NCBI RefSeq assembly: GCF_013141825.1
Contig: NZ_RZNH01000005.1
Location: 1-64,000, forward strand
Direction of reading: 5' to 3'
Source: Marinifilum caeruleilacunae
Lineage (GTDB): Bacteria; Bacteroidota; Bacteroidia; Bacteroidales; Marinifilaceae
Length of the DNA stretch: 64,000 bases
In this document: positions 1 through 64,000 of the stretch, in pieces
Numbering within the stretch: position 1 is the first letter of the stretch
Layout of the letters: every line of letters starts with the position of its first letter
Program-made: the position numbers and the translations under genes
The notes under the pieces: generated by a model
The model's database searches: none
Told to the model about the DNA's origin: nothing
Seen by the model: the letters and a program-made list of their open reading frames with translations, nothing else

Positions 1-33
1 CATAATGGAGCGAAACAGGAGGTAACAAAAGTT

Positions 34-133
34 AAAATTTAAGGGCGGTGACGCTCAACTAGATAATGTAACAAAAACAATAAACGGTAGCGGTGTTTGA
101 TAAGGAGGTGGTTGAAAATCGCCCTCAAATTTT
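34..133. repeat. Inverted repeat, 14-bp arms
   Basis: AAAATTTAAGGGCG (34-47) is complementary to CGCCCTCAAATTTT (120-133) except at one position, with 72 bases between the arms. It lies in the gene-free left edge next to the probable IS end and may belong to that IS. No gene is visible in 1-257. Confidence 0.35.
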
Positions 134-159
134 AGCAAAACCGTTAGCGTTCATTAGGT

Positions 160-207
160 ACAGTCAAGGCACATAGTTTACAAAGTTAAAGGCACATGGT
201 TTACACT
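160..207. repeat. Two 17-bp imperfect direct repeats, probable IS end
   Basis: AAGGCACATAGTTTACA (166-182) and AAGGCACATGGTTTACA (189-205) differ at one position and have a 23-bp period. Read on the minus strand each begins TGTAAACCATGTGCC or a close variant. A TGT terminus with iterated internal copies is the layout of IS21-like ends. The element would extend leftwards out of the window, so the identification is tentative. Confidence 0.4.
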
Positions 208-223
208 TTTTAGGTTCTAATTT

Positions 224-250
224 CAGAGGCCATTAATAAAATGACCTCTG
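224..250 (-). terminator. Hairpin after the 750-residue gene
   Basis: CAGAGGCCAT (224-233) pairs with ATGACCTCTG (241-250), with one mismatch that becomes a G-U pair in minus-strand RNA. It lies just downstream of the stop at 258. The following minus-strand sequence is A/U-rich but has no clean U-tract, so termination is only probable. Confidence 0.4.
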
Positions 251-257
251 TTAGCAT

Positions 258-2510
258 TTAAGGAGTAATCCTCTCATTCCACAACTCATCAAAAGGAACA
301 AGCATATCTTTCCAGTGTTTGAACAAATAAATTTTCGACAAATCCCAGCTTTCCCCCTGACCAGTATCAGGAATATAAGCCAATACAGTTAAAATTCTAG
401 GTTTGATAATAACATCTTCCGGTATAAATTCCACCATAGCCCCGGAAGGTTGAGTATAAGTAGTCATGCCACCGGAAGTCGTTTCAGTGTCAGTAATGGT
501 AGCCCCAACAGTCCAGTAAGCCCATTTGCCAGTCATGTTGGAGCCAAAAAGATCAGTTCCCAGTGGCCAGTAAGCCACCCTCATGTATTTTCTAATACCG
601 TCAACCAAAATTGGAATAGCTTGATTCCCGCCTCGTGGTGTTAATTCAATATCAGTTCCGGCAGCCGATACATTAAAATCAAAATCTTTCAGTAAGAACA
701 TATTAACTTTATGCCCGATTTGCAAAGCCGGAATAGACAATTGCCCCAAATAATTTTTATCAATTGTGTATTTGTCAACGGGTATTTCAGGTGTAATATT
801 AATACGCTCTTCCGCTGGGGCAATTGCTTTTTTGTATATGTTATGCAGTACTAATTTTGAAGCATCCGTATTGTTGATGTCATCAGGAATTGGCAATTTG
901 ATAACAGACAAAAGAACATCATTAACAGGGTCTAGGCTAGTTAAGTCCGGAAACTTACCAAGTCCAACTTTGTAGGCAAATTTGTCACTAGCATCACTTA
1001 CAAGACTTGAATAAAAAGCAACATACATGGTTTTGCCTTGAATCATATTAGCCCAAACATTAATAGCCACAGCTGTATTTTTGATTCTAAATGTACGGTC
1101 ATTACCATAAAGCTTTGCTGGAATATCAGCATGCTGGTTAGGATCAGGATAGATTTTAATTTGCTTTACAACTGAACTGTATTCCGCTTTCATGGTGAAG
1201 TCCTGCATAATCTTGATATGACTGTAATTTTCCAAAGCTGGAATCACTCGCAATTTATCATCCAAAATAGGCTCAACGGTTAGGCCATCCGGAGGTGTAC
1301 CTTCAGTTGAAATTCTTTCTTCGGCTGGGGCAAGGCAATTTTTCCAAAGCTTATAAATTCTGAAATCCTCTGCTTTTACGCTCCCTGCTACTCTTGGAAC
1401 TTTAAGCGATACCACAAGCAAAGGAAATTGAGTTGCCGTTGCTGGGTCTTCTCGTCTTCTTGCATCAAATCCAAAAGAGTCACCGCCATAAGTAACCCAG
1501 CCATTAACAGCTGCATCCTTGTCCGCTGCAATCTTAAAACCATAAGTCCAGCGATAAATCTTACCTGCTTCCGCTCCTGATGTTGTTGCAAGGTCAATGG
1601 TCGGGCTACCTACGCCAATGTATTTAATACCGTCGGTAGTTTGAACAGGAATATTTTTCATTAATGCACCGCCATTGTTTTTTAACTGCAATTTTACCCC
1701 ATCCTTGCCTTCAATTTTTTGAACTTCATAGTCAAAGTCTTCCAGCAAAAAACCGTTTATCAATGGGTTATGATGTTCCGGAATATGCACGAAATTATGA
1801 GAGTCTTTTGCAATTGTAACGCCGTCATAATAATCGGCAGTTTTCAAAGAGTGCTTCCAGTGTTCAATGATTTCAGCCGTTGAAGGGTCGAAAGTTCCAT
1901 CAGCTTTTTTTAAGACTTTCAGCTGGGCAATCACATGTTTTCCAATGTACAAGCTGTTTTCGTCTACTTCCATAAAGTCAGTAGCTTCTGGTTGGTGAAC
2001 GCAAGTTATTCCATAATCACTTGTCCAGGCATCCTCAAATGTGGAATAAATAACAAAATACTGAATTGTATCTTCTGGGGGTGTTTGTGAGTTCACGTAA
2101 CAATCTGCCATATTCATGAATTTGTAACCTCCGGATGTATACACAGGAATGAATTTTTTATCGTAGTTTTTCCTGTGATTTGGTTGCAACATGAAGGAAG
2201 CGCCCAAGTAAGTTGGAACGAAATAAAAGTCTTCTTCCAGTTTCCAATTGTGCGGTAAAGTTCGCATTGCACGAAAATCTTTTGGAATGGAAGTGTCTAG
2301 TTTCTCTTTTTCCAGCAAATCAAAAGTGTCATTTTCCTTATCATACTTGTAAATCGCCCAGCCGCTTGTAATGTTCGGATCGCCGGATGCATCAGTTACT
2401 TTGATTTCCTGACCATTTGCAAAGTCTTTCTTTGCAGCATCACGATCAGCAATATTGTCAAATACCAAGTACTGTTGCTTTTTAGCAGGTTTACTTATCC
2501 TCATTTTCAA
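258..2510 (-). CDS. Four-repeat protein, candidate virion spike or receptor-binding protein
   Basis: 750 residues, no family recognised. Four tandem domains of about 172 residues are visible. Each contains an acidic-aromatic motif (EEDFYF at 92, LLEDFDY at 255, IMQDFTM at 434, LLKDFDF at 606). Each ends in a helical motif (HWKHSLK at 217, LWKNCLAPAEER at 388, YKKAIAPAEER at 559, HWKDMLVPFDE at 732). There is no signal peptide or membrane segment. It is the last gene of the minus-strand element, and its start overlaps the end of the ArdC-ATPase gene by 20 bp. Repeated beta-rich modules in the terminal gene of a small phage-like element suggest a spike or fibre, which is inference. It could instead be a large structural protein. 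Confidence 0.6.
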   Translation of the reverse strand: MKMRISKPAKKQQYLVFDNIADRDAAKKDFANGQEIKVTDASGDPNITSGWAIYKYDKENDTFDLLEKEKLDTSIPKDFRAMRTLPHNWKLEEDFYFVPTYLGASFMLQPNHRKNYDKKFIPVYTSGGYKFMNMADCYVNSQTPPEDTIQYFVIYSTFEDAWTSDYGITCVHQPEATDFMEVDENSLYIGKHVIAQLKVLKKADGTFDPSTAEIIEHWKHSLKTADYYDGVTIAKDSHNFVHIPEHHNPLINGFLLEDFDYEVQKIEGKDGVKLQLKNNGGALMKNIPVQTTDGIKYIGVGSPTIDLATTSGAEAGKIYRWTYGFKIAADKDAAVNGWVTYGGDSFGFDARRREDPATATQFPLLVVSLKVPRVAGSVKAEDFRIYKLWKNCLAPAEERISTEGTPPDGLTVEPILDDKLRVIPALENYSHIKIMQDFTMKAEYSSVVKQIKIYPDPNQHADIPAKLYGNDRTFRIKNTAVAINVWANMIQGKTMYVAFYSSLVSDASDKFAYKVGLGKFPDLTSLDPVNDVLLSVIKLPIPDDINNTDASKLVLHNIYKKAIAPAEERINITPEIPVDKYTIDKNYLGQLSIPALQIGHKVNMFLLKDFDFNVSAAGTDIELTPRGGNQAIPILVDGIRKYMRVAYWPLGTDLFGSNMTGKWAYWTVGATITDTETTSGGMTTYTQPSGAMVEFIPEDVIIKPRILTVLAYIPDTGQGESWDLSKIYLFKHWKDMLVPFDELWNERITP

Positions 2511-4278
2511 TTAGTTTTTTAGTGAATACATTGTAAATCTTGTCACATGAATTGTATCTGTTCTTTTCACACTGGGCATTACCGCCACGTTCAACTTGAA
2601 TCACCATAGAGCTATCATACTCACTCATGATCCCACCTCTGGCAGTACCGTTGGTAGTGCTTTGAAAAATGCAAAGCCAAATCACATTCGGGTACTTTTC
2701 AATCAATCTCATGAAATCCTCCTGAGCAACATTCTTTAATTTTCCCCAGCTGTCCACGGCAATAAAATCATATTTCTTGCAATAGTTTTCCAGCTCTTCG
2801 ATGCTATTTGAACTACTAACGGCCACATGCTTTTTAGCTTCGGGTGAGATGTAAGAAAGATATTTGCCAAACAATTCAGATTCCGGCGATACCTCCAAAG
2901 AAAGAAACAAGCCGTTTAATTTTTCCAGAGCAAAGAGGTTGATCATCTGGCATAACAAACGGGTTTTTCCAGCCCCTTTCTCCCCACGAAGCACAATAGC
3001 AAATTGTTTTCTTTCATACCCACCCAGAAACTTACCCAGCTGACCTTTTAAGGTTGAGATATGAGAACTCGGTTTCCAATCGGCCAGACTGGTAAGTGTC
3101 TTTTTCTGTGAATGACCCATTAAAGTCAATTGCTTTGCTTTCTGTACTTTCTTGCCCGTAGATTTAGGCTTTTTGGTTTCTACTTTTTTTTTACTCTTTT
3201 CTTCTTTGGCTCTGTTACTCATGGATTTTGGCACAAGTTTAGAAAGATCAATTCCATCCAAAAGATAATCGGCAGCATCACAAGCATATCCATAAGCTTC
3301 GATAAGGTTCTTGTCCACATCACCTTTAGCCCTGCTCAACCAACCCTTTAGGTAGGTAATCCCATTTTGACGATTGTATTTTAAACCCAATTCAGAACAA
3401 ATGATCATAGCACCCATTTCGGCAACTAATTCCTCATTTGGATAATCCAAAGTAGCAGAAACGCCCAATTTTCCACGCCCCAAACGTTTTGGATTCATTG
3501 TACTGTGTGTAATCTCATGAAATAGGGTAGAGTAATATTCAGCAACTTTCTTGAATTGCTTGATATTTACCATGTGAATGGACTCATTATTAAAATTCAG
3601 CGCACTGTGGGTATAGTAACAACGATCAGCCTGATCCGTTAAGATTTTGGGAACACGTTTCTTTTTTACCAGTTCTTTAAGAAAGTTCTCAACGTACTGG
3701 TTGAATTCATTGTCTTTAAAAAACACCTGTTTGAAAGCTGGCTTTTTAATTCCTTCGCAATAATCAATATTGACTGCACGATGTAATTTTGGAAGCATCC
3801 AGTCCGGTTTACGAGGAGTTTTGTCTTCCTTGTCCTTAAACATTGGAATGTATGAAAGAACAGAAATTACCTTTGATTTATTAAGCAGTTTGCCACCCTT
3901 ATCTTTCAAAGCTGCCATGGTAATGAAATAAGGGCTTTTCCCTGCATTTCTTTCCATGGTCAGAATGTTTGTACTGTTCTTGTACAAACGACCAGTGATA
4001 TTTCTAAACCCACTTAGAACAATACCGGATTCACTAAAAACCAAGCCAGCTTTCCAAGGCTTTTCCCACTTGGTAAAAAGGAAGGTTTTAATATCACTGA
4101 TCAGCTCCACTTTAAATTTTTCTCGGTCATCTTTCCAGCCGTCCAGATTGGATTCAAACAAGCCCTTCAGAATTTCACTAGGCCTGAGTTTTGTAAAGAT
4201 TTTTGCTTTTCCTTTTGGGGAACCAGCCTTTTTTCGAACCGATTTCCTTGCTGTGCTTTGTAAAATATATCCTAACAT
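2491..4278 (-). CDS. ArdC-like / zincin metallopeptidase / RecA-type ATPase fusion
   Basis: 595 residues in three parts. Residues about 35-150 resemble the ArdC N-terminal ssDNA-binding domain (DUF1738). Residues about 180-345 form a zincin-like domain with HEITH at 254-258 and a downstream EELVAE (282-287) as third ligand. After a Lys-rich linker (about 350-392) comes a P-loop ATPase with GEKGAGKT at 432-439 and an acidic Walker B (IAVDS) near 509. Its distal part resembles RadA/DnaB-type RecA folds. ArdC proteins of plasmids counter restriction and protect incoming ssDNA. Fusion to an ATPase suggests a replication or DNA-entry role, which is inference. The gene lies between the lysis-type genes and the repeat protein. 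Confidence 0.7.
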   Translation of the reverse strand: MLGYILQSTARKSVRKKAGSPKGKAKIFTKLRPSEILKGLFESNLDGWKDDREKFKVELISDIKTFLFTKWEKPWKAGLVFSESGIVLSGFRNITGRLYKNSTNILTMERNAGKSPYFITMAALKDKGGKLLNKSKVISVLSYIPMFKDKEDKTPRKPDWMLPKLHRAVNIDYCEGIKKPAFKQVFFKDNEFNQYVENFLKELVKKKRVPKILTDQADRCYYTHSALNFNNESIHMVNIKQFKKVAEYYSTLFHEITHSTMNPKRLGRGKLGVSATLDYPNEELVAEMGAMIICSELGLKYNRQNGITYLKGWLSRAKGDVDKNLIEAYGYACDAADYLLDGIDLSKLVPKSMSNRAKEEKSKKKVETKKPKSTGKKVQKAKQLTLMGHSQKKTLTSLADWKPSSHISTLKGQLGKFLGGYERKQFAIVLRGEKGAGKTRLLCQMINLFALEKLNGLFLSLEVSPESELFGKYLSYISPEAKKHVAVSSSNSIEELENYCKKYDFIAVDSWGKLKNVAQEDFMRLIEKYPNVIWLCIFQSTTNGTARGGIMSEYDSSMVIQVERGGNAQCEKNRYNSCDKIYNVFTKKLIENEDK

Positions 4279-4281
4279 GGT

Positions 4282-4530
4282 TTAATTGAATAGTTTGTTA
4301 AAGAATCCTTTCTTTTTCGATTCATCCTTTTTGTTATCCTGTTGTTGATCGCTTTCAGCATCGATAGAGATAACACCGCCTTTTTTGGCATTCAAATCCT
4401 TAATCTCAATTGTAGTTTGTTGAGCCGGAAGTTGGTTTTTGGCGTACTTGTAGCCAATGGCCATACCAAAACCAAGTCCGGTAGTAAAAAGAAGGATTGC
4501 TGAAAGAACTGTTATTTTTCGTCTAAGCAT
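4282..4530 (-). CDS. Small single-pass membrane protein of the element
   Basis: 82 residues. One N-terminal membrane segment at about residues 6-26 is followed by a hydrophilic Lys/Asp-rich tail. Its stop lies 3 bp before the ATPase start and its start is 5 bp after the upstream holin-like gene, so translation is probably coupled. No family recognised. It could be a virion membrane protein or part of the lysis set. Confidence 0.6.
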   Translation of the reverse strand: MLRRKITVLSAILLFTTGLGFGMAIGYKYAKNQLPAQQTTIEIKDLNAKKGGVISIDAESDQQQDNKKDESKKKGFFNKLFN

Positions 4531-4535
4531 GATTT

Positions 4536-4754
4536 TTAATTTGATTGTTTAGAAAACTGCTCACTTGCTATCCCTATTCCAATGGTTCCGGCAAGCAAGA
4601 CCAATTGTTTAATAAATTCTATGTTTGCCTTTAGCAATCCGCTCATGATAACGGAAACGACAAGCAAGAATAGAATTTGTCTTTTGAAGCTGGGGCGTCC
4701 CTTCACATCGGTAAAGGTTGAACGAAGCCAGCTTTTCTTTTGGGATTTTTCCAT
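4536..4754 (-). CDS. Holin-like two-helix membrane protein
   Basis: 72 residues. A positively charged N-terminus is followed by two hydrophobic helices (about 25-43 and 48-65) and a short polar tail. That size and topology fit small phage holins. It sits directly downstream of the GH108 muramidase and overlaps the preceding gene out of frame. The function is inferred from topology and neighbours only. Confidence 0.55.
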   Translation of the reverse strand: MEKSQKKSWLRSTFTDVKGRPSFKRQILFLLVVSVIMSGLLKANIEFIKQLVLLAGTIGIGIASEQFSKQSN

Positions 4755-4926
4755 AGTTGAGTCTGTAGGTTATGATTTTAATATCCGCTTTGATGTCGGC
4801 AAGTTCAAGTAACAAGCGTTGCTGAGTTCGATAGTTCTGGATTAATCCGGCAAAGCAAATACAGATCAGAAATACCAAAACAGTATGCTCCTTAGAGAAA
4901 AAGCCCTTTATTTCAGGAGTCGTCAT
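4609..4926 (-). CDS. Spanin-like membrane/coiled-coil protein overlapping the holin-like gene
   Basis: 105 residues: a hydrophobic segment at about 14-32, then a likely coiled coil rich in Leu, Glu and Lys, then a tail. The last ~48 codons overlap the 72-residue gene in another frame. It starts 6 bp after the muramidase stop. An N-terminal anchor with a coiled coil next to an endolysin resembles an i-spanin. The N-terminal half looks protein-like. The overlapped C-terminal part may simply be the frame left open. Confidence 0.5.
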   Translation of the reverse strand: MTTPEIKGFFSKEHTVLVFLICICFAGLIQNYRTQQRLLLELADIKADIKIITYRLNYGKIPKEKLASFNLYRCEGTPQLQKTNSILACRFRYHERIAKGKHRIY

Positions 4927-4932
4927 TGGTAT

Positions 4933-5544
4933 TTAGTTTTTGGTCAAAAAAAACAGAGAGATACCAACAATGGTCAATAAGCCAAGAGAAACTCCGGCAC
5001 TCGGTAAATACTCTTTCATGGTATTAAGGCGATTGCTCCACACCTGAGCAAAAGCAGGTTGATTCTGCGCCTCTTTCTTTAAAAACACCTCCCTGTTTTT
5101 ATGTAGCAATTGAGCCAAATTGCTTTGATCATGTTTGGCAATAGCCGCCAAAGATTTTGCACCTATCACACCATCCACTAGTAAAGATTCTCCCAATTGA
5201 TTCAAAATTGCTTGAAGTGTTTTCACCGCTCTGCCTTTACCGGAATTCACTGCATAATCAAAAAGCTGATTGGCCAAGGCTTGATCCAAAGCCGAACAAT
5301 GCAATTTGTCCCAGAACTCACGAGTGTAAAAAGTCTTTACATACTCATTTAGCTTTGGAAAAATCTGATTGGTTTTAAGGTTTCCGTATCTTCTTTGTTT
5401 GTCGATATATGGCCACCCAATCCAAGTTGAATGAAACTTTCTGGAAATACCAGCATAAGTCTCACCACCTTTATCTTTTGGGTGGTTCGCATAACCGCCT
5501 TCTAAAGCACTGGTTATGCCGTATGAAATATTGAATACCGCCAT
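4933..5544 (-). CDS. GH108-family N-acetylmuramidase (endolysin) with C-terminal membrane tail
   Basis: 203 residues. The N-terminus carries the glycosyl hydrolase 108 signature: SALEGGY with the expected catalytic Glu at 15, then DKGGETYAGIS. A peptidoglycan-binding-like region (about 95-150) follows. A hydrophobic C-terminal helix (about 180-200) would tether the enzyme to a membrane, which is unusual for a simple soluble endolysin and fits a virion-associated or membrane-held lysin. It heads a lysis-like block with holin- and spanin-like genes. Function is confident at family level. Use in entry or exit is unresolved. Confidence 0.85.
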   Translation of the reverse strand: MAVFNISYGITSALEGGYANHPKDKGGETYAGISRKFHSTWIGWPYIDKQRRYGNLKTNQIFPKLNEYVKTFYTREFWDKLHCSALDQALANQLFDYAVNSGKGRAVKTLQAILNQLGESLLVDGVIGAKSLAAIAKHDQSNLAQLLHKNREVFLKKEAQNQPAFAQVWSNRLNTMKEYLPSAGVSLGLLTIVGISLFFLTKN

Positions 5545-5548
5545 AAGT

Positions 5549-6079
5549 CTAAATCGTTACTCCGATTTTGGAAAGAATGGCTTTAGCCTTGATCATTTCC
5601 TTATTATCTAATTCATTGTAAAGCTCTGCAACCAGTGTTCTTTTTCTTGGCATACCATACTCACGACCCACCAAAAGCCAATCAGCACTGTTCTTTAAAA
5701 CAGACAGGTTGCTGTAAATTTGCTCCTCATACGTTCCGGGGTATTCCATAGCATCCAGTAAAGCTTGTGCAATCCCTTTTGCTTTAGCAATCCCAATGGT
5801 AGGAGTGATTCCCACCTTGTTAATTTCCTGATCGATTTGACTTTTTACCTTGGTTTCTGCGGCCTTTCTTTCCTCTTCACTTTTTGCCCCCGTAAACCAG
5901 CTGATTGTATCTTTCATGCCGGAATACATTTTGTATCCCATAAATAGCACACCAGCAAAGAGTGCTAAGCCCCCAATGTTGACTGCCATTTTTTGGTTCT
6001 TGTCAAGGCTTTTGTATTTTTTAGCTCCTGTTTCGGTAACGGTTTTAACAACTGCGGCCTGTGGTAAGATTCCTAACAT
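5549..6079 (-). CDS. Membrane protein of the element, unknown function
   Basis: 176 residues. A basic N-terminal stretch precedes one membrane segment at about 33-52, followed by a charged helical region (about 60-95) and a mixed C-terminal domain. No family recognised. It overlaps the upstream 58-residue gene by 7 bp and precedes the muramidase by 4 bp, so it belongs to the same transcript. It is probably a virion membrane protein or an adaptor. Confidence 0.6.
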   Translation of the reverse strand: MLGILPQAAVVKTVTETGAKKYKSLDKNQKMAVNIGGLALFAGVLFMGYKMYSGMKDTISWFTGAKSEEERKAAETKVKSQIDQEINKVGITPTIGIAKAKGIAQALLDAMEYPGTYEEQIYSNLSVLKNSADWLLVGREYGMPRKRTLVAELYNELDNKEMIKAKAILSKIGVTI

Positions 6080-6249
6080 AGCGCACGATATTTATAAGCT
6101 GTTTTCAATAGCTTGTTAATGTCCTTTCCTGATTTTTGGAAATGCTCAATAATTCTTAATGACTGATCATTTAAGGGCTTTCCGAATGTTTCCAAAAGCT
6201 CTTCTTTCTCTTTAGGAGAATATGTTTTTTTCTCTTTTTTATCTGGCAT
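6073..6249 (-). CDS. Small basic protein (58 residues)
   Basis: Translated from ATG at 6249-6247 to TAG at 6075-6073. It begins MPDKKEKKTYSPKEKEELL and ends KYRALC. It is Lys/Glu-rich, probably helical, with no membrane segment. It starts 3 bp after the 109-residue gene ends and its stop overlaps the next ATG, which argues that it is real. It is short and unrecognised; it may be a nucleic-acid-binding or assembly protein. Confidence 0.55.
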   Translation of the reverse strand: MPDKKEKKTYSPKEKEELLETFGKPLNDQSLRIIEHFQKSGKDINKLLKTAYKYRALC

Positions 6250-6252
6250 GGT

Positions 6253-6582
6253 TTAAGCGTTTTTAATAACTACAGTGTTGTATTCTTTCAAGGCTTGCAA
6301 GTCTCTGTCTTCATGCTGAGAAATAAGGAACAAACCTTGATGCTTTTCAATTTGAGTAGCCAATAATTCAACATCGAAAATGGCTTCTTCTAAAATTCCG
6401 TTGATCTCTAAACTTTCATCCATCTTTAGAGGGTATCCAATCTTACTTGAATCATGGTGATAGATGTAGGCAATATCATTTGTGGAGTTGGTAATGATCA
6501 AAGATTTTGAAGCCGGAACACTGACCTCTTTTCGGCGTCCGCATTCAACAATCTTTTGAATGTCATCGAATAATCTTATCAT
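6253..6582 (-). CDS. Beta-rich small protein, possible minor structural protein
   Basis: 109 residues with no membrane segment or signal peptide. Alternating hydrophobic/polar stretches in the middle (SLIITNSTNDIAYIY) suggest beta strands, with a helical C-terminal third. No family recognised. It is the first gene after an internal terminator at 6605-6654 and is packed against the next gene, so it may be transcribed at a lower level than the capsid-candidate pair upstream. Confidence 0.55.
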   Translation of the reverse strand: MIRLFDDIQKIVECGRRKEVSVPASKSLIITNSTNDIAYIYHHDSSKIGYPLKMDESLEINGILEEAIFDVELLATQIEKHQGLFLISQHEDRDLQALKEYNTVVIKNA

Positions 6583-6604
6583 GTTTTTTATGGATTTGCT
6601 AATA

Positions 6605-6654
6605 AATAAAAAAGCCCCTTTTGTAAGCTGAACCAGCAGACAAAAGGAGCTTTT
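6605..6654 (-). terminator. Internal intrinsic terminator within the element operon
   Basis: On the minus strand AAAAGCTCCTTTTGT (6654-6640) pairs with ACAAAAGGGGCTTTT (6624-6610) through a G-U pair, followed by a U-rich run. It lies directly after the 6682-7011 gene and splits the operon. Confidence 0.7.
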
Positions 6655-6681
6655 ATAATCAATTACAAGTGAGTTACAGTT

Positions 6682-7011
6682 CTACTTCTTACATGTGAAA
6701 ACCAAAGCCCCTTTAACATCTGCGCCGGAAGTAAATGAGATTACTACACGTACAGCGTTGTTTACAATTGGTTGGTTCATTGAAATTTCCTCACGGCCAG
6801 TGCCGATTTTGTAATATTCCAAAGGAACTGAATCAATAAAAGTTTCCTTACCGTCGTGGCTTCTGATTTCAACATCCATGTTATTTGCCCCATGAGCACC
6901 CACAAAAGAAACACCAATAATTTCGGTGTAATCTTCAAAGGATACTACCTCATTGGAGGTAGCATCTGGGTCTGCGGCTTGCTTGTTGATGTTGTAAACA
7001 AACCTTCGCAT
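6682..7011 (-). CDS. Beta-rich 109-residue protein, capsid candidate
   Basis: No family recognised. The sequence alternates in a pattern typical of beta-sandwich proteins (for example IIGVSFVGAHGANNMDVEIRS and AVRVVISFTSGADVKGALVF) and lacks a signal peptide or membrane segment. Its ATG overlaps the stop of the 193-residue gene by one base (TAATG on the minus strand), so the two are made together. A strong terminator follows, as expected for a highly expressed structural gene pair. A capsid or spike-base role is inference. Confidence 0.6.
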   Translation of the reverse strand: MRRFVYNINKQAADPDATSNEVVSFEDYTEIIGVSFVGAHGANNMDVEIRSHDGKETFIDSVPLEYYKIGTGREEISMNQPIVNNAVRVVISFTSGADVKGALVFTCKK

Positions 7012-7592
7012 TATCCTCTATTTTCCGAAATTTTGTAACCAACAAATGCAACCTCAATTACACAATTTCCGGCAGCATCCAAGATGTTCAGCTCAGGGTT
7101 AATTACTTGAGAAGGAGGAATGACAAAGGGGCTAACATGGTAAGCCATTTGATCCGGTTTATCGTCTCCGGCAACTTCTGGTGACATGTGACGAAGCAAA
7201 GCTTTCATTTTCTCTTCACCACCAACTTTGATAGACAATTCAGAGTTGAACAAAGCGCCATCAGCCTGAGAGCCGATAGAAAACTCTTGCCTACTCATTT
7301 CGCTTTCATTGGCCAATGGAGCACCCAAAGAGGCAGTAGAAATTAAGATTCCGGTCACAAGGAAAGCAGTGCCGCTTGTTAATTTTGCAGAATCAATGTT
7401 ACGAACACCATCTTTTTCTGCATCCTGTGGTTTGATAAGTTGTTGAATTCCTGATTTGCCGGAAAGTTCCTTTCTCAACCACAACATGTCTTTTTCAATG
7501 CGAGCGTTTGCCACATTAAAATTTACTTTTTGGTTTTCCTTAGCGATCATTCTAACCGCTTTCTTTTCTTCTAATGCTTTAATTAATTGCAT
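7011..7592 (-). CDS. 193-residue protein, major capsid candidate
   Basis: No family recognised. A charged helical N-terminus (about 1-55) is followed by strand-rich sequence with regular turns (about 75-190), including a C-terminal stretch CVIEVAFVGYKISENRG. It has no membrane segment. It is translationally coupled to the 109-residue gene and followed by an internal terminator. Position in a tailless-phage-like gene order and composition suggest a jelly-roll-type capsid protein. This is inference; structure prediction would be decisive. Confidence 0.6.
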   Translation of the reverse strand: MQLIKALEEKKAVRMIAKENQKVNFNVANARIEKDMLWLRKELSGKSGIQQLIKPQDAEKDGVRNIDSAKLTSGTAFLVTGILISTASLGAPLANESEMSRQEFSIGSQADGALFNSELSIKVGGEEKMKALLRHMSPEVAGDDKPDQMAYHVSPFVIPPSQVINPELNILDAAGNCVIEVAFVGYKISENRG

Positions 7593-7644
7593 GATATAGG
7601 TTTTAAATATTATTTACCGATTTAATTTGTCTAAGAGGTAAAAC

Positions 7645-8136
7645 TTAGTTTACCTCAGTTGACACAACTTCCTGAACCTCGTCGTCTTCGTATTCTACAA
7701 AGTCATCCTTAATTTCTGGGTCACGTAAAGCAGCCAAGGCATTTACTTCGAACTCATTTTCCTCCAATTCAATTGCCTCTTCGTCATAAAGGTCACCTCC
7801 TTCCAAAGCAGCCATGGCAGTCGTACCATGAAGAGCCGGAATAAAACCTTTGTCTTCACCTTTGGCAAAAGGAGTCATTGCAGAAAGAGCCCCAGCAGTT
7901 GCAAAGCCAGCTGCAATGCTTTTGTAGTTGTTAGGAAGTTTCAATGCACCCACAATACCGACGCCAGCAATACCAGCACCAATGGCAACTTCTTTTATTT
8001 TCCTTTTTTTCGGGTCGGTTTCCTCATTTACTTTTAAAGCCTTTTTTCCTGCTACGACTACCATTCTACCAGCCATAACACCGCCCACGGTTTTAGCGGT
8101 TTCGATTAAAACCGCAGTAGTTTGATTTTTTCTCAT
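7645..8136 (-). CDS. Gly/Ala-rich membrane protein with acidic tail
   Basis: 163 residues. Two Gly/Ala-rich hydrophobic stretches (about 48-66 and 73-92) are compatible with membrane helices. The C-terminal third is strongly acidic (EEAIELEENEFE and DDFVEYEDDEVQEVV). No family recognised. Its first base overlaps the stop of the 711-residue gene. It is probably a virion membrane protein or scaffold; the acidic tail could contact the very basic upstream product. Confidence 0.55.
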   Translation of the reverse strand: MRKNQTTAVLIETAKTVGGVMAGRMVVVAGKKALKVNEETDPKKRKIKEVAIGAGIAGVGIVGALKLPNNYKSIAAGFATAGALSAMTPFAKGEDKGFIPALHGTTAMAALEGGDLYDEEAIELEENEFEVNALAALRDPEIKDDFVEYEDDEVQEVVSTEVN

Positions 8137-10271
8137 TACTTACTTTTTTTAGAATTATCCTTTTTATCCTGATTAGCACTCCAAAGCAGGCCACCACCAA
8201 TAAGAACCATTGCACCAATGGCAAAAGGATTCATACCAGCCTTGTTTACCTTTTGATCTGCAAACTCAGCACTTGTAGTAATTGCATTGCCTGAGTTTGA
8301 GCTTTGTGCAAAAGGCTTGTTTTGATCCGGTAACCTGTGCTCTTTGCTTGGCAAAGGTGATTTGCTTCCAGAACCCTTGTACTTTCCGTACTCCTTGTTG
8401 AAAATCACCAGATTGTTTTCAGCCTTTGCCTTTTTTTGAATCAGCCTTGCCTTTTTCTCTGGGTCAGTTTCATTTTCAATTCGTTTGGATAGGTTGTCAA
8501 TCCTTTTCTTTTTCAACTTTGTAATAAAGTCACCAAGTCCAAGCGAGCTTAAAAGTTTCAGAATCGGCTTCAAAATCAGCATTGCTTTTGCAAGTATTCC
8601 TTTGGAAGCACCAGCGGCAACAACAGGAGCAACACCCAATTCACCTTTTAGCTGAACTTGATTTGCAATATCCTTGTGAATTAGTTTCAAGAAAGCCAGT
8701 CGTTCTTTTTCAAATCTGGACATCTTCTTAGGTGTATGCTTTTGCTGAGCAAGCAACAATCTGCGGCGTCTTTCTGCGGCAGCTCTTCTGCGTCTGCGAC
8801 GTCTTCTGCGTCTACGTCCGTCCAATTCTCCCAAATTTCCATGTAAAGACATGCTAGGTAAATCAGCTTTTTTGGCAGTCTTTTGCCAAGCAGAAGCAAG
8901 CACCTTTCTAAGCTTACTTTCCCGACCACCTAAGAAGCGGTATTTTTTAGCAAACTTGGCATAAGCACGTTTTGATTTCTCCCAAGCACTTTTTTCAATT
9001 CCTAACTGTTCAGCCTGCGCTAAAGTTAAAAGGCCATAACCCATTTTCAGGGCAAGATTGTTGGCATTTTTAGAGATTCTGGCACGAAGCACGGCACGAA
9101 TGGCAATGTTGATCGGATTGATCTTCATCATGAACTTCCCGATTTTCTTCAACTTCTTTCTAGCCCAGCGTCCTACGTTGCGAACGCCCTTCTTGATTGC
9201 CTTAAAGCCCTTTTTGATTTTACGACGAAGCTTTTTAAAGAGTCCTTCCAGAGTGCCAAGCAAACCAACCGTGTTTCCTTCCTGATCAACTATACCATTC
9301 AAAGGAGAAAGGTTTGCAGTTTCCCAACCGGAACCATCCTCTAACTTAATGATGATACCCTCCAAGCTTTCACCATACAAAAGAGCATTTAAAGCACTTT
9401 GCATGTGCTTCCAGTAAGAAAGACCAAATCCCAGAGCATGAAATTTTTCAGGCTCTTTTTGGTATTCGCTTAAAGTGGTTGATAGCTGAGCAATTCCCAT
9501 TTTTTTAAGGGCATTTTCTTCCTGTTGCAGTAGAGCTGAACCAATACCGTTGAGCTCCTGTGTGCTGTCAATCACTTCAATTTCGGCGTCGTATTGTTCG
9601 GCGCTATCGTGAAGCGACTGCAAAGCACCTAAACCTTCTACCGTATCAGGACTAGCCCCATAACCTGCTAAAGTTTCAATTTGCATTTGCGTATCTTTTT
9701 TAGATGTGTATTGCGCTTCACAATTGAAGCGATGTAATACGGTATCAATGCAAACATGATCAGAAACGATGTACACATGTGAAAAAGGCTTACCCTCATA
9801 TCCGGCGATTCTGATTGTATAAGGAATTCCCAAACAATACAGAAGAGAACCAATAAAAATACTATGGTCGTCACAATCAGAAGGAGTATTTGGTTTTACC
9901 CTGTTCAACCAAATTCTGGCAGGAGTGCTTAATTGTTCAATACCCTTTTTGTCGTTTTTGTACTGTATGTGATTGAATACAAAATCCCAGATAGCCTTAA
10001 GAGTTTGAAATCGGGTAGCTTTTTGAAGAAAAGCCGCTAAATCCTTAACCTGTGCATGGTGGTTTTTAATGATTTCACACATGATTCTTACGGTATCTTC
10101 CACGCCGCCTTCGGTAAAAGAGCTGGTAAAACTTACTGTTTTGGTATCAATCAAATGAGAAAATTCAACACCAGACCTAACAGGTCTAACACCTTGGCCT
10201 ATTTCTTCACCTTTTGTAGTTCGGAAAACTACGCCCCTCTGTGGGTGATATGTTTTAAAGACGGTTTCCAT
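8136..10271 (-). CDS. Transglutaminase-fold protein with poly-Arg tract and C-terminal membrane anchor
   Basis: 711 residues. Residues about 85-185 carry a transglutaminase-like Cys-His-Asp triad: SDCDD (Cys133), FSHVY (His165), CIDTV (Asp176). A strongly basic region at about 342-380 follows, then a run of 11 Arg at about 485-495 encoded by mixed codons. A second basic linker and a C-terminal hydrophobic helix (about 683-700) complete it. The papain-like fold could act as protease, amidase or crosslinker. The basic tracts suggest genome binding on the inner face of a membrane, which is inference. It is the longest structural-region gene and abuts its neighbours. Confidence 0.7.
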   Translation of the reverse strand: METVFKTYHPQRGVVFRTTKGEEIGQGVRPVRSGVEFSHLIDTKTVSFTSSFTEGGVEDTVRIMCEIIKNHHAQVKDLAAFLQKATRFQTLKAIWDFVFNHIQYKNDKKGIEQLSTPARIWLNRVKPNTPSDCDDHSIFIGSLLYCLGIPYTIRIAGYEGKPFSHVYIVSDHVCIDTVLHRFNCEAQYTSKKDTQMQIETLAGYGASPDTVEGLGALQSLHDSAEQYDAEIEVIDSTQELNGIGSALLQQEENALKKMGIAQLSTTLSEYQKEPEKFHALGFGLSYWKHMQSALNALLYGESLEGIIIKLEDGSGWETANLSPLNGIVDQEGNTVGLLGTLEGLFKKLRRKIKKGFKAIKKGVRNVGRWARKKLKKIGKFMMKINPINIAIRAVLRARISKNANNLALKMGYGLLTLAQAEQLGIEKSAWEKSKRAYAKFAKKYRFLGGRESKLRKVLASAWQKTAKKADLPSMSLHGNLGELDGRRRRRRRRRRRAAAERRRRLLLAQQKHTPKKMSRFEKERLAFLKLIHKDIANQVQLKGELGVAPVVAAGASKGILAKAMLILKPILKLLSSLGLGDFITKLKKKRIDNLSKRIENETDPEKKARLIQKKAKAENNLVIFNKEYGKYKGSGSKSPLPSKEHRLPDQNKPFAQSSNSGNAITTSAEFADQKVNKAGMNPFAIGAMVLIGGGLLWSANQDKKDNSKKSK

Positions 10272-10273
10272 GC

Positions 10274-10846
10274 TTAAAACTTGAAAAGGTTGGTTAATAA
10301 CGATGCAGGGTTGCTAACTACTTTAGCAACATCTTGCCATGTTTTCGATATGTCGATTTTGATTCTTGGTGCATTAACACCGCTAATTTTCAGATTGTCT
10401 ACATACAAGGCAAGTTGAGCGCCCTGTAGGTCTTTGGCTTGAACTAGTTTTGCAATATGGTCAAGCTGGATGATGAAGGTGTAAGCAATCGACGTTTTTG
10501 AATTGGCCAGTACTTCTTTGTTAGGATATTCAATAGGGGTGTAGCCAAGGCTAATTTTCTGCCCTTTGTTATCCAAAACCAGATTAATTCGGTAGGTGTC
10601 AAGAGTAGCTGCAAAAGGAGTACGGTTCGATAACTCAATAGAACCCTTAAGTTTTACAGCCCCTCTTTTGATATCTACACTTACACGGGGAAAGTCCTTT
10701 GGAGCAAAGCCAAGCTTTGTACCCAGATAAGTTTGAGTTTTTTCCTCAATCTTATTCACTCCCTTACTTACCAACTCACCTAACTGTTTGCGATAAAATA
10801 GAGCAGCTAAAGCGCCGCCGATTAAGATTACATGTCCTGTCTTCAT
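10274..10846 (-). CDS. Membrane-anchored LEA14/WHy-like protein
   Basis: 190 residues. A short N-terminal hydrophobic segment (about 5-20) precedes an amphipathic linker and a domain (about 60-155) resembling LEA14/WHy beta-sandwiches, with the pattern GSIELSNRTPFAATLDTYRI. It is the first gene of the structural block, after a terminator and a 150-bp gap containing repeated TGAAACATATT-type motifs. A lipid-interacting virion protein is plausible but not shown. Confidence 0.6.
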   Translation of the reverse strand: MKTGHVILIGGALAALFYRKQLGELVSKGVNKIEEKTQTYLGTKLGFAPKDFPRVSVDIKRGAVKLKGSIELSNRTPFAATLDTYRINLVLDNKGQKISLGYTPIEYPNKEVLANSKTSIAYTFIIQLDHIAKLVQAKDLQGAQLALYVDNLKISGVNAPRIKIDISKTWQDVAKVVSNPASLLTNLFKF

Positions 10847-10849
10847 GTT

Positions 10850-10927
10850 TCAAACATATAGGCTAATATGCTGGAATCCCAGTGTATGCAACACCTTGAT
10901 ACAGTTTGACACATATTGAAACATATT
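10850..10927 (-). promoter_or_regulatory. Candidate control region of the structural operon with iterated motifs
   Basis: TGACACATATT (10907-10917) and TGAAACATATT (10917-10927) are spaced by one helical turn. A related TCAAACATATA lies at 10850-10860 just before the start codon. On the minus strand a TATGTTTG (-7-like) box sits at 10859-10852, only four bases from the ATG, so either a leaderless message or an upstream promoter is implied. Confidence 0.35.
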
Positions 10928-10995
10928 CCATTTTTAAAGGGGAAAGCTAAGTAGTTAAACCAGCTTTTAAACCACTTACACCCCCAGATAAGAGC

Positions 10996-11032
10996 ATAAA
11001 AAAAAGGGGTAACCATACAGGCTACCCCTTTA
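10996..11032 (-). terminator. Intrinsic terminator after the zinc-ribbon gene
   Basis: On the minus strand AAGGGGTAGCC (11030-11020) pairs with GGTTACCCCTT (11014-11004) through one G-U pair, followed by a run of U. It separates the 224-residue gene from the structural operon. Confidence 0.8.
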
Positions 11033-11051
11033 AAATTATATAGCTTACCAT

Positions 11052-11726
11052 TTACGGCAAGTCATCCTCTTCATTCGTGCTGTTTTCAGCCTGCATGTAT
11101 GCTGCTAAAGAGCCAAATATTTGCATTTGCTCAGCATGACTTTTTGAAAACAGGAAATATAGCATTTGCACTAAGTATTGTTGGGCATCGGTTTCCATTT
11201 TTCTGACTTCCTGAATGATCTGTTTTTCAGTAATACTCAATGTTTCTTCCATACCACCAAGGGCACTGTCTTTACTTGGGATTAAGTTATTGGCCAAAGC
11301 ACCCAAAGCACCTTGAATTGCAGGCATGGCAGTAATGGCATTTACAGTTTCTTTTACTGTGTTTGTGTTGGCATTTTGCAGCTCTCTTTGGTGGGTGTTG
11401 TGCAAGTCTTCAATTTTATCCTTTAGCCTTTGGATTTCAAAGTCTTTACTTAGGTTGCTGGTTTCAAGTTGTTTGATCTGGCTTTCATATCCTTCTTTCA
11501 GGTTTAAAACCGTATCAAATTTATCCTTTTCAAGCTCCCTTATTTCTGTGAATCCATACAAGGAATTTGGGGTGTTATGGGGTGATACCAGCATGTGCTG
11601 GGTGGCTTTTTCAATTTTTCTTTCGTCGGCTCTTCTGTTTTTTGCCCGTCCGGCGCAAGTTTTGGAGCAATACTTGCTGTCAGATCGGCGGCCTATAATT
11701 GGTCTTCCGCATTCTAAGCATTCCAT
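11052..11726 (-). CDS. Zinc-ribbon / coiled-coil protein, possible regulator of the element
   Basis: 224 residues. An N-terminal zinc ribbon (CLECGRPI near 3-10 and YCSKTC near 19-24) is followed by a basic stretch. A long coiled-coil region (about 60-120) and a helical C-terminus come next. It has its own terminator and is separated from the rest. A small zinc ribbon with a coiled coil at the edge of a mobile element fits a DNA-binding regulator or replication factor, which is inference. No recombinase signature is present. Confidence 0.6.
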   Translation of the reverse strand: MECLECGRPIIGRRSDSKYCSKTCAGRAKNRRADERKIEKATQHMLVSPHNTPNSLYGFTEIRELEKDKFDTVLNLKEGYESQIKQLETSNLSKDFEIQRLKDKIEDLHNTHQRELQNANTNTVKETVNAITAMPAIQGALGALANNLIPSKDSALGGMEETLSITEKQIIQEVRKMETDAQQYLVQMLYFLFSKSHAEQMQIFGSLAAYMQAENSTNEEDDLP

Positions 11727-11834
11727 ACTATCTATTTTGATTAATAACTTAAATTCTAACCACTAAAAAAATCTTAAGTAGTTTATCTGGGGTAAAGTTA
11801 TTTTAAAAGAGGGTTGGAATTTGTTGCGAAGTGT

Positions 11835-11854
11835 TTCAAGATGATTCAAGATGA
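11835..11854. repeat. Tandem 10-bp repeat TTCAAGATGA x2
   Basis: Two exact head-to-tail copies lie in the gap between the zinc-ribbon gene and tRNA-Ser. One-turn spacing would suit a protein-binding array or an attachment-site arm. No other function is visible. Confidence 0.4.
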
Positions 11855-11904
11855 AGCAGGGTAAATGTAGTTTAATATTCTCGTTCTTTCCCCTGAGCTT
11901 TCCC

Positions 11905-11938
11905 CTAAAAAACAAAAGCCCCTGAAAATCAGGAGCTT
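11905..11938 (-). terminator. Intrinsic terminator of tRNA-Ser
   Basis: On the minus strand AAAGCTCCTGA (11938-11928) pairs with TCAGGGGCTTT (11924-11914), with one G-U pair, followed by a U-rich tract. It lies 15 bp downstream of the tRNA 3' end. Confidence 0.75.
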
Positions 11939-11952
11939 TATCTGTTTTAGTG

Positions 11953-12037
11953 CGGAGAGAGAGGGATTCGAACCCCCGGTACGTTGCCGTACAATGGTTT
12001 TCAAGACCACCGCATTCGACCACTCTGCCATCTCTCC
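11953..12037 (-). tRNA. tRNA-Ser (UGA)
   Basis: The minus strand gives an 85-nt cloverleaf. The acceptor stem is GGAGAGA/TCTCTCC with discriminator G. The anticodon loop CTTGAAA gives UGA, and the T loop is GTTCGAATC. The long variable arm (TTGTACGGCAACGTA) is typical of serine tRNA. CCA is not encoded. The neighbouring mobile element lies on its 3' side, the usual side for integration, although no duplicated 3' end was found. Confidence 0.95.
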
Positions 12038-12087
12038 AGTATTTTTGTGAGCTTTGTTTGCTCTGTCATCTCTTGTGATAACGGGTG

Positions 12088-12119
12088 CAAATGTATGACA
12101 AAATTTATTCGCTACCAAA
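12088..12119 (-). promoter_or_regulatory. Promoter of tRNA-Ser
   Basis: On the minus strand TTTG (12119-12116) is followed after 20 bases by TACATTTG (12095-12088). This matches the Bacteroidota -33/-7 pattern and lies about 50 bp upstream of the mature tRNA. Confidence 0.65.
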
Positions 12120-12182
12120 CATTTTTTTGTAATAAATTCGAATTATTTTCGAAAGGCTTGATGTTCAGATAAATTAATTTTT

Positions 12183-13124
12183 CTAGCCGTGCAGATCCAA
12201 TTCGTTTAGCATGTAAAGAGAGTGCTCAACAGTCTTAAAAATTTCCGAACAATACTCATTTACTGCCTTCGGACTGCCTGGCATTGCATAAACCAGGGTT
12301 TGATCCATTACACCTGCAATTCCCCGACTGACCAGTGCATTTGGCTTTTCCATGCCATATTTTACCCTAATCAGCTCCATAATACCCGGAATTTCTTTGC
12401 TAATGTGCTTTTTAACAACTTCTGGCGTTATATCTCGTGGACCAATACCTGTACCGCCAGTTGTAAAAACAATATCGTATTTCTCTTGTTTTGCCTGTTC
12501 AAGCAGTTTCGAAAGTTCCTCTTCCTGGTCAGGAATAATGTGTTTATCGATGGAGTAATGACGATTTCTCGATTTGTAGAAATCTTCGCATAGTTTTTCA
12601 GCAAGGGGACCACTTTTATCCATATACTCACCTCTTGAAGCTCTGTCGCTAAGGGTAATAATCATGGTTTTAATCACTCGTGGATGGTAAGTGAAAACAT
12701 CACCAGATTTCAAAGTTCCATCTTTTATCACCCTGCAAAAAATACCTTCTTTGGGCATAACACAATTTCCAACCTCTCTAAAAATATTACAATTGTCGCC
12801 ATGACATTTTTTCCCAATCTGGGTTACCTCAAGTTCAATTCCTCCATAAGTAAATCGATCGAGTGGGGCAGTGTGGTGTAGTAGAATTCCTTCGGTTGTG
12901 ATATTTTCTGCAAACTCGCCAAAATTTATTTTTCGCTTCGCTTCTTCCGAAAACTTGTCGATACTCTCCTTAGCCAATAAACTTACCTGCCTGTGCCAAT
13001 TGCCCGAATGAGCATCTTTATCCACACCTTTCGAATTCAGAAGAATCGATTCCACTGGTTTTTTAATCGTTCCTTTCTTTTCAGAAATGTTTACCGATAA
13101 TACTTTTACCTCTTTCTTACTCAT
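12183..13124 (-). CDS. MOSC domain / MogA-type molybdopterin adenylyltransferase fusion
   Basis: 313 residues. The N-terminal half (about 1-145) is a MOSC domain with a conserved Cys in GKKCHGDNC. The C-terminal half (about 150-313) is a MogA/MoaB-like domain with TTGGTGIGPRDITPE (from about 221) and AMPGSPKAVNE. Mog adenylylates molybdopterin before molybdate insertion; MOSC domains bind Moco or its sulfur carriers. It is the last gene of the molybdenum-cofactor operon, 9 bp after moaC. This fusion occurs in other Bacteroidota. Confidence 0.85.
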   Translation of the reverse strand: MSKKEVKVLSVNISEKKGTIKKPVESILLNSKGVDKDAHSGNWHRQVSLLAKESIDKFSEEAKRKINFGEFAENITTEGILLHHTAPLDRFTYGGIELEVTQIGKKCHGDNCNIFREVGNCVMPKEGIFCRVIKDGTLKSGDVFTYHPRVIKTMIITLSDRASRGEYMDKSGPLAEKLCEDFYKSRNRHYSIDKHIIPDQEEELSKLLEQAKQEKYDIVFTTGGTGIGPRDITPEVVKKHISKEIPGIMELIRVKYGMEKPNALVSRGIAGVMDQTLVYAMPGSPKAVNEYCSEIFKTVEHSLYMLNELDLHG

Positions 13125-13133
13125 AGCTAAAAA

Positions 13134-13589
13134 TTATTTCAGGTCAGTTTTTGTTTTGTCCAAAAGTGTAATGCCTTCAATCTTCATGTTTTTGTCAACT
13201 GCTTTACACATGTCATAAATGGTTAAAAGGGCTACACTTGCAGCAGTAAGCGCTTCCATTTCTACGCCAGTCTGTCCAATACATTTTACCCTAGTACTGG
13301 CAATTACACCATCATCCACTACAGTACATTTTACTTCGGCTTTTGTAATTTGTAAGCTGTGGCACAGGGGAATTAAATCACTTGTTTTTTTAGCGGCCTG
13401 AATGCCGGCAATTTCGGCAACGGTAAGAACATCACCTTTTTTTAGGTCGTTTTCTTTTATCAGCCTTATGGTTTCCTGCTCCAACAAGATTTTACCACTT
13501 GCTTTGGCTTCCCTAACTTGAGGAGGCTTGTGCCCAACATCCACCATATTGGCTTTTCCTTCTTTATCGATATGACTAAATTTTCCCAT
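13134..13589 (-). CDS. moaC: Cyclic pyranopterin monophosphate synthase accessory protein MoaC
   Basis: 151 residues, normal length for MoaC. Signatures MVDVGHKPPQVREAKASG near the start, LCHSL in the middle and TGVEMEALTAASVA with MCKAVDK at the end are all present. It acts with MoaA in the first step of molybdopterin synthesis, making cPMP from GTP. It lies between moaA (28-bp gap) and the MOSC-Mog gene in the Moco operon. moaD and moaE are not in this window. Confidence 0.95.
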   Translation of the reverse strand: MGKFSHIDKEGKANMVDVGHKPPQVREAKASGKILLEQETIRLIKENDLKKGDVLTVAEIAGIQAAKKTSDLIPLCHSLQITKAEVKCTVVDDGVIASTRVKCIGQTGVEMEALTAASVALLTIYDMCKAVDKNMKIEGITLLDKTKTDLK

Positions 13590-13617
13590 GCTAAATTCTT
13601 GTTACAGGCGTTTGGTT

Positions 13618-14418
13618 CTAACCGCCGATCCCGTAAAAACTACCTTTTTTGTTTTTGCTTCCCGTTTCAGGTTTCTGGTTTATCGATTCATTTATGGCTT
13701 TTTTTGCACCCAGTTTTTTCAAATCATATTCGCTCTGATTAAACAAGCAGGGTTTAACCTTACCATTCGCTGTTAACCTTATTCGGTTACATTCCTGACA
13801 ATTGCCTCCTTTACCACCTTCTACTATCGAGAATTCTCCCGTTGCCAAATCCATTTGCCTGATAAATCGAAGGTCAAGACCTTTGTTTTCACAGTACTTT
13901 CTCAAAGCTTCCAGGTCATCCAAATCGGAATCGGGCATTCTTACACAATTGATTTTAACTGGCTGAAGTCCTGAATTTATGGCAGCATCAATCCCTTTAA
14001 ATACATCTTTTATATTGCCAAGGCGAGTAAGAGATTTGTACTTTTCGGCATTCATGGTATCCAGGCTAATATTCACTCTCATCAATCCGGCTTCATGCAA
14101 TTGTTCGGCATATTTTTCCAGGAGAATACCATTTGTTGTCATGGCCAAATCTTCAATGCCCGGCAATTGAGCAATCTTTTTTACCAATTCAACAATTCCC
14201 TTTCTCACCAAAGGTTCCCCTCCGGTTAGTCTCACTTTCGTGATTCCTGTTGCAATGGCCTCTTTCACGAAATCAACAATCTCTTCGAAGCTCAAGACCT
14301 CTTCATGTGCAATCAAATCGATCCCATCTTCAGGCATGCAATAGGTACAACGAAGGTTGCAACGGTCGGTTACAGATATTCGTAAGTAATTGATATTTCG
14401 TTTATAATTGTCTAACAT
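13618..14418 (-). CDS. moaA: GTP 3',8-cyclase MoaA (compact form)
   Basis: Radical SAM enzyme that converts GTP to 3',8-cyclo-GTP. The start at 14418 (MLDNYKRNINYLRISV) is chosen over an upstream in-frame ATG because homology begins there. CNLRCTYC (from about 18) binds the first 4Fe-4S cluster and the C-terminal CQECNRIRLT with a later Cys binds the second. The protein ends in Gly-Gly, needed for activity in the family. At 266 residues it is about 60 shorter than usual: the segment before the second cluster is reduced. It overlaps the end of moeA by 17 bp. Confidence 0.9.
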   Translation of the reverse strand: MLDNYKRNINYLRISVTDRCNLRCTYCMPEDGIDLIAHEEVLSFEEIVDFVKEAIATGITKVRLTGGEPLVRKGIVELVKKIAQLPGIEDLAMTTNGILLEKYAEQLHEAGLMRVNISLDTMNAEKYKSLTRLGNIKDVFKGIDAAINSGLQPVKINCVRMPDSDLDDLEALRKYCENKGLDLRFIRQMDLATGEFSIVEGGKGGNCQECNRIRLTANGKVKPCLFNQSEYDLKKLGAKKAINESINQKPETGSKNKKGSFYGIGG

Positions 14419-15577
14419 GAACAAATTCTCCTTCCATAAATTCATCAACTTCTCTTGGAACAGCCATAATACCATTCGCAAAGGTAAATGCATTGATATG
14501 TGCCGAACCATGATAATCGATAGGAACAACTCTGTTGTTGGCATTAAAACGAACAGGGATAAACTCCAGCCTGTCAGTTCTCTTGCGTTTGTACGCTTGC
14601 GCAATTGGCATACGAACCATTGGAGCATTGTAATCGTGACCCATCAATCTAAAAAGTAGAGGTTTGCCCAGCAATTCGAACTGAACGAATGAAGAAACCG
14701 GGTTGCCAGGCATTGCAAAAACATATTGGCCGTTTTTTGCAGCAAAAACAGTATGCTTTCCTGGTTTAACCGCCAATGTATGGAACCAAATATTAAAACC
14801 AAGTTCTTTTAAAATTTGTGGTACATAGTCGTAATCGCCTACCGAAACACCTCCCGAGATGATTAAAATATCATTCTCTGCCAGGCATTTTTCCATGGTT
14901 TTTTTTGTGGCTTCTTTCGAGTCTTCTATGATTCCATAATAATTACCCTCAATACCCATTTTCTGTAACTGAGCCTGTAATTGCCAGGAATTTACATTTC
15001 TGATTTGTGAAGTATCCGGTTTTTGCTGTGGTTCAACCAATTCGCTTCCGGTTGCAAAAGTCGCAACATTTGGCTTTTTGTAAACCAAAGGATTGGTACA
15101 TCCCACCATTGCCAAAACCGAAACGTGTTGCGATTTTAATCTCGTTCCTTTTTTCAGAACCACTTCATTTTCCTCAATATCTTCACCCTTTATGCAGATG
15201 TTAGATTTGGTATTCTCTTTCGTAAATCGAATTTGATTTCCTTCAACCTCTTCGGTATGTTCAACCATGATTACCGTGTCGGCACCTTCAGGAACCATGG
15301 CTCCGGTCATGATTTTCGAACATTGTTTCTCACCCACTTTTTGGGTAGGAGCCGATCCTGCTGCAATCACTTCCAACACTTCAAGATCATCATTCAAATT
15401 CTCTTTTTTACAAGCATAACCATCCATAGCCGATTTGTTAAATGGCGGAATGGCCATATCCGAGTGCACATCTTCAGCCAATACACGATTTAAACACTCC
15501 GAAATATCAATGTGTTCTTTCTCAAGTTTTCGTGTTGCGTGTTTTACAGTTTTTAAAGCTTCGTGAAACGTAATCAT
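14402..15577 (-). CDS. moeA: Molybdopterin molybdenumtransferase MoeA
   Basis: 391 residues, the usual length. MoeA inserts molybdate into adenylylated molybdopterin. Signatures include PPFNKSAMDGYA near 44, MTGAMVPEGADTVI near 91, SGGVSVGDYDYV near 241 and AMPGNPVSSF near 292. It lies second in the Moco operon, 4 bp after the mobB-like gene and overlapping moaA. Confidence 0.95.
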   Translation of the reverse strand: MITFHEALKTVKHATRKLEKEHIDISECLNRVLAEDVHSDMAIPPFNKSAMDGYACKKENLNDDLEVLEVIAAGSAPTQKVGEKQCSKIMTGAMVPEGADTVIMVEHTEEVEGNQIRFTKENTKSNICIKGEDIEENEVVLKKGTRLKSQHVSVLAMVGCTNPLVYKKPNVATFATGSELVEPQQKPDTSQIRNVNSWQLQAQLQKMGIEGNYYGIIEDSKEATKKTMEKCLAENDILIISGGVSVGDYDYVPQILKELGFNIWFHTLAVKPGKHTVFAAKNGQYVFAMPGNPVSSFVQFELLGKPLLFRLMGHDYNAPMVRMPIAQAYKRKRTDRLEFIPVRFNANNRVVPIDYHGSAHINAFTFANGIMAVPREVDEFMEGEFVHVRQL

Positions 15578-15581
15578 ATTG

Positions 15582-16127
15582 CTAATTCTTTATTACCCAT
15601 TTTTGATTAGAAAATTCGATGTTTTTTGGGTCAAAATTGAATTGTTCACCATCAAATTCAATATTTACATCTGCCAATTTTCTGTAATCAATGGTTTGGG
15701 GCTTTAGTTTTTTATTGTTTTTATTCTCTATCATTAAAAATAAACCAGGTTTCAGGATATTTCTTAATCCTCCCGATTCTATAATTACCGGGCCAAGGGA
15801 TGAAATCATATTATCCAATAAATCCAGTACCTCCTTAAGTTTATCATCTTTGGCCTGTATATAATACACTTCTTTTGCTCCGGCACTTAAAAGTCTATTA
15901 CTGTCTTTCGATCCTTCCTCTTTGTACTCTTTGATGATTTGGTAATCATCTGTTTTTTTAATAAAAATAGTGTCGGCAGGCAGTTCATGAAAGTGTGGGC
16001 ATATCTTAATTCCAACTACATCAAATTTCGATTTTAACGATTCGATGAGTCGGCAGGCAAATAAAGTTTTGCCAACATTCTGACCATTTCCGGCCAATAG
16101 TATGATATGCTCCCTCTTTTTCGACAT
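15582..16127 (-). CDS. MobB-like P-loop protein of molybdenum-cofactor synthesis
   Basis: 181 residues from the start at 16127, where GGAGG lies seven bases upstream; an upstream in-frame ATG at 16250 is less likely. A P-loop GNGQNVGKT lies near residue 13 and the N-terminal half resembles MobB/dethiobiotin-synthase-like NTPases. MobB is an accessory to guanylation of Moco. The C-terminal half is not recognised. First gene of the Moco operon. The ribosome binding site is inside a terminator-like hairpin. Confidence 0.7.
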   Translation of the reverse strand: MSKKREHIILLAGNGQNVGKTLFACRLIESLKSKFDVVGIKICPHFHELPADTIFIKKTDDYQIIKEYKEEGSKDSNRLLSAGAKEVYYIQAKDDKLKEVLDLLDNMISSLGPVIIESGGLRNILKPGLFLMIENKNNKKLKPQTIDYRKLADVNIEFDGEQFNFDPKNIEFSNQKWVIKN

Positions 16128-16159
16128 AAAAAACCTCCAAATCTGTGCAGAATTGGAGG
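16128..16159 (-). promoter_or_regulatory. Hairpin sequestering the mobB ribosome binding site (candidate switch)
   Basis: On the minus strand CCTCCAA (16159-16153) pairs with TTGGAGG (16140-16134), and the inner TCTG/CAGA extends the stem after a single mismatch. Six U follow immediately, then ATG. The 3' arm holds the GGAGG ribosome binding site, so folding would both terminate transcription and hide the start. The upstream 150 nt contains another possible pairing (AGGTTG with CAACCT). It is a candidate molybdenum-cofactor-responsive leader, but I cannot match it to a named riboswitch. Confidence 0.5.
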
Positions 16160-16611
16160 CGAATGTCTTAGGTTGGATAGAATATGCTATACAATGGCAA
16201 AGTATAAGTCTTCCATCTGCAACCTTAATCACAATAAGTCTCCTTTCCAATTTTTGGACTGTATCCTGCGGGAGGCAAATTCGTTTCCCAATTTACCCAT
16301 CGGTTTATAAATCATACATTTTTAGAATTGCTTAGACTTTATAAACTCGGAGCTAATTTCATTAAGCAAGGTAAAGATATTAATATTAACGAATCTACAA
16401 ATGTGCATGTATGTCTAATGTAATAAAATTGAAATGCTATCGTTTGCATCAATTCTTGTTTAAGAGCTTGAAATGCTTGCAAAGTGATGCTTTTACATTT
16501 CTAATTGTTCAGTTTTTAAATTTCAATACCTTCGAAATTCTGGCTTATTTATATTTAGTTTTATTAAAAAATGACTTTATTTATCTGATTAATCAGTCAA
16601 AATCAATGTAG
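16160..16611. other. Intergenic region between the Moco operon and the CDF gene
   Basis: About 450 bases. The left part is the probable 5' leader of the Moco operon on the minus strand. The right part is AT-rich and contains a 12-bp palindrome CTGATTAATCAG at 16585-16596, just before the CDF start. I see no credible gene. Confidence 0.4.
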
Positions 16612-17547
16612 ATGGGACAACACAATCACAAGCATAGCCATGATCATGGTCATCTGAAAGGTAGAAATTTAGGAATAGCCATATTATTAAATATTGCCAT
16701 TACGGTTTCCCAGGTAGTTGGTGGTTTTATCTCGGGTAGTTTGGCCTTGTTATCGGATGCATTGCACAATTTCTCAGACGTATTGGCTTTACTGATTAGT
16801 TGGTTTGCCAGCAAATTGTCACAACGAAAACAGACCGCACGTCAGACCTTTGGGTACAAAAGAGCAGAGATTCTGGCTGCCTTAATTAATGCGGTGTCTT
16901 TAATCGTAATTGCTTTTTTCCTGCTAAAAGAGGCAGTGATCAGATTGAGAGAACCTCAGGAAATTCAATCTGGTGTAGTGATGATACTTGGAGGGCTTTC
17001 GATCGTATTAAATGGCTTAAGTGTATTGCTGGTCATGAAAGATGCCAAAAACAACATCAATATGCGTTCGGCTTACCTTCACTTGCTTACGGATATGGTT
17101 TCATCGGTGGCCGTGGTTTTGGGCGGACTGGCCATGTATTTGTGGGAAATTTCGTGGATCGATAGCATTTTAACAATTGCCATTGCATTGTATTTGGTTT
17201 ATTCGAGTTGGGGATTAATCGTGGAAAGTGTTCGAATCATCATGCAATTTGCGCCCGTGCATGTAAACCTTGAGGAGATCCAGGAAAAGGTAATTGCCAT
17301 AGAAGAGGTAAATAATATTCACCATGTGCATGTTTGGCAATTGGATGACAAGCAGATCAATTTTGAGGCTCACATTAGTTTTATTCAAGATTTGCCCTTG
17401 AGCGAAGTGAATAAAGTATTGCATAAGATTGAGCACCTTCTTCACGATGATTTTGAGATCAATCATGTTACTCTACAACCTGAAATCAATGGATATTGCA
17501 AGGATGATAGCCTGGTAAAACAAGAAAAACCGCATTCACATGAATAA
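16612..17547 (+). CDS. Cation diffusion facilitator (CDF) metal exporter
   Basis: 311 residues. A His-rich N-terminus (HNHKHSHDHGH) precedes six predicted membrane helices. Metal-site signatures HNFSD (helix 2) and HLLTD (helix 5) match Zn-type CDF proteins, which export Zn2+ or related divalent ions in exchange for protons. The cytoplasmic C-terminal domain (about 210-300) contains HHVHVWQL, typical for the family. Monocistronic, followed by a hairpin. Confidence 0.9.
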   Translation: MGQHNHKHSHDHGHLKGRNLGIAILLNIAITVSQVVGGFISGSLALLSDALHNFSDVLALLISWFASKLSQRKQTARQTFGYKRAEILAALINAVSLIVIAFFLLKEAVIRLREPQEIQSGVVMILGGLSIVLNGLSVLLVMKDAKNNINMRSAYLHLLTDMVSSVAVVLGGLAMYLWEISWIDSILTIAIALYLVYSSWGLIVESVRIIMQFAPVHVNLEEIQEKVIAIEEVNNIHHVHVWQLDDKQINFEAHISFIQDLPLSEVNKVLHKIEHLLHDDFEINHVTLQPEINGYCKDDSLVKQEKPHSHE

Positions 17548-17548
17548 G

Positions 17549-17580
17549 CTGGTTTTGATTAAATATCCCATCAAAACCAG
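17549..17580. terminator. Hairpin after the CDF gene
   Basis: CTGGTTTTGAT (17549-17559) is perfectly complementary to ATCAAAACCAG (17570-17580). There is no clear U-tract on the plus strand, so it may act weakly. It also lies downstream of the convergent HAD gene. Confidence 0.5.
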
Positions 17581-17614
17581 ATCAATTGTAACAATATTTT
17601 GAATTGAACTCAAC

Positions 17615-18265
17615 TTAATCGAAAGAGCTCATTAAATCCATAGGCTTTTCTAAAAGTGTTTGTGCACCATTTTCCAAAAGCTCTTCCATGTCTCTGAATC
17701 CCCAGAGAACGCCTACTGCATGCATGCCTGAATTTTGAGCAGTGGCCATATCAACTCCCGAATCGCCAATGTACATGAGTTCTGAAGGATCAATACCCAT
17801 TTTTTCGCTAATCAGGATTGCACCTTTTGGATCTGGTTTTCTTGGAATATCACCGCCAGCTCCTAGCACATATTCCAATTTCCAATCCGCCAATAATACT
17901 TCTACTACTTTTTGAGTTAACTCATTTGCCTTATTGGAGAATACCGAGATTTTAATTCCTTTTTCGCTTAAAGCATTTAAAAGATCTTTAATACCCGGAT
18001 ATAGACAAGTTTTTACAATGCAGTTTTCATCATAAACGCTCATCATCCTATCAAAACTCTTTTCGATTTCTTCTACACTTCTGTTTTCGAGTGGTAAGGA
18101 TTTTTCTACCAAACTACGTACACCTCTTCCCACAAAGGTCTTATATGTTGTGTAATCGTGGGTCGGAAAATTATTTTCTTCTAAAACCTGATTCATTGAA
18201 TCAGCAATGTCTTCGATAGAATTGGCCAATGTGCCATCAAGGTCAAAAATAACTCCTTTAATCAT
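17615..18265 (-). CDS. HAD-family phosphatase, phosphoglycolate phosphatase-like
   Basis: 216 residues. HAD motifs in order: DLDGT (8-12) with catalytic Asp, the Ser in FSNKA, the Lys in RKPDPKG, and GDSGVDMATAQ. The cap insertion position fits subclass I (Gph/PGMB-like). Gph removes 2-phosphoglycolate, but the exact substrate cannot be read from sequence. It is separated by terminators on both sides, so probably monocistronic. Confidence 0.85.
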   Translation of the reverse strand: MIKGVIFDLDGTLANSIEDIADSMNQVLEENNFPTHDYTTYKTFVGRGVRSLVEKSLPLENRSVEEIEKSFDRMMSVYDENCIVKTCLYPGIKDLLNALSEKGIKISVFSNKANELTQKVVEVLLADWKLEYVLGAGGDIPRKPDPKGAILISEKMGIDPSELMYIGDSGVDMATAQNSGMHAVGVLWGFRDMEELLENGAQTLLEKPMDLMSSFD

Positions 18266-18343
18266 AATTTGAATTTAGATTTTTAGATTCAAGTTCATTA
18301 CAAAGATATCAATACAATTGAAAGATTGATGTGGATTGCATAG

Positions 18344-18374
18344 AAAAGCCGGTATGTTTACGATACCGGCTTTA
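18344..18374 (-). terminator. Intrinsic terminator of the secreted-protein gene
   Basis: AAAGCCGGTAT (18345-18355) pairs with ATACCGGCTTT (18363-18373) perfectly, with A-rich and T-rich flanks. It lies downstream of the stop at 18389 on the minus strand. Confidence 0.75.
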
Positions 18375-18388
18375 TTTTCTATAGCTTA

Positions 18389-19120
18389 TTATTTCACAAT
18401 TGATCGAAGTTCAGCATTGTAATCGACTAAAATATCGTACCACTCATCCAGCATGTTTTGCCAACTCCCTTTTCCATAAAGCTTTTCAAATTCTTTTTGG
18501 AATCCGATGTCTTGCGACCAGGCGTCATAGCTATCGAAATTCCATACAATGCCAACATCAGCACTCTTAGGAGTATGCAAAGGATTATTAAACACAAGAA
18601 AGGCAACACCTAAACTCTTCGATGTTTTCATTAACTTTTCGGCAATTGCATTGAACCTGTAATATTGACCCCTTTTTAAATCGATGGCCCAGGCTTCATA
18701 GTGCTTCGAATTAATAACCAAATCCATTCCGAAGGAAAGCTTCTCATTAAAATTCCACAAGCTTACCGCTCCATATTTTTCTACCAGTGGATCGATGTTT
18801 TTCTCCCAATCTTCATGATGACCATTCTCTTTTTGCGGACGAGTATCCAAAGCTGCGTAAGTGGTTGGTCCCATAATCCAAACGTACCAACCTGCCTTCT
18901 CTCCATAATCAACTTTTCTTAATCCGGCTACATAGTCGCCTTTAGGGTGAAACTTATCATTATGAGCCTTAATGGCTTTTTCAAATTTATCAGACATTCC
19001 ACGTTTTGGCAGAATGTAAACACTTTCTACCACCTGGGTTTTCTTCTCCTCTTTTTCCTGTCCAAAAACGGCAAATGTGCAAAGCAGTGCCAATCCCAGG
19101 ACTAAAATCCTCTTTTTCAT
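18389..19120 (-). CDS. Secreted protein, unknown function
   Basis: 243 residues from the start at 19120, which begins a clean signal peptide (MKKRILVLGLALLCTFAVFG). The mature part shows two similar halves (about 30-120 and 140-235) with aromatic, alternating strand/helix composition resembling a dimeric alpha-beta barrel (NIPSNAP/EthD-like), which is a tentative reading. On the minus strand a TAAATTTG box at 19155-19148 is a plausible -7 element. Monocistronic. Confidence 0.65.
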   Translation of the reverse strand: MKKRILVLGLALLCTFAVFGQEKEEKKTQVVESVYILPKRGMSDKFEKAIKAHNDKFHPKGDYVAGLRKVDYGEKAGWYVWIMGPTTYAALDTRPQKENGHHEDWEKNIDPLVEKYGAVSLWNFNEKLSFGMDLVINSKHYEAWAIDLKRGQYYRFNAIAEKLMKTSKSLGVAFLVFNNPLHTPKSADVGIVWNFDSYDAWSQDIGFQKEFEKLYGKGSWQNMLDEWYDILVDYNAELRSIVK

Positions 19121-19341
19121 GATAAATATGTTTTTAGTGAATAAGTGCAAATTTACAATAATTATTTGGAATGAGTCTAATTAAGATTTTTTAAACAGGT
19201 GATAATCAATGGTGTAGAGAGGTGGATCTTGAAGGGTTTAGATCGAGCTTTTGGTCTTGACCTGAAAAGCAATAATTCCATTAAAAGAAGAGATTGTTGA
19301 GATTCTTTGTTTTTCTAAGTATTTGGTAATGAAAAAATATC

Positions 19342-19349
19342 TATATTTG
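19342..19349 (+). promoter_or_regulatory. Promoter (-7 box) of the thr operon
   Basis: TATATTTG fits the Bacteroidota -7 consensus. A TTTG lies 16 bases upstream (19322-19325), closer than the usual 19-21. Transcription would start near 19355, about 24 nt before the leader-peptide start. Confidence 0.55.
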
Positions 19350-19378
19350 GAACTCACAACGAAGCGTAGAATTGAATA

Positions 19379-19486
19379 ATGCATAACAGTACAAACATAG
19401 CTATGATGAACATGCCAATTATTGGTATGGGCGGTGCTATGGGCATTATTACCACCACAACAACTACAACTACGGGGACCCTTTAG
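19379..19486 (+). CDS. thrL: Threonine operon leader peptide
   Basis: A 35-codon reading frame begins MHNSTNIAMMNMPIIGMG and ends in Ile-Ile, eight consecutive Thr codons, then Gly-Thr-Leu-stop. It also contains six Met (including the start) and five Ile. It lies between the promoter and thrA, and its stop codon is in the loop of an intrinsic terminator. This is the standard logic of ribosome-mediated attenuation: shortage of charged Thr (and perhaps Ile or Met) tRNA stalls the ribosome and lets thrABC be transcribed. The sequence resembles enteric thrL in logic, not in sequence. Confidence 0.85.
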   Translation: MHNSTNIAMMNMPIIGMGGAMGIITTTTTTTTGTL

Positions 19487-19500
19487 GGGTCTATTTTATT
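19474..19500 (+). terminator. Attenuator terminator of the thr operon
   Basis: GGACCC (19476-19481) pairs with GGGTCT (19487-19492), ending in one G-U pair, with a 5-nt loop that includes the leader stop codon. TATTTTATT follows. A ribosome stalled on the Thr run (19451-19474) would cover the 5' arm and block the hairpin. Confidence 0.6.
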
Positions 19501-19695
19501 ACATATCGCCAAAGGTGGGTATTTACATACTCAAAAGTACAAAAGAATATTTCGCACATGATAATTTAATATGTTGTAAATTCATTCTTGCAATGTTTTA
19601 TGTGCTTAGTATCAGATAACTATAACCATTATATAATCATTGATGATTGAATCAACATTTGTAGGGAGAGAAGATCATCAAAAGAAAAGAAAAAA
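19487..19695 (+). other. Untranslated leader between thrL and thrA
   Basis: About 210 bases. A GGTGGGT at 19513-19519 could pair with the ACCACC within the Thr codons. The rest is AT-rich with an A-rich stretch before the thrA ATG. No gene seen. Confidence 0.4.
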
Positions 19696-22131
19696 ATGAA
19701 AGTTTTAAAATTTGGAGGAAGCTCGGTAGCCAATGCAGAAAGCTGTAATCGGGTAAGAGAAATCGTAAAAAAGAACCATAAAAGTCGTAAGCAAGTTGTA
19801 GTTGTGTCGGCTTTGGGCGGTGTTACCGATGAACTGGAGCGATGTATTGGTCTGGCTGGTCAGAGAAATAAAGAGTACGAAAATGTACTTATGGCTATTA
19901 AGGCAAGACATCTGAATATGATTCAGGAATTGGAACTGGCAGCTGAACATGGGGAAAAGGTAAATCGAAAGTTCGATGAAATTTCGGAGGTGTTACAAGG
20001 AGTATATTTATTGGAAGACATTTCGGAAAAAGCCCGAAACACAGTTCTGGGCACAGGGGAATTGTTGTCGTCAGAAATGATATCAGAATTTTTTAGTAAT
20101 TCTGGTATGAACACTGTTTGTTATGATTCAAGAGATTTTATTAAAACCCAGAATGGAAAAGGTGTTTATTTAAATGCGAAGCAAACAAATCAAAACTTAC
20201 AGAAAGTAAAAAGTTCGGAATTTGATATCGCTGTTTTTCCAGGATTTATTGCTTCTGGTCAGAAGGGAGAAATGACTTTGTTAGGGCGCGGTGGTTCAGA
20301 TTATACCGCATCCATTTTAGCTGCTGGTTTAGAATGTTCACAACTGGAAATCTGGACCGATGTAAGTGGCATGTATACGGCCGACCCTCGTTTTGTTTCC
20401 CAGGCTTCTCCAATCAAAAGAATGTCTTTCCAGGAAGCCATGGAGCTGTCCCATTTTGGTGCCAAGGTGATCTATCCTCCAACCTTAATTCCGGTTGTTC
20501 AAAACCAGATTGATGTTAGGATCAAAAACACCTTTGCTCCCGAAGAGGAAGGAACCTTAATAAGTAAAACTCCTGGAGAGGAGCGATCTGTTGTTAGAGG
20601 ATTGTCTTCGGTTAATAATATTAACCTCTTTACCCTTTCAGGAAATGGTGTAATCGGAATTAGTGGTTTTGCATCCAGGTTTTTTACCAGTTTGGCACAA
20701 AGTAAAATTAACGTGGTATTAATTACCCAGGCTTCTTCCGAGCATAGTATTAGTGTAGGAATTCATAGAGATGATACAGAACAGGCAGTTGAAGCACTTC
20801 GCGATGAGTTCGAAATGGAAATCAGTATGAATCTTGTGAATGAACCTGCTGTAGAAGAAAATTTATCGATTGTTGCAGTTGTGGGAGAAGACATGGGCTT
20901 CACCCCGGGAATTTCTGGAAAAGTGTTTAGTGTTCTTGGCAAAAATGGTGTTAATATACGTGCCATGGCCCAGGGAGGAAACGAAATGAACCTGACTTTC
21001 ATGGTGCCTACAAGAGATATCAAGAAGGTATTGAATGTGATACATGAAGAATTTTTTGATTCTACCTATAAAAAAGTGAACCTGTACATTGCCGGTGTAG
21101 GTAATGTTGGGGGGAAATTACTGGAATTTATCAAAAACCAGTATGAACATTTGCTGGAAGAAAAAGGGCTTCAACTGATTGTAAGAGCCGTTACCAACTC
21201 AAGAAAAATGTATTTTGCAGAAGATGAGGATTTGTTGCAGGATTGGGAGAATAAACTCAAGCAATCAGATACAAAAGCCGACCTGAAAGAGTTTGTTCGA
21301 CTTATGGATCAATCCAATCTTCGAAACAGGATTTTTGTTGATATCACGGCAAGTGAGCAAGTAAGCGAAGTATATGAGAGTATCCTGAACTCTACAGTTG
21401 CGATTGTAGCCTGTAATAAAATTGCTGCATCGTCCAATTACGATAACTACAAGAGCATAAAGGCAGCCGCCAAAAAACACAATGTCGAGTTTATGTTCGA
21501 AAGTAATGTTGGTGCCGGATTACCAGTGATTAGTACGATAAACAGCCTGGTAAATACAGGTGATGAAATCGTGGGGATAGATGCTGTTGTTTCGGGCAGT
21601 TTGAATTTTATCATGAACGAATTTAATAAAGGCCGTTCATTTGTTGAGGCCGTGCGAATGGCAATGGAGCAAGGGTTTACCGAACCCGATCCAAAAATCG
21701 ATTTGAGCGGAATGGATGTTTTGAGGAAACTGTTGATACTTTCCCGCGAGGCTGGCTATCATTTAGAAGAGGATGAAGTGGAACACCAGCCAATGATACC
21801 TGAGTCTTGTCTGCAGGGAAGTTCTGCAGAAGACCTGCTGAAAGACCTTGAGGCCAATAACGATCATTTTGAGGCCTGGCGAAAGGTAATGAAAGAGAAA
21901 AATATTAGATATCGATATATCGCTTCATTCAAAGATGGAAGAGCCAATGTAAGTTTGAAAGAGGTAAGTCCTGACCATCCATTTTACGATATTCATGGTA
22001 AGGATAATGTGATTTCTTTAAGTACAAAATGGTACGACGATCAGCCTTTAATTATTAAGGGAGCTGGTGCAGGGGCAGAGGTTACGGCATCAGGGATTTT
22101 TGGTGATATCATTAGAATTAGCAGAAATTAA
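19696..22131 (+). CDS. thrA: Bifunctional aspartokinase / homoserine dehydrogenase
   Basis: 811 residues, the normal length for the fused enzyme. The aspartokinase domain starts with KFGGSSVANAE and has GRGGSDYTA (about 200). Two ACT domains follow (about 310-460), then a homoserine dehydrogenase domain (from about 463) with GVGNVGGKLLE and the catalytic region GLPVISTINSL. It catalyses the first and third steps from aspartate to threonine and is typically feedback-inhibited through the ACT domains. It is followed directly by thrB and thrC. Confidence 0.97.
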   Translation: MKVLKFGGSSVANAESCNRVREIVKKNHKSRKQVVVVSALGGVTDELERCIGLAGQRNKEYENVLMAIKARHLNMIQELELAAEHGEKVNRKFDEISEVLQGVYLLEDISEKARNTVLGTGELLSSEMISEFFSNSGMNTVCYDSRDFIKTQNGKGVYLNAKQTNQNLQKVKSSEFDIAVFPGFIASGQKGEMTLLGRGGSDYTASILAAGLECSQLEIWTDVSGMYTADPRFVSQASPIKRMSFQEAMELSHFGAKVIYPPTLIPVVQNQIDVRIKNTFAPEEEGTLISKTPGEERSVVRGLSSVNNINLFTLSGNGVIGISGFASRFFTSLAQSKINVVLITQASSEHSISVGIHRDDTEQAVEALRDEFEMEISMNLVNEPAVEENLSIVAVVGEDMGFTPGISGKVFSVLGKNGVNIRAMAQGGNEMNLTFMVPTRDIKKVLNVIHEEFFDSTYKKVNLYIAGVGNVGGKLLEFIKNQYEHLLEEKGLQLIVRAVTNSRKMYFAEDEDLLQDWENKLKQSDTKADLKEFVRLMDQSNLRNRIFVDITASEQVSEVYESILNSTVAIVACNKIAASSNYDNYKSIKAAAKKHNVEFMFESNVGAGLPVISTINSLVNTGDEIVGIDAVVSGSLNFIMNEFNKGRSFVEAVRMAMEQGFTEPDPKIDLSGMDVLRKLLILSREAGYHLEEDEVEHQPMIPESCLQGSSAEDLLKDLEANNDHFEAWRKVMKEKNIRYRYIASFKDGRANVSLKEVSPDHPFYDIHGKDNVISLSTKWYDDQPLIIKGAGAGAEVTASGIFGDIIRISRN

Positions 22132-22143
22132 TTGAGAAGTAAG

Positions 22144-23127
22144 ATGGACAATAATTCAGTAAACTATCCTGAGGATAGTAATCATGAAAATCAGGTAAAA
22201 ATGTTAGATGAAGTAAAGGTGTTTGCCCCAGGAAGTGTTTCAAACGTAGGCTGTGGCTTCGATATATTAGGATTTGCCATCGATGGTGTTGGCGATGAAA
22301 TGATCCTTAAAAAGAATGATAAAAACGAGATTGTGATTTTCCCCGTAAATGGATACGAAAATTTACCAACCGACCCCAAAAAGAATGTAGCAGGAGTTGC
22401 GATTCAAGCTCTTTTGGACGATTTGGGTAGCGATCAGGGATTTGACATTGAGATTGTAAAAAATATTAAGCCAGGTAGTGGAATTGGATCGAGCGCTGCC
22501 AGTGCTGCCGGAGCAGTAGTTGCAGCGAATGAACTATTGGGCAGTCCGTATTCGCGAATGCAATTGGTCGATTTTGCCATGATTGGTGAAGAGGTAGCTT
22601 CAGGCGATATTCATGCCGATAATGTGGCTCCTGCAACTTTAGGTGGATTCTGCCTGATTCGTGGATACAATCCTTTGGATGTGATACATATCAATCCTCC
22701 AAAAGATTTATGGTGCGTAGTGATTCACCCACAAATTGAGATCAAAACAAAAGAGTCGAGAGAGCTGCTTTCTCCCGAAATCCCGCTGAAAAAGGCAATA
22801 CGTCAATGGGGAAATGTAGCAGGATTAATGTCTGGATTGTATACCTCCGACTATGAATTAATTGGCAGATCCCTGGAAGACCATATTGTTGAACCACAAA
22901 GAAAAGTACTAATTCCCGAATTTGATGAGTTGAAACTCTCTGTGATGGAAGCAGGGGCATTGGGCTGTAGTATTTCAGGATCGGGACCATCGGTTTTTGC
23001 CTTAACCAATGGAAAAGAAACAGCCGATGTGGTTGCCGGTGCAATGGATGTGGTATTTAAACGAACCGATCTGGAGTATAAGATTTATGTTTCGAAAGTG
23101 AGTGATGAAGGAGTGAAAATTTTGTAA
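22144..23127 (+). CDS. thrB: Homoserine kinase
   Basis: GHMP kinase that phosphorylates homoserine. Conserved VKVFAPGSVSNVGCGFDILG lies near the N-terminus, the ATP loop PGSGIGSSAASAAGA near 110, and GCSISGSGPSVFA near 275. From ATG 22144 it has 327 residues. TTG at 22132 (directly after the thrA stop) and ATG at 22201 are alternative starts, since family homology begins only near 22213. Second gene of the thr operon. Confidence 0.95.
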   Translation: MDNNSVNYPEDSNHENQVKMLDEVKVFAPGSVSNVGCGFDILGFAIDGVGDEMILKKNDKNEIVIFPVNGYENLPTDPKKNVAGVAIQALLDDLGSDQGFDIEIVKNIKPGSGIGSSAASAAGAVVAANELLGSPYSRMQLVDFAMIGEEVASGDIHADNVAPATLGGFCLIRGYNPLDVIHINPPKDLWCVVIHPQIEIKTKESRELLSPEIPLKKAIRQWGNVAGLMSGLYTSDYELIGRSLEDHIVEPQRKVLIPEFDELKLSVMEAGALGCSISGSGPSVFALTNGKETADVVAGAMDVVFKRTDLEYKIYVSKVSDEGVKIL

Positions 23128-23137
23128 GTGAGAAAGA

Positions 23138-24433
23138 ATGAATTACTATAGTACAAACAACAAAGAGCTTCGATATAGCTTTAAAGAAGCAGTAATCAAA
23201 GGTCTTTCGCCGGATAAAGGATTGTTTTTTCCTGTTGCCATTCCAAAATTAGATGAACAGTTCTTCCGTGAATTGCCATGGAAAAGCATCGCTGAAATCG
23301 GATTTGAAGTAGCCAAACACTTTGTTGGTGATGATATCAACGAAAGTGATTTGAAAAAGATTTGTGATGAAGTATTTAATTTTCCAATACCTCTGGTAAA
23401 AGTAGAAGAGGGAGTGTATAGCCTTGAGCTTTTTCACGGACCAACCTGTGCTTTTAAAGATGTTGGCGCACGTTTTATGAGTCGCTGCCTTAGTGCCTTT
23501 GCAAAGCAAAATAAAGAAGAGGTAAGGATATTGGTAGCTACATCCGGAGATACAGGTAGTGCCGTTGCAAATGGATTTTTAGGAGTAGAAGGCGTAAGCG
23601 TGATTATTCTGTATCCGAAAGGAAAAGTGAGTAAGATTCAGGAGCAACAACTCACCACAATGGGGCAGAATATTAAAGCCCTGGAGGTTGAAGGAACTTT
23701 TGATGACTGCCAGGCTTTGGTTAAAACCGCTTTCGCGGATAAGGATCTGAACCAGAAAATGAATCTTACATCAGCCAACTCCATTAACATTGCACGTTTG
23801 TTGCCGCAGAGCTTTTATTATTTCTATGCACTGGGCCAGCTCAATGAAAAAAGCAGAGAGGTAATTGTTTCGGTACCAAGTGGAAATTATGGCAACCTTA
23901 CCGGTGGATTACTCGCCAAACAAATGGGCTTACCCATAGAAAGTTTTGTTGCGTCAGCCAATAGAAATAAAATTGTGCCCGATTACCTGGATCATGGCAA
24001 GTACGAACCCAAAGCATCGGTACAAACCATTTCAAATGCTATGGATGTAGGAGCACCTAGTAATTTTGCCAGGATGATGGAGATTTACCAGGAGAACCAT
24101 TCCGATATTATTGAAGATATTAAAGGAGCCTGGTTTAGTGATGATGAGACAAAAGAGGTGATGAAAGATGTGTATGAGAGAGAAGCTTATATTCTTGATC
24201 CGCATGGAGCAGTAGGCTATTTAGGCTTAAAAAAGTACTTGAATAAAGAGAAACAGGTTGGGATATTTTTAGAGACAGCACACCCGGCAAAATTCAAGGA
24301 AACGGTAGAAAGTGTCATAAAAAAGGAGGTAAGTGTACCAAAATACCTGTTAGAATGTCTAAAAAAGAAAAAAAATAGCAGGGTCATTTCTAAATATTTT
24401 GATGACTTTAAAAATTTCCTCCTAAATGAATGA
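23138..24433 (+). CDS. thrC: Threonine synthase
   Basis: 431 residues. PLP-dependent enzyme that converts phosphohomoserine to threonine. The N-terminal YYSTNNKELRYSFKEAVIKG pattern, HGPTCAFKDVGARFM with the PLP-binding Lys (about 107), ATSGDTGSAVANGF, and SANSINIARLLPQSFYY are family signatures. Last gene of the thr operon, followed by a strong terminator. Confidence 0.97.
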   Translation: MNYYSTNNKELRYSFKEAVIKGLSPDKGLFFPVAIPKLDEQFFRELPWKSIAEIGFEVAKHFVGDDINESDLKKICDEVFNFPIPLVKVEEGVYSLELFHGPTCAFKDVGARFMSRCLSAFAKQNKEEVRILVATSGDTGSAVANGFLGVEGVSVIILYPKGKVSKIQEQQLTTMGQNIKALEVEGTFDDCQALVKTAFADKDLNQKMNLTSANSINIARLLPQSFYYFYALGQLNEKSREVIVSVPSGNYGNLTGGLLAKQMGLPIESFVASANRNKIVPDYLDHGKYEPKASVQTISNAMDVGAPSNFARMMEIYQENHSDIIEDIKGAWFSDDETKEVMKDVYEREAYILDPHGAVGYLGLKKYLNKEKQVGIFLETAHPAKFKETVESVIKKEVSVPKYLLECLKKKKNSRVISKYFDDFKNFLLNE

Positions 24434-24444
24434 AATTAAACAAG

Positions 24445-24472
24445 AAACCAAGCAATTGAGCTTGGTTTTTTT
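24445..24472 (+). terminator. Intrinsic terminator of thrABC
   Basis: AAACCAAGC (24445-24453) pairs with GCTTGGTTT (24460-24468) and the stem is followed by a T-tract. Confidence 0.85.
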
Positions 24473-24864
24473 ACGGGAATCTTGCAAGTTGAAATTTAAC
24501 TTTGTTTGCTTGAATTGAAAAATGTTAAAAATGAGTGATTTTTGTAAAATGCTGAAAATAAACAGTTAATGATATGTTTATTAGAGATCTGATTTAAATG
24601 ATTCATTTTGCGAAATGTTTGTCGTAAATACAATTTGGTTAAATTGAAATGTAGAATAAATACTTTTATGATTCAATTATATTTTCTGTAGATAAGGTAT
24701 ATTCTAGGGTTTAAAAAATTATAGCCTATTATTATGTACAGATTATAAAAAGTCAAAATTTCTTATTTTTTCCTAAACGAAATTTGCAAACGTCTAGAAA
24801 TCCTTTATATTTGTATAGAAATCAAATTTAAAAGCATTTTTTAACCCTAAAATTTTATAAAGTT
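24473..24864 (+). promoter_or_regulatory. AT-rich gap and HU promoter
   Basis: The ~390-base gap is very AT-rich with no gene. TTTG (24783-24786) and TATATTTG (24806-24813) are separated by exactly 19 bases, a textbook Bacteroidota promoter, 52 bp before the HU start. The long AT-rich upstream tract may act as an UP-like or curved region. Confidence 0.7.
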
Positions 24865-25137
24865 ATGAACAAAGCTCAATTAATTGATGCAATTGCTAGC
24901 AAGGCTGGTTTAACTAAAGCTGATTCTAAAAAAGCATTAGACGCTTTTATTGAAACTACTACTGAAGCATTAAAAGGCGATGATAGAGTAGCTCTTGTTG
25001 GATTCGGTTCATTCTCTGTATCTAAGCGTGACGCTAGAACTGGTAGAAACCCACAAACTGGTAAGCCAATCAATATTCCTGCAAAAAAGGTTATTAAATT
25101 TAAGGCTGGTTCAGAATTAGCAGACTCAGTACAATAA
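24865..25137 (+). CDS. HU-family DNA-binding protein
   Basis: 90 residues. Classic [26 protein letters not shown] at the N-terminus, [21 protein letters not shown] with the DNA-inserting beta arm, and a [11 protein letters not shown] terminus. It is a nucleoid protein that bends DNA. Preceded by a canonical promoter and followed by a terminator. Codon choice is biased, as expected for a highly expressed gene. Confidence 0.97.
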
Positions 25138-25161
25138 ATATATTGTAAGTCAGATGAAATT

Positions 25162-25190
25162 AGGGGGGTAATTATATACCTCCTTTTTTT
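25162..25190 (+). terminator. Intrinsic terminator of the HU gene
   Basis: A G-run (25163-25168) pairs with the TACCTCC stretch (25177-25183) and seven T follow. Confidence 0.75.
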
Positions 25191-25208
25191 ATACCATAAT
25201 TTTTACAA

Positions 25209-25898
25209 ATGGATAAGGAATTACTTCAACGATCAATTCAATTTTTAGAAGATTTTACAACAGAGAACAGAATTAATCTGATTGATAAAAATATAGCTGA
25301 CCGAACCCGATATATCACTGTGGTTTTAGAGAATATTTTTCAACCTCAGAATGCGAGTGCTGTGATTCGTTCTTGCGATTGTTTCGGGATTCAGGATTTA
25401 CATGTAATTGAAAACACCAATGAGTATACGCTCAACCCTGATGTGGTAATGGGAGCATCCAAATGGGTGGATTTGCACCGTTACAACGAAACAGAGGATA
25501 ACACCCTGGATACAATAAAGAGCCTAAAAGAGAAAGGATATCGAATTGTTGCAACCACTCCCCACACAAATGATGTTCTTTTGCCAGATTTTGATCTGTC
25601 CAAAGGAAAAGCAGCCTTCTTTTTTGGAACAGAGCTTACCGGTTTGTCTGATGTAGTAATGGAACACGCCGATGAATTTGTGAAAATACCCATGTATGGC
25701 TTCACCGAAAGCTTTAACATTTCGGTATCGGCGGCTCTTGTATTAAATCACCTGGCAACCGATATAAGAAGAACAAAGGTAAACTGGCAGCTTACAGAAC
25801 AAGAAAAAATGGAATTGAAGTTGGAATGGCTAAAAAAATCGGTTAAAAAAGGAGATATCTTGCTGAGTGAACAGCATAAACGATGGAAAATAGAATGA
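25209..25898 (+). CDS. TrmH-family tRNA/rRNA 2'-O-methyltransferase
   Basis: 229 residues. SPOUT fold: motif 1 (NASAVIRSCDCFG near 53), motif 2 (FFGTELTGLS near 140) and motif 3 (MYGFTESFNISVSAALVL near 160) are all present. The length and C-terminal extension fit TrmH, which methylates Gm18 of tRNA, rather than the longer RlmB. It lies 70 bp after the HU gene beyond a terminator, so it has its own promoter. Confidence 0.85.
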   Translation: MDKELLQRSIQFLEDFTTENRINLIDKNIADRTRYITVVLENIFQPQNASAVIRSCDCFGIQDLHVIENTNEYTLNPDVVMGASKWVDLHRYNETEDNTLDTIKSLKEKGYRIVATTPHTNDVLLPDFDLSKGKAAFFFGTELTGLSDVVMEHADEFVKIPMYGFTESFNISVSAALVLNHLATDIRRTKVNWQLTEQEKMELKLEWLKKSVKKGDILLSEQHKRWKIE

Positions 25899-26055
25899 AA
25901 ATAAAGCTTAAATTTTGAGCAAATTAATGGCTGATTAATATTTTCATTAAATATTTCGGAAATGGTAAAAAGATTATTATTTTTGATGAAGACATTATTA
26001 CAGTAGATAAAGAAAATTTATTCGCTTATACCTGACATTAAAATAAGACCACTAT

Positions 26056-26763
26056 ATGAATTGTGTTGTAATAGATGATGATAAGCTTTCTAGAAAAGTT
26101 GTAGAGAGCTATATTGAAAGAACAGATTTCCTGACTTTGGGAGCATCTTATCCAAGTGCAATCGATGCAATTAATAATATCAAAAAGAACGAACCCGTTG
26201 ATTTGATATTTTTGGATATTGAAATGCCGGAAATGAGCGGTATGGAATTCCTAAATAGTTTGAACACAACACCTCAGATTATTATTATTTCATCGAAAGA
26301 GCAATATGCTTTGGAGGCATTCGAATACGATGTTACTGATTATTTACTAAAACCAATTAGTTACAGCCGTTTCTTTAAAGCTGTTAACAAGGCAAATAAA
26401 CGTTATAAAAACAGCGAAGGGTTTATACAGGATAAGAATGAGATCTTTATCAAGAGTAACTCATCGCTTGTTAGACTAAATTATGACGATATTTTGTGGA
26501 TTGAAGCCCTTGAAAATTATGTGGTTGTAAATACTTACCAGGAAAAATATACGATTCACTTTACCATGAAGGCGATTGAGGAAAAAATGCCAGCGGCACG
26601 ATTCTCAAGAATTCATCGCTCTTACATAGTAAATCTTAGTAAAATTGAAATGATTGAGGACAATTCGGTAGTAATTGAGACCGATGGAGGACCAAAGTCT
26701 ATTCCAATTGGAAAATCATATCGCGATAAATTAATGGGAGATATCAATTTAATGACCCGATAG
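26056..26763 (+). CDS. LytTR-family response regulator
   Basis: 235 residues. Receiver domain with phospho-acceptor Asp in FLDIEMPEMSG (about 55) and the conserved Lys in DYLLKPISYSRF. A LytTR DNA-binding domain follows at about 135-235, with ALENYVVVNTY and FSRIHRSYIVNL. No sensor kinase gene is adjacent, so the partner is encoded elsewhere. Monocistronic or weakly linked to the aminotransferase 52 bp downstream. Confidence 0.9.
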   Translation: MNCVVIDDDKLSRKVVESYIERTDFLTLGASYPSAIDAINNIKKNEPVDLIFLDIEMPEMSGMEFLNSLNTTPQIIIISSKEQYALEAFEYDVTDYLLKPISYSRFFKAVNKANKRYKNSEGFIQDKNEIFIKSNSSLVRLNYDDILWIEALENYVVVNTYQEKYTIHFTMKAIEEKMPAARFSRIHRSYIVNLSKIEMIEDNSVVIETDGGPKSIPIGKSYRDKLMGDINLMTR

Positions 26764-26815
26764 TTTTCTTTTAGCAGGATTTTTGTGAATTTTGTATTCA
26801 ATAAAAATTCTGCAT

Positions 26816-28009
26816 ATGATTACCAATAGACAATTATTTCAACAGCATGTTGCTACAACTTCTGATTTTCCAATTTCCTTGGAAATAGAAAGAGCAGAAG
26901 GAATATATATGTACGACCCGGACGGGAAGCCTTATTTGGACCTCGTTTCGGGCGTTTCTGTTAGTAACCTTGGACATGGTCACCCAAAGGTGCGTCAAGC
27001 CATAAAAGACCAGGTTGATAAATACATGCACTTAATGGTGTATGGCGAATTTATCGAAAGTCCACAGGTTCAGCTTGCCAAATTGCTTGCCGACAATCTT
27101 CCTGAAAATTTAAATTCGGTATACTTCGTAAACTCGGGTAGCGAGGCGAACGAAGGAGCTCTTAAACTAGCTAAAAGATATACCGGAAGATCTGAAATCA
27201 TTCATTTTACCAGGGCTTATCATGGAAGTACACATGGCGCATTAAGCGTTTTGTGCGACGAGGAAATGAAAAACGCTTTTCGTCCATTGTTGCCAGATGT
27301 TAGAATGATTGAATTCGGAAATGACTTGGATTTGGAGCAGATTACCGAGCGTACAGCTTGTGTAATTTTAGAGCCTATCCAATCGGAAGGGGGAATGATT
27401 ATTCCTTCGAAAGAATACATTCAGGCATTGAGAGCCCGTTGTACAGAAAAAGGTGCTTTGCTTATTTTCGATGAGGTTCAGATGGGTTTTGGCCGAACCG
27501 GAAAATTATTCGCTTTTGAACATTTCGATGTCGTACCTGATATTTTATGCCTTGCCAAAGCAATGGGTGGAGGAATGCCAGTTGGAGCCTTTATCTCCGA
27601 TAAAAAAATACTGGATTCGTTCAAGACTAATCCAATGTTAGGGCACATTACCACTTTTGGAGGGCACCCGGTTTGCTGTGCAGCAGCTAAAGCAGCTTTG
27701 GAAGTATTACTTGAGGAAAATCTCATAGATGATGTTCAGCGAAAAGGAGAACTATTTGTTGATCTTTTGAAAGATCATCCTTTGGTAAAAGGTTTCCGTC
27801 AGTTAGGACTATTTGTGGCCGTAGTAGTGGAATCAAAAGAAATCATGCTTGAAATTATGAAAGAAGCCCATGAACTGGGAGTGGTGATGGATGCCTTTCT
27901 TTTCTGCGATGATGCCTATCGAATTGCACCACCATTGAACATTACGGACGAAGAGATTCATCATGCTTCAAAATTATTAATTCAAGCTATGGATAAGGTA
28001 AACCAGTAA
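26816..28009 (+). CDS. Class III (ornithine/4-aminobutyrate-type) aminotransferase
   Basis: 397 residues from ATG 26816; a TTG at 26792 would add eight residues with no homology. PLP signatures: NSGSEANEGALKLAKRYTG near 108, the Asp in FDEVQMGFGRTG near 218, and the Schiff-base Lys in LAKAMGGGMPVGA near 247. Acetylornithine, ornithine or other omega-amino substrates are possible; nothing nearby fixes the choice. Confidence 0.85.
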   Translation: MITNRQLFQQHVATTSDFPISLEIERAEGIYMYDPDGKPYLDLVSGVSVSNLGHGHPKVRQAIKDQVDKYMHLMVYGEFIESPQVQLAKLLADNLPENLNSVYFVNSGSEANEGALKLAKRYTGRSEIIHFTRAYHGSTHGALSVLCDEEMKNAFRPLLPDVRMIEFGNDLDLEQITERTACVILEPIQSEGGMIIPSKEYIQALRARCTEKGALLIFDEVQMGFGRTGKLFAFEHFDVVPDILCLAKAMGGGMPVGAFISDKKILDSFKTNPMLGHITTFGGHPVCCAAAKAALEVLLEENLIDDVQRKGELFVDLLKDHPLVKGFRQLGLFVAVVVESKEIMLEIMKEAHELGVVMDAFLFCDDAYRIAPPLNITDEEIHHASKLLIQAMDKVNQ

Positions 28010-28010
28010 T

Positions 28011-28808
28011 ATGAAAATTGCCTGCACATTATATTTGCTATTGAGTTTTGTGATCGGTTCATATGCCCAGTTGAGCGAATCTGAAAACAAAATATATGCT
28101 CGTTTCGATGCTTTGCTTGAAGCAGAATCGGACTCCACGAAAATTCTAATTAATAAAGGCATTGAACGTGAAATGATCAATGCTTTGTCTCAAGAGGGGA
28201 GTTTTGAATATCCATTTGCCAAACTTAAGCATATGGGTAAAATTAGCTCACCCGATGGAAAATTTAGAATTTACAATTGGAACTGTGTTCTCTCTGATGG
28301 TTCATATAAATATTATGGACTGATCCAGTATAAGGATCGATCTGACCTAAAAGTGAAGGCACTGCAAGATAGGACAACTGCCAATATGTTTTCATCATAC
28401 CCTGCCGAAAACTGGCCTGGAGCCTTGTACTATAAAATTATTCCCTTTAAATCGAAGGGAAACTCAAGCTATCTGTTGTTGGCCTGGGATGGTAACAATG
28501 TATCCAGCAATAAGAAAATTATTGAGGTTCTTGCTTTCGAAAAATCGGGAATCGTTTTTGGGAAACCAGTTATTTCGTGGCGAGGTAAAATGTTGAACAG
28601 GGTAATTTTTGAATATGCCAAACAGGCAAGAATGAGCATCGATTACCAGGAAAAAGACAAAAGACTGGTATTCGATCATTTGGCACCATCTTCACCAAAA
28701 TACCAAAATCAGTTTGAATATTATGGTCCAGATTTTACCCACGATGCTTTACTGTTGCAAAAAGGAATTTGGGTGTTGGAAGAAAATATAGACGTAAGAA
28801 ACAAGTAA
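28011..28808 (+). CDS. Secreted protein, unknown function
   Basis: 265 residues with a clear signal peptide ending ...VIGSYAQ. The mature protein is rich in aromatic strands (GKFRIYNWNCVLSDGS and SSYLLLAWDGNN) without a known motif. It starts one base after the aminotransferase stop and ends 2 bp before the M49 peptidase gene, so the three form an operon. I do not recognise a family. Confidence 0.7.
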   Translation: MKIACTLYLLLSFVIGSYAQLSESENKIYARFDALLEAESDSTKILINKGIEREMINALSQEGSFEYPFAKLKHMGKISSPDGKFRIYNWNCVLSDGSYKYYGLIQYKDRSDLKVKALQDRTTANMFSSYPAENWPGALYYKIIPFKSKGNSSYLLLAWDGNNVSSNKKIIEVLAFEKSGIVFGKPVISWRGKMLNRVIFEYAKQARMSIDYQEKDKRLVFDHLAPSSPKYQNQFEYYGPDFTHDALLLQKGIWVLEENIDVRNK

Positions 28809-28810
28809 TT

Positions 28811-30769
28811 ATGAGTGATTCATTTATATATCAAACGGAACAATTTGCTGATGTAAAAATTTTGCGATACCAGGTTCCTAATTTTGAGCAGCTTAGTCTA
28901 CAACAAAAGAAGTTAATCTACTTTTTGGCAGAAGCAGCAAGATGTGGGCGCGATATCCTGTTCGATCAGAACAATAAGTATAATCTTAGAATCAGGCGAA
29001 CATTGGAAGCCATCATGAAATCATATGATGGAGATCGAAAATCGGAAGACTTTGCAAAGTTTTTGGTCTATACCAAAAGAGTATGGTTCTCTAATGGAAT
29101 TCATCACCATTATTCGATGGATAAGTTTATGCCTGAATTTGATGAGGAATTTTTTGGTGAAATGTTGGCAAATACCGATCCGGAATTGTTGCCATTAGAG
29201 CCGGGAGAGGATGTTGTAAGTTTGATGAACACATTGCTGCCAGTCATTTTTGAAGAGGATATTGAAGCAAAACGAGTGGTCTTAAATCCTGATATGGATT
29301 TGATTGCCGACTCGGCAAACAACTATTACGAAGGAGTGAACCAGCAAGAGGTAGAAGATTTTTATTCAAATGCTGATAAGGGAGATCCTGAACGACCATT
29401 GTCGATTGGATTAAATTCCAAACTGGTTAAAGAGAATGGAAGCTTATGTGAAAAGGTTTGGAAGATTGGTGGGATGTACTCCTCAGCAATTGAAAAAGTT
29501 GTGTTCTGGCTAGAAAAGGCCATTGCTGTAGCAGATAGCGATCTGCAAAAAGAATCGCTCATTAAACTCGTGGAATTCTATAAAACAGGAGATTTAAAAA
29601 CCTTCGATGAATATTCAATACTTTGGGTGAAGGATTTGGATGCCCATGTTGATGTTGTAAACGGATTTATTGAGGTTTACGGTGATGCACTTGCCTTTAA
29701 GGCTAGTTGGGAATCGGTGGTAAATTTTAAAGATATTGAAGCAACCAAACGTACGGAAATCATTTCTGATTATGCGCAATGGTTCGAAGACAATTCACCT
29801 GTTGACGATAGATTTAAAAAGGATGAGGTAAAAGGTGTAAGTGCAAAAGTAATTACCGTTGCCATGCTTGGTGGCGATTGTCATCCGGCAACACCAATTG
29901 GTATCAATCTTCCAAATGCTGAATGGATTCGTAAAGAGCATGGAAGTAAATCGGTTACCATCGATAATATTACTCATGCTTATCATCAATCGTCGCTTAA
30001 AAGTGGCATGTTGGAAGAGTTTGCATATAGCAAAGAAGAAATAACAAGGGCAAAAGAACATGGATACCTGGGAGGAAATTTGCATACCGATTTGCACGAA
30101 TGTTTGGGACATGGTTCAGGGCAATTACTGGCAGGAGTAGGAATGGATGCTTTAAAAAATTATCATTCTACTTTGGAAGAGGCCAGGGCTGATTTGTTTG
30201 CCTTGTACTATATGATGGATCCTAAAATGGTAGAGATTGGATTAATGCCTAATTTGGATGTTGCCAAAGCAGAGTATGACGGATACATCAGAAACGGATT
30301 AATGACCCAACTGACCCGAATTGAATTGGGCAAAGACATTGAAGAGTCGCACATGCGAAACCGACAGTTGATTGCCAAATGGGTGTTCGAAAGAGGAGAA
30401 GATGCAATAGAGAAGGTGGTGAATGAAAACAAAACTTTCTTTGTAGTGAAAGACTATCAAAAACTGAGAGCGCTGTTTGGTGAATTGCTTGGCGAAGTAC
30501 AACGCATCAAATCGGAAGGAGATTTTGAAGCTGGTAAAGCATTGGTGGAAGATTACGCTGTAAAAGTGGATGCTGATCTGCATAAAGAAGTAAAAGAGCG
30601 GTTCGAGAAACTGAAATTGGCTGCTTATGCAGGTTTTATTAACCCGGATTACCATCCGCTAGTTGAAAATGACGAAATTATAGATGTTGAAATTTCGTAT
30701 CCAATGAGTTTCGCAGAGCAGATGTTACATTACAGTGAAAAGTACTCATTCCTGCCAAATGTAAATTAA
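28811..30769 (+). CDS. Dipeptidyl-peptidase III-type (M49) zinc peptidase
   Basis: 652 residues from ATG 28811 (an upstream in-frame start at 28769 lies inside the previous gene). The M49 motif HECLGH (about 430) with the downstream EEARAD Glu gives the zinc site. There is no signal peptide, so it is cytoplasmic and removes dipeptides from peptide N-termini. Bacterial members are about this length. Last gene of the aminotransferase operon, followed by a terminator. Confidence 0.9.
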   Translation: MSDSFIYQTEQFADVKILRYQVPNFEQLSLQQKKLIYFLAEAARCGRDILFDQNNKYNLRIRRTLEAIMKSYDGDRKSEDFAKFLVYTKRVWFSNGIHHHYSMDKFMPEFDEEFFGEMLANTDPELLPLEPGEDVVSLMNTLLPVIFEEDIEAKRVVLNPDMDLIADSANNYYEGVNQQEVEDFYSNADKGDPERPLSIGLNSKLVKENGSLCEKVWKIGGMYSSAIEKVVFWLEKAIAVADSDLQKESLIKLVEFYKTGDLKTFDEYSILWVKDLDAHVDVVNGFIEVYGDALAFKASWESVVNFKDIEATKRTEIISDYAQWFEDNSPVDDRFKKDEVKGVSAKVITVAMLGGDCHPATPIGINLPNAEWIRKEHGSKSVTIDNITHAYHQSSLKSGMLEEFAYSKEEITRAKEHGYLGGNLHTDLHECLGHGSGQLLAGVGMDALKNYHSTLEEARADLFALYYMMDPKMVEIGLMPNLDVAKAEYDGYIRNGLMTQLTRIELGKDIEESHMRNRQLIAKWVFERGEDAIEKVVNENKTFFVVKDYQKLRALFGELLGEVQRIKSEGDFEAGKALVEDYAVKVDADLHKEVKERFEKLKLAAYAGFINPDYHPLVENDEIIDVEISYPMSFAEQMLHYSEKYSFLPNVN

Positions 30770-30810
30770 GCTGTGCTTTAACTAAATATTAGGAAATAGA
30801 TAACAAAATT

Positions 30811-30836
30811 GAGGTCGAAAAGACCTCTTTTTTTTG
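30811..30836 (+). terminator. Intrinsic terminator of the M49 peptidase operon
   Basis: GAGGTC (30811-30816), loop GAAAA, GACCTC (30822-30827) and eight or more T. Confidence 0.85.
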
Positions 30837-30850
30837 TAATTTTATGATCT

Positions 30851-31897
30851 ATGAAAAAAATCCTGACCTTTCTTCTATTGGTGCTGAACTTACAAGGCAT
30901 CGCACAAGACTATTCCATTGAATTTCAAGACCAAAATATTCCTTCGACATCAACTTTCAGAGCGATACATGTATTCAATGATTCATGCATCTGGCTGGGA
31001 GGAACTCATGGCAATTACTGCTTCACCAATAATGGTGGCAAAGAATGGAAGAAAGCTGTTGTGCCAGGAGCTGAAAAATTGGACTTTCGCGATTTGCATG
31101 TATTCTCAAAAGACCATGTTGTGCTTATGAGTTGTGGGAATGGATTGGACTCTAGAATTTATGTCACAAAAAATGGGGGAGAAAGCTGGAGTTTAAGCCA
31201 TCAAAATACATTTGAAAAAGCATTTTACAATGGAATTGATTTTTGGGATGAGCAAAATGGAATTCTCACCAGTGATGCCATTGATTCTAAACCATACATT
31301 CTGATTACTGAGAATGCTGGTGAAAGCTGGGATAGATTAAAACCTCAATTTATTCCTGATTTGAAAGAGGGAGAATATGCCTTTGCTGCCAGCGGTACAG
31401 GAATTGTTACGCGTGGCGTTGGTGAAGTGTGGATCGCTACAGGAGGAATGCATTCTCGAATTTTTTATTCTGCAGACAAAGGTCAGAATTGGGAAGTTTT
31501 CGAAACTCCTATTATTCAAGGTACTTCAACCGAAGGGATCTATTCATTTTTTATTGATGACAAGAACAGAGCAGTTTGTGTGGGTGGCAACTACAAAGAA
31601 ATAAACGAATGCAAAGGCAATGTGATTCTATCGACAGATTCAGGCAAGTCCTGGAAACTGGCAGATGGAGAAGAAAGTGTTGCTTTTAAAGAATGTGTTC
31701 ACCAGCTTGAAAAGAATGTATGGATTGCTACCGGACCAAGTGGAACGGCCATTTCTAGAGATAATGGAGAGAATTGGAAAGAAATCGATAAAAGAGCTTT
31801 TCATACGATGGATTATGATGCAAAGAGTAAAACAGGTTTTTTGGCTGGAGACCAGGGATTAGTTGTGAAGTTTCACCTAAAAAATAAAGAATTGTAA
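30851..31897 (+). CDS. Secreted YCF48/BNR-repeat protein
   Basis: 348 residues with a signal peptide (about 1-18). At least six Asp-box-like repeats (GGKEW, GGESW, AGESW, KGQNW, SGKSW, NGENW) are spread through the protein, the pattern of a beta-propeller related to photosystem assembly factor YCF48 and sialidase-like BNR proteins. In non-photosynthetic bacteria the role is unknown. It lies 54 bp before the M28 peptidase and the two may be co-transcribed. Confidence 0.8.
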   Translation: MKKILTFLLLVLNLQGIAQDYSIEFQDQNIPSTSTFRAIHVFNDSCIWLGGTHGNYCFTNNGGKEWKKAVVPGAEKLDFRDLHVFSKDHVVLMSCGNGLDSRIYVTKNGGESWSLSHQNTFEKAFYNGIDFWDEQNGILTSDAIDSKPYILITENAGESWDRLKPQFIPDLKEGEYAFAASGTGIVTRGVGEVWIATGGMHSRIFYSADKGQNWEVFETPIIQGTSTEGIYSFFIDDKNRAVCVGGNYKEINECKGNVILSTDSGKSWKLADGEESVAFKECVHQLEKNVWIATGPSGTAISRDNGENWKEIDKRAFHTMDYDAKSKTGFLAGDQGLVVKFHLKNKEL

Positions 31898-31951
31898 GAG
31901 CCAAAATCCAGGCGCTTATTGAATTTGAAAAAACGATCAAAACAGAATATA

Positions 31952-33214
31952 ATGAAAAGAAAAGTAATGATTGGTATGTTCGGCTTGTTGGTTTCGTTTA
32001 CAAGCGTTGCGCAAGATATGGATTATACCAAAAAACTGGTAGAAAAATTAAGCTCGAAAGAATTTCACGGACGTGGATATGTGAATAAAGGTGATAGTAT
32101 TGCTGCAGCATACTTATCGAACGAAATGAAAAGTATAAAGCTAAAGGGCATGACTGAGAATTATTATCAGCCATACTCGATTTCGGTGAATACTTTTGCA
32201 AAAAATACCAGTTTATCTCTGGATGGAAAGGAATTACAACCAGCTAGCGAATATGTTGTGAATCCAAATGCAAAGCCAGGAAAAGGAGAAGCTAAATTGA
32301 CCTGGATTACCAAGGATATTTTAACCAATTCTTATGCGCTTGGTACCTTCATGAAGAAAGATCATTCCAACTCTTTTTTAGCCATCGATTCAACTGGACT
32401 GAATAATCCGGAGCTGTATAATTTTGCCCAGGCCATGATGAAAAAGAATGTATTTGATGCAAAAGGTATGGTTCTGATCAATGGAAAATTAAAATATTCT
32501 GCAAAGAACAAACTTGTTGATTTTACCACCTTACTGGTTAAAACAGATGTGATTAGTCCTGAGGTAAAAACCATTCAGTACGATATTGAAAGCAAGTTTA
32601 TTGAAGATTATAAAACACAAAACCTGGTGGGTTATATTCCTGGACAGACAGATACTTGTATCATGTTTACCGCTCACTACGATCATTTGGGCTATTATGG
32701 CGACAGTATGTATCCGGGAGCCAACGATAATGCAAGTGGTGTTGCCATGGTGATGAATTTGGCAAAATATTTCAAAGCAAAAAAGAAGAAACCTCACTAT
32801 ACCTTGGTTTTTGCACTATTTAGTGCCGAAGAAGCTGGCTTGTTAGGATCAAGACATTATGTGGCGAACCCGATATTTCCTTTAGAACAAACAAAAATGG
32901 TTCTTAATTTCGATATGGTAGCTACAGGAGAAAAAGGAATATTTGTGATCAATGGAAATATGGTTCCTAAAGAGATGGATAAATTTCATGCCATTAATAA
33001 GGAAAAAGACTATGTATTCAAGATGTTTGGAACAGGAGAATCTTCTTCTTCCGATCATGCTCCATTTCACGATAAAGGTGTGAAAGCAGTGTTTTTCTAT
33101 ACCCACAGTGATAATGCCGATTATCATGAAACTACGGATACCGCCGACAAATTATCTTACAAACAATTTGAAGGGATCTTTAAATTGGTAAGAGATTACG
33201 CGGAGATGAAATAA
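31952..33214 (+). CDS. Secreted M28-family aminopeptidase
   Basis: 420 residues from ATG 31952, which begins the signal peptide MKRKVMIGMFGLLVSFTSVAQ. Di-zinc ligands are visible in order: His and Asp of TAHYDHLG, Asp of GANDNASG, Glu-Glu of FSAEEAGLLG, Asp of LNFDMV, and His of SSSDHAPFHDKG. An apical/PA-like insertion precedes the catalytic domain. It likely releases amino acids from extracellular peptides. Confidence 0.9.
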   Translation: MKRKVMIGMFGLLVSFTSVAQDMDYTKKLVEKLSSKEFHGRGYVNKGDSIAAAYLSNEMKSIKLKGMTENYYQPYSISVNTFAKNTSLSLDGKELQPASEYVVNPNAKPGKGEAKLTWITKDILTNSYALGTFMKKDHSNSFLAIDSTGLNNPELYNFAQAMMKKNVFDAKGMVLINGKLKYSAKNKLVDFTTLLVKTDVISPEVKTIQYDIESKFIEDYKTQNLVGYIPGQTDTCIMFTAHYDHLGYYGDSMYPGANDNASGVAMVMNLAKYFKAKKKKPHYTLVFALFSAEEAGLLGSRHYVANPIFPLEQTKMVLNFDMVATGEKGIFVINGNMVPKEMDKFHAINKEKDYVFKMFGTGESSSSDHAPFHDKGVKAVFFYTHSDNADYHETTDTADKLSYKQFEGIFKLVRDYAEMK

Positions 33215-33261
33215 GTTTTGAATACTGATTTCAGGTGAGAATATCAATTCATATATAGAAT

Positions 33262-33295
33262 AAAACCCCTTAGACTTTTACGCTTAAGGGGTTTT
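33262..33295. terminator. Bidirectional terminator between convergent genes
   Basis: AAAACCCCTTA (33262-33272) pairs perfectly with TAAGGGGTTTT (33285-33295). It sits between the M28 gene (plus) and the DUF5686 gene (minus). Confidence 0.85.
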
Positions 33296-33329
33296 ATATT
33301 GCTAGATATTTTTTAATTGAAATTCAGGA

Positions 33330-35960
33330 TTAAAAATTAAATTTCAATTTTACTCCTGTATCCCGATGGTGTTTCCCATCGAAGCTCCAAACTACCTCAA
33401 CATCCAACATTAGGAAAATTTGAGATAATCCGTAGCCAACTTCCCAGTAGTTTTTCTTGTTTTTATGACTTAGGTAGTTCACAAATAGTCTTTCCTGAAT
33501 GGCAAGAGAATTATTCAAAACAGGCAGACGTTTCAATAAAAAACGATCCGATTCAAATTGAGCATGTGCTTCCAGATAATCTTCATTGGTAGAATGCTGG
33601 TAGTAATCCAATAATCTGAATGTACTTAGTCCGCCATCCAACATTACTGTGGGTTTACTGGTGTTGAAATGCTTGAAATCAGAAAAGTGCATCTTGTCTT
33701 TTTTCAGAAATGTTCCAGCTTTAACAATGTAGGATAAACGATCGTTAAAACCGGTTTCAATCTCCTGTTTTACCGAAAACTGCAGTAAAGAATAATCCGC
33801 ATCAGAGTCAAGAACATCCTTAAATCCTTGTTTGTACTTAATTGCAAAGGTTGGTTGCTGGTGAAAGTAAGTCATTCGCTTTACACCTTTCTGAATAAAG
33901 TACCTGTGGCGAGGAGTGAACTCCAACGAAGCAGCAAAACTCACACTTTTGCTATCCTGAACCAGTAAAGGATCAACCCCTTCAGGGATATTTGAAGTAT
34001 AGTCTTTATCGTCAGGATCGGTAATGTAAAAAGAATTGGTATTGAACAATTGTTTTCGATTGGCATATTCTAAAGCAGTAGATAAGCGTAAGCCATTTGC
34101 GATATCGGTATTGTGCCAAAGGCTTACAAAATTCTTATCATACAATTTCATGTAATTGTCCTTAAAGTGTAACGAACTTATTGCATTTAGCAACGGATCA
34201 ATCCCAGTTTGTTCGTTAAAGTCTACAGCCTTGCTGCCCAATTTAAAACCCAGGTAGGAACGTTTTAATCCATTGTAACGATAAACACCGCCCAAAATAA
34301 AATCGAGATGTTCGCGCGAAAAGGCATACTTTAATTCGGAGTTCATGTTAAAATAATGGCCAAGTGTATCGCTTTTGGTATACGAAAAAGGAGCTGCGAA
34401 GGTAAATCCCTGAACGGTGTTATATGATATTTTATCCAAACTTAACAAGCCCGGGGTTGATAAACGTGAATTCGACTCTTTGTAGCTATAAGTTTTTCCA
34501 AAAAGAATGTGCTTGAATTTAAATTTTCTGTTGGCAATTCTTACAGAGTCCTTGTATTCAGGACTATTTCTTACAATTTCGATGGAATCTTTCTTCTCAA
34601 AACTGATTTTTTCATCTTCCGAAAGTGGAATTGGTCTCATTTCGGCCCAGTACAAGGAATCTTTGTCTTTTGCATCCTTTGCCATTTTTACCTTCTCAAT
34701 CTTAATCTCTAAGGGCTCTTTTACTTTCTCCTTTTTCGGTTTTTCGGTGTCTTTCTCCATCAGGCGGGCCAGTTTTCGCATATCGGAATTGTTCATATCG
34801 TCTTTCTCCAGCAAATTCTGAATTTCAACCTTGCGTTTCTGTTCTTTCGCCGATAGAATTTTTGATTCTTGCTTTCCCAAACCTGCCACCTGGGCTTCTT
34901 CCTGTTTTTTCGAAATATCAAGTTTTTTCAAATAATCATGGTCCAAATCTGGGTTTAAAGTAATCTCATAATCCTTAATCGAGGCTACATACATTCCTTC
35001 CAAACCAAAGCCCATGCCTTTAAATTTGATGTGGAAATCGAAACTTACGGGCATCCAGACTTCCTCTTTAACAGGTGCATAAAGCTGGTGCATATGAACA
35101 TCGGTCATGGGAAGATTAAGTTTTAAATCGGCAGAGTGAATGTTCCAGTAGTTCTCCGCAATATTTAAGTAACCTCTAAATAAATCTTTCCCTTTTCTTT
35201 TTGGAGTAACCTTAATTTTGTTGATCATGCGTCCCTGGTCCTCAAAAACAGATTCCAGTTCGAAACGGTATACGGCAAAAGCTGTTTTGTCTAGAGGAGA
35301 GATGAATCCTTCATCTTTTGTATTGTATAAATTGGCAGTGATAAACTGCATGGGATCAGCTTGCTCACCCAATCCCGATGAACGAATTGAAATCACTTCC
35401 TCTTTCACTTTATCTGGCAATTCGAAATGAATTTTTGAAATATTTTCGGTTACGAAAGTCTTGTTGGGTGTAATGCCTTCCTTAGCCAGTTGCTTTTTTA
35501 GTAATCGTGGAACGCTGGTTACTTTGCCCGAACCTTTCAGGTAAACCATATTGTTGTACTGGCTAACCTGTTTTGTGTAGTAATCGCCCATAGCAATGGC
35601 TTTACGCATTACGTAGTAGGCTGGATCTTCGCCACTGGCCAATACTTTTACCTCTTTTAACTGATAGGTTTGTGGCGCAAGGGCCACATCCATTGTCAGG
35701 TCATTTTCAGTCATTTCAACCACTACTGCTTTGGTCTGATATCCAAGATAACGGTAATGTAGGTTCCATGATCCTTTTGCCAGATCCATATGGTATTCAC
35801 CATCAACATTAGAGGTTGTACCTGTAGCCAATTCTTGAATATAGATATTGGCAAATGGAATGGGTTTACCTTCCAGATCGGTAATTTTCCCGCTGATTTG
35901 TTGAGAATATCCCGATAAGGAAACCAGGAATAAGAGAATAAAGGTGTAGAATTTTGTCAT
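33330..35960 (-). CDS. DUF5686 / carboxypeptidase-regulatory-like outer-membrane protein
   Basis: 876 residues. A signal peptide (ends LSGYSQ) is followed by a carboxypeptidase D regulatory-like domain (ISGKITDLEGKPIPFANIYI, about 22-100), as in TonB-linked receptors. The large remainder matches the layout of DUF5686 proteins and ends in a strand with terminal Phe (VKLKFNF), typical of outer-membrane beta barrels. A charged Lys/Glu-rich stretch (about 370-440) interrupts it. The function is unknown in the family; it is surface or outer-membrane located. Confidence 0.8.
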   Translation of the reverse strand: MTKFYTFILLFLVSLSGYSQQISGKITDLEGKPIPFANIYIQELATGTTSNVDGEYHMDLAKGSWNLHYRYLGYQTKAVVVEMTENDLTMDVALAPQTYQLKEVKVLASGEDPAYYVMRKAIAMGDYYTKQVSQYNNMVYLKGSGKVTSVPRLLKKQLAKEGITPNKTFVTENISKIHFELPDKVKEEVISIRSSGLGEQADPMQFITANLYNTKDEGFISPLDKTAFAVYRFELESVFEDQGRMINKIKVTPKRKGKDLFRGYLNIAENYWNIHSADLKLNLPMTDVHMHQLYAPVKEEVWMPVSFDFHIKFKGMGFGLEGMYVASIKDYEITLNPDLDHDYLKKLDISKKQEEAQVAGLGKQESKILSAKEQKRKVEIQNLLEKDDMNNSDMRKLARLMEKDTEKPKKEKVKEPLEIKIEKVKMAKDAKDKDSLYWAEMRPIPLSEDEKISFEKKDSIEIVRNSPEYKDSVRIANRKFKFKHILFGKTYSYKESNSRLSTPGLLSLDKISYNTVQGFTFAAPFSYTKSDTLGHYFNMNSELKYAFSREHLDFILGGVYRYNGLKRSYLGFKLGSKAVDFNEQTGIDPLLNAISSLHFKDNYMKLYDKNFVSLWHNTDIANGLRLSTALEYANRKQLFNTNSFYITDPDDKDYTSNIPEGVDPLLVQDSKSVSFAASLEFTPRHRYFIQKGVKRMTYFHQQPTFAIKYKQGFKDVLDSDADYSLLQFSVKQEIETGFNDRLSYIVKAGTFLKKDKMHFSDFKHFNTSKPTVMLDGGLSTFRLLDYYQHSTNEDYLEAHAQFESDRFLLKRLPVLNNSLAIQERLFVNYLSHKNKKNYWEVGYGLSQIFLMLDVEVVWSFDGKHHRDTGVKLKFNF

Positions 35961-36407
35961 GTTTGGTTTTGTTTAATAAAAGTGTGACGGCTTTGTATTG
36001 AATTTAGTTACACATTAATTGTTGTGTTGTGAACAATATGCAGTGTGTTGTGCGGCGTGAATTTATGAAAAGCCTTATTTTTTATTAAACCGTTTAAGAA
36101 GTTTTATGTTTTTTTAACAAGGTGACTCCGTCTGATTTTCAGGAAAAAATAATGATGCAAACAGCGAGAAATACCACTCCAACTTGTTTTTTGCAGAAGC
36201 ATGAATAGTAGAGGGTGTAATTTCTAATCGACTTGAATATTTGTAAGGTTACAAAATGAATTTTTTGCATGTTTTAAACAGATAAACTGACAATTTTCTG
36301 CACTTTTTTCACCTTTCCTGTCTTAATGTCATAAATGCAGTATTGGCATAGGCTTTGACTAAAAGGAATCGTGAAATTGAAAATTAATCTTTAAAAACAA
36401 TATAAAT
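35961..36407. other. Divergent intergenic region upstream of htpG
   Basis: About 447 bases between two divergent genes. It must hold both promoters, but I see no clear TAnnTTTG box in either direction and no CIRCE-type palindrome before htpG. No gene seen. Confidence 0.4.
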
Positions 36408-38459
36408 ATGTCAACAGGAAAAATTGGTGTTACCAGTAACGATCTGTTTCCAATTATTAAGAAATTTTTGTACTCAGATCACGATATCTTTTTGAGAGAG
36501 ATTGTATCGAATGCAGTAGATGCAACGCAAAAGTTGAAAACCTTATCTTCAACTGGCGAATTCAAAGGGGAATTAGGTGACCTGACTGTTCGTGTGAACG
36601 TGGATAAAGAAGCCAAAACCATTACCATTTCGGATAAGGGTATTGGGATGACCCAGGAAGAAATTGAAAAATATATCAACCAAATTGCTTTTTCGGGAGC
36701 CGAAGAGTTTCTTGACAAATACAAGGATCAGGCAAATGCAATTATTGGTCACTTCGGATTAGGTTTCTATTCTTCATTTATGGTATCCGATAAGGTAGAT
36801 ATTGTAACCCTTTCTCACAAAGAAGGTGCAAAAGCTGTAAAATGGAGCTGCGAAGGAAATCCTGAATATACTTTGGAAGAGGTTGAAAAGGCAGAAAGAG
36901 GTACCGACATTGTAATGCACATTTCGGAAGAGGAGAAAGACTTTTTGGAAGAAAGCCGCTTACAGGAATTGTTGAACAAGTACTGTAAATTCTTGCCTAT
37001 CGAGATTGCTTTCGGTAAAAAGAAGGAATGGAAAGATGGCAAGGAAGAGCAGACCGACGAAGACAATGTAATTAATGATACTAATCCTGCATGGACTAAG
37101 AAACCAGCTGATTTGAAAGAAGAAGATTATGGTGATTTCTATCGTCAGCTGTACCCAATGGGTGAAGATCCATTGTTCCATATTCACCTGAATGTTGATT
37201 ACCCTTTCAACCTAACAGGTATTCTTTACTTCCCAAAAATTAAAAACAGCGTAGAGATTCAGAAAAACAAAATCCAATTGTACTGTAACCAGGTTTTCGT
37301 AACCGATTCGGTAGAAGGAATTGTACCTGAATTCTTGACCTTACTGCACGGTGTTATCGATTCACCGGATATTCCATTGAACGTTTCTCGTTCTTACCTT
37401 CAGTCTGATGGAAATGTGAAGAAAATTTCGAATCACATTACCAAAAAAGTGGCTGACAGCTTAATGGATATCTTCAAGAAAGATCGTACTGAATTTGAAA
37501 GCAAGTGGGATGATCTTCGCATGTTCGTTGAATACGGAATGTTAACAGAAGAGAAATTCTTCGACAGAGCTAAAAAATTCTTCTTGATCAAAAATACTGA
37601 AGGAAAGTATTTCACTTTGGAAGAGTACGAAGCAATCATTAAGGAGAATCAAACAGATAAAGACAACAACATTATTAACCTTTACGCAACCGATATGGAT
37701 GCCCAGTTCTCTTATGTTGAGGCTGCCAAAGCAAAAGGGTATGATGTATTGTTGATGGATAGCCAGTTGGATAACCACATTATCAATCACCTGGAACAAA
37801 AAGAAACCAACAAGAAATACGTTCGTGTAGATTCTGATGTGGTTGACAAGTTGATCCAGAAGGATGAAGTGAAAGAATCGAAATTATCGGAAGAAGAAAA
37901 AACAGATTTAATTCCTGTTTTCAACTCCCAGTTGCCAACCGAAGGTGTGAATTATATGGTGACTTTCGAATCGTTAGGAGAGGAAGCACAGCCATTAATG
38001 ATTACGCAGGCCGAGTTCATGCGTCGTATGAAAGATATGGCTGCTATGAATGCAGGAATGGGATTCTATGGCGAAATGCCGGATTCGTATAACCTGGTGG
38101 TAAATACCGATCACGAATTGGTGGCAACCATCTTAAAAGACAAAGACGCGAAGCTAAACGATAAATTGTCAGAGGTTTCGACAAAACTAACTCCACTTTT
38201 TGAAGAAAGAGATGCTTTGGAAGCTTTGAAGAAAGACAAAAAAGAAGAAGAAGTTCCTCAGGAAGAAAAAGATAAAATGGCTGATATTCAGAAGCAAATA
38301 ACTGAAGTGAATGCCGAAAAAGAAGGCTTACTACAGGAGTTTGGTAAAGACAACCAGTTGGTAAAACAATTGATCGACCTTGCACTTTTGGCCAATAACA
38401 TGCTAAAAGGAGAGGAACTTGCTAAATTTGTGAAACGTAGCGTTCAGATGATTAAATAA
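36408..38459 (+). CDS. htpG: Molecular chaperone HtpG (Hsp90)
   Basis: 683 residues. ATP-binding GHKL motifs: the Asn of REIVSNAVDATQKLK (about 35), DKGIGMT (about 80), and GHFGLGFYSSFMV (about 115). Middle and C-terminal Hsp90 domains follow, with a charged coiled segment near 600. Cytoplasmic ATP-dependent chaperone, induced by stress in most bacteria. Monocistronic, followed by a terminator. Confidence 0.97.
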   Translation: MSTGKIGVTSNDLFPIIKKFLYSDHDIFLREIVSNAVDATQKLKTLSSTGEFKGELGDLTVRVNVDKEAKTITISDKGIGMTQEEIEKYINQIAFSGAEEFLDKYKDQANAIIGHFGLGFYSSFMVSDKVDIVTLSHKEGAKAVKWSCEGNPEYTLEEVEKAERGTDIVMHISEEEKDFLEESRLQELLNKYCKFLPIEIAFGKKKEWKDGKEEQTDEDNVINDTNPAWTKKPADLKEEDYGDFYRQLYPMGEDPLFHIHLNVDYPFNLTGILYFPKIKNSVEIQKNKIQLYCNQVFVTDSVEGIVPEFLTLLHGVIDSPDIPLNVSRSYLQSDGNVKKISNHITKKVADSLMDIFKKDRTEFESKWDDLRMFVEYGMLTEEKFFDRAKKFFLIKNTEGKYFTLEEYEAIIKENQTDKDNNIINLYATDMDAQFSYVEAAKAKGYDVLLMDSQLDNHIINHLEQKETNKKYVRVDSDVVDKLIQKDEVKESKLSEEEKTDLIPVFNSQLPTEGVNYMVTFESLGEEAQPLMITQAEFMRRMKDMAAMNAGMGFYGEMPDSYNLVVNTDHELVATILKDKDAKLNDKLSEVSTKLTPLFEERDALEALKKDKKEEEVPQEEKDKMADIQKQITEVNAEKEGLLQEFGKDNQLVKQLIDLALLANNMLKGEELAKFVKRSVQMIK

Positions 38460-38480
38460 TCAAATTCATCATATAAAATG

Positions 38481-38509
38481 AAAGCCGGACAGTCATGTTC
38501 GGCTTTTTT
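38481..38509 (+). terminator. Intrinsic terminator of htpG
   Basis: AAAGCCGGACA (38481-38491) pairs with TGTTCGGCTTT (38496-38506) through one G-U pair, followed by more T. Confidence 0.85.
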
Positions 38510-38531
38510 TGTGCATAAAAATCAAAATAAA

Positions 38532-38577
38532 CTTAACTGGTTAAGTAAAAAATGATATATTTGCTTAACCAGTTAAG
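38532..38577 (+). promoter_or_regulatory. MarR-type double operator flanking the promoter
   Basis: CTTAACTGGTTAAG (38532-38545) and CTTAACCAGTTAAG (38564-38577) are each near-perfect palindromes and exact reverse complements of one another, 32 bp apart (three helical turns). A TATATTTG -7 box (38556-38563) lies directly between them and the second copy covers the likely start site. The regulator begins at 38586, so negative autoregulation is the expected outcome. Confidence 0.75.
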
Positions 38578-38585
38578 TAAATATT

Positions 38586-39062
38586 ATGGAGAGAGATTTT
38601 TTAAAAGAATTGGAATTTTTGGGTGTTACCGCTCGCCTAAAAAGGTTAAGTGATAACCTGAGCTACAGCATTAAAGACTTGTATCAGCAAAAAGATTTGG
38701 ATATAGAACCAAGCTGGCATTTGGTTATCCTGTTGTTGAAAAAACAGGAGAGCAGCACCATGTCCGAAATTGCAGATTTGCTTCAACTATCGCAGGCTGC
38801 TGCAACCAAAATGTTGAATAAAATGATTCAAAAGGGCTATCTTATTTCGGTAAGGGATGAGAAAGACAATCGAAAGAAAATGATTCAGCTTTCGGATAAG
38901 GCCAAGCTAGAACTTCCCAAATTTGAGAAAGTGTGGAATGCAGGCCAGAGTTCAATTCGGGACATATTACAATCCAATACAGATTTTCTTAATAATCTTT
39001 CTGATTTTGAAGACAAGCTAAAAGAGAAAAGCTTTCAACAGAGAGCACTGGAACATTTATAA
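38586..39062 (+). CDS. MarR-family transcriptional regulator
   Basis: 158 residues. Winged helix with recognition region TMSEIADLLQLSQAAATKMLNKMIQKGYL (about 58-86; read in two parts) and wing DEKDNRKKMIQLS, the classic MarR pattern. It starts nine bases after two operator palindromes and probably represses itself and the downstream PLP enzyme, with which it forms an operon (33-bp gap). The ligand is unknown. Confidence 0.9.
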   Translation: MERDFLKELEFLGVTARLKRLSDNLSYSIKDLYQQKDLDIEPSWHLVILLLKKQESSTMSEIADLLQLSQAAATKMLNKMIQKGYLISVRDEKDNRKKMIQLSDKAKLELPKFEKVWNAGQSSIRDILQSNTDFLNNLSDFEDKLKEKSFQQRALEHL

Positions 39063-39094
39063 AGAATAAAATCAAAACCCAAAATATTTAAATA

Positions 39095-40006
39095 ATGAGT
39101 TTGATAGGAAATACACCCCTGGTAAAACTGCAAAATATTGTAGATAAGGACTGTGCAGATATTTACGTGAAATACGAAGCAGCAAATCCCACAGGAAGCA
39201 TGAAAGACCGTATGGCTCTTTCGATGATTAATGGTGCCGAAAAGCGCGGGGACTTAAAACCAGGCGGCAGAGTAGTAGAATATACCGGGGGAAGCACCGG
39301 CAGTTCTTTGGCCATGGTTTGTGCAATGAGAGGTTACAAGGCTCACTTTGTTTCGTCGAACGGATTTTCGGAAGAAAAACTTCAAACCATGCGAGCTTTT
39401 GGAGCTACTGTAGAAATTATACATGCCGAAAATGGAATTCTTACCGCTGATGTTATCAACCAAATGATTGCAAGGGCCAAGGAGCTGATAAACGAACCCA
39501 ATACTTTCTGGCCCGACCAGGTAAACAACATCGACAACAAATTGGGATATCATGGCATGGCAAAAGAAATGATTCAAGAGCTGGGAAGCGATATCGATGA
39601 ATTTGTAATGGCCGCAGGTGGTGGAGGCTGTATTTCGGGGAATTCGGAAGTTTTAAAAGAGCAGATCCCGACTTTGCGAACCATTGCCGTTGAACCTTTT
39701 TACGTTAGAAACATATCGGGAGGCGATACCAGTGGGAAACACCGTTTGGAAGGAATCGGTTTGTCTTTTGTTCCTACCATTCTGCGAAAAGACTTGATTG
39801 ATGAAGTGATCCCGGTGAAGGATGAAGATGCCTACCGAATAGCCAACGAACTGGCAAAAAAAGAAGGCATTTTTGGAGGGGTAACCTCGGGAGCTAATGT
39901 TTGGGCTGCACTGCAAAGGGCAAAAGAACTGGGTCCCGGTAAAAAGATAGTTACTGTAATTATTGATTCCGGTCTTAGATACCTAAATGGCGATTTGTAT
40001 AAGTAA
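39095..40006 (+). CDS. Cysteine synthase-family PLP enzyme
   Basis: 303 residues. Family signatures: LIGNTPLVKL (3-12), the PLP Lys in PTGSMKDRMA (about 35), the TGGSTGSSLA phosphate/substrate loop, and the late VTSGANVWAA Ser/Gly loop. Homologues make cysteine from O-acetylserine or act in cystathionine-type reactions. The GAAGGGG-like PLP loop appears here as AAGGGGCISG. Co-transcription with a MarR regulator is unusual for a housekeeping CysK and hints at inducible, possibly sulfide- or stress-linked, use. Confidence 0.85.
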   Translation: MSLIGNTPLVKLQNIVDKDCADIYVKYEAANPTGSMKDRMALSMINGAEKRGDLKPGGRVVEYTGGSTGSSLAMVCAMRGYKAHFVSSNGFSEEKLQTMRAFGATVEIIHAENGILTADVINQMIARAKELINEPNTFWPDQVNNIDNKLGYHGMAKEMIQELGSDIDEFVMAAGGGGCISGNSEVLKEQIPTLRTIAVEPFYVRNISGGDTSGKHRLEGIGLSFVPTILRKDLIDEVIPVKDEDAYRIANELAKKEGIFGGVTSGANVWAALQRAKELGPGKKIVTVIIDSGLRYLNGDLYK

Positions 40007-40014
40007 TAAATTCC

Positions 40015-40051
40015 AATAAAAAAGCCGACTAACAAAACAGTAGTCGGCTTT
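40015..40051. terminator. Bidirectional terminator
   Basis: AAAGCCGACT (40021-40030) pairs with AGTCGGCTTT (40042-40051). The U-tract is best on the minus strand, after the DEAD-box gene; it also closes the MarR operon. Confidence 0.8.
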
Positions 40052-40058
40052 CCTAAGC

Positions 40059-41390
40059 TTATTTCTTCTTGTATTTATTTCTCTTCTTTTGATTTCTTTT
40101 TTGAGCTTCCAATTGTTTCAATCGGCCTTTCGAACCCGAAGGTGTTTTCATGTTTTTGGCTTTTTTCTGATGGAAAGCACCTGTATCTCTTCTTACCGTA
40201 TTTTTTACCTTGATATTGCGGGTTTGTTTCTTTTCATCTTCCAGGAGTTGGGAGGTAATTTCAACATCCATTGGTACCGATTCCAATGAAACAGGTTTGC
40301 GGATCAGCTCCTCAATCTTTTCCATTAATTCCTCTTCACCCTCATTTACAAAACTAATTGCCGTACCTTCTTTTTCGGCCCGTCCGGTTCTACCCACACG
40401 GTGAACATACTCCACGTAGTTGGTCGGGATGTCGAAGTTGATTACATGACTCACATCTTCAATATCGATACCACGAGCGGCAACATCCGACGATACCATT
40501 ACCCTTGCTCTTCCTTCTTTAAAAGCATTCAAAGCATTAATACGGGTATTCTGAGCTTTGTTTGAGTGGATAACACTCAACTCCTCGCCCAGGAAATCTT
40601 CAAGCCTGTCAACAATTCTGTCGGCATTCTTTTTGGTTTCGGTAAACACCATCACCTTGTTAAATTCCTCTTTGTCTTCCAAAAGGTATTTTAAGAGGTT
40701 TACCTTACTTAAAATGTTTGGAACACGATATTGAACCTGGTGAATGTTTTTTACAGTTGTAGCCTGAGGTGCAACTTCAACTCTTTCTGGCAGGAACAAG
40801 AAATCGTCCGACATTTTTGCAACTGTATCCGAAAAAGTTGCCGAGAACAACAGGTTTTGATGTTTTTCAGGCAATATATCGAAAATGGCATTCAGCTGAG
40901 GCATAAAACCAAGATCCATCATCTTGTCTGCTTCATCAATTACCAAAGTTTTTACCAAGGTCATTTTCAACACACGAGTCATGTAAATATCCATTAAACG
41001 ACCCGGTGTAGCTACCAAAATGTCAACACCTTCATACACTTTTTCTTTTTGTGTATTGATATTTACACCACCATAAATGCCCAATGCACGAATGTCCATG
41101 TAAGGCGTTAACAACTCGATGGTTTCACAAACCTGTAAAACCAATTCTCGGGTTGGCACCACAATTAATGCACGGGGATCCATTCCTTTGGCATAATTCA
41201 ATTTCATCAATATCGGCATCAAATAAGCCAGAGTCTTTCCTGTACCTGTTTGTGCAATACCAATAATATCTTTTCCCGAACGAACAGGAGCGAATACCTG
41301 ATGTTGAATTTCAGTAGGTTTTTCAAATCCGGCTTCATCCAAAGCCATTCTGATTTGCTTGCTTAATTTGATATCGTCAAATGAAATCAT
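40059..41390 (-). CDS. DEAD-box ATP-dependent RNA helicase (RhlE-like)
   Basis: 443 residues. All helicase motifs are visible: Q motif (KPTEIQHQV), AQTGTGKT, PTREL, TPGRL, DEAD, SAT, SSDVAARGIDI and HRVGRTGRA. The C-terminal tail (about 385-443) is strongly basic with Lys/Arg/Gln repeats, as in RhlE-type helicases that remodel ribosomal RNA or help in cold adaptation. Cytoplasmic. The exact RNA target cannot be read from the sequence. Confidence 0.95.
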   Translation of the reverse strand: MISFDDIKLSKQIRMALDEAGFEKPTEIQHQVFAPVRSGKDIIGIAQTGTGKTLAYLMPILMKLNYAKGMDPRALIVVPTRELVLQVCETIELLTPYMDIRALGIYGGVNINTQKEKVYEGVDILVATPGRLMDIYMTRVLKMTLVKTLVIDEADKMMDLGFMPQLNAIFDILPEKHQNLLFSATFSDTVAKMSDDFLFLPERVEVAPQATTVKNIHQVQYRVPNILSKVNLLKYLLEDKEEFNKVMVFTETKKNADRIVDRLEDFLGEELSVIHSNKAQNTRINALNAFKEGRARVMVSSDVAARGIDIEDVSHVINFDIPTNYVEYVHRVGRTGRAEKEGTAISFVNEGEEELMEKIEELIRKPVSLESVPMDVEITSQLLEDEKKQTRNIKVKNTVRRDTGAFHQKKAKNMKTPSGSKGRLKQLEAQKRNQKKRNKYKKK

Positions 41391-41497
41391 TGCTCAATTT
41401 TTTAAAAAGTTCCGCAAAAATAGGGATTTTTTAGTGAATGAGAGTATTTGTTCTTTAGTAAATGTACGTTTAGTCACACGAACTGGTAAAGAACAGC

Positions 41498-42022
41498 TTA
41501 GTTCCAAATGCTACCAACTTCTTCTTTCAAGAGAGAAATTGTTTTTTCTATTTGAGGATTTTGAATCTGCATGTGCGATTCGATAACTGCTTTGCTCAAG
41601 CCTAGAGAAGAATCGTCGGGTAGCAATTGCGAACCTTCAGAATTGATCAATTGCAGAATGCTTTCTTTAGCCGCTTTTATCTCTTTCCATAGCTTGGCAG
41701 TAACATATACTTGTTGAGATAAGTTGTGTTCGAATTCAGTTCTGATGGCAGCGATTAATTTTTGTTGCAACTGCTGGTTGCTCATGCCAGCTACATTTTC
41801 CCTAACGATTAATGATTCAGGATGTATGCGCTCCAGGAAAATGATCAAGCGTTCGTAAGCTTGCAATCGAATTGGGGTAATTTCCTTCTGATTGTTCAGA
41901 AATAACTCCTGTTTTCTTTTTTGATCATCTTTTCTAAAAAAAGCTTTAATTACAAAGTAAGCAGTTGCAAAAACCACTAGCGATGGTAAAATGTATTTTA
42001 CTATTTCCAGAACACCTGTCAT
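41498..42022 (-). CDS. Membrane-anchored coiled-coil protein, unknown function
   Basis: 174 residues. One N-terminal membrane helix (about 8-27) is followed by a basic linker and a long helical domain (about 45-165) with heptad-like Leu/Glu spacing. Similar short proteins are widespread in Bacteroidota as uncharacterised families; I do not know a function. Monocistronic, divergent from the aspartate aminotransferase. Confidence 0.7.
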   Translation of the reverse strand: MTGVLEIVKYILPSLVVFATAYFVIKAFFRKDDQKRKQELFLNNQKEITPIRLQAYERLIIFLERIHPESLIVRENVAGMSNQQLQQKLIAAIRTEFEHNLSQQVYVTAKLWKEIKAAKESILQLINSEGSQLLPDDSSLGLSKAVIESHMQIQNPQIEKTISLLKEEVGSIWN

Positions 42023-42198
42023 TTTTTTGGGCTTTAATGTTAAAAATTCGATTTTATTACATGTCCTATATGTTTAAAAACAGTATCTTTACATGCTGTA
42101 AACAAATGCATGAAAAACCACTGTATTTGTTTGCAGGGGGGACATTTTTTTTAACAAAAGTATTAACCAAATTTTTAAATCCCTAAATTAAATTTAGA

Positions 42199-43392
42199 AT
42201 GTTGAAAGTTTCGGACCGTATTGCAGCAATGGAATTGTCTCCAACGCTGGCAATGTCACAGAAAAGTAGAGAAATGAAAGCTCAGGGAATCGATGTGATT
42301 AACCTGAGTGTTGGTGAACCTGATTTTGACACCCCTGATCACATCAAGAAAGCTGCACAGCAAGCAATCGATGATAATTATTCACATTATTCACCGGTTC
42401 CAGGATTTCTTGAGTTGCGTCAGGCTGTTGTAAATAAGCTAAAACGTGAGAACGATTTAGATTACACGGCAGATCAGATTGTAGTTTCAAACGGAGCGAA
42501 ACAGTCAATTGCCAATGCTATGATGAGCATTGTGAACAAAGGAGATGAGGTAATCATCCCATCGCCATTTTGGGTAAGCTACAGCGAAATTGTAAAACTT
42601 GCCGAAGGAACAAGCATTTATATTCCAACCAGTATTGAGCAGGATTTTAAAATCACTCCTGAGCAATTGGAAAAGGCGATTACTCCTAAGACAAAGGCAT
42701 TCTTGTTTAGCTCGCCAAGTAATCCGACAGGAAGTTTGTACTCGAAAGAAGAACTACGTGCCCTGGCTGATGTTTTTGCAAAGTATCCGGATATTGTAAT
42801 CATGTCTGATGAAATTTACGAACACATCAATTATGTGGGAGCCCACGAAAGTATGGCACAGTTTACCGATATGAAAGACCGTGTTGTTGTGATCAATGGT
42901 GTTTCGAAAGGATACGCCATGACAGGATGGAGAATAGGCTATATTGCAGCTCCATTATGGATTGCAAAGGCATGTGGTAAACTACAGGGTCAGATGACTT
43001 CAGGCGCTTCGTCTATTGCACAAATGGCTTCGGTAGCTGCTCTTGATGGAGATCAGTCGAGTGTTGTATCCATGAGAACAGCCTTTAAAAAGAGAAGAGA
43101 TTTGGCTCTTGCACAGCTAAAAGAAGTACCTGGCTTCGAGATTCGTGAACCTAAGGGCGCTTTCTACCTGTTTCCGCAGGTGAGCCAACTGTTTGGAAAA
43201 TCGAACGGAAGTGTATGCATTAATAATGCAACAGATTTAAGTTTGTATTTGTTGGAATCGGCAAATGTTGCAACCGTAACTGGTGAAGCCTTTGGTGCTC
43301 CTGAATGTTTGCGTTTATCTTATGCAACCAGCGAAGAACAAATGGCAGAGGCAATTCGCAGAATTAAATCGGCGATTGAGAAATTGAAATAA
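42199..43392 (+). CDS. Class I aspartate aminotransferase
   Basis: 397 residues. PLP fold type I: NLSVGEPDFDTPDHI near 36, SNPTGSLYSKEE near 175, the Schiff-base Lys in SKGYAMTGWRIGY near 234, and the late Arg binding the alpha-carboxylate (CLRLSYATSEE). The pattern matches the AspC/Ib subgroup of thermophiles and Bacteroidota. It makes aspartate from oxaloacetate and so feeds the threonine pathway encoded at 19-24 kb. Monocistronic. Confidence 0.9.
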   Translation: MLKVSDRIAAMELSPTLAMSQKSREMKAQGIDVINLSVGEPDFDTPDHIKKAAQQAIDDNYSHYSPVPGFLELRQAVVNKLKRENDLDYTADQIVVSNGAKQSIANAMMSIVNKGDEVIIPSPFWVSYSEIVKLAEGTSIYIPTSIEQDFKITPEQLEKAITPKTKAFLFSSPSNPTGSLYSKEELRALADVFAKYPDIVIMSDEIYEHINYVGAHESMAQFTDMKDRVVVINGVSKGYAMTGWRIGYIAAPLWIAKACGKLQGQMTSGASSIAQMASVAALDGDQSSVVSMRTAFKKRRDLALAQLKEVPGFEIREPKGAFYLFPQVSQLFGKSNGSVCINNATDLSLYLLESANVATVTGEAFGAPECLRLSYATSEEQMAEAIRRIKSAIEKLK

Positions 43393-43412
43393 GATCTTAA
43401 GCATATATGATG

Positions 43413-43442
43413 AAGCCAGTACATTTTGTACTGGCTTTTTTT
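43413..43442 (+). terminator. Intrinsic terminator
   Basis: AAGCCAGTACA (43413-43423) pairs with TGTACTGGCTT (43427-43437) perfectly, followed by a T-tract. Confidence 0.9.
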
Positions 43443-43533
43443 GTGTCAATAATCAATTGTTAAAAAATCATAAAAAATAAAATGATAGGTAGGGAAAAGC
43501 ATGAGTGAATAGGTTTACTTATAAACGACAATC

Positions 43534-44178
43534 ATGAAAATCAAAAACTTATCAGGCTTAATTCTTGTCTTACTGACATGTAATTTGTTAAGTGCACAAA
43601 ATGTTTATCATTCTTATGATAGACCTAAGGAAAGCGATAAAATCGATCTGAAAACCACAAGAGAGGTATCTAAAAGTGACAATTTTGAAGTAGGATTTCA
43701 CTATGGTCCTGCATGGACATCGGGCCATACTAAGGATTTTGCCAAAAAAGGAAATTCGTTTAGCATGCACCTGGGAGCCAATAATGGCAATGTATATTTC
43801 GGCACCGAATTAAGCATTACCAGTTGGAAAAACTACCAGGATGTTCCCGAGGCCAAGGAATTGAACTTTAACGAAACTAATTTTTTGTGGTTGGTTCAAA
43901 CCAAACTCTTTTTAGGGGAAGGTGATGTGCAGCCTTATATTGGTTGTGGTACCGACCTTATAAGTTTTGGTGAATCAATCCTAACTGCCAATGAAGAAGA
44001 GGATGATGGATATTATTCAAGCTACGATGATGAACCTAAAAATTACAATGCCTGGTTTGTTCCGAGTTTTGGGATAAGATGGAAAATGGGGAAGGATGTA
44101 AGTGGCAATGTTGGTTTGAGTGCCGACTTATCCGGAAACTACAGTTATACACGTTTACAGCTTGGCCTGGTATTTTAA
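43534..44178 (+). CDS. Secreted beta-barrel-like protein, paralogue A
   Basis: 214 residues. A signal peptide (ends LLSAQ) is followed by strand-rich sequence with VGFHYGPAWTSG, FLWLVQTKLFLGEGDVQPYIGCGTDLI and NYNAWFVPSFGIRWKMG blocks and a terminal LQLGLVF. This suggests a small outer-membrane beta barrel. It is tandem with a paralogue (44183-44842) that shares the same blocks. Function unknown. Confidence 0.7.
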   Translation: MKIKNLSGLILVLLTCNLLSAQNVYHSYDRPKESDKIDLKTTREVSKSDNFEVGFHYGPAWTSGHTKDFAKKGNSFSMHLGANNGNVYFGTELSITSWKNYQDVPEAKELNFNETNFLWLVQTKLFLGEGDVQPYIGCGTDLISFGESILTANEEEDDGYYSSYDDEPKNYNAWFVPSFGIRWKMGKDVSGNVGLSADLSGNYSYTRLQLGLVF

Positions 44179-44182
44179 TTTT

Positions 44183-44842
44183 ATGCATATGATTTCTACA
44201 AAAACTGTCTTATTACTGATTTTCTTAGCAATATTTTCAATTCCAGCAAAATCGCAGGAGAACTATTACCAATACTCTAAACCCAAAAGTAAAGCAAAAG
44301 TAGATCTTGATTTAATCACCGAGTTTGAAATTGGTTTTCATGCAGGACCCAACTGGACCGTTGGTTCGGCTTCTAAAATTGCACAGGCTGGGCATGTGTA
44401 CAGTTTAAACTTCGGGTGGAACAACAGTAAGTTTTATGGCGGAACAGAATTTAACCTTAAGTTTTGGGATCAGATATTAGATGAAGATAAGGCTGCTGAT
44501 GTAGACTTCACTCAGAAACAATTCCTATGGCTTGTGCATATGAAATGGTATATAACCAGAGGAGAGGTGCAACCATTTATAGGTATTGGAACCGATTTAT
44601 TATCCATTGTGAATGAAATTTTCGATTATGACTACGATGATGATGACCGATATCATTACCATAACAGGGATTACAAAAAAGACAGGGTTCTAAACTATAA
44701 TGCCTGGTTTGTACCAACAGCAGGAGTTCGTTTTAAGCTAAGAAAACACATGTTTGTTGAACTGAGTTCAAGCTTTGATATATCTGATAATTACAATTCG
44801 GTAAGGGGACAGGTTGGCTTCATTTTTCAGCCACAGTTTTAA
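44183..44842 (+). CDS. Secreted beta-barrel-like protein, paralogue B
   Basis: 219 residues from ATG 44183 (4 bp after paralogue A ends; ATG 44189 also possible). A signal peptide is followed by IGFHAGPNWTVG, FLWLVHMKWYITRGEVQPFIGIGTDLL and NYNAWFVPTAGVRFKL blocks that align with paralogue A, ending in QVGFIFQPQF. An Asp/His/Tyr-rich acidic loop (about 150-175) differs between copies and may bind metal or a partner. Function unknown. Confidence 0.7.
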   Translation: MHMISTKTVLLLIFLAIFSIPAKSQENYYQYSKPKSKAKVDLDLITEFEIGFHAGPNWTVGSASKIAQAGHVYSLNFGWNNSKFYGGTEFNLKFWDQILDEDKAADVDFTQKQFLWLVHMKWYITRGEVQPFIGIGTDLLSIVNEIFDYDYDDDDRYHYHNRDYKKDRVLNYNAWFVPTAGVRFKLRKHMFVELSSSFDISDNYNSVRGQVGFIFQPQF

Positions 44843-44861
44843 TCTCACTTGCATTGTGGCA

Positions 44862-44892
44862 TAAAAAAACTCCCCCAAAGTTGGAGGAGTTC
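44862..44892 (-). terminator. Intrinsic terminator of fprA
   Basis: On the minus strand AACTCCTCCAA (44892-44882) pairs with TTGGGGGAGTT (44878-44868), with one G-U pair, followed by a U-tract. Confidence 0.8.
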
Positions 44893-44914
44893 TTATATCT
44901 GTTATCGCTTGTGA

Positions 44915-46114
44915 TTACGAATACAATTCTTTTAAGCGTTTGGCCATACCATCGGCTAAAGCTTCACATTGGTCGAAATCTTCTTGTCCAGGAGCACACA
45001 ATGCTTCAGGAGTAACTTCGATGGTTTCCCATTTGATGTTTTCAGCAAATTTGTTCAATCGCTTCAGGCCACCGCCTCCCCACGATTTAGATCCGAATAC
45101 ACCAAGAACATGATCTTTAACGCCCATGTGCTCTAATTCGTTGATTAATGTTTCCATGGTTGGGAACACATCGCCATTGTATGCACAGCTACCTAAAATT
45201 ACACCACGGAATCTGAAGATATCATTAATGATGTAAGAAGGGTGAGTTTTAGAAGAATCGTGAATACGGATTTTTTTGATTCCTTTCTTTACCAAATGGC
45301 GAGCAATATTATCTGCCATTTTTTCGGTATTACCATACATCGAAGAGTAAACAATTACACAACCTTCGTCGGTTTTGTACTGACTCCACTTGTCGTATTT
45401 GGCAACAATATCAGCAATATGAGTTCTCCAGATCGGACCGTGAGTTGCACAGATCATTTTGATCTCAAGACCACCTAATTTTTTCAATGCATTTTGAGTT
45501 GGACGACCATATTTTCCAACAATATTTGAATAGTAACGGCTAATTTCTTCTTCCAGGTAATCCAAATCCAGTTCATCATCGAAAATACCACCGTCAAGCG
45601 TACCAAAAGCACCAAAGGCATCACCCGAGAATAAGATTCCGTTGTTCGATTCGAATGTTACCATAGTTTCTGGCCAGTGTAACATCGGAACCATATAGAA
45701 GTTTAGTTTGTGCTCTCCCAAATCAATGCTGTCGCCTTCTCTTACTTCCATCAAATTGTCTTTTACGCCATAAAAACGCTCCAACATTGGGAAAGTTTTT
45801 TTGTTACCAACAATTTTCATTTCAGGATAGCGCTCAACCAGGGAACGGATAGAACCAGAATGATCAGGTTCCATGTGATTAACAATTAGGTAATCAGCTT
45901 TACGGCCATCAAGTACTTCCTCAATATTGTCAAGGTACTCGTCCATGGTTCCTTTTTCAACAGTATCAACAATGGCTACCTTCTCATCTACAATTACATA
46001 TGAGTTATAAGCAACACCCTTTGGCAATGGCCAGTAGTTCTCAAAAATGTGGGTTCTACGGTCATTTGTTCCTACCCAATAAATCTTCTCAGTAATGTTG
46101 TTCTTATTGTGCAT
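44915..46114 (-). CDS. fprA: Flavodiiron protein (A-type flavoprotein)
   Basis: 399 residues. The metallo-beta-lactamase-like domain (about 1-250) carries diiron ligands in NHMEPDHSG, HWPET, SGDAFG and ATHGPIW. A flavodoxin-like FMN domain follows (about 255-399) with VYSSMYGNTEKMA and SKSWGGGG. Flavodiiron proteins reduce O2 to water or NO to N2O and protect anaerobes. No rubredoxin is fused or adjacent. A Crp/Fnr regulator lies directly upstream and a palindrome covers the promoter. Confidence 0.93.
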   Translation of the reverse strand: MHNKNNITEKIYWVGTNDRRTHIFENYWPLPKGVAYNSYVIVDEKVAIVDTVEKGTMDEYLDNIEEVLDGRKADYLIVNHMEPDHSGSIRSLVERYPEMKIVGNKKTFPMLERFYGVKDNLMEVREGDSIDLGEHKLNFYMVPMLHWPETMVTFESNNGILFSGDAFGAFGTLDGGIFDDELDLDYLEEEISRYYSNIVGKYGRPTQNALKKLGGLEIKMICATHGPIWRTHIADIVAKYDKWSQYKTDEGCVIVYSSMYGNTEKMADNIARHLVKKGIKKIRIHDSSKTHPSYIINDIFRFRGVILGSCAYNGDVFPTMETLINELEHMGVKDHVLGVFGSKSWGGGGLKRLNKFAENIKWETIEVTPEALCAPGQEDFDQCEALADGMAKRLKELYS

Positions 46115-46255
46115 TTCTTATTGTTTTGAAATATTTTGCATTTTCAGACTTTAAAATCTTTTTGAAAATCGTATTGTTCCGAAAATCAAAAAGTTGAAAG
46201 CGTGGCTTTTCTCCTGATATAAAAACAAATAAAGAGAAGCCTTGTTTTCAGGGCA

Positions 46256-46292
46256 CAAAATTAAGAATTAATTTTTTTCTGAAATCAGAAAA
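46256..46292 (-). promoter_or_regulatory. fprA promoter with operator-like palindrome
   Basis: On the minus strand TAATTTTG (46263-46256) is a good -7 box. Upstream TTTTCTGAAATCAGAAAA (46275-46292) has 8-bp perfectly inverted arms and sits over the -33 position. Its location between a Crp/Fnr gene and fprA suggests that the regulator binds here. A terminator is unlikely because no U-tract follows. Confidence 0.5.
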
Positions 46293-46318
46293 CTACATGT
46301 TATTGAAATAAAAATGAC

Positions 46319-46990
46319 CTATTGTTGTAGAAGTCTGATAAGTTGTTGTCTATTCAGGATTTTAATTTCTCTTCGATGTGTTTCAATTAAACCTTCTTGT
46401 TCCATCTCTTTCAAGCTGCGGGCAAAGGAAGGTCGGGTTACCCCGAAAAACTGAGCCATCTCCGATTGTGATTTGGGCAAAGTAACCTGAACCTTATCCG
46501 GAGCAGCAAGTTTTAAAATGTAGTTCGCCAATTTTCCTTTAATGGTTTTAAAATTCAGGAACATGAGTTTGTTGGCCAGGAACTGACTTCGATTTGAAAT
46601 CAGGTTCAGATAATTGATCAGGAACACCTTGTTCTTTTGAAACAAATCGACCACAGATTCTTTTGCCAAAGAGAAGATTTCCACATCCTCATTTGCTGTA
46701 ACGTTTACCGGAAACTGATTTCTTTGTCCAAATAAAAAGGCAGAGGCAATGGGATAGGGAGCCATAATATCCTCAATTTTAATGCTCTTACCCGAAGGGT
46801 CAAGCATTTCTCCTTTCACACTTCCTTTCATTACAATCATTAAATGTTCACAACGATCTTCACGAAAGGCCACCATATCACCTTTTGAGTATTTCTTAAT
46901 TTTATACTGAGCATCCTGTAAGAGAGATTCCATTTCTGATGGAGAAATGCCTCTAAATACAGGTGATTGAGAGAGCTGTTCAAATAGCAT
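46319..46990 (-). CDS. Crp/Fnr-family transcriptional regulator
   Basis: 223 residues. A cyclic-nucleotide-binding-like beta barrel (about 15-120) precedes a long dimer helix and a C-terminal helix-turn-helix (SQSEMAQFFGVTRPSFARSLKEME, about 174-197; read in two parts). There is no N-terminal cysteine cluster of an Fnr-type 4Fe-4S protein, so sensing may be through heme or a small ligand. Location 200 bp upstream of fprA, same strand, suggests it controls that gene; HcpR-like NO sensors occur in this context. Confidence 0.85.
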   Translation of the reverse strand: MLFEQLSQSPVFRGISPSEMESLLQDAQYKIKKYSKGDMVAFREDRCEHLMIVMKGSVKGEMLDPSGKSIKIEDIMAPYPIASAFLFGQRNQFPVNVTANEDVEIFSLAKESVVDLFQKNKVFLINYLNLISNRSQFLANKLMFLNFKTIKGKLANYILKLAAPDKVQVTLPKSQSEMAQFFGVTRPSFARSLKEMEQEGLIETHRREIKILNRQQLIRLLQQ

Positions 46991-47086
46991 TTTGTTGTTT
47001 TCAGTTAATATTTTCTCAATGATACGGGTTTCCTCTTAATCTTCAAAAAATAAAAGAGGCTTTTGTCTTTTTATTGCCTGAAAGTA

Positions 47087-47119
47087 AATAGGGAGATTGA
47101 ACTATGCAATCTCCCTATT
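47087..47119 (-). terminator. Hairpin after the ABC-2 operon
   Basis: AATAGGGAGATTG (47087-47099) pairs perfectly with CAATCTCCCTATT (47107-47119). The U-tract is weak on the minus strand. It begins 5 bp after the permease stop. Confidence 0.65.
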
Positions 47120-47123
47120 TTGT

Positions 47124-48359
47124 CTATACCATCTTTAATAAATTTCGTTTGAAACTGATTACCGATATGATGGTAAGTACTGCTCCAATTCCGAGAAGAA
47201 TTAACATTTTAGGCAGAATATCGATGAGAGGCAATTGCCTCCAGAAAATATCAAAGAAGCCTTCCATGGCCCAATAATTGACCGAAACTACCGCCAGTTT
47301 TTTCATGATAGCAGGCATAAAAAACAATGGCATCATACTTCCTCCAATGGCCGATATCACAAGAATAATAAGGGTTGATAAACTCTCTACCTGTTTTCTG
47401 CTTTTGCATATCGAGGCCATAAATATTCCAAAACTTGAACAGGCAATTGCTGCGCAAAGAATCATGAGAATAAGTGCTGGTAGATTGATAAAAATATCCA
47501 ACCCTAAAACCAACCAGGAATAAAGAAACATTACAGTTAATTGCAAGACAGCCATAAACAGGGTAGATAACATTTTGCCATATAAAATTCCCGAAGGTCT
47601 CACCGGTGCGATTAATAAACGTCGGAATGTACCATCTTCTTTTTCTTTTAATAAGGAAGCTCCACTGGCCGATACACTAAAGAGCAACATCATAATAGCG
47701 ATACCCGCAATGGCTTGTACCAATCCGAGGTTGCCATCCTTTTTCTCTCCAACCAAGGCCGTCATAGGAAGTTCAGAGTTTTCCTCAATTTCCGATTGCT
47801 CGTTCGAATTGCTGAACCCATCAAACTGTTCAGCCACCTGCGACTGAATGTCTTCGATTTCAGAATTAGAAAGGTCTGGATTTTTTTCTTTGATCCAGGT
47901 ATTCACCTTTCCTTTAATGCCTTTTTGCATGGTAATTCCGAAAAGGTTTGACCACAAAGCTTGTTGCAATAAACCCATTTCGATCTCTTTGGCTTCATCG
48001 TAGAACAATTCCATTGGGATTTTATTACCTGCCTCAACTGAGTCCTGGAATCCTTTGTACAGGACCAGTACAGCTGTTCTTTTCCCTTTTTTAATCAGGC
48101 TTTCGGCTTCAGCAAAGCTTTTAGCTTCCAGTTTTAGCCCTTCTTCGGCATCTAATGTGGTGAAAACCTCATTCGAAAGCTCAGTCTTGTCTTCATCGGT
48201 AAATAGCAGGTTAATGGCTTTCGATTTTTCTGATTTTCCAATTCCACCATACATCAATGCGAAAATGGTAATTAAAGCAATTGGGAGCAATAGCGATAAA
48301 AATACCGCAGTTTTATCTTTGAAATATTGCTTGATATCTTTTAATGCGATTGTAAACAT
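47124..48359 (-). CDS. ABC-2 type exporter permease
   Basis: 411 residues. One N-terminal membrane helix (about 17-36) precedes a large extracytoplasmic domain (about 40-220). A cluster of five helices completes the protein, the usual layout of ABC-2 permeases. It is paired with the ATPase gene 27 bp upstream, forming a two-gene exporter. The substrate (drug, lipid or polysaccharide) cannot be determined. Confidence 0.85.
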   Translation of the reverse strand: MFTIALKDIKQYFKDKTAVFLSLLLPIALITIFALMYGGIGKSEKSKAINLLFTDEDKTELSNEVFTTLDAEEGLKLEAKSFAEAESLIKKGKRTAVLVLYKGFQDSVEAGNKIPMELFYDEAKEIEMGLLQQALWSNLFGITMQKGIKGKVNTWIKEKNPDLSNSEIEDIQSQVAEQFDGFSNSNEQSEIEENSELPMTALVGEKKDGNLGLVQAIAGIAIMMLLFSVSASGASLLKEKEDGTFRRLLIAPVRPSGILYGKMLSTLFMAVLQLTVMFLYSWLVLGLDIFINLPALILMILCAAIACSSFGIFMASICKSRKQVESLSTLIILVISAIGGSMMPLFFMPAIMKKLAVVSVNYWAMEGFFDIFWRQLPLIDILPKMLILLGIGAVLTIISVISFKRNLLKMV

Positions 48360-48386
48360 GTTCTTTGGTTTTGGGTTGAATTAAAA

Positions 48387-49313
48387 TTAGTCGCGCAATG
48401 ATTTGCCTGTTAACTCCAGAAAGATGCTTTCCAAACTCAAGCTTCTGATATCTACCTTATCGAGCAGAAGTTCCGATTTAGAACAGAGCTGAATTAACTC
48501 GGGCAACTCGGCATTGGCCTGCGATGATGACAGAATCAAATGATCTTCATTCAAAAGAAGTTGGCCTTTGTAGCGATCAGTCAGTTGATCTAACTTATTT
48601 TTATTGGGATTGGAATATTTCAAATGAATTTCTTCTTTAATAGAAGAGTTGGTTTTTAGCTCATCCAAGCTTCCTTCTGCAATAATTTTTCCTTCATCAA
48701 TAATTCCAATTCTGTCGCACAAGCGTTCTGCTTCTTCCATATAATGTGTGGTATAAATCATGGTCAGTCCACGGGAATGCAGTTCTTCAATTACCTCAAA
48801 AATTAAGTTTCTACTTTGCGGATCGATGCCTACAGTCGGTTCATCCATAAAGACTATTTTAGGATCGTGCAGCAAGGCGGCGGCAATATTAATTCTTCGT
48901 TTCATACCGCCAGAGTAGGTTTTTATTTTGTGGTTTTTTCTATCGGCAAGCCCTAAGAATTCCAACAATTCATCGCTCTTTTTTTGCAGGTTTTTACCTT
49001 TAATTCCATATAAAGTTCCCCAAAATTTAAGATTCTCCGTAGCAGATAAATCATCGTATAATGCGATTTCCTGTGGCACAACGCCGATCAGTTTTTTACA
49101 CTCAGCAAGATTTTGATATAGGTTTTTGCCTTCGTAGAAAATTTCACCATTATCGGGTTTTAACAGTGAACTTAGTATGCTAATGGTCGTTGTTTTACCA
49201 GCGCCATTGGGGCCCAGCATACCATATAATTCTCCTTTTTCAATTGATAAATTTACATCGGAAAGCGCTGTAAGCTCTTTGTATGATTTTGTGAGGTTTT
49301 TTGCAAGAAGCAT
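48387..49313 (-). CDS. ABC exporter ATP-binding protein
   Basis: 308 residues from 49313; an in-frame ATG at 49352 adds 13 residues without homology. Walker A GPNGAGKTT (about 36), signature YSGGMKRR, Walker B IVFMDEPTVGIDP and the switch His in TTHYMEEA are all present. The C-terminal 80 residues are the family's accessory domain. It powers the ABC-2 permease encoded directly downstream. Confidence 0.92.
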   Translation of the reverse strand: MLLAKNLTKSYKELTALSDVNLSIEKGELYGMLGPNGAGKTTTISILSSLLKPDNGEIFYEGKNLYQNLAECKKLIGVVPQEIALYDDLSATENLKFWGTLYGIKGKNLQKKSDELLEFLGLADRKNHKIKTYSGGMKRRINIAAALLHDPKIVFMDEPTVGIDPQSRNLIFEVIEELHSRGLTMIYTTHYMEEAERLCDRIGIIDEGKIIAEGSLDELKTNSSIKEEIHLKYSNPNKNKLDQLTDRYKGQLLLNEDHLILSSSQANAELPELIQLCSKSELLLDKVDIRSLSLESIFLELTGKSLRD

Positions 49314-49383
49314 ATCGGTTGTGTATGGTTTATGAAAAACTAATTTACACAACTTAAATAGAAATATAAAATGATTTTATGAT

Positions 49384-51696
49384 TTATCTGAGGAGCGCTA
49401 CATTTCCTTTTTTGAGCATTTTTTTACCATCATTATAAGTTACTTCGAGCACATAAATATAAACGTCAATATCTTGAAGTTCACCTTTGAAAAAACCATC
49501 CCAGCCTACATTGCTACTTTTACTTTCGAATATTTTTTGTCCAAGACGGTTGTAAATCACCAAAGTGGCATCTTTAAAGTTGCTGCCATGAATGAAAAGC
49601 TTGTCGTTGTGCCCATCGCCGTTAGGAGAAAAAGCTTTAGGCAGACCTACAAATGGATAATCTTCCAGAAAGCCTACTTCGATAGTATCCTGAGCGGTAC
49701 AATTGTGTTCGTTGGTTACTTTTACCCAATACTGCCCCTCTGTACTTACCTTTATTTTTTGAGTGATTTCGCCCGTAGACCAGGTATAAAAACAATTTGG
49801 TGTACCTGCATCCAAAACAATTCCTTCATTGGGATATGATACCAGATCCTGGCCAAGATTCACGATGGGAACATTTTTCGTGCTTAGATGAATACAGTCC
49901 GATTCTGTATTTCCATTTGCATCGCTAACTTCCAGGCAGTATTCACCTTGCTGTTTCAGATAGGTTTCTGGTGCATCGCTATCTATTCCAATCCATTTGT
50001 AGCTTAATGGAGCTACCGGATTTCCTTCAAGTTGTACGCTAACATAAACCGAATCGCCTTTGCAAATGCTCTGATCCTCGCCAAGAAAAACACCAAATTT
50101 TTGACCTTTTTTATAGTCGATATACAAGGTATCTTTGTTAGAACAACCATATTGATCGGAAACTTCAACAACATATATTCCACCACTTTTGGCTTCAATG
50201 CTTTGGCTGATTGCGCCATTGTTCCAAATGTAACTTGCGCCCGGATTTTCAGCATCCAGAATGGCGGTTTCCCCTTCCCAAAGAACCAAATCAGGACCAA
50301 GGTCGACAATAGGATTTGGATGATACTGCACACTTGTATTTGCTGTTTTCGAAAAACCATCGGGATCTGTCACTTTTACCCAAAACTCTCCCGGATTTTC
50401 TATGGTAATTTCTTCATCTGCCGACCCGGTATTCCATTTAAAAGTATATTCCTGATTGATGGATAGACCAGGACTCAAAGTCATTTTCTCATTGCCACAC
50501 ATGTGAATGACCTCAGGCAGTTCTATTTTGAAAATTTCATCTTTTAACTTGGCTTTAAACTCTTTCTTTGCAGAACAACCATATGCCGATGTTTTAATAA
50601 CGGAATAGTTGCCCGATTCAGAAATTGTGTTGATGGCTTTTGTACTTCCATCCGACCATAAGTAGGTGCAATTTTCTTCGAAGATATCTATGGTGTGCTC
50701 CTTGTCTTCCAGAATAAGCAAATCATCGATAGGAATTGTCGGTGCGTTATGAACTTTTACATCAATCGAGGAATGCACCACTTGATTATCGGCCAAATCG
50801 GTTACGGTCAACTCATACTTGCCACTTTCATTTACAGTGATCGATTTGCTGGTTTCTCCATTGCTCCACAGATAAGAATAATTCGATGGCAAATCAATTT
50901 CTGGAATCAATTCACAGGATTCCCCTACACAGATATTTTTTACTTCTCCCAGATCAACACGAAAGCTTTTCACAATTTCTATACCTGCATAAATGGTATC
51001 GCTGTTGCACCCAAATGCATCTGTTTCGATCAATTTGAAAAATCTGCTGCCTTCATCCTCAGACCATTGAATTTTTAGATCAAGCTTTTTTTTGCTGGCT
51101 TCAATTTTACTCTTGTTCTCAACCATTTTTGCACCTTTGGGCAGAATAATATCATAAGAGGAATTTTTACCTATTTGGGCACTATAGTTTTGCGTGGAAC
51201 TGCTCTTGGCCTTATGAAAATAATCGTCGATTTCAGGACCAGGTAGAGGCAAAAGCTGAATGGTGGCTGAGTTGGCATCATCGGGAATTAGGAGAGGAGT
51301 TAAATCTTCCAACCAGGCTTGTTTCAGTTCAATGGTATAATCCTGAATTTTTCCACTTAGGTTTCTTAGGAAGAGTGAAATTTCGTATTCTGAAAATTCT
51401 ATGGCCTGATTGCTGTTTAGAACCATAGCCGGACTATTATTGATCGAATAACTCACATACCACTTTTTATTTTCAGGACCTTTTATCAGGATATTGATTT
51501 CCTGCACAGGCAATATTTCCCCATTGGTTGCTGAGCAATACATCGGCTCATAATCGGCAACAATTTTAACGACATCTCTTTCGTCATCATCATCCTGTGC
51601 AAATAAAGAAACAGGCAAAAGTAATGCAATAAAGATGATGGATATCTTCGATAAGAACTGGGGTAATATGTGGTGTAAACTTGCCATAGGCGACAA
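49384..51696 (-). CDS. Secreted repeat protein with type IX secretion type B sorting domain
   Basis: 770 residues. A signal peptide (with hydrophobic core IIFIALLLPVSLFA) is followed by five or more Ig/PKD-like repeats with Trp-Ser-Asn-Gly cores (YLWSNGETS, YLWSDGSTK, FKWNTGSAD, YIWNNGAIS, YTWSTGEIT). The C-terminal ~90 residues, FSPNGDGHNDKLFI ... YNRLGQKIFES ... GWDGFFKG, form the T9SS type B (gliding motility/CHU) sorting signal. It should be exported to the cell surface by the type IX machinery. Ligand unknown. Confidence 0.9.
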   Translation of the reverse strand: MSPMASLHHILPQFLSKISIIFIALLLPVSLFAQDDDDERDVVKIVADYEPMYCSATNGEILPVQEINILIKGPENKKWYVSYSINNSPAMVLNSNQAIEFSEYEISLFLRNLSGKIQDYTIELKQAWLEDLTPLLIPDDANSATIQLLPLPGPEIDDYFHKAKSSSTQNYSAQIGKNSSYDIILPKGAKMVENKSKIEASKKKLDLKIQWSEDEGSRFFKLIETDAFGCNSDTIYAGIEIVKSFRVDLGEVKNICVGESCELIPEIDLPSNYSYLWSNGETSKSITVNESGKYELTVTDLADNQVVHSSIDVKVHNAPTIPIDDLLILEDKEHTIDIFEENCTYLWSDGSTKAINTISESGNYSVIKTSAYGCSAKKEFKAKLKDEIFKIELPEVIHMCGNEKMTLSPGLSINQEYTFKWNTGSADEEITIENPGEFWVKVTDPDGFSKTANTSVQYHPNPIVDLGPDLVLWEGETAILDAENPGASYIWNNGAISQSIEAKSGGIYVVEVSDQYGCSNKDTLYIDYKKGQKFGVFLGEDQSICKGDSVYVSVQLEGNPVAPLSYKWIGIDSDAPETYLKQQGEYCLEVSDANGNTESDCIHLSTKNVPIVNLGQDLVSYPNEGIVLDAGTPNCFYTWSTGEITQKIKVSTEGQYWVKVTNEHNCTAQDTIEVGFLEDYPFVGLPKAFSPNGDGHNDKLFIHGSNFKDATLVIYNRLGQKIFESKSSNVGWDGFFKGELQDIDVYIYVLEVTYNDGKKMLKKGNVALLR

Positions 51697-51881
51697 TATT
51701 TTCTTATCAACAAGAAAATTTTTCTATAAGTTTTCGATATAAATATACTTCAAAATTATCAATCGACGAAGCTTAGTCAATAATTTAAATTGATTCGTCA
51801 TTAAAAATAATACGTTAATCCGAATAGTTTGTTTTTAGAATCAATGGAATTTTAGAAAGATTTGACTAAAAAAATGCATAG

Positions 51882-51897
51882 TGTAACATCGGTTACA
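51882..51897 (+). promoter_or_regulatory. Crp/Fnr-like palindrome upstream of the ABC/GTPase operon
   Basis: TGTAAC (51882-51887), four bases, GTTACA (51892-51897): a perfect 6-bp inverted repeat, 60 bp before the operon start. The TGTAA-N6-TTACA geometry resembles Crp/Fnr-family sites. A Crp/Fnr gene lies 5 kb to the left. Confidence 0.5.
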
Positions 51898-51957
51898 ATT
51901 TATTTTTCTTTGAGCATCTACATTTGCAATAGAAAATCAATAAAAATCGGTTTCACA

Positions 51958-53244
51958 ATGGAGAATCAATATTTTAAGACCACAGATAGTTTGCTTGATA
52001 TTTGTACACAATATCCTGAAACAGTAAAAATTTTTGTTTCGAACGGATTCAAGCAATTAGAGGATGAAAAGAAAAGAGCTCTTTTTGGAAAATCTCTTTC
52101 TTTGGAGATGGCTTTGAAAATGAAGAAGTTGAATGTGGATACTTTTACTGCTTTATTGGTAGAAGGTATTGATTCAAACAGAGGACAGGTTGATGGTGAT
52201 TTGAATCAGAAAACAAAAGAAAAGAAAGAGGATTCAGTTCATGTACAAGGATTATTACCTTGTCCGGTAAGAGTGCCTCTTGTAGAAGGAATTGATTCAT
52301 TTATTGCTGATTACGAAAAGAAATACAAAAACGAGATTGTATACGATTTAAAGGCAGCATCGATGGGATTGGATTGGTTAATTGACGATGTAATTAACCA
52401 GGAAAATACAGATAACCTGGCCGATATTTTTATCTCTGCTGGTTTCGATTTGTTCTTCGATGAGAAGCTGATGGGGAAATTCAAGAAACAAGGAGTTTTT
52501 AAGGATAGCACAGGTTTTGAGCGATTAAACAAGGATTTTGATAATGAGGAGATTTCTCTTAAAGATCCGGAAGGGCACTATTCAATGATTGGAGTTGTAC
52601 CGGCGGTTTTCCTTGTAAATAAAGATGAATTGGGCGACCGACCAGTGCCTCGCACATGGGCAGATATTTTCAAGCCTGAATTTAAAAGAAGTGTAAGTTT
52701 ACCAATTAGCGATTTCGACTTGTTCAACTCTATGTTGCTACATATTTATAAAGCATATGGTGAAGAAGGCGTAAGAGGTTTAGGAGCATGTTTGCTTGAA
52801 AGTATGCACCCTTCGCAAATGGTAAAATCACATACCAAGAAAAACGAGAAGCCAGCCATTACCATTATGCCTTATTTCTTTACAAAAATGGTGAAACAGG
52901 GTGGACCAATGATCGCAGTTTGGCCGGAAGATGGAGCTATTATCAGCCCAATTTTCATGCTTACTAAGAAGGACAGGCTTGAAAAAACACAACCAGTAAT
53001 TGATTTCTTTGCCTCGGAAGGTGTAGGCGAGATTCTTTCTCACCAGGGATTATTCCCAAGTATCAATCCGAATGTGGATAACAAGCTGCCAAAAGAAAAC
53101 AAATTTATGTGGTTGGGTTGGGACTATATCAACACCAATGATATTGGTTCTCTGATTACAAAATGCGATGCCATTTTTAAGAAATCGATTCGTGATGAAT
53201 CCTTTGCCAATATGGGGCCATTGAATTATACGCCTGGCAATTAA
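51958..53244 (+). CDS. Cytoplasmic solute-binding-fold protein with DUF1858-like N-terminus
   Basis: 428 residues from ATG 51958; an upstream in-frame start (51862) adds residues over the operator region and is unlikely. There is no signal peptide. Residues about 5-70 (TTDSLLDICTQYPETVKIFVSNGF) resemble DUF1858, related to the ScdA N-terminal segment of iron-centre repair proteins. From about 95 on, the sequence resembles type II periplasmic solute-binding proteins (VVPAVFLVNKDE, PRTWADIF, MIAVWPEDGAIISPIFML). A binding protein kept in the cytoplasm is odd. First gene of a four-gene operon. Confidence 0.7.
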   Translation: MENQYFKTTDSLLDICTQYPETVKIFVSNGFKQLEDEKKRALFGKSLSLEMALKMKKLNVDTFTALLVEGIDSNRGQVDGDLNQKTKEKKEDSVHVQGLLPCPVRVPLVEGIDSFIADYEKKYKNEIVYDLKAASMGLDWLIDDVINQENTDNLADIFISAGFDLFFDEKLMGKFKKQGVFKDSTGFERLNKDFDNEEISLKDPEGHYSMIGVVPAVFLVNKDELGDRPVPRTWADIFKPEFKRSVSLPISDFDLFNSMLLHIYKAYGEEGVRGLGACLLESMHPSQMVKSHTKKNEKPAITIMPYFFTKMVKQGGPMIAVWPEDGAIISPIFMLTKKDRLEKTQPVIDFFASEGVGEILSHQGLFPSINPNVDNKLPKENKFMWLGWDYINTNDIGSLITKCDAIFKKSIRDESFANMGPLNYTPGN

Positions 53245-53291
53245 AAGAATGCTTAATTAATTTATTATTTTCGATTTAAACAACACAACAT

Positions 53292-53999
53292 ATGAACTTA
53301 GTTACAGTATCAGGACCTCCTTCATCAGGAAAAACAGCAGTAATTCTTAAAACCATCGATTCTTTCCAGAAACGTGGTTTGGAAGTAGGAGTCGTAAAAT
53401 TCGATTGTCTTTATACCGACGATGATATTTTATACGAGAAAGCAGGAGTTAAAGTAAAGAAAGGATTGTCTGGATCTCTTTGTCCTGATCATTACTTTGT
53501 AAGTAATATCGAAGAGGTAACCCAGTGGGGGATCAAAGAAGGCCTGGATATTTTAATTACCGAAAGTGCGGGATTGTGTAACCGTTGTTCTCCTTACGTG
53601 AAAAGTGTTACCGCCGTTTGTGTAATCGATAACCTAAGCGGTATCAATACACCTAAGAAAATTGGTCCAATGTTGAAATCTGCCGATATCGTAATCATTA
53701 CCAAAGGTGATATTGTTTCGCAGGCCGAACGTGAGGTTTTTGCATCGAGAGTAAATACGGTAAACCCTGGAGCAAGCATTATGCATGTAAACGGATTAAC
53801 CGGACAGGGAGCTTACGAGTTAAGTACATTGTTGTACGACGAAAAAGTTGAGGTGAAAACATTGGTTGGTGAAAAACTTCGATTCTCAATGCCATCGGCT
53901 CTTTGTTCATACTGTTTGGGTGAAACCAGAATTGGTGAAAGTTACCAAATGGGTAATGTTCGAAAAATTGACATGGAAGAGAAAAAGAAAAGAAGCTAG
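53292..53999 (+). CDS. HypB/G3E-like GTPase with cysteine motifs
   Basis: 235 residues. A P-loop GPPSSGKT (about 7-14) and Walker B-like LITESAGLCNRC show a SIMIBI-class NTPase of the HypB/UreG group. NKXD appears as TKGD (about 138). Cysteine pairs CNRC (about 97) and CSYC (about 206) could bind metal. Family members deliver Ni or Co to enzymes or chaperone cobalamin. Linked to the binding-protein gene (47-bp gap) and to the ABC ATPase downstream (20-bp gap). Confidence 0.75.
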   Translation: MNLVTVSGPPSSGKTAVILKTIDSFQKRGLEVGVVKFDCLYTDDDILYEKAGVKVKKGLSGSLCPDHYFVSNIEEVTQWGIKEGLDILITESAGLCNRCSPYVKSVTAVCVIDNLSGINTPKKIGPMLKSADIVIITKGDIVSQAEREVFASRVNTVNPGASIMHVNGLTGQGAYELSTLLYDEKVEVKTLVGEKLRFSMPSALCSYCLGETRIGESYQMGNVRKIDMEEKKKRS

Positions 54000-54019
54000 C
54001 ACTTAAAAACAAACACAGA

Positions 54020-55048
54020 ATGATTACAATTCAAGATATACAACAAAAGACAATAGCCGATTTATTTGAGCAGTATCCTTTTCTTCCTGGATTTTTTGAG
54101 GAAAATACCTTGGAAGTAGATGGACAAATCAACGAAAAGTTAGATGATTTTCTGAACATTTTAGATGATGAAGAGGAGAAAGAAAATCGTGCAATGGATA
54201 AAGCGCAGGTGATGGAGTCGATGGCCGAATACATTACACAAATGCTGGCCTTTCTTGGCGAAGATGAGGACGAAGGAGTAAACAGCATTACCCTTTTGCC
54301 AGGAACCAATAAATCGGGCGAAAAGGAAGAGTTCGAAGAGTTAACCATTAATAAAAGTGAGATTGTTTGTATAGTTGGTCCTACAGGATCGGGAAAAAGT
54401 AGATTATTGGCCGATATCGAATGGGTAGCACAGAATGATACGCCAACATCCAGAACCATTTTGGTGAATGGTGAAGAGGGCGATAAAAAATGGCGTGTTA
54501 CTTCGGGACACAAATTGGTTGCTCAGTTATCGCAGAACATGAACTTCGTAATGGACCTTTCGGTTTATGAGTTTATTGAATTGCATGCACAGAGCCGATT
54601 GGTTGAAGATGTGGAAGGTGTAATTCAAAAGATTTTTGAACAGGCAAATAACCTGGCTGGTGAAAAATTCTCACTGGATACGCCTATTACCAGTTTAAGT
54701 GGTGGTCAGTCGAGAGCCTTAATGATTGCAGATACAGCTATTCTAAGTAAATCTCCAATTATCTTGATTGATGAAATTGAGAATGCAGGTATCGACCGTA
54801 AAAAAGCATTGGAGCTATTGGTAGGAGAAGAAAAAATTGTATTAATGGCAACTCACGATCCAATTTTGGCATTGATGGGCGATCGAAGAATCGTGATCAA
54901 AAACGGTGGAATTCATAAGGTAATTGACACCAGTGGAGACGAGCAAAACCTTCTTTCGGAGCTGGAAAGAATGGACAATGTAATTCAGAACATGAGAACC
55001 CGTCTTCGCCACGGAGAAATTATCCGACAGGAAGATATCGGATTCTAA
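54020..55048 (+). CDS. ABC ATPase with DUF1858-like N-terminus, no permease partner
   Basis: 342 residues. Residues about 8-55 (TIADLFEQYPFLPGFFEEN) resemble the DUF1858-like segment of the first operon protein. The ABC domain follows: Walker A GPTGSGKS (about 118), signature LSGGQSRA (about 230), Walker B PIILIDEIENAG and switch ATHD. It is soluble. No membrane subunit is encoded near it, so it is unlikely to drive transport. Soluble ABC ATPases of this type act on protein complexes (compare SufC, or AtwA of methanogens). Confidence 0.75.
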   Translation: MITIQDIQQKTIADLFEQYPFLPGFFEENTLEVDGQINEKLDDFLNILDDEEEKENRAMDKAQVMESMAEYITQMLAFLGEDEDEGVNSITLLPGTNKSGEKEEFEELTINKSEIVCIVGPTGSGKSRLLADIEWVAQNDTPTSRTILVNGEEGDKKWRVTSGHKLVAQLSQNMNFVMDLSVYEFIELHAQSRLVEDVEGVIQKIFEQANNLAGEKFSLDTPITSLSGGQSRALMIADTAILSKSPIILIDEIENAGIDRKKALELLVGEEKIVLMATHDPILALMGDRRIVIKNGGIHKVIDTSGDEQNLLSELERMDNVIQNMRTRLRHGEIIRQEDIGF

Positions 55049-55143
55049 TAAAATAAGAGTAAAATAATTCAAACGAATAAGGATTCTGGCTGAATGTTGA
55101 GAAGGCCATGAACCATTGACTAACTAATCAGGAGGAAATAATT

Positions 55144-55386
55144 ATGCATGACGGATGCGCAGGAAGTTTTGAGAACGGAAAACAAGTAGTTGATAAAATT
55201 AGAATGATGGGTTTTGCTCAGCAATTGATGCCAATGCCTATGGAGATTGAGTGTCAGGGTTGTAAAGAAACTTTTACCATGGAAGAGTTCGAAGGACATT
55301 GTCCTAAGTGCGACATGGTACACGGTGTAACACCTTGTCACGCATTCGATCCGAATAACATTATGGCTGCTGGTATCGGTTACTAA
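55144..55386 (+). CDS. Small zinc-ribbon protein
   Basis: 80 residues. Two CxxC pairs (CQGC near 39, CPKC near 55) form a zinc or iron ribbon, with further Cys at 5 and 68. The start has AGGAGG nine bases upstream, a much stronger ribosome binding site than its neighbours, which suggests high-level synthesis. Last gene of the ABC/GTPase operon (95-bp gap), followed by a double hairpin. I know no function; a metal or electron carrier for the other three is plausible. Confidence 0.7.
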   Translation: MHDGCAGSFENGKQVVDKIRMMGFAQQLMPMPMEIECQGCKETFTMEEFEGHCPKCDMVHGVTPCHAFDPNNIMAAGIGY

Positions 55387-55406
55387 GAATTGGATTAAAA
55401 TATTGT

Positions 55407-55460
55407 CACGGGACTTGAACCGTGCTGAATTCCCAACAGACTGTTCTGTTGGGATTTTTT
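55407..55460 (+). terminator. Double hairpin terminator of the ABC/GTPase operon
   Basis: A first hairpin (CACGG/CCGTG, 55407-55424) is followed by a perfect 10-bp stem TCCCAACAGA (55431-55440) with TCTGTTGGGA (55445-55454) and six T. Confidence 0.85.
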
Positions 55461-55514
55461 GTGCCAGGAAATTCGTAAATTAGGTCGCATTATTCATGAA
55501 CAATTCGAAAAAAA

Positions 55515-56198
55515 ATGAACCTTAATTTAGTAGACCAACTTACATTATTGGCCCTGGATGATGAAAAAGGGAGTTTTGTTGCAGATAGTTTTTCATTTGC
55601 CTATGGCCTTGCCGGAGCAATCATTCTGGAACTTTCTTTACAGGACAGAATAGAAATTGTTGGCAAAAAAATAAAAGTAAGATCAAAAGAATCTTGTAAT
55701 AATGCATTGTTGGATTATTTCCTGGATAAAATGAGTAATTCCAAAAAAGAAAGATCCATTCAAACCTGGGTAGAAAACATTGGGGAAAAAGTTTCATACA
55801 TCAAAGAAGAAACAGTTGACAAGCTAATTCTGGAAGGCATTTTAAGAAGGGAAGAAAAAAAGATTTTATGGATTTTTTCTGTAGATAAATTCCCGGCTGA
55901 AAATGCTAAGCCGGAAAACCTGCTAAGAAAACGCCTGAATCATATTCTGCTAAACGATAAGGACGTAAATATGCATGAAATTATGCTGATTAGTTTAATT
56001 GACATGTGTGAGCTAAACAATGAAGTTTATGGCAAGCAGAGAGCCAAAGAGTACAAGAAAAAAATAAAAGCAATAATAGAGAAAGGACAGTTGAGCTCAG
56101 AAATTGGAAAGGCAGTAAAAGAAATACACGATGCATTAATGGCTGTTATTGTAGTTTTAATTACCACTACTGCTGTCACAACAAGCATAAGTTCTTAA
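55515..56198 (+). CDS. GPP34 (Golgi phosphoprotein 3-like) family protein
   Basis: 227 residues. The N-terminal LVDQLTLLALDDEKGSF and YGLAGAIILELSLQDRIEI match the start of GPP34 domains. The remainder is helical with LLRKRLNHILL and a hydrophobic C-terminal end (about 205-225). Eukaryotic GOLPH3 binds phosphatidylinositol-4-phosphate. The bacterial role is unknown. The C-terminal hydrophobic stretch could anchor it to the membrane. Confidence 0.8.
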   Translation: MNLNLVDQLTLLALDDEKGSFVADSFSFAYGLAGAIILELSLQDRIEIVGKKIKVRSKESCNNALLDYFLDKMSNSKKERSIQTWVENIGEKVSYIKEETVDKLILEGILRREEKKILWIFSVDKFPAENAKPENLLRKRLNHILLNDKDVNMHEIMLISLIDMCELNNEVYGKQRAKEYKKKIKAIIEKGQLSSEIGKAVKEIHDALMAVIVVLITTTAVTTSISS

Positions 56199-56260
56199 TA
56201 TTCACTTTATTTATAAGCCTGATTTTCGTAAATTGAATATCAATTCACTAGAATCAGGCT

Positions 56261-56566
56261 ATGAAAACAGAAAATATATCAACAGGAATTAACCTACGGG
56301 TAATTTTAATTTTTCTGATAACCTCAATATCAGTTTTATTCTTCCTTTTTTATATTGACGAAGGCTATTATTCAATTGCCTGGATGAGGGAACCATTTGC
56401 CTATATCGTATTTATGATTTACCTGATCCCTACTTTTCTGTGTCAATTGCTGATTTATATTGTACTTTTGAGGGTGAATATTGCGACGGGAAGAACTGTT
56501 CTGAGTATTATTCTAGGCCTATTTTTAGGAATCTCTTTGGTTGTGTCGGCATTCTATATATTCTAG
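56261..56566 (+). CDS. Small membrane protein, unknown function
   Basis: 101 residues with three predicted membrane helices (about 12-32, 47-67, 76-99). No motif. It lies between the GPP34 gene and the HD hydrolase with gaps of 60-90 bp. Not recognised. Confidence 0.55.
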   Translation: MKTENISTGINLRVILIFLITSISVLFFLFYIDEGYYSIAWMREPFAYIVFMIYLIPTFLCQLLIYIVLLRVNIATGRTVLSIILGLFLGISLVVSAFYIF

Positions 56567-56652
56567 AAATTTATTACACATTATTCATTGCAAATTGTTC
56601 ATTATCCACTGCCTCTTCTTATCTTCACAATCCTATTTTAAAGAATGTGAAT

Positions 56653-57306
56653 ATGAATAAAGAGCAGATCATAAATCAAACCGAAGAGTTTGTTAAGAAA
56701 ACATTGGCCAATGCTGAAGGAGGCCACGATTGGTGGCACATTTACCGTGTTTGGAAAACAGCTAAACATTTGGCGCAAGATGAAAAAGTAGATCTGTTTG
56801 TAGTAGAACTTGGTGCTTTGCTTCATGATATTGCCGACTCGAAATTTCACAATGGCGATGAAAGTGTTGGACCTAAAAAAGCAAGAGAATTCTTATGCTC
56901 TGTTCAGGTTGATGAAGAGGTGATTGTGCATGTTGAGCAAATCATCAGTAACATTTCCTTTAAGGGAGGAAAAGAGGCTCAAAAATTCAAATCGCCAGAA
57001 TTGGATGTGATACAGGATGCCGACCGTATGGACGCCATTGGAGCAATTGGAATTGCACGAACCTTTAATTATGGCGGACATAAAATGCGTGAAATTTACA
57101 ATCCGGAAATTGAACCGAATTTAAACATGAGCAAAGAGGAATACAAAAATTCTACAGCTCCTACCATTAATCATTTCTACGAAAAATTACTACTGCTAAA
57201 AGATAGAATGAATACACAGGCAGGAAAAGAAATGGCTGAGCAACGACATGAGTTTATGGAAAAGTATCTCAAGCAATTTTATGCTGAATGGGAAGGTGAG
57301 TTGTAA
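56653..57306 (+). CDS. HD-domain phosphohydrolase (YedJ-like)
   Basis: 217 residues from ATG 56653; a longer frame reaches 56440 but overlaps the upstream gene and lacks homology. The HD metal site is GGHDWWHIYRVW with LLHDIAD and the late Asp in QDADRMDAIG, as in the YedJ group. These enzymes hydrolyse nucleotides or other phosphomonoesters. The substrate is unknown. Followed by a terminator. Confidence 0.85.
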   Translation: MNKEQIINQTEEFVKKTLANAEGGHDWWHIYRVWKTAKHLAQDEKVDLFVVELGALLHDIADSKFHNGDESVGPKKAREFLCSVQVDEEVIVHVEQIISNISFKGGKEAQKFKSPELDVIQDADRMDAIGAIGIARTFNYGGHKMREIYNPEIEPNLNMSKEEYKNSTAPTINHFYEKLLLLKDRMNTQAGKEMAEQRHEFMEKYLKQFYAEWEGEL

Positions 57307-57333
57307 AAATAACTGGAATGTCTAAAAAAAATG

Positions 57334-57360
57334 AGGTAGCATTTGTGCTGCCTTTCTTTT
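57334..57360 (+). terminator. Intrinsic terminator of the HD hydrolase gene
   Basis: AGGTAGC (57334-57340) pairs with GCTGCCT (57347-57353) and a T-rich tract follows. Confidence 0.7.
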
Positions 57361-57578
57361 TATCAAGAATAAATAGATATGTAAAATACAAACCACAAAA
57401 TAATTATCATATTATTTTGATATGCTTTACTTGTTTTATAGTTTTACCAGCGAAACTTTATCCTTTTGATTGACTTAAAGATTGAATGGAAATGACATTT
57501 TTCACTTTACAAGATGCTTTAAGTTATAGGAATATTAACCTTTTTAATGATTGTTTCATGATGAGTTTAAGATTGAAA

Positions 57579-59096
57579 ATGAAGTATTGCTTCGCGGTGA
57601 TGATTCTTGCATTTCTTTTTATTTTAGCCAGTTGTTCAGAATCTAAACAAAAAAATATTCAACCCAATATTATCATATTTCTGGTCGATGATATGGGAAT
57701 TATGGATACATCACTTCCCTTTCTTACAGACTCATTGGGGCATCCCCAAAAATACCCTCTGAATGAATACTACAGGACACCCAATATGGAAAAACTGGGT
57801 GAACAGGGAATCAGGTTTAATAACTTTTATGCCCATTCGGTATGTTCACCTTCGCGCACTACTATAATGACAGGACAGAATTCTGCCCGGCACCGAGTGA
57901 CCAATTGGATTAACTCTGAAAATAACAACCGGGGAGAATATGGGCCTGCCAATTGGAATTGGAAAGGACTTGATAAATCAATGATAACGCTTCCGAAAGT
58001 ATTACAGCAAGCGGGTTATAAAACAATTCATGTTGGAAAAGCGCATTTCGGTCCATTTGGGAGTGAAGGAGAAGATCCATTGAACCTGGGCTTCGATGTA
58101 AATATTGCAGGCTGTTCTATTGGGAAACCAGGGAGTTACCTTGGAATCGAGGCATTTGGACACAGCGGGGGAAACAAAAAAAGAGCGGTACCGGGATTAG
58201 AAAAATACCATGGCAAGGATATTTTTTTAACAGAAGCCTTAACTCGTGAAGCCAATTTGGCAATATCAAAAGCCAAAGAGGAAGGAAAACCGTTCTTCCT
58301 GCATATGTCACACTATGCAGTGCATGCTCCATTTTATTCAGACCCACGATTTGCCGAAAACTATAAAGATTCTGGTAAATCAGTTAAAGCTCAGGCTTAT
58401 GCAACATTAATAGAAGGAGTCGATAAATCTTTAGGAGACATCATTCAGCATGTGAAAGAGCTTGGATTAGGAGAAAACACTCTTATCTTGTTTTTGGGAG
58501 ATAATGGTTCAGATGCTCCTCTTCCAATTAAGAATAACTATAGTAGCTCACTACCTTTAAAAGGAAAAAAGGCTGAGCACTGGGAAGGAGGGATGCGGGT
58601 TCCCTTTATGGCTTCCTGGATAACACCGGATAATGACGAAAATTGTCAAAAAAAAATACCCATTTCGAATAATATTATTCAGGAACAAATGGCCTCTATT
58701 ATGGATATTTTCCCAAGTCTTTGTTATGCAGCAAATATTGATTTACCAGCAGATTATATCATAGATGGTTTCAATCTTAAAACTCAGTTTGCCGGTACAA
58801 AAAACAATAATCGTAATGAACTTTTTCTAAATCATTATCCGCACAAGCATCGTAGTAGTTATTTTAGTAGTTTGGTACAATCGGAATGGAAAGTGGTTTA
58901 CCATTTTCAACCAGGCGAAAAGCCTGAATATGAATTGTTCAACCTTAAAGTTGATCCGTTTGAAACGAATAACCTGGCAAAGAATGAACCAAAAGAGCTG
59001 AGAAGGATGATGAAAGCTTTAGCAACAGAACTGGAAAGAAAAGGTGCACTGCTGCCCCAAAGAGATGAAAAGTTATTGGAGCTGAAAATGCCATGA
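57579..59096 (+). CDS. Sulfatase lipoprotein
   Basis: 505 residues from ATG 57579, giving a lipoprotein signal MKYCFAVMILAFLFILASC; starts at 57558 or 57486 are also in frame. The catalytic motif CSPSR (HSVCSPSRTTIMTGQ) supplies the Cys converted to formylglycine. N-terminal Asp pairs (VDDMG), GKAHFG and LGDNGSDAP metal/sulfate residues follow the arylsulfatase family. It likely removes sulfate from marine polysaccharides, which is inference. Overlaps or abuts the next frame at ATGA. Confidence 0.9.
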   Translation: MKYCFAVMILAFLFILASCSESKQKNIQPNIIIFLVDDMGIMDTSLPFLTDSLGHPQKYPLNEYYRTPNMEKLGEQGIRFNNFYAHSVCSPSRTTIMTGQNSARHRVTNWINSENNNRGEYGPANWNWKGLDKSMITLPKVLQQAGYKTIHVGKAHFGPFGSEGEDPLNLGFDVNIAGCSIGKPGSYLGIEAFGHSGGNKKRAVPGLEKYHGKDIFLTEALTREANLAISKAKEEGKPFFLHMSHYAVHAPFYSDPRFAENYKDSGKSVKAQAYATLIEGVDKSLGDIIQHVKELGLGENTLILFLGDNGSDAPLPIKNNYSSSLPLKGKKAEHWEGGMRVPFMASWITPDNDENCQKKIPISNNIIQEQMASIMDIFPSLCYAANIDLPADYIIDGFNLKTQFAGTKNNNRNELFLNHYPHKHRSSYFSSLVQSEWKVVYHFQPGEKPEYELFNLKVDPFETNNLAKNEPKELRRMMKALATELERKGALLPQRDEKLLELKMP

Positions 59097-59119
59097 TAAA
59101 ACAAGAGATTAAGGATAGA

Positions 59120-59761
59120 ATGACGAAATTATTAGCATTGATGCTATTCATGTTTATTGCTATATCTGTAAAGGCAGTGGATGTAAAAGGACAAATAATT
59201 ACAGGTAAAGACACAATGAATGTAATGCTTAAAATACCTGTAAATATGATTTCTCAAGAGCCTGCATATAAAAAACTTCAAAACAGTGTAAGATATATCA
59301 CAGAGAACGGACAAAAGAAAAAATTAAAACCAGATATGGCCGATGAAATCAAGTTTAAATTTGGTTTTGATACCATACGAATGGTATCGGTTCCTGATCC
59401 GGTTGGAGGAAGTCATAATGGGTACTTTGACTATTATATTTTTCTTAGGATTCTTGTTGATGGGAAAATTAAATTGTATTTGCATCCGTCATCAAAAGTA
59501 AGTTTCGGACCTGTTGCCAGCATTTCATCCAATTTTGGTGTAGGGGTAAATACAGTTCAATATGCTAAGATTGAGGGCGGAGTAATCTATTTGAAAAAGG
59601 ATGACGAAGACTTGAAGTTGGTCGCTAATTTTGGTAGAAATAAAATGAAGAATTATTTTTCTGATTGTCCGGAACTGGTTCAAAAAATTGAATCGAAAGA
59701 ATTTAAAAGCAAGGATATTATTCAAATCGTTCAGTATTATAATTCTCATTGTACAGATTAA
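59120..59761 (+). CDS. Secreted protein, unknown function
   Basis: 213 residues from ATG 59120 (in-frame ATG 59093 overlaps the sulfatase stop). A signal peptide (ends VKAVD) is followed by beta-rich sequence. No family recognised. Close spacing to the sulfatase suggests co-transcription. Confidence 0.65.
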   Translation: MTKLLALMLFMFIAISVKAVDVKGQIITGKDTMNVMLKIPVNMISQEPAYKKLQNSVRYITENGQKKKLKPDMADEIKFKFGFDTIRMVSVPDPVGGSHNGYFDYYIFLRILVDGKIKLYLHPSSKVSFGPVASISSNFGVGVNTVQYAKIEGGVIYLKKDDEDLKLVANFGRNKMKNYFSDCPELVQKIESKEFKSKDIIQIVQYYNSHCTD

Positions 59762-59802
59762 TTTTTTTCCATTAGCCAATATTTCACTTCAAATTATTTA
59801 TC

Positions 59803-60000
59803 ATGAAAATTAAAAACAAACTAATCATCTCACCTTTATTTATCGCATTAGGAATCTTGTCGAAACTTCTCTTAAAAAATGGGTACATCCTTATTGATGA
59901 GGAGATCATGAACTTTTTTGCAGGCTTCTTTTTAGGAGTTGGAATAGGATTCTTGATAGAAAGTATATGGTCTAGGTTCAGCAAGAAGAGAGAAGCATAA
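59803..60000 (+). CDS. Small two-helix membrane protein
   Basis: 65 residues. Two hydrophobic helices (about 8-24 and 34-54) are followed by a basic tail (SRFSKKRE). No family recognised; such proteins are common in Bacteroidota. Probably real, since it starts soon after the previous gene and has good membrane topology. Confidence 0.5.
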   Translation: MKIKNKLIISPLFIALGILSKLLLKNGYILIDEEIMNFFAGFFLGVGIGFLIESIWSRFSKKREA

Positions 60001-60144
60001 AAGCAAATGAGGCAATTTTTTGTCTCGTTTTTTATGATTTGAATTTTACTGGGAACTAAACTATATTTGATCTAATCATTAATCTATAAAGCTGGAAATT
60101 ACAAGATATCACACCATTTCAAGCTAAGCTTAAACGAAATTATA

Positions 60145-61710
60145 ATGTTGAAAACAAGATTACTAAATTGCCTGCTTTTATTGGCTTTTTGCTCGAACAG
60201 TATTTTAGGAACGGCACAAGGATTATCAAGTGAAAAAATCGACTCCCTGGCCAATAAAACATTGGAAATGTTTCCGCTTGCCGGATTTGCCGTATCAGTC
60301 GTTCATAATGGTGAAGTTGTTCATGCTAAAGGATATGGAGTTCGATCCATTAAAACCCAGGAGCCAGTTGATAAGAATACCTTGTTCGCCATAGCCTCCA
60401 ACAGTAAATCTTTTACTGCTGCTGCTATGGCCATATTGGTTGATGAGGGAAAGCTGTCGTGGAAAGATAAAGTGGTAGATCACATTCCTGAGTTTACCAT
60501 GTACAATTCCTATGTACGCGATAATTTTACAGTGGAAGATTTGTTGTGTCACCGAAGTGGTTTAGGACTGGGAGCAGGAGATCTAATGATTTTCCCTGAT
60601 GGCAGCGACTTTACCGTTGATGATATCCTAGAGAGTTTTCAACATCAGAAACCTGTATCTGCATTTCGTACCAAATACGATTACGACAACTTACTTTACA
60701 TCGTAGCAGGTGAAATTGTGCAAAGAATTAGCGGCATGAGCTGGTCCGAATTTGTGGAAAATAGAATCATGAAACCACTTCAAATGAAAGCTTCAGCAGG
60801 ATCATTCAAAAGAATTCAAAATGCCAATAACATTGCATTGCCACACTCTTCGGAATATGGCGATTTGGAAATCGTTGATGCTTATACCAACCCTTTAATG
60901 GACGCTGCCGGTGGTATCTACTCCAGTGTGAACGATTTGAGCAAATGGTTGATGATGCACCTAAACAAGGGCAAATATGGTGAAGATCAGGAATTATTTT
61001 CCGTGAAAAATCAGAACTACATGTGGAAAGCACACACCATGCTTAACTTTTCAGCCAGGGGAGGTGGAAAATACAAAAACCATTATAAGGCTTACGGTTT
61101 AGGTTGGGTAATAGAAGACCATAATGGCTATACCATCATTAGTCATACTGGCGGATTGCCAGGTATGTTATCGAAAACCGTACTCATCCCCGAATTGAAT
61201 GTGGGAATTGCAGTTTTGACCAATACTTTGCCTGGCGGATATGCTTACCACATGATTCCACAGGCCATTATTGATTCTTACATCGAAGCCGAACCTACCG
61301 ATTGGAATGCTTTTGCCAAAAAACGATTATCAGGAACTCAACACGAGGTTGATTCTGTGGTAAATGCAGTGTGGAAAACGGTGGATTTTGCAAAAGATAA
61401 AACCATTGAGAATTCGGATTACATTGGAATGTATAAAGACAATTGGTTTGGTAAAATGGAGGTGTACGAAAAGGACGGAGAACTTTGGATTCGCTCGCTG
61501 CGATCGCCTAAATTAACCGGTCCAATGTACTATTACAAAGCCAATAGCTTTGCTGTAAAATGGGCTTATCGCGATATGAATTGCGATGCCTTTGCCATTT
61601 TTGCTTTAGATGAAGAAGGCAAGGCACAAGGCCTTAAAATGAAAGGAATTTCTCCGAATATCGACTTTAGTTTCGACTTTCAGGATCTGGATTTAAAAAG
61701 GGTAGATTGA
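60145..61710 (+). CDS. Serine hydrolase, class C beta-lactamase-like
   Basis: 521 residues. A signal peptide (about 1-25) is followed by a beta-lactamase/transpeptidase-like domain with SNSK (Ser-x-x-Lys, about 87), YDN (about 178) and HTGG (about 333). A C-terminal extension (about 400-521) resembles the lipocalin-like DUF3471 tail of many such enzymes. These act as D-aminopeptidases or esterases; true lactamase activity is less likely. Confidence 0.88.
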   Translation: MLKTRLLNCLLLLAFCSNSILGTAQGLSSEKIDSLANKTLEMFPLAGFAVSVVHNGEVVHAKGYGVRSIKTQEPVDKNTLFAIASNSKSFTAAAMAILVDEGKLSWKDKVVDHIPEFTMYNSYVRDNFTVEDLLCHRSGLGLGAGDLMIFPDGSDFTVDDILESFQHQKPVSAFRTKYDYDNLLYIVAGEIVQRISGMSWSEFVENRIMKPLQMKASAGSFKRIQNANNIALPHSSEYGDLEIVDAYTNPLMDAAGGIYSSVNDLSKWLMMHLNKGKYGEDQELFSVKNQNYMWKAHTMLNFSARGGGKYKNHYKAYGLGWVIEDHNGYTIISHTGGLPGMLSKTVLIPELNVGIAVLTNTLPGGYAYHMIPQAIIDSYIEAEPTDWNAFAKKRLSGTQHEVDSVVNAVWKTVDFAKDKTIENSDYIGMYKDNWFGKMEVYEKDGELWIRSLRSPKLTGPMYYYKANSFAVKWAYRDMNCDAFAIFALDEEGKAQGLKMKGISPNIDFSFDFQDLDLKRVD

Positions 61711-61733
61711 ATAAAATGAAAATATCAACATTA

Positions 61734-61764
61734 AGAGTCACGAGAAATTGTGGCTCTTTTTTTC
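61734..61764 (+). terminator. Intrinsic terminator of the serine hydrolase gene
   Basis: AGAGTCAC (61734-61741) pairs with GTGGCTCT (61750-61757) through one G-U pair, followed by a T-tract. Confidence 0.8.
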
Positions 61765-61901
61765 ATTTTATGAGTGCTAAACACCTGTTGACTTTTGCAG
61801 ATATTCTCCTTACATTATTTCAAATCGAATGGCTTTTCCCAATAATAACCTCTCTTTAGGTAGCAAACACAGTAAGATGAATAACAAACAACCCAAATGT
61901 C

Positions 61902-62441
61902 ATGAAAAGCGTCGTTCTAATAACAATTTTAATGCTTTGTTGCATTATGGCCTATACGCAGGTAAACCAGGCAAAGAAAAAAACATATTACAAAACCTGG
62001 GTAAAATTATACAACGATAACAAACCTGGCGGACTCCTTTACCAGGTAACTGATACCTCTATTCTTATAACTGATTCTTTCGAATTTGATGAACTGCATT
62101 TTGAAGCAACACAAAATTTGAACAACCTGATTTATTACGACATTCGATTTATTGAATTAAAGCGAAAAAAATCGGCAGGACAAGCCGCTTTGATTGGAGC
62201 GCTTTCGGGTTTGGTGATCGGTGGAATACTTGGTTTTGCCGATGGAGATGACGATGGAGGAATTATCAGCTTTACGGCAGGAGAAAAAGCCTTAATTGGC
62301 GGTGGAATGGGCGCGATTACCGGTGCAGGTTTAGGAGTAATGCTTAGTTCTTTTAAATTCAGAATTCCCATAAATGGAAAAAAGCGACAATTGGATAGAA
62401 ATCGTAAACGTCTGGAGCGCTTTTCGATTCAAAACCCGTAA
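61902..62441 (+). CDS. Secreted glycine-zipper-like protein
   Basis: 179 residues. The start at 61902 begins a signal peptide (MKSVVLITILMLCCIMAYTQ). A Gly/Ala-rich hydrophobic pair of segments (about 90-107 and 128-148) resembles glycine-zipper membrane motifs. The mature N-terminus is strand-rich. Function unknown. Confidence 0.65.
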   Translation: MKSVVLITILMLCCIMAYTQVNQAKKKTYYKTWVKLYNDNKPGGLLYQVTDTSILITDSFEFDELHFEATQNLNNLIYYDIRFIELKRKKSAGQAALIGALSGLVIGGILGFADGDDDGGIISFTAGEKALIGGGMGAITGAGLGVMLSSFKFRIPINGKKRQLDRNRKRLERFSIQNP

Positions 62442-62581
62442 AAACGTTTACATGTAAATTTTAGAAATCTCCTGCAAAAGGCAAACAAACTTTACAGAAT
62501 GAAATTTTGATATGCCTGAAATAATTTAAAAATTAGCAAATGATATTTTTAAAGCAGTATATGGGTACATAAAACACGAAA

Positions 62582-63529
62582 ATGAAGCACCAAAACCTGA
62601 TCATTCTATTCTTGTTCCTTTTGTGGAATACTTACCAGTTAAATGCACAAAATAAGGTAGCCATAAGCATTGATGATGCGCCAAATACAAGAATCTTTCA
62701 AAGCGACCATTACCAATCGCATTTTTTAAACGCGATTGATTCTTTAGAGCTCCCGGTAACGGTATTTATCAACGAGCGATTGATTTACAATAGAGATTCT
62801 GTCAATAGGAATTTTGCTTTGCTCAACAGGTGGGTAAGTAGCAAAAATACGATTGTTGGGAATCATACATTTAGTCATCCACGTTATTCTGCGGTTGGAT
62901 TCGAGAAATTTCGAGAAGATGTTTTGAAAGGAGAAAGTATCATTCGGGAATTGACTAAAAATTACAAAAAGAAGCTGGAACACTTTCGTTTTCCTTACAA
63001 TGATATGGGAGCCGATTCTCTGCAACATGTTCAGATGGATAGCCTTTTGAGTTCATTAAATTATCGTATTACACCATTTACGATAGAAAGTTCTGATTGG
63101 ATGTTTAATTGGGTGTATGAATATTATCTAAGGCAGAAGCAATACGAAAAAGCAAAGCATATTGGTGAACTTTATGTATCCAAAACCATAGCGTATTTTC
63201 ACTTTTACGATTCATTAAGTGTAGAAAAGTACAATCGAAAAGTCAAACAGATCTATCTGTGTCACGATAACAGTATAAACCGTGATTATTTTATTGCGCT
63301 TGTTTCAGAATTAAAAGCCCTGGAATACGAGTTCATCAGTTTGGATGAGGCTTTAGAAGATGAAATTTACGCTCAAAAGAATAATTATTACCGAAAATGG
63401 GGCATTTCGTGGTTGTACCGTTGGATGGATTCGCAGAAGGAGAGAGTGCGTTGGATGAAAATGGAACCTGATATGAAAGAAATTCAAAATCTTTACAATA
63501 ACTTGAATCAGAAAAATAAAACGTACTGA
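62582..63529 (+). CDS. Polysaccharide deacetylase (NodB) family protein
   Basis: 315 residues with a signal peptide (ends LNAQ). NodB motifs: SIDDAP (catalytic Asp and metal Asp) and GNHTFSHP with the two metal His, then RFPYNDMG. The C-terminal part (about 220-315) is unrecognised. It deacetylates N- or O-acetyl groups of a cell-wall or external glycan, inferred from family. Confidence 0.85.
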   Translation: MKHQNLIILFLFLLWNTYQLNAQNKVAISIDDAPNTRIFQSDHYQSHFLNAIDSLELPVTVFINERLIYNRDSVNRNFALLNRWVSSKNTIVGNHTFSHPRYSAVGFEKFREDVLKGESIIRELTKNYKKKLEHFRFPYNDMGADSLQHVQMDSLLSSLNYRITPFTIESSDWMFNWVYEYYLRQKQYEKAKHIGELYVSKTIAYFHFYDSLSVEKYNRKVKQIYLCHDNSINRDYFIALVSELKALEYEFISLDEALEDEIYAQKNNYYRKWGISWLYRWMDSQKERVRWMKMEPDMKEIQNLYNNLNQKNKTY

Positions 63530-63595
63530 TTTATTTTTGCCAGCTTAAATCTGTAACTAGCACTTCGTCAATTAAATAGAATAAAAACCAACAGC

Positions 63596-64000
63596 ATGAA
63601 TACACAAGATCAAAATCAATTCGAAAAAGCAAATGGTCCAAACTATATTGATGGATTTGTACTGCCAATTGCACGAGAGCATTTGATCGATTATAAAACT
63701 GTTGCCGAAAAAGTAGCTGACATTTGGAAGGAGCATGGAGCCATTGCCTACTTCGAATATGTAGGTGATGATTTAGAACTCGAGGGAACTAGATCATTTG
63801 CTGAGCTTGTAGATGTCGAAGATGATGAAGTAATCATTTTTGGTTGGGTGGTTTTCGCATCGCGTGAAGCACGAAACCTGGCCAATCAAAAAGTAGCAGC
63901 CGACCCAAGAATGAACGACCTGATAGCCCCATTGTGCGATCCATCAAGAATGATTTTCGATGCTTCGAGAATGCTGTATGGTGGATTTCAGCCCTTAATT
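63596..64000 (+). CDS. DUF1428 family protein (cut by window end)
   Basis: The first 135 codons from ATG 63596 are visible, in frame to the end of the window. YIDGFVLPIAREHLIDYKTVAEK and FGWVVFASREARNLANQKV match DUF1428, a dimeric alpha-beta barrel family of unknown function. The C-terminus lies beyond 64000. Confidence 0.85.
   Translation, partial: MNTQDQNQFEKANGPNYIDGFVLPIAREHLIDYKTVAEKVADIWKEHGAIAYFEYVGDDLELEGTRSFAELVDVEDDEVIIFGWVVFASREARNLANQKVAADPRMNDLIAPLCDPSRMIFDASRMLYGGFQPLI

Follow-up and report, generated by a model that had tools for sequence, protein, structure and literature searches.

A predicted nitric oxide-responsive operon of anaerobic bacteria that joins a HypB/UreG-like GTPase and a soluble ABC ATPase to a cytosolic solute-binding protein

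We analyzed a stretch of 64,000 nucleotides of the Marinifilum caeruleilacunae genome (the window), which carries a four-gene operon for a solute-binding protein (SBP), a GTPase, an ABC ATPase and a zinc-ribbon protein. Its assignment to the HcpR2 (nitric-oxide) regulon, predicted from the operator and the regulator type, is well supported. The same type of switch precedes hcp, the product of which is the nitric-oxide-reducing hybrid cluster protein, and the operon is therefore probably an undescribed part of the survival of anaerobes under NO. With moderate confidence, we propose that it encodes an NO-induced device, driven by ATP and GTP, that would bind iron or an iron complex and repair or reload damaged metalloproteins.

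Operator, regulator and operon layout

The four open reading frames lie on one strand (positions 51958–55386), in agreement with the original prediction of four co-directional genes, and are bounded by a palindrome and a terminator. The palindrome, TGTAACATCGGTTACA (51882..51897), is an exact match to TGTAAC-N4-GTTACA, the published HcpR2 motif, for which the rule is that Pro-181 (CRP numbering) corresponds to GTAACN4GTTAC (PMC1274295). The terminator, on the plus strand, is an intrinsic hairpin (55431..55454; folding energy −16.4 kcal/mol, z-score −5.0) with a run of T that extends as far as position 55460. The 16-bp operator pattern occurs twice in the 5.27-Mb genome, upstream of the operon and upstream of hcp, and the three further copies of its 14-bp core (five in all) fall within open reading frames. 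Its chance expectation in the window is 0.10 at up to one mismatch. The operator evidence had been missed in the original prediction.

The operator recurs in other genomes. An exact core site was found upstream in 38 of 98 loci of GTPase clade A, versus 1 of 1578 control open reading frames. Of the 30 hcp genes that this set of loci includes, 12 have such a site as well. When GTPase genes were classed by tree, a site was located no more than 2.5 kb upstream of 25/82 clade A genes and of 0/45 paralogous genes of other clades. The window also contains, 5 kb from the operon, a gene for a Crp/Fnr-family regulator (46319..46990, minus strand), whose recognition helix (VTRPSFARSL) displays the Arg-Pro pair that is the HcpR2 signature. 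This regulator would bind the operator, and probably governs both the operon and hcp. In the accessible parts of the published descriptions, the HcpR2 regulons of most Bacteroides, of F. nucleatum and of others consist of hcp genes alone (PMC1274295; PMC12915319 for C. difficile).

The module recurs across phyla, in many anaerobic bacteria. A genome scan yielded at least 548 stretches with a tblastn E value of 1e-3 or better, some of which may belong to other families; in the best 80 of these, the identity of the ABC protein ranges from 60 to 98%. A plasmid search gave one close relative, on an unannotated 2.1 Mb Fusobacterium vincentii replicon filed as a plasmid, and the other plasmid matches listed look like generic ABC proteins. 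A locus scan found the GTPase in 89, the SBP in 85 and the ribbon protein in 57 of 90 loci, which bears out the predicted linkage of the genes, with the reservation, common to all locus counts given here, that loci within one lineage are not independent. The SBP of 8 of the 85 loci is weakly similar and represents another clade, and in all five loci that lack an SBP the operon is severed by a contig end. Three observations had been named in advance as contrary to the original prediction, namely a permease gene conserved in most homologous loci, a real signal peptide on the first protein and an absence of linkage in other genomes; none of them turned up, and its overall interpretation is supported in part. 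A literature search that covered abstracts and accessible text passages returned no description of the same operon.

The encoded proteins

The first gene (51958..53244, plus strand, ATG start) encodes an FbpA-like SBP of 428 residues, in which Pfam recognizes an N-terminal DUF1858 domain (E 3e-15) and an SBP_bac_6 domain (E 8e-86). Residues Gly98, Leu100, Pro101, Cys102, His284 and Trp322 are invariant among 63 homologues. The AlphaFold2 model of the protein (mean pLDDT 87.8) finds fold matches that include P5PA, FbpA/FutA, AfuA and PotD. Iron-binding proteins make up 30 of the 50 matches listed, many of them redundant; because the matches also span PLP-, sugar-phosphate- and spermidine-binding proteins, the ligand is not readable from the fold. 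A simple hydrophobicity test, which flagged 17 of the 23 periplasmic proteins used as controls, detected no signal peptide on the window protein or on any of 100 homologues, as had been predicted, and supports a cytosolic location. The prediction that transport is unlikely also holds, as the SBP has no export signal and no recurrent ABC permease adjoins the module. The accompanying statement that there is no membrane subunit nearby is accurate for the operon, which contains no permease, and needs qualification for its surroundings: a membrane protein encoded 3.6 kb away (47124–49352, opposite strand), named by eye as an ABC-2 type exporter, looks like a separate transporter.

The second gene (53292..53999, plus strand) encodes a HypB/UreG-like GTPase of 235 residues (Pfam cobW, E 2e-13) that is 74–83% identical to its counterparts across phyla. 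The two CxxC pairs expected for it are found at residues 96–99 and 205–208. Together with Cys64 and His67, these cysteines (Cys96, Cys99, Cys205 and Cys208) form a set of candidate metal ligands that is invariant in 135/135 sequences across clades. Relatives of solved structure are UreG and HypB, and also RecA, which is matched through the P-loop region. The protein scores far under the curated cut-offs of HypB and UreG, and at 48.6 bits against the HypB equivalog TIGR00073 (cut-off 121 bits) it is not a HypB by score.

The third gene (54020..55048, plus strand) encodes a soluble ABC ATPase of 342 residues (Pfam ABC_tran, E 1e-17) with the sequences GPTGSGKS, LSGGQ, LIDE and ATHD, which we take to be Walker A, the signature, Walker B and the H-loop. 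The DUF1858-like N-terminus ascribed to two proteins of the operon is clear in the SBP and faint in the ABC protein, where hhalign gives an E value of 0.0015 and a probability of 17%, and where PF08984 matches 9 of 20 members, with 0.007 as the best E value, but not the one in the window.

The fourth gene (55144..55386, plus strand) encodes a zinc-ribbon protein of 80 residues with the motifs H-x-G-C, CxxC...CxxC and VTPC. The CxxC motifs, at residues 37–40 and 53–56, are those anticipated for a two-CxxC ribbon protein. Its resemblance to HypA is limited to the zinc-ribbon part and stays below the cut-offs (PF01155, 20.4 bits versus 28.9; TIGR00100, 18.6 bits versus 88). HypA has an N-terminal Met-His-Glu nickel site. 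A nickel site of this type is absent in the ribbon protein, in which HxGC is conserved but its His need not be the second residue, as the N-termini MAHDGC, MGVHDGC and MANEHDGC illustrate. The ribbon gene is present near 48/82 clade A GTPases, and is therefore probably non-essential.

Relation to Hcp

The commonest non-core neighbour of the module is hcp (19 loci). It lies within 7 kb of 25/82 clade A GTPases and of 0/44 others; the latter count leaves out L037_14468, a tree tip of the Fe-S clade whose gene lies in an hcp-bearing clade A locus. At least one NO-type link is present in 50/82 clade A loci, and none of the four links in 32/82. In a sample of 245 genomes of the class Clostridia, Hcp is present in 11/11 clade A carriers (3 of 14 carriers, G287, G310 and G375, belong to other clades and were left out) at a base rate of 121/245, of which 115 are above the cut-off; by hand calculation, the chance probability is about 3e-4. 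In the same sample, 110 of the 121 Hcp-bearing genomes have no clade A operon. Among named carriers, Hcp is found in 43/50, with 42 above the cut-off, and is not detectable in 7/50. A Bacteroidota co-occurrence (Hcp in 9/9 carriers, 34/148 overall) does not count as evidence here, since 8 of those 9 carriers fall in another clade. CODH was rejected as a partner: the single Prismane match of the genome is Hcp.

In Fusobacteriota, where carriers were assigned to clade A by 72–82% identity rather than by a full tree, 17/55 carriers have no detectable Hcp, and no association between Hcp and the GTPase is seen (Fisher p 0.83). Some of the carriers counted as Hcp-less, here and among the named ones, could have incomplete genomes. 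An HcpR site is kept in 5 of the 6 loci examined from Hcp-less Fusobacteriota, which favours a target beyond Hcp. The predicted link of the operon to a metalloenzyme is supported; its strict tracking of one metalloenzyme is not.

These counts bear on the most serious alternative, that the operon serves Hcp as HypA and HypB serve NiFe-hydrogenase, in the role of a dedicated maturase for the construction or repair of its hybrid Fe-S-O cluster. The gene neighbourhood, the operator type common to hcp and the operon, and the co-occurrence in Clostridia and in named carriers speak for it, whereas the many Hcp-bearing genomes that have no operon speak against it, as does the active Hcp of E. coli, which is not known to have such an operon. 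Because of the Hcp-less Fusobacteriota and the sites that their loci retain, the operon is not simply an Hcp maturase; the Fusobacteriota count rules out this role as the sole reading, and we regard a dedicated maturase as unlikely overall.

Proposed function and comparison with known systems

That the operon builds or repairs a metal centre, and the mechanism by which it would do so, we infer from sequence. NO would act through HcpR2 to turn on hcp and the operon; Hcp would clear NO, and the operon products would handle the metal centres that NO has destroyed. The cleft of the SBP (Cys102, His284) may hold ferric iron or an iron-thiol or iron-nitrosyl fragment, with the DUF1858 domain as its docking part, and the ABC ATPase would power opening or release rather than membrane transport. 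The GTPase and the ribbon protein, as a HypA-like partner, would take the metal on the six Cys/His ligands and pass it to client apo-proteins, Hcp possibly among them where it is present. The metal handled may also be nickel, zinc or another instead of iron.

We consider it rather improbable that the operon is instead a low-potential electron donor or reductive activator, in which an intersubunit Fe-S cluster would sit on the GTPase cysteines in the fashion of NifH and the ABC protein would energise electron transfer to Hcp or to a damaged centre. The six Cys/His residues invariant in every GTPase clade fit this reading, as do one paralogous pair linked to NifH/NifD/NifK-like genes and the 18/44 non-A GTPases linked to a protein that starts with an Fe-S-type cysteine motif, but it leaves the SBP without a role, and the closest solved relatives of the GTPase besides RecA are metal-insertion GTPases. 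Less probable again is a cytosolic scavenger or sensor, whose SBP would sequester small nitrosyl or iron species while the NTPases merely regulate; membership of the NO regulon and the cleft region with its invariant Cys102 and His284 agree with such a role, but the identity of the GTPase across phyla suggests a multi-contact machine rather than a buffer. A degenerate or split ABC importer with its permease encoded elsewhere is the least credible alternative, since the SBP and ABC ATPase folds, some polytopic protein encoded on that strand at most 1.5 kb away in 25/100 loci, fused ABC exporters in 7 loci, Ssu-type importer genes near 2/82 clade A GTPases and a Fec-type importer in the vicinity of L237, a locus from Fusobacteriota, are set against 0/100 SBPs with an export signal, 0/82 clade A GTPases near a FecCD-type permease, unrelated or unassigned families for the 10 neighbouring membrane proteins scanned of 29, and the GTPase in 89/90 loci.

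The preferred reading, a device for metal repair or reloading, can be placed in a wider context. GTPase-ABC pairs paralogous to that of the operon occur with other partners, and constitute an apparently undescribed wider superfamily. Tentatively, and with less confidence than for the operon itself, the pair could be the core of cytosolic dual-nucleotide metal-centre machines in which interchangeable cargo proteins set the job of each clade: repair of NO damage beside Hcp in this operon, processing of an imported metal chelate (with a FecBCD importer, a SAM methyltransferase and DUF364), support of nitrogenase-like NifHDK, and a version with an Fe-S domain. If the same core acts for chelate importers and for nitrogenase-like enzymes as well, it would be a general way to handle metal centres, which annotation likely hides as orphan ABC transporters. 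The proposal bears on the way in which strict anaerobes restore their metal enzymes after exposure to NO, and on a possible dependence of Hcp on helper proteins. The operon is widespread and, by its sequence, under an hcp-type NO switch, and the proposal is directly testable in anaerobes that are culturable and harmless.

The operon shares features with several known systems. With the di-iron repair proteins RIC/YtfE/ScdA it would have the NO response in common, and ScdA_N resembles DUF1858, but Pfam finds no hemerythrin domain in any of the four proteins. SufC and CooC are likewise soluble NTPases for metal-centre assembly, whereas the operon has neither a SufB/D scaffold nor a CODH. The SBP fold and the ABC ATPase recall ABC iron importers of the FbpA/FutA type, from which the operon differs by the lack of an export signal and a permease and by the addition of the GTPase and DUF1858. 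Operator type, regulator type and the presence of hcp in most carriers relate it to the HcpR2-hcp regulon, although the accessible parts of the descriptions (PMC1274295; PMC12915319) do not name the operon as a member. The HypA/HypB pair offers a parallel in the zinc-ribbon partner of the GTPase, although no urease or NiFe-hydrogenase gene, as served by the HypA/HypB and UreG systems, is part of the operon. Finally, the GTPase itself belongs with HypB and UreG in the CobW/HypB/UreG family and has candidate Cys/His ligands for predicted metal binding, and is set apart from them by an additional C-terminal CxxC and by its ABC ATPase and cytosolic SBP partners.

Genes and Protein Folds of the Operon

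The four genes of the original prediction are present on the forward strand of the window and encode an FbpA-like solute-binding-fold protein (SBP; 51958–53244), a GTPase (53292–53999), an ABC ATPase (54020–55048) and an 80-residue zinc-ribbon protein (55144–55386). The predicted borders correspond to a palindrome (51882) and to the T-run of a terminator (55460), directly past which lies a gene for a GPP34/Golgi phosphoprotein 3 family protein (55515–56198). The SBP belongs to SBP_bac_6 and DUF1858, the GTPase to the cobW/HypB type, and the ATPase to ABC_tran; the zinc ribbon gave a HypA match below threshold and no other family match. A simple hydrophobicity test detects no export signal on the SBP, in agreement with the predicted absence of a signal peptide, and none on its homologues (signal in 0/100, versus 17/23 periplasmic controls).

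The structural model of the SBP is confident (mean pLDDT 87.8, pTM 0.75), and places the invariant C102 at the start of the helix that follows the first strand of the SBP domain. This helix start is the ligand-binding place of SBPs. The fold matches listed include P5PA, ferric-binding proteins, AfuA and PotD, among others, and iron-binding proteins occupy 30 of the 50 fold rows, which are highly redundant. The modeled fold allows iron as a ligand without constituting proof of it. In profile searches against the PDB, the SBP matched P5PA and, at its DUF1858 region, the "conserved domain protein" 2fi0, which we take to be DUF1858; the GTPase matched RecA (through the P-loop region), UreG and HypB, and the ribbon had no convincing match.

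Elsewhere in the window, the reverse strand carries an ordinary arrangement (12183–16364) of a Moco riboswitch (16224–16364) upstream of genes that resemble, by eye, MobB, MoeA, MoaA, MoaC and MoaB.

Operator and Regulator

The palindrome TGTAACATCGGTTACA (51882–51897) fits GTAACnnnnGTTAC, the motif predicted for HcpR2, a Crp/Fnr-type nitrosative stress regulator, by Rodionov et al. 2005 (PMC1274295). The same paper ties this motif to a residue change to R-P, and the Crp/Fnr protein encoded at 46319–46990 carries R-P in the recognition helix. The 16-bp pattern is found at two places in its own genome, at the operon and some 110 bp ahead of the start of hcp, the gene of the NO-reducing hybrid cluster protein (Hcp). 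The 14-bp core has five copies, versus 18 for a reversed control pattern, and the remaining three lie within ORFs.

With the window standing for all Marinifilaceae, the exact core is found before the SBP gene in 38 of 98 operons of clade A (the GTPase clade that holds the window operon), before 12 of 30 hcp genes from their loci, and before one of 1578 control ORFs; that ORF has its upstream region in common with another Crp/Fnr gene. Measured alike in both groups, and leaving out 18 Fusobacteriota loci fetched separately, the exact core lies no more than 2.5 kb upstream for 25/82 clade A GTPase genes versus 0/45 GTPase genes of other clades. An earlier count that allowed one mismatch gave 24/65 versus 26/813, many of the 26 being hcp or divergent ORFs that share a site. 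At two Spirochaete loci, a perfect TTGACN4GTCAA takes the place of the core site. The case for this regulation is strong and does not depend on what the proteins do, and the operon very probably belongs to the HcpR2 (NO) regulon.

Conservation and Paralogous Modules

The ABC protein matches at least 548 stretches of GTDB genomes (tblastn, E 1e-3 or better), which may include other families. The best 80 (60–98% identity) come from Bacteroidota, Clostridia/Tissierellia, Spirochaetes, Fusobacteria, Cloacimonadota, Aminicenantes, Fermentibacteria and others, and form, with 10 further loci, a linkage set of 90. The expected gene linkage holds in this set, with the order SBP–GTPase–ABC: the GTPase is present in 89/90 loci and the SBP in 85/90, a contig end cutting the operon in all five SBP-less cases; the ribbon gene is present in 57/90. 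Eight of the 90 (L018–L025) belong to another clade with a different SBP, as shown by the tree. Within the aligned sets, identity to the window protein is 74–83% for the GTPase and 59–71% for the ABC protein.

ORF clustering identified hcp as the commonest non-core neighbor (19 loci), and 12 of 20 hcp genes begin 1–2 kb past the ABC gene start. An Rrf2 regulator (13 loci) and a Crp/Fnr regulator (12 loci, with Marinifilaceae collapsed) follow; families were assigned by eye, save Hcp, which was confirmed by TIGR01703. No stand-alone ABC permease family recurs in this clustering. Fused ABC exporters occur at seven loci, and 29 membrane proteins lie within 1.5 kb at 25 of 100 loci. Ten of these were scanned: seven scored above a family cut-off (three EamA, PepSY_TM, ArsP_1, CTP_transf_1 and LysO), one fell just below that of DUF1048, and two matched no family. 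In Parvimonas micra SYY (locus L095, 8066–9283), the SBP gene is broken into two ORFs and Hcp was not found in the genome; decay following hcp loss is possible.

Paralogues were reached by a second query, and a FastTree phylogeny of 135 distinct GTPases places the SBP, ribbon and hcp contexts in clade A (90 tips, support 0.93). Clade A differs from the other clades in nearby hcp (25/82 versus 0/44), ribbon (48/82 versus 0/44), FecCD permease (0/82 versus 15/44), methyltransferase (0/82 versus 13/44), DUF364 (0/82 versus 4/44) and Fe-S-type protein (1/82 versus 18/44) genes, and does not differ in Crp/Fnr genes (12/82 versus 5/44). Residues C64, D66, H67, C96, R98, C99, C205 and C208 are invariant in all 135 aligned GTPases. 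Among SBPs of the other clades, none of 18 has an export signal, and 12 of 22 share the P-C-(P/A) loop.

The paralogous GTPase–ABC modules have varied contexts. Those of L018–L025, L129, L132, L133, L197, L201 and L206 lie inside or next to operons for FecBCD-type importers; most include a cytosolic SBP, and there is often a SAM methyltransferase of about 200 residues. Putative molybdate-type importer genes (by eye) are close by in L020 and L024. At L134 (8612–15231), a GTPase–ABC–SBP triplet is followed directly by NifH-, NifD- and NifK-like genes and a Peripla_BP_2 protein, and an hcp-linked copy is present in the same genome (G338). Across L173–L192, the GTPase (not found in L184) nearly always has an adjacent ABC gene and then a protein of about 220 residues, which in the six loci inspected combines a conserved GRPMGAGCPIPH segment with an Fe-S-type motif, PPGK(N/D)CGLCG; we know of no description of this protein. 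L130, L205 and L210 combine the GTPase–ABC pair with a DUF364/DUF4213 protein (putative heavy-metal chelation), a methyltransferase and an NTPase-like protein of about 172 residues.

Association with Hcp and Proposed Function

Contrary to expectation, the operon does not strictly track a single metalloenzyme. TIGR01703 matched in 43 of 50 named clade A carriers examined out of 80 loci (42 above cut-off), and in a Clostridia-class sample, where it matched in 121/245 genomes (115 above cut-off), all 11 clade A carriers have Hcp. These counts would suit a strict Hcp maturase. By contrast, among Fusobacteriota, where 55/98 genomes carry the GTPase, there is no association (Hcp in 38/55 carriers versus 28/43 non-carriers, a 17.8-bit match in genome G855 being scored as no Hcp). 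The exact site is present in 13 of the 18 loci fetched from these 55 carriers, and is kept in 5/6 of those from Hcp-less genomes, several of which are fragmentary; the G855 site, however, lies on a 2.29-Mb contig. The Fusobacteriota result speaks for a function under NO control that extends past Hcp, and weighs against a maturase strictly for Hcp.

A large CODH and HCP neighborhood study (PMC13056359) describes, in its accessible part, HCP neighbors as too varied for interpretation, and that part does not name the operon. For HcpR of C. difficile, the targets given in the accessible part of PMC12915319 are hcp and frdX. A limited literature search found no paper describing the operon.

The simplest common task within the NO regulon would be the recovery of iron from nitrosylated metalloproteins and the reloading of these, Hcp included. 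We give even weight for and against this explanation as a whole, an NO-regulon repair device; the repair mechanism itself, inferred from protein families, is tentative and slightly the less probable of the two. A HypB/UreG-type GTPase with a zinc ribbon suggests metal hand-over, a cytosolic FbpA-like SBP points to the capture of a metal, an anion or a complex, and an ABC ATPase without a permease suggests conformational work.
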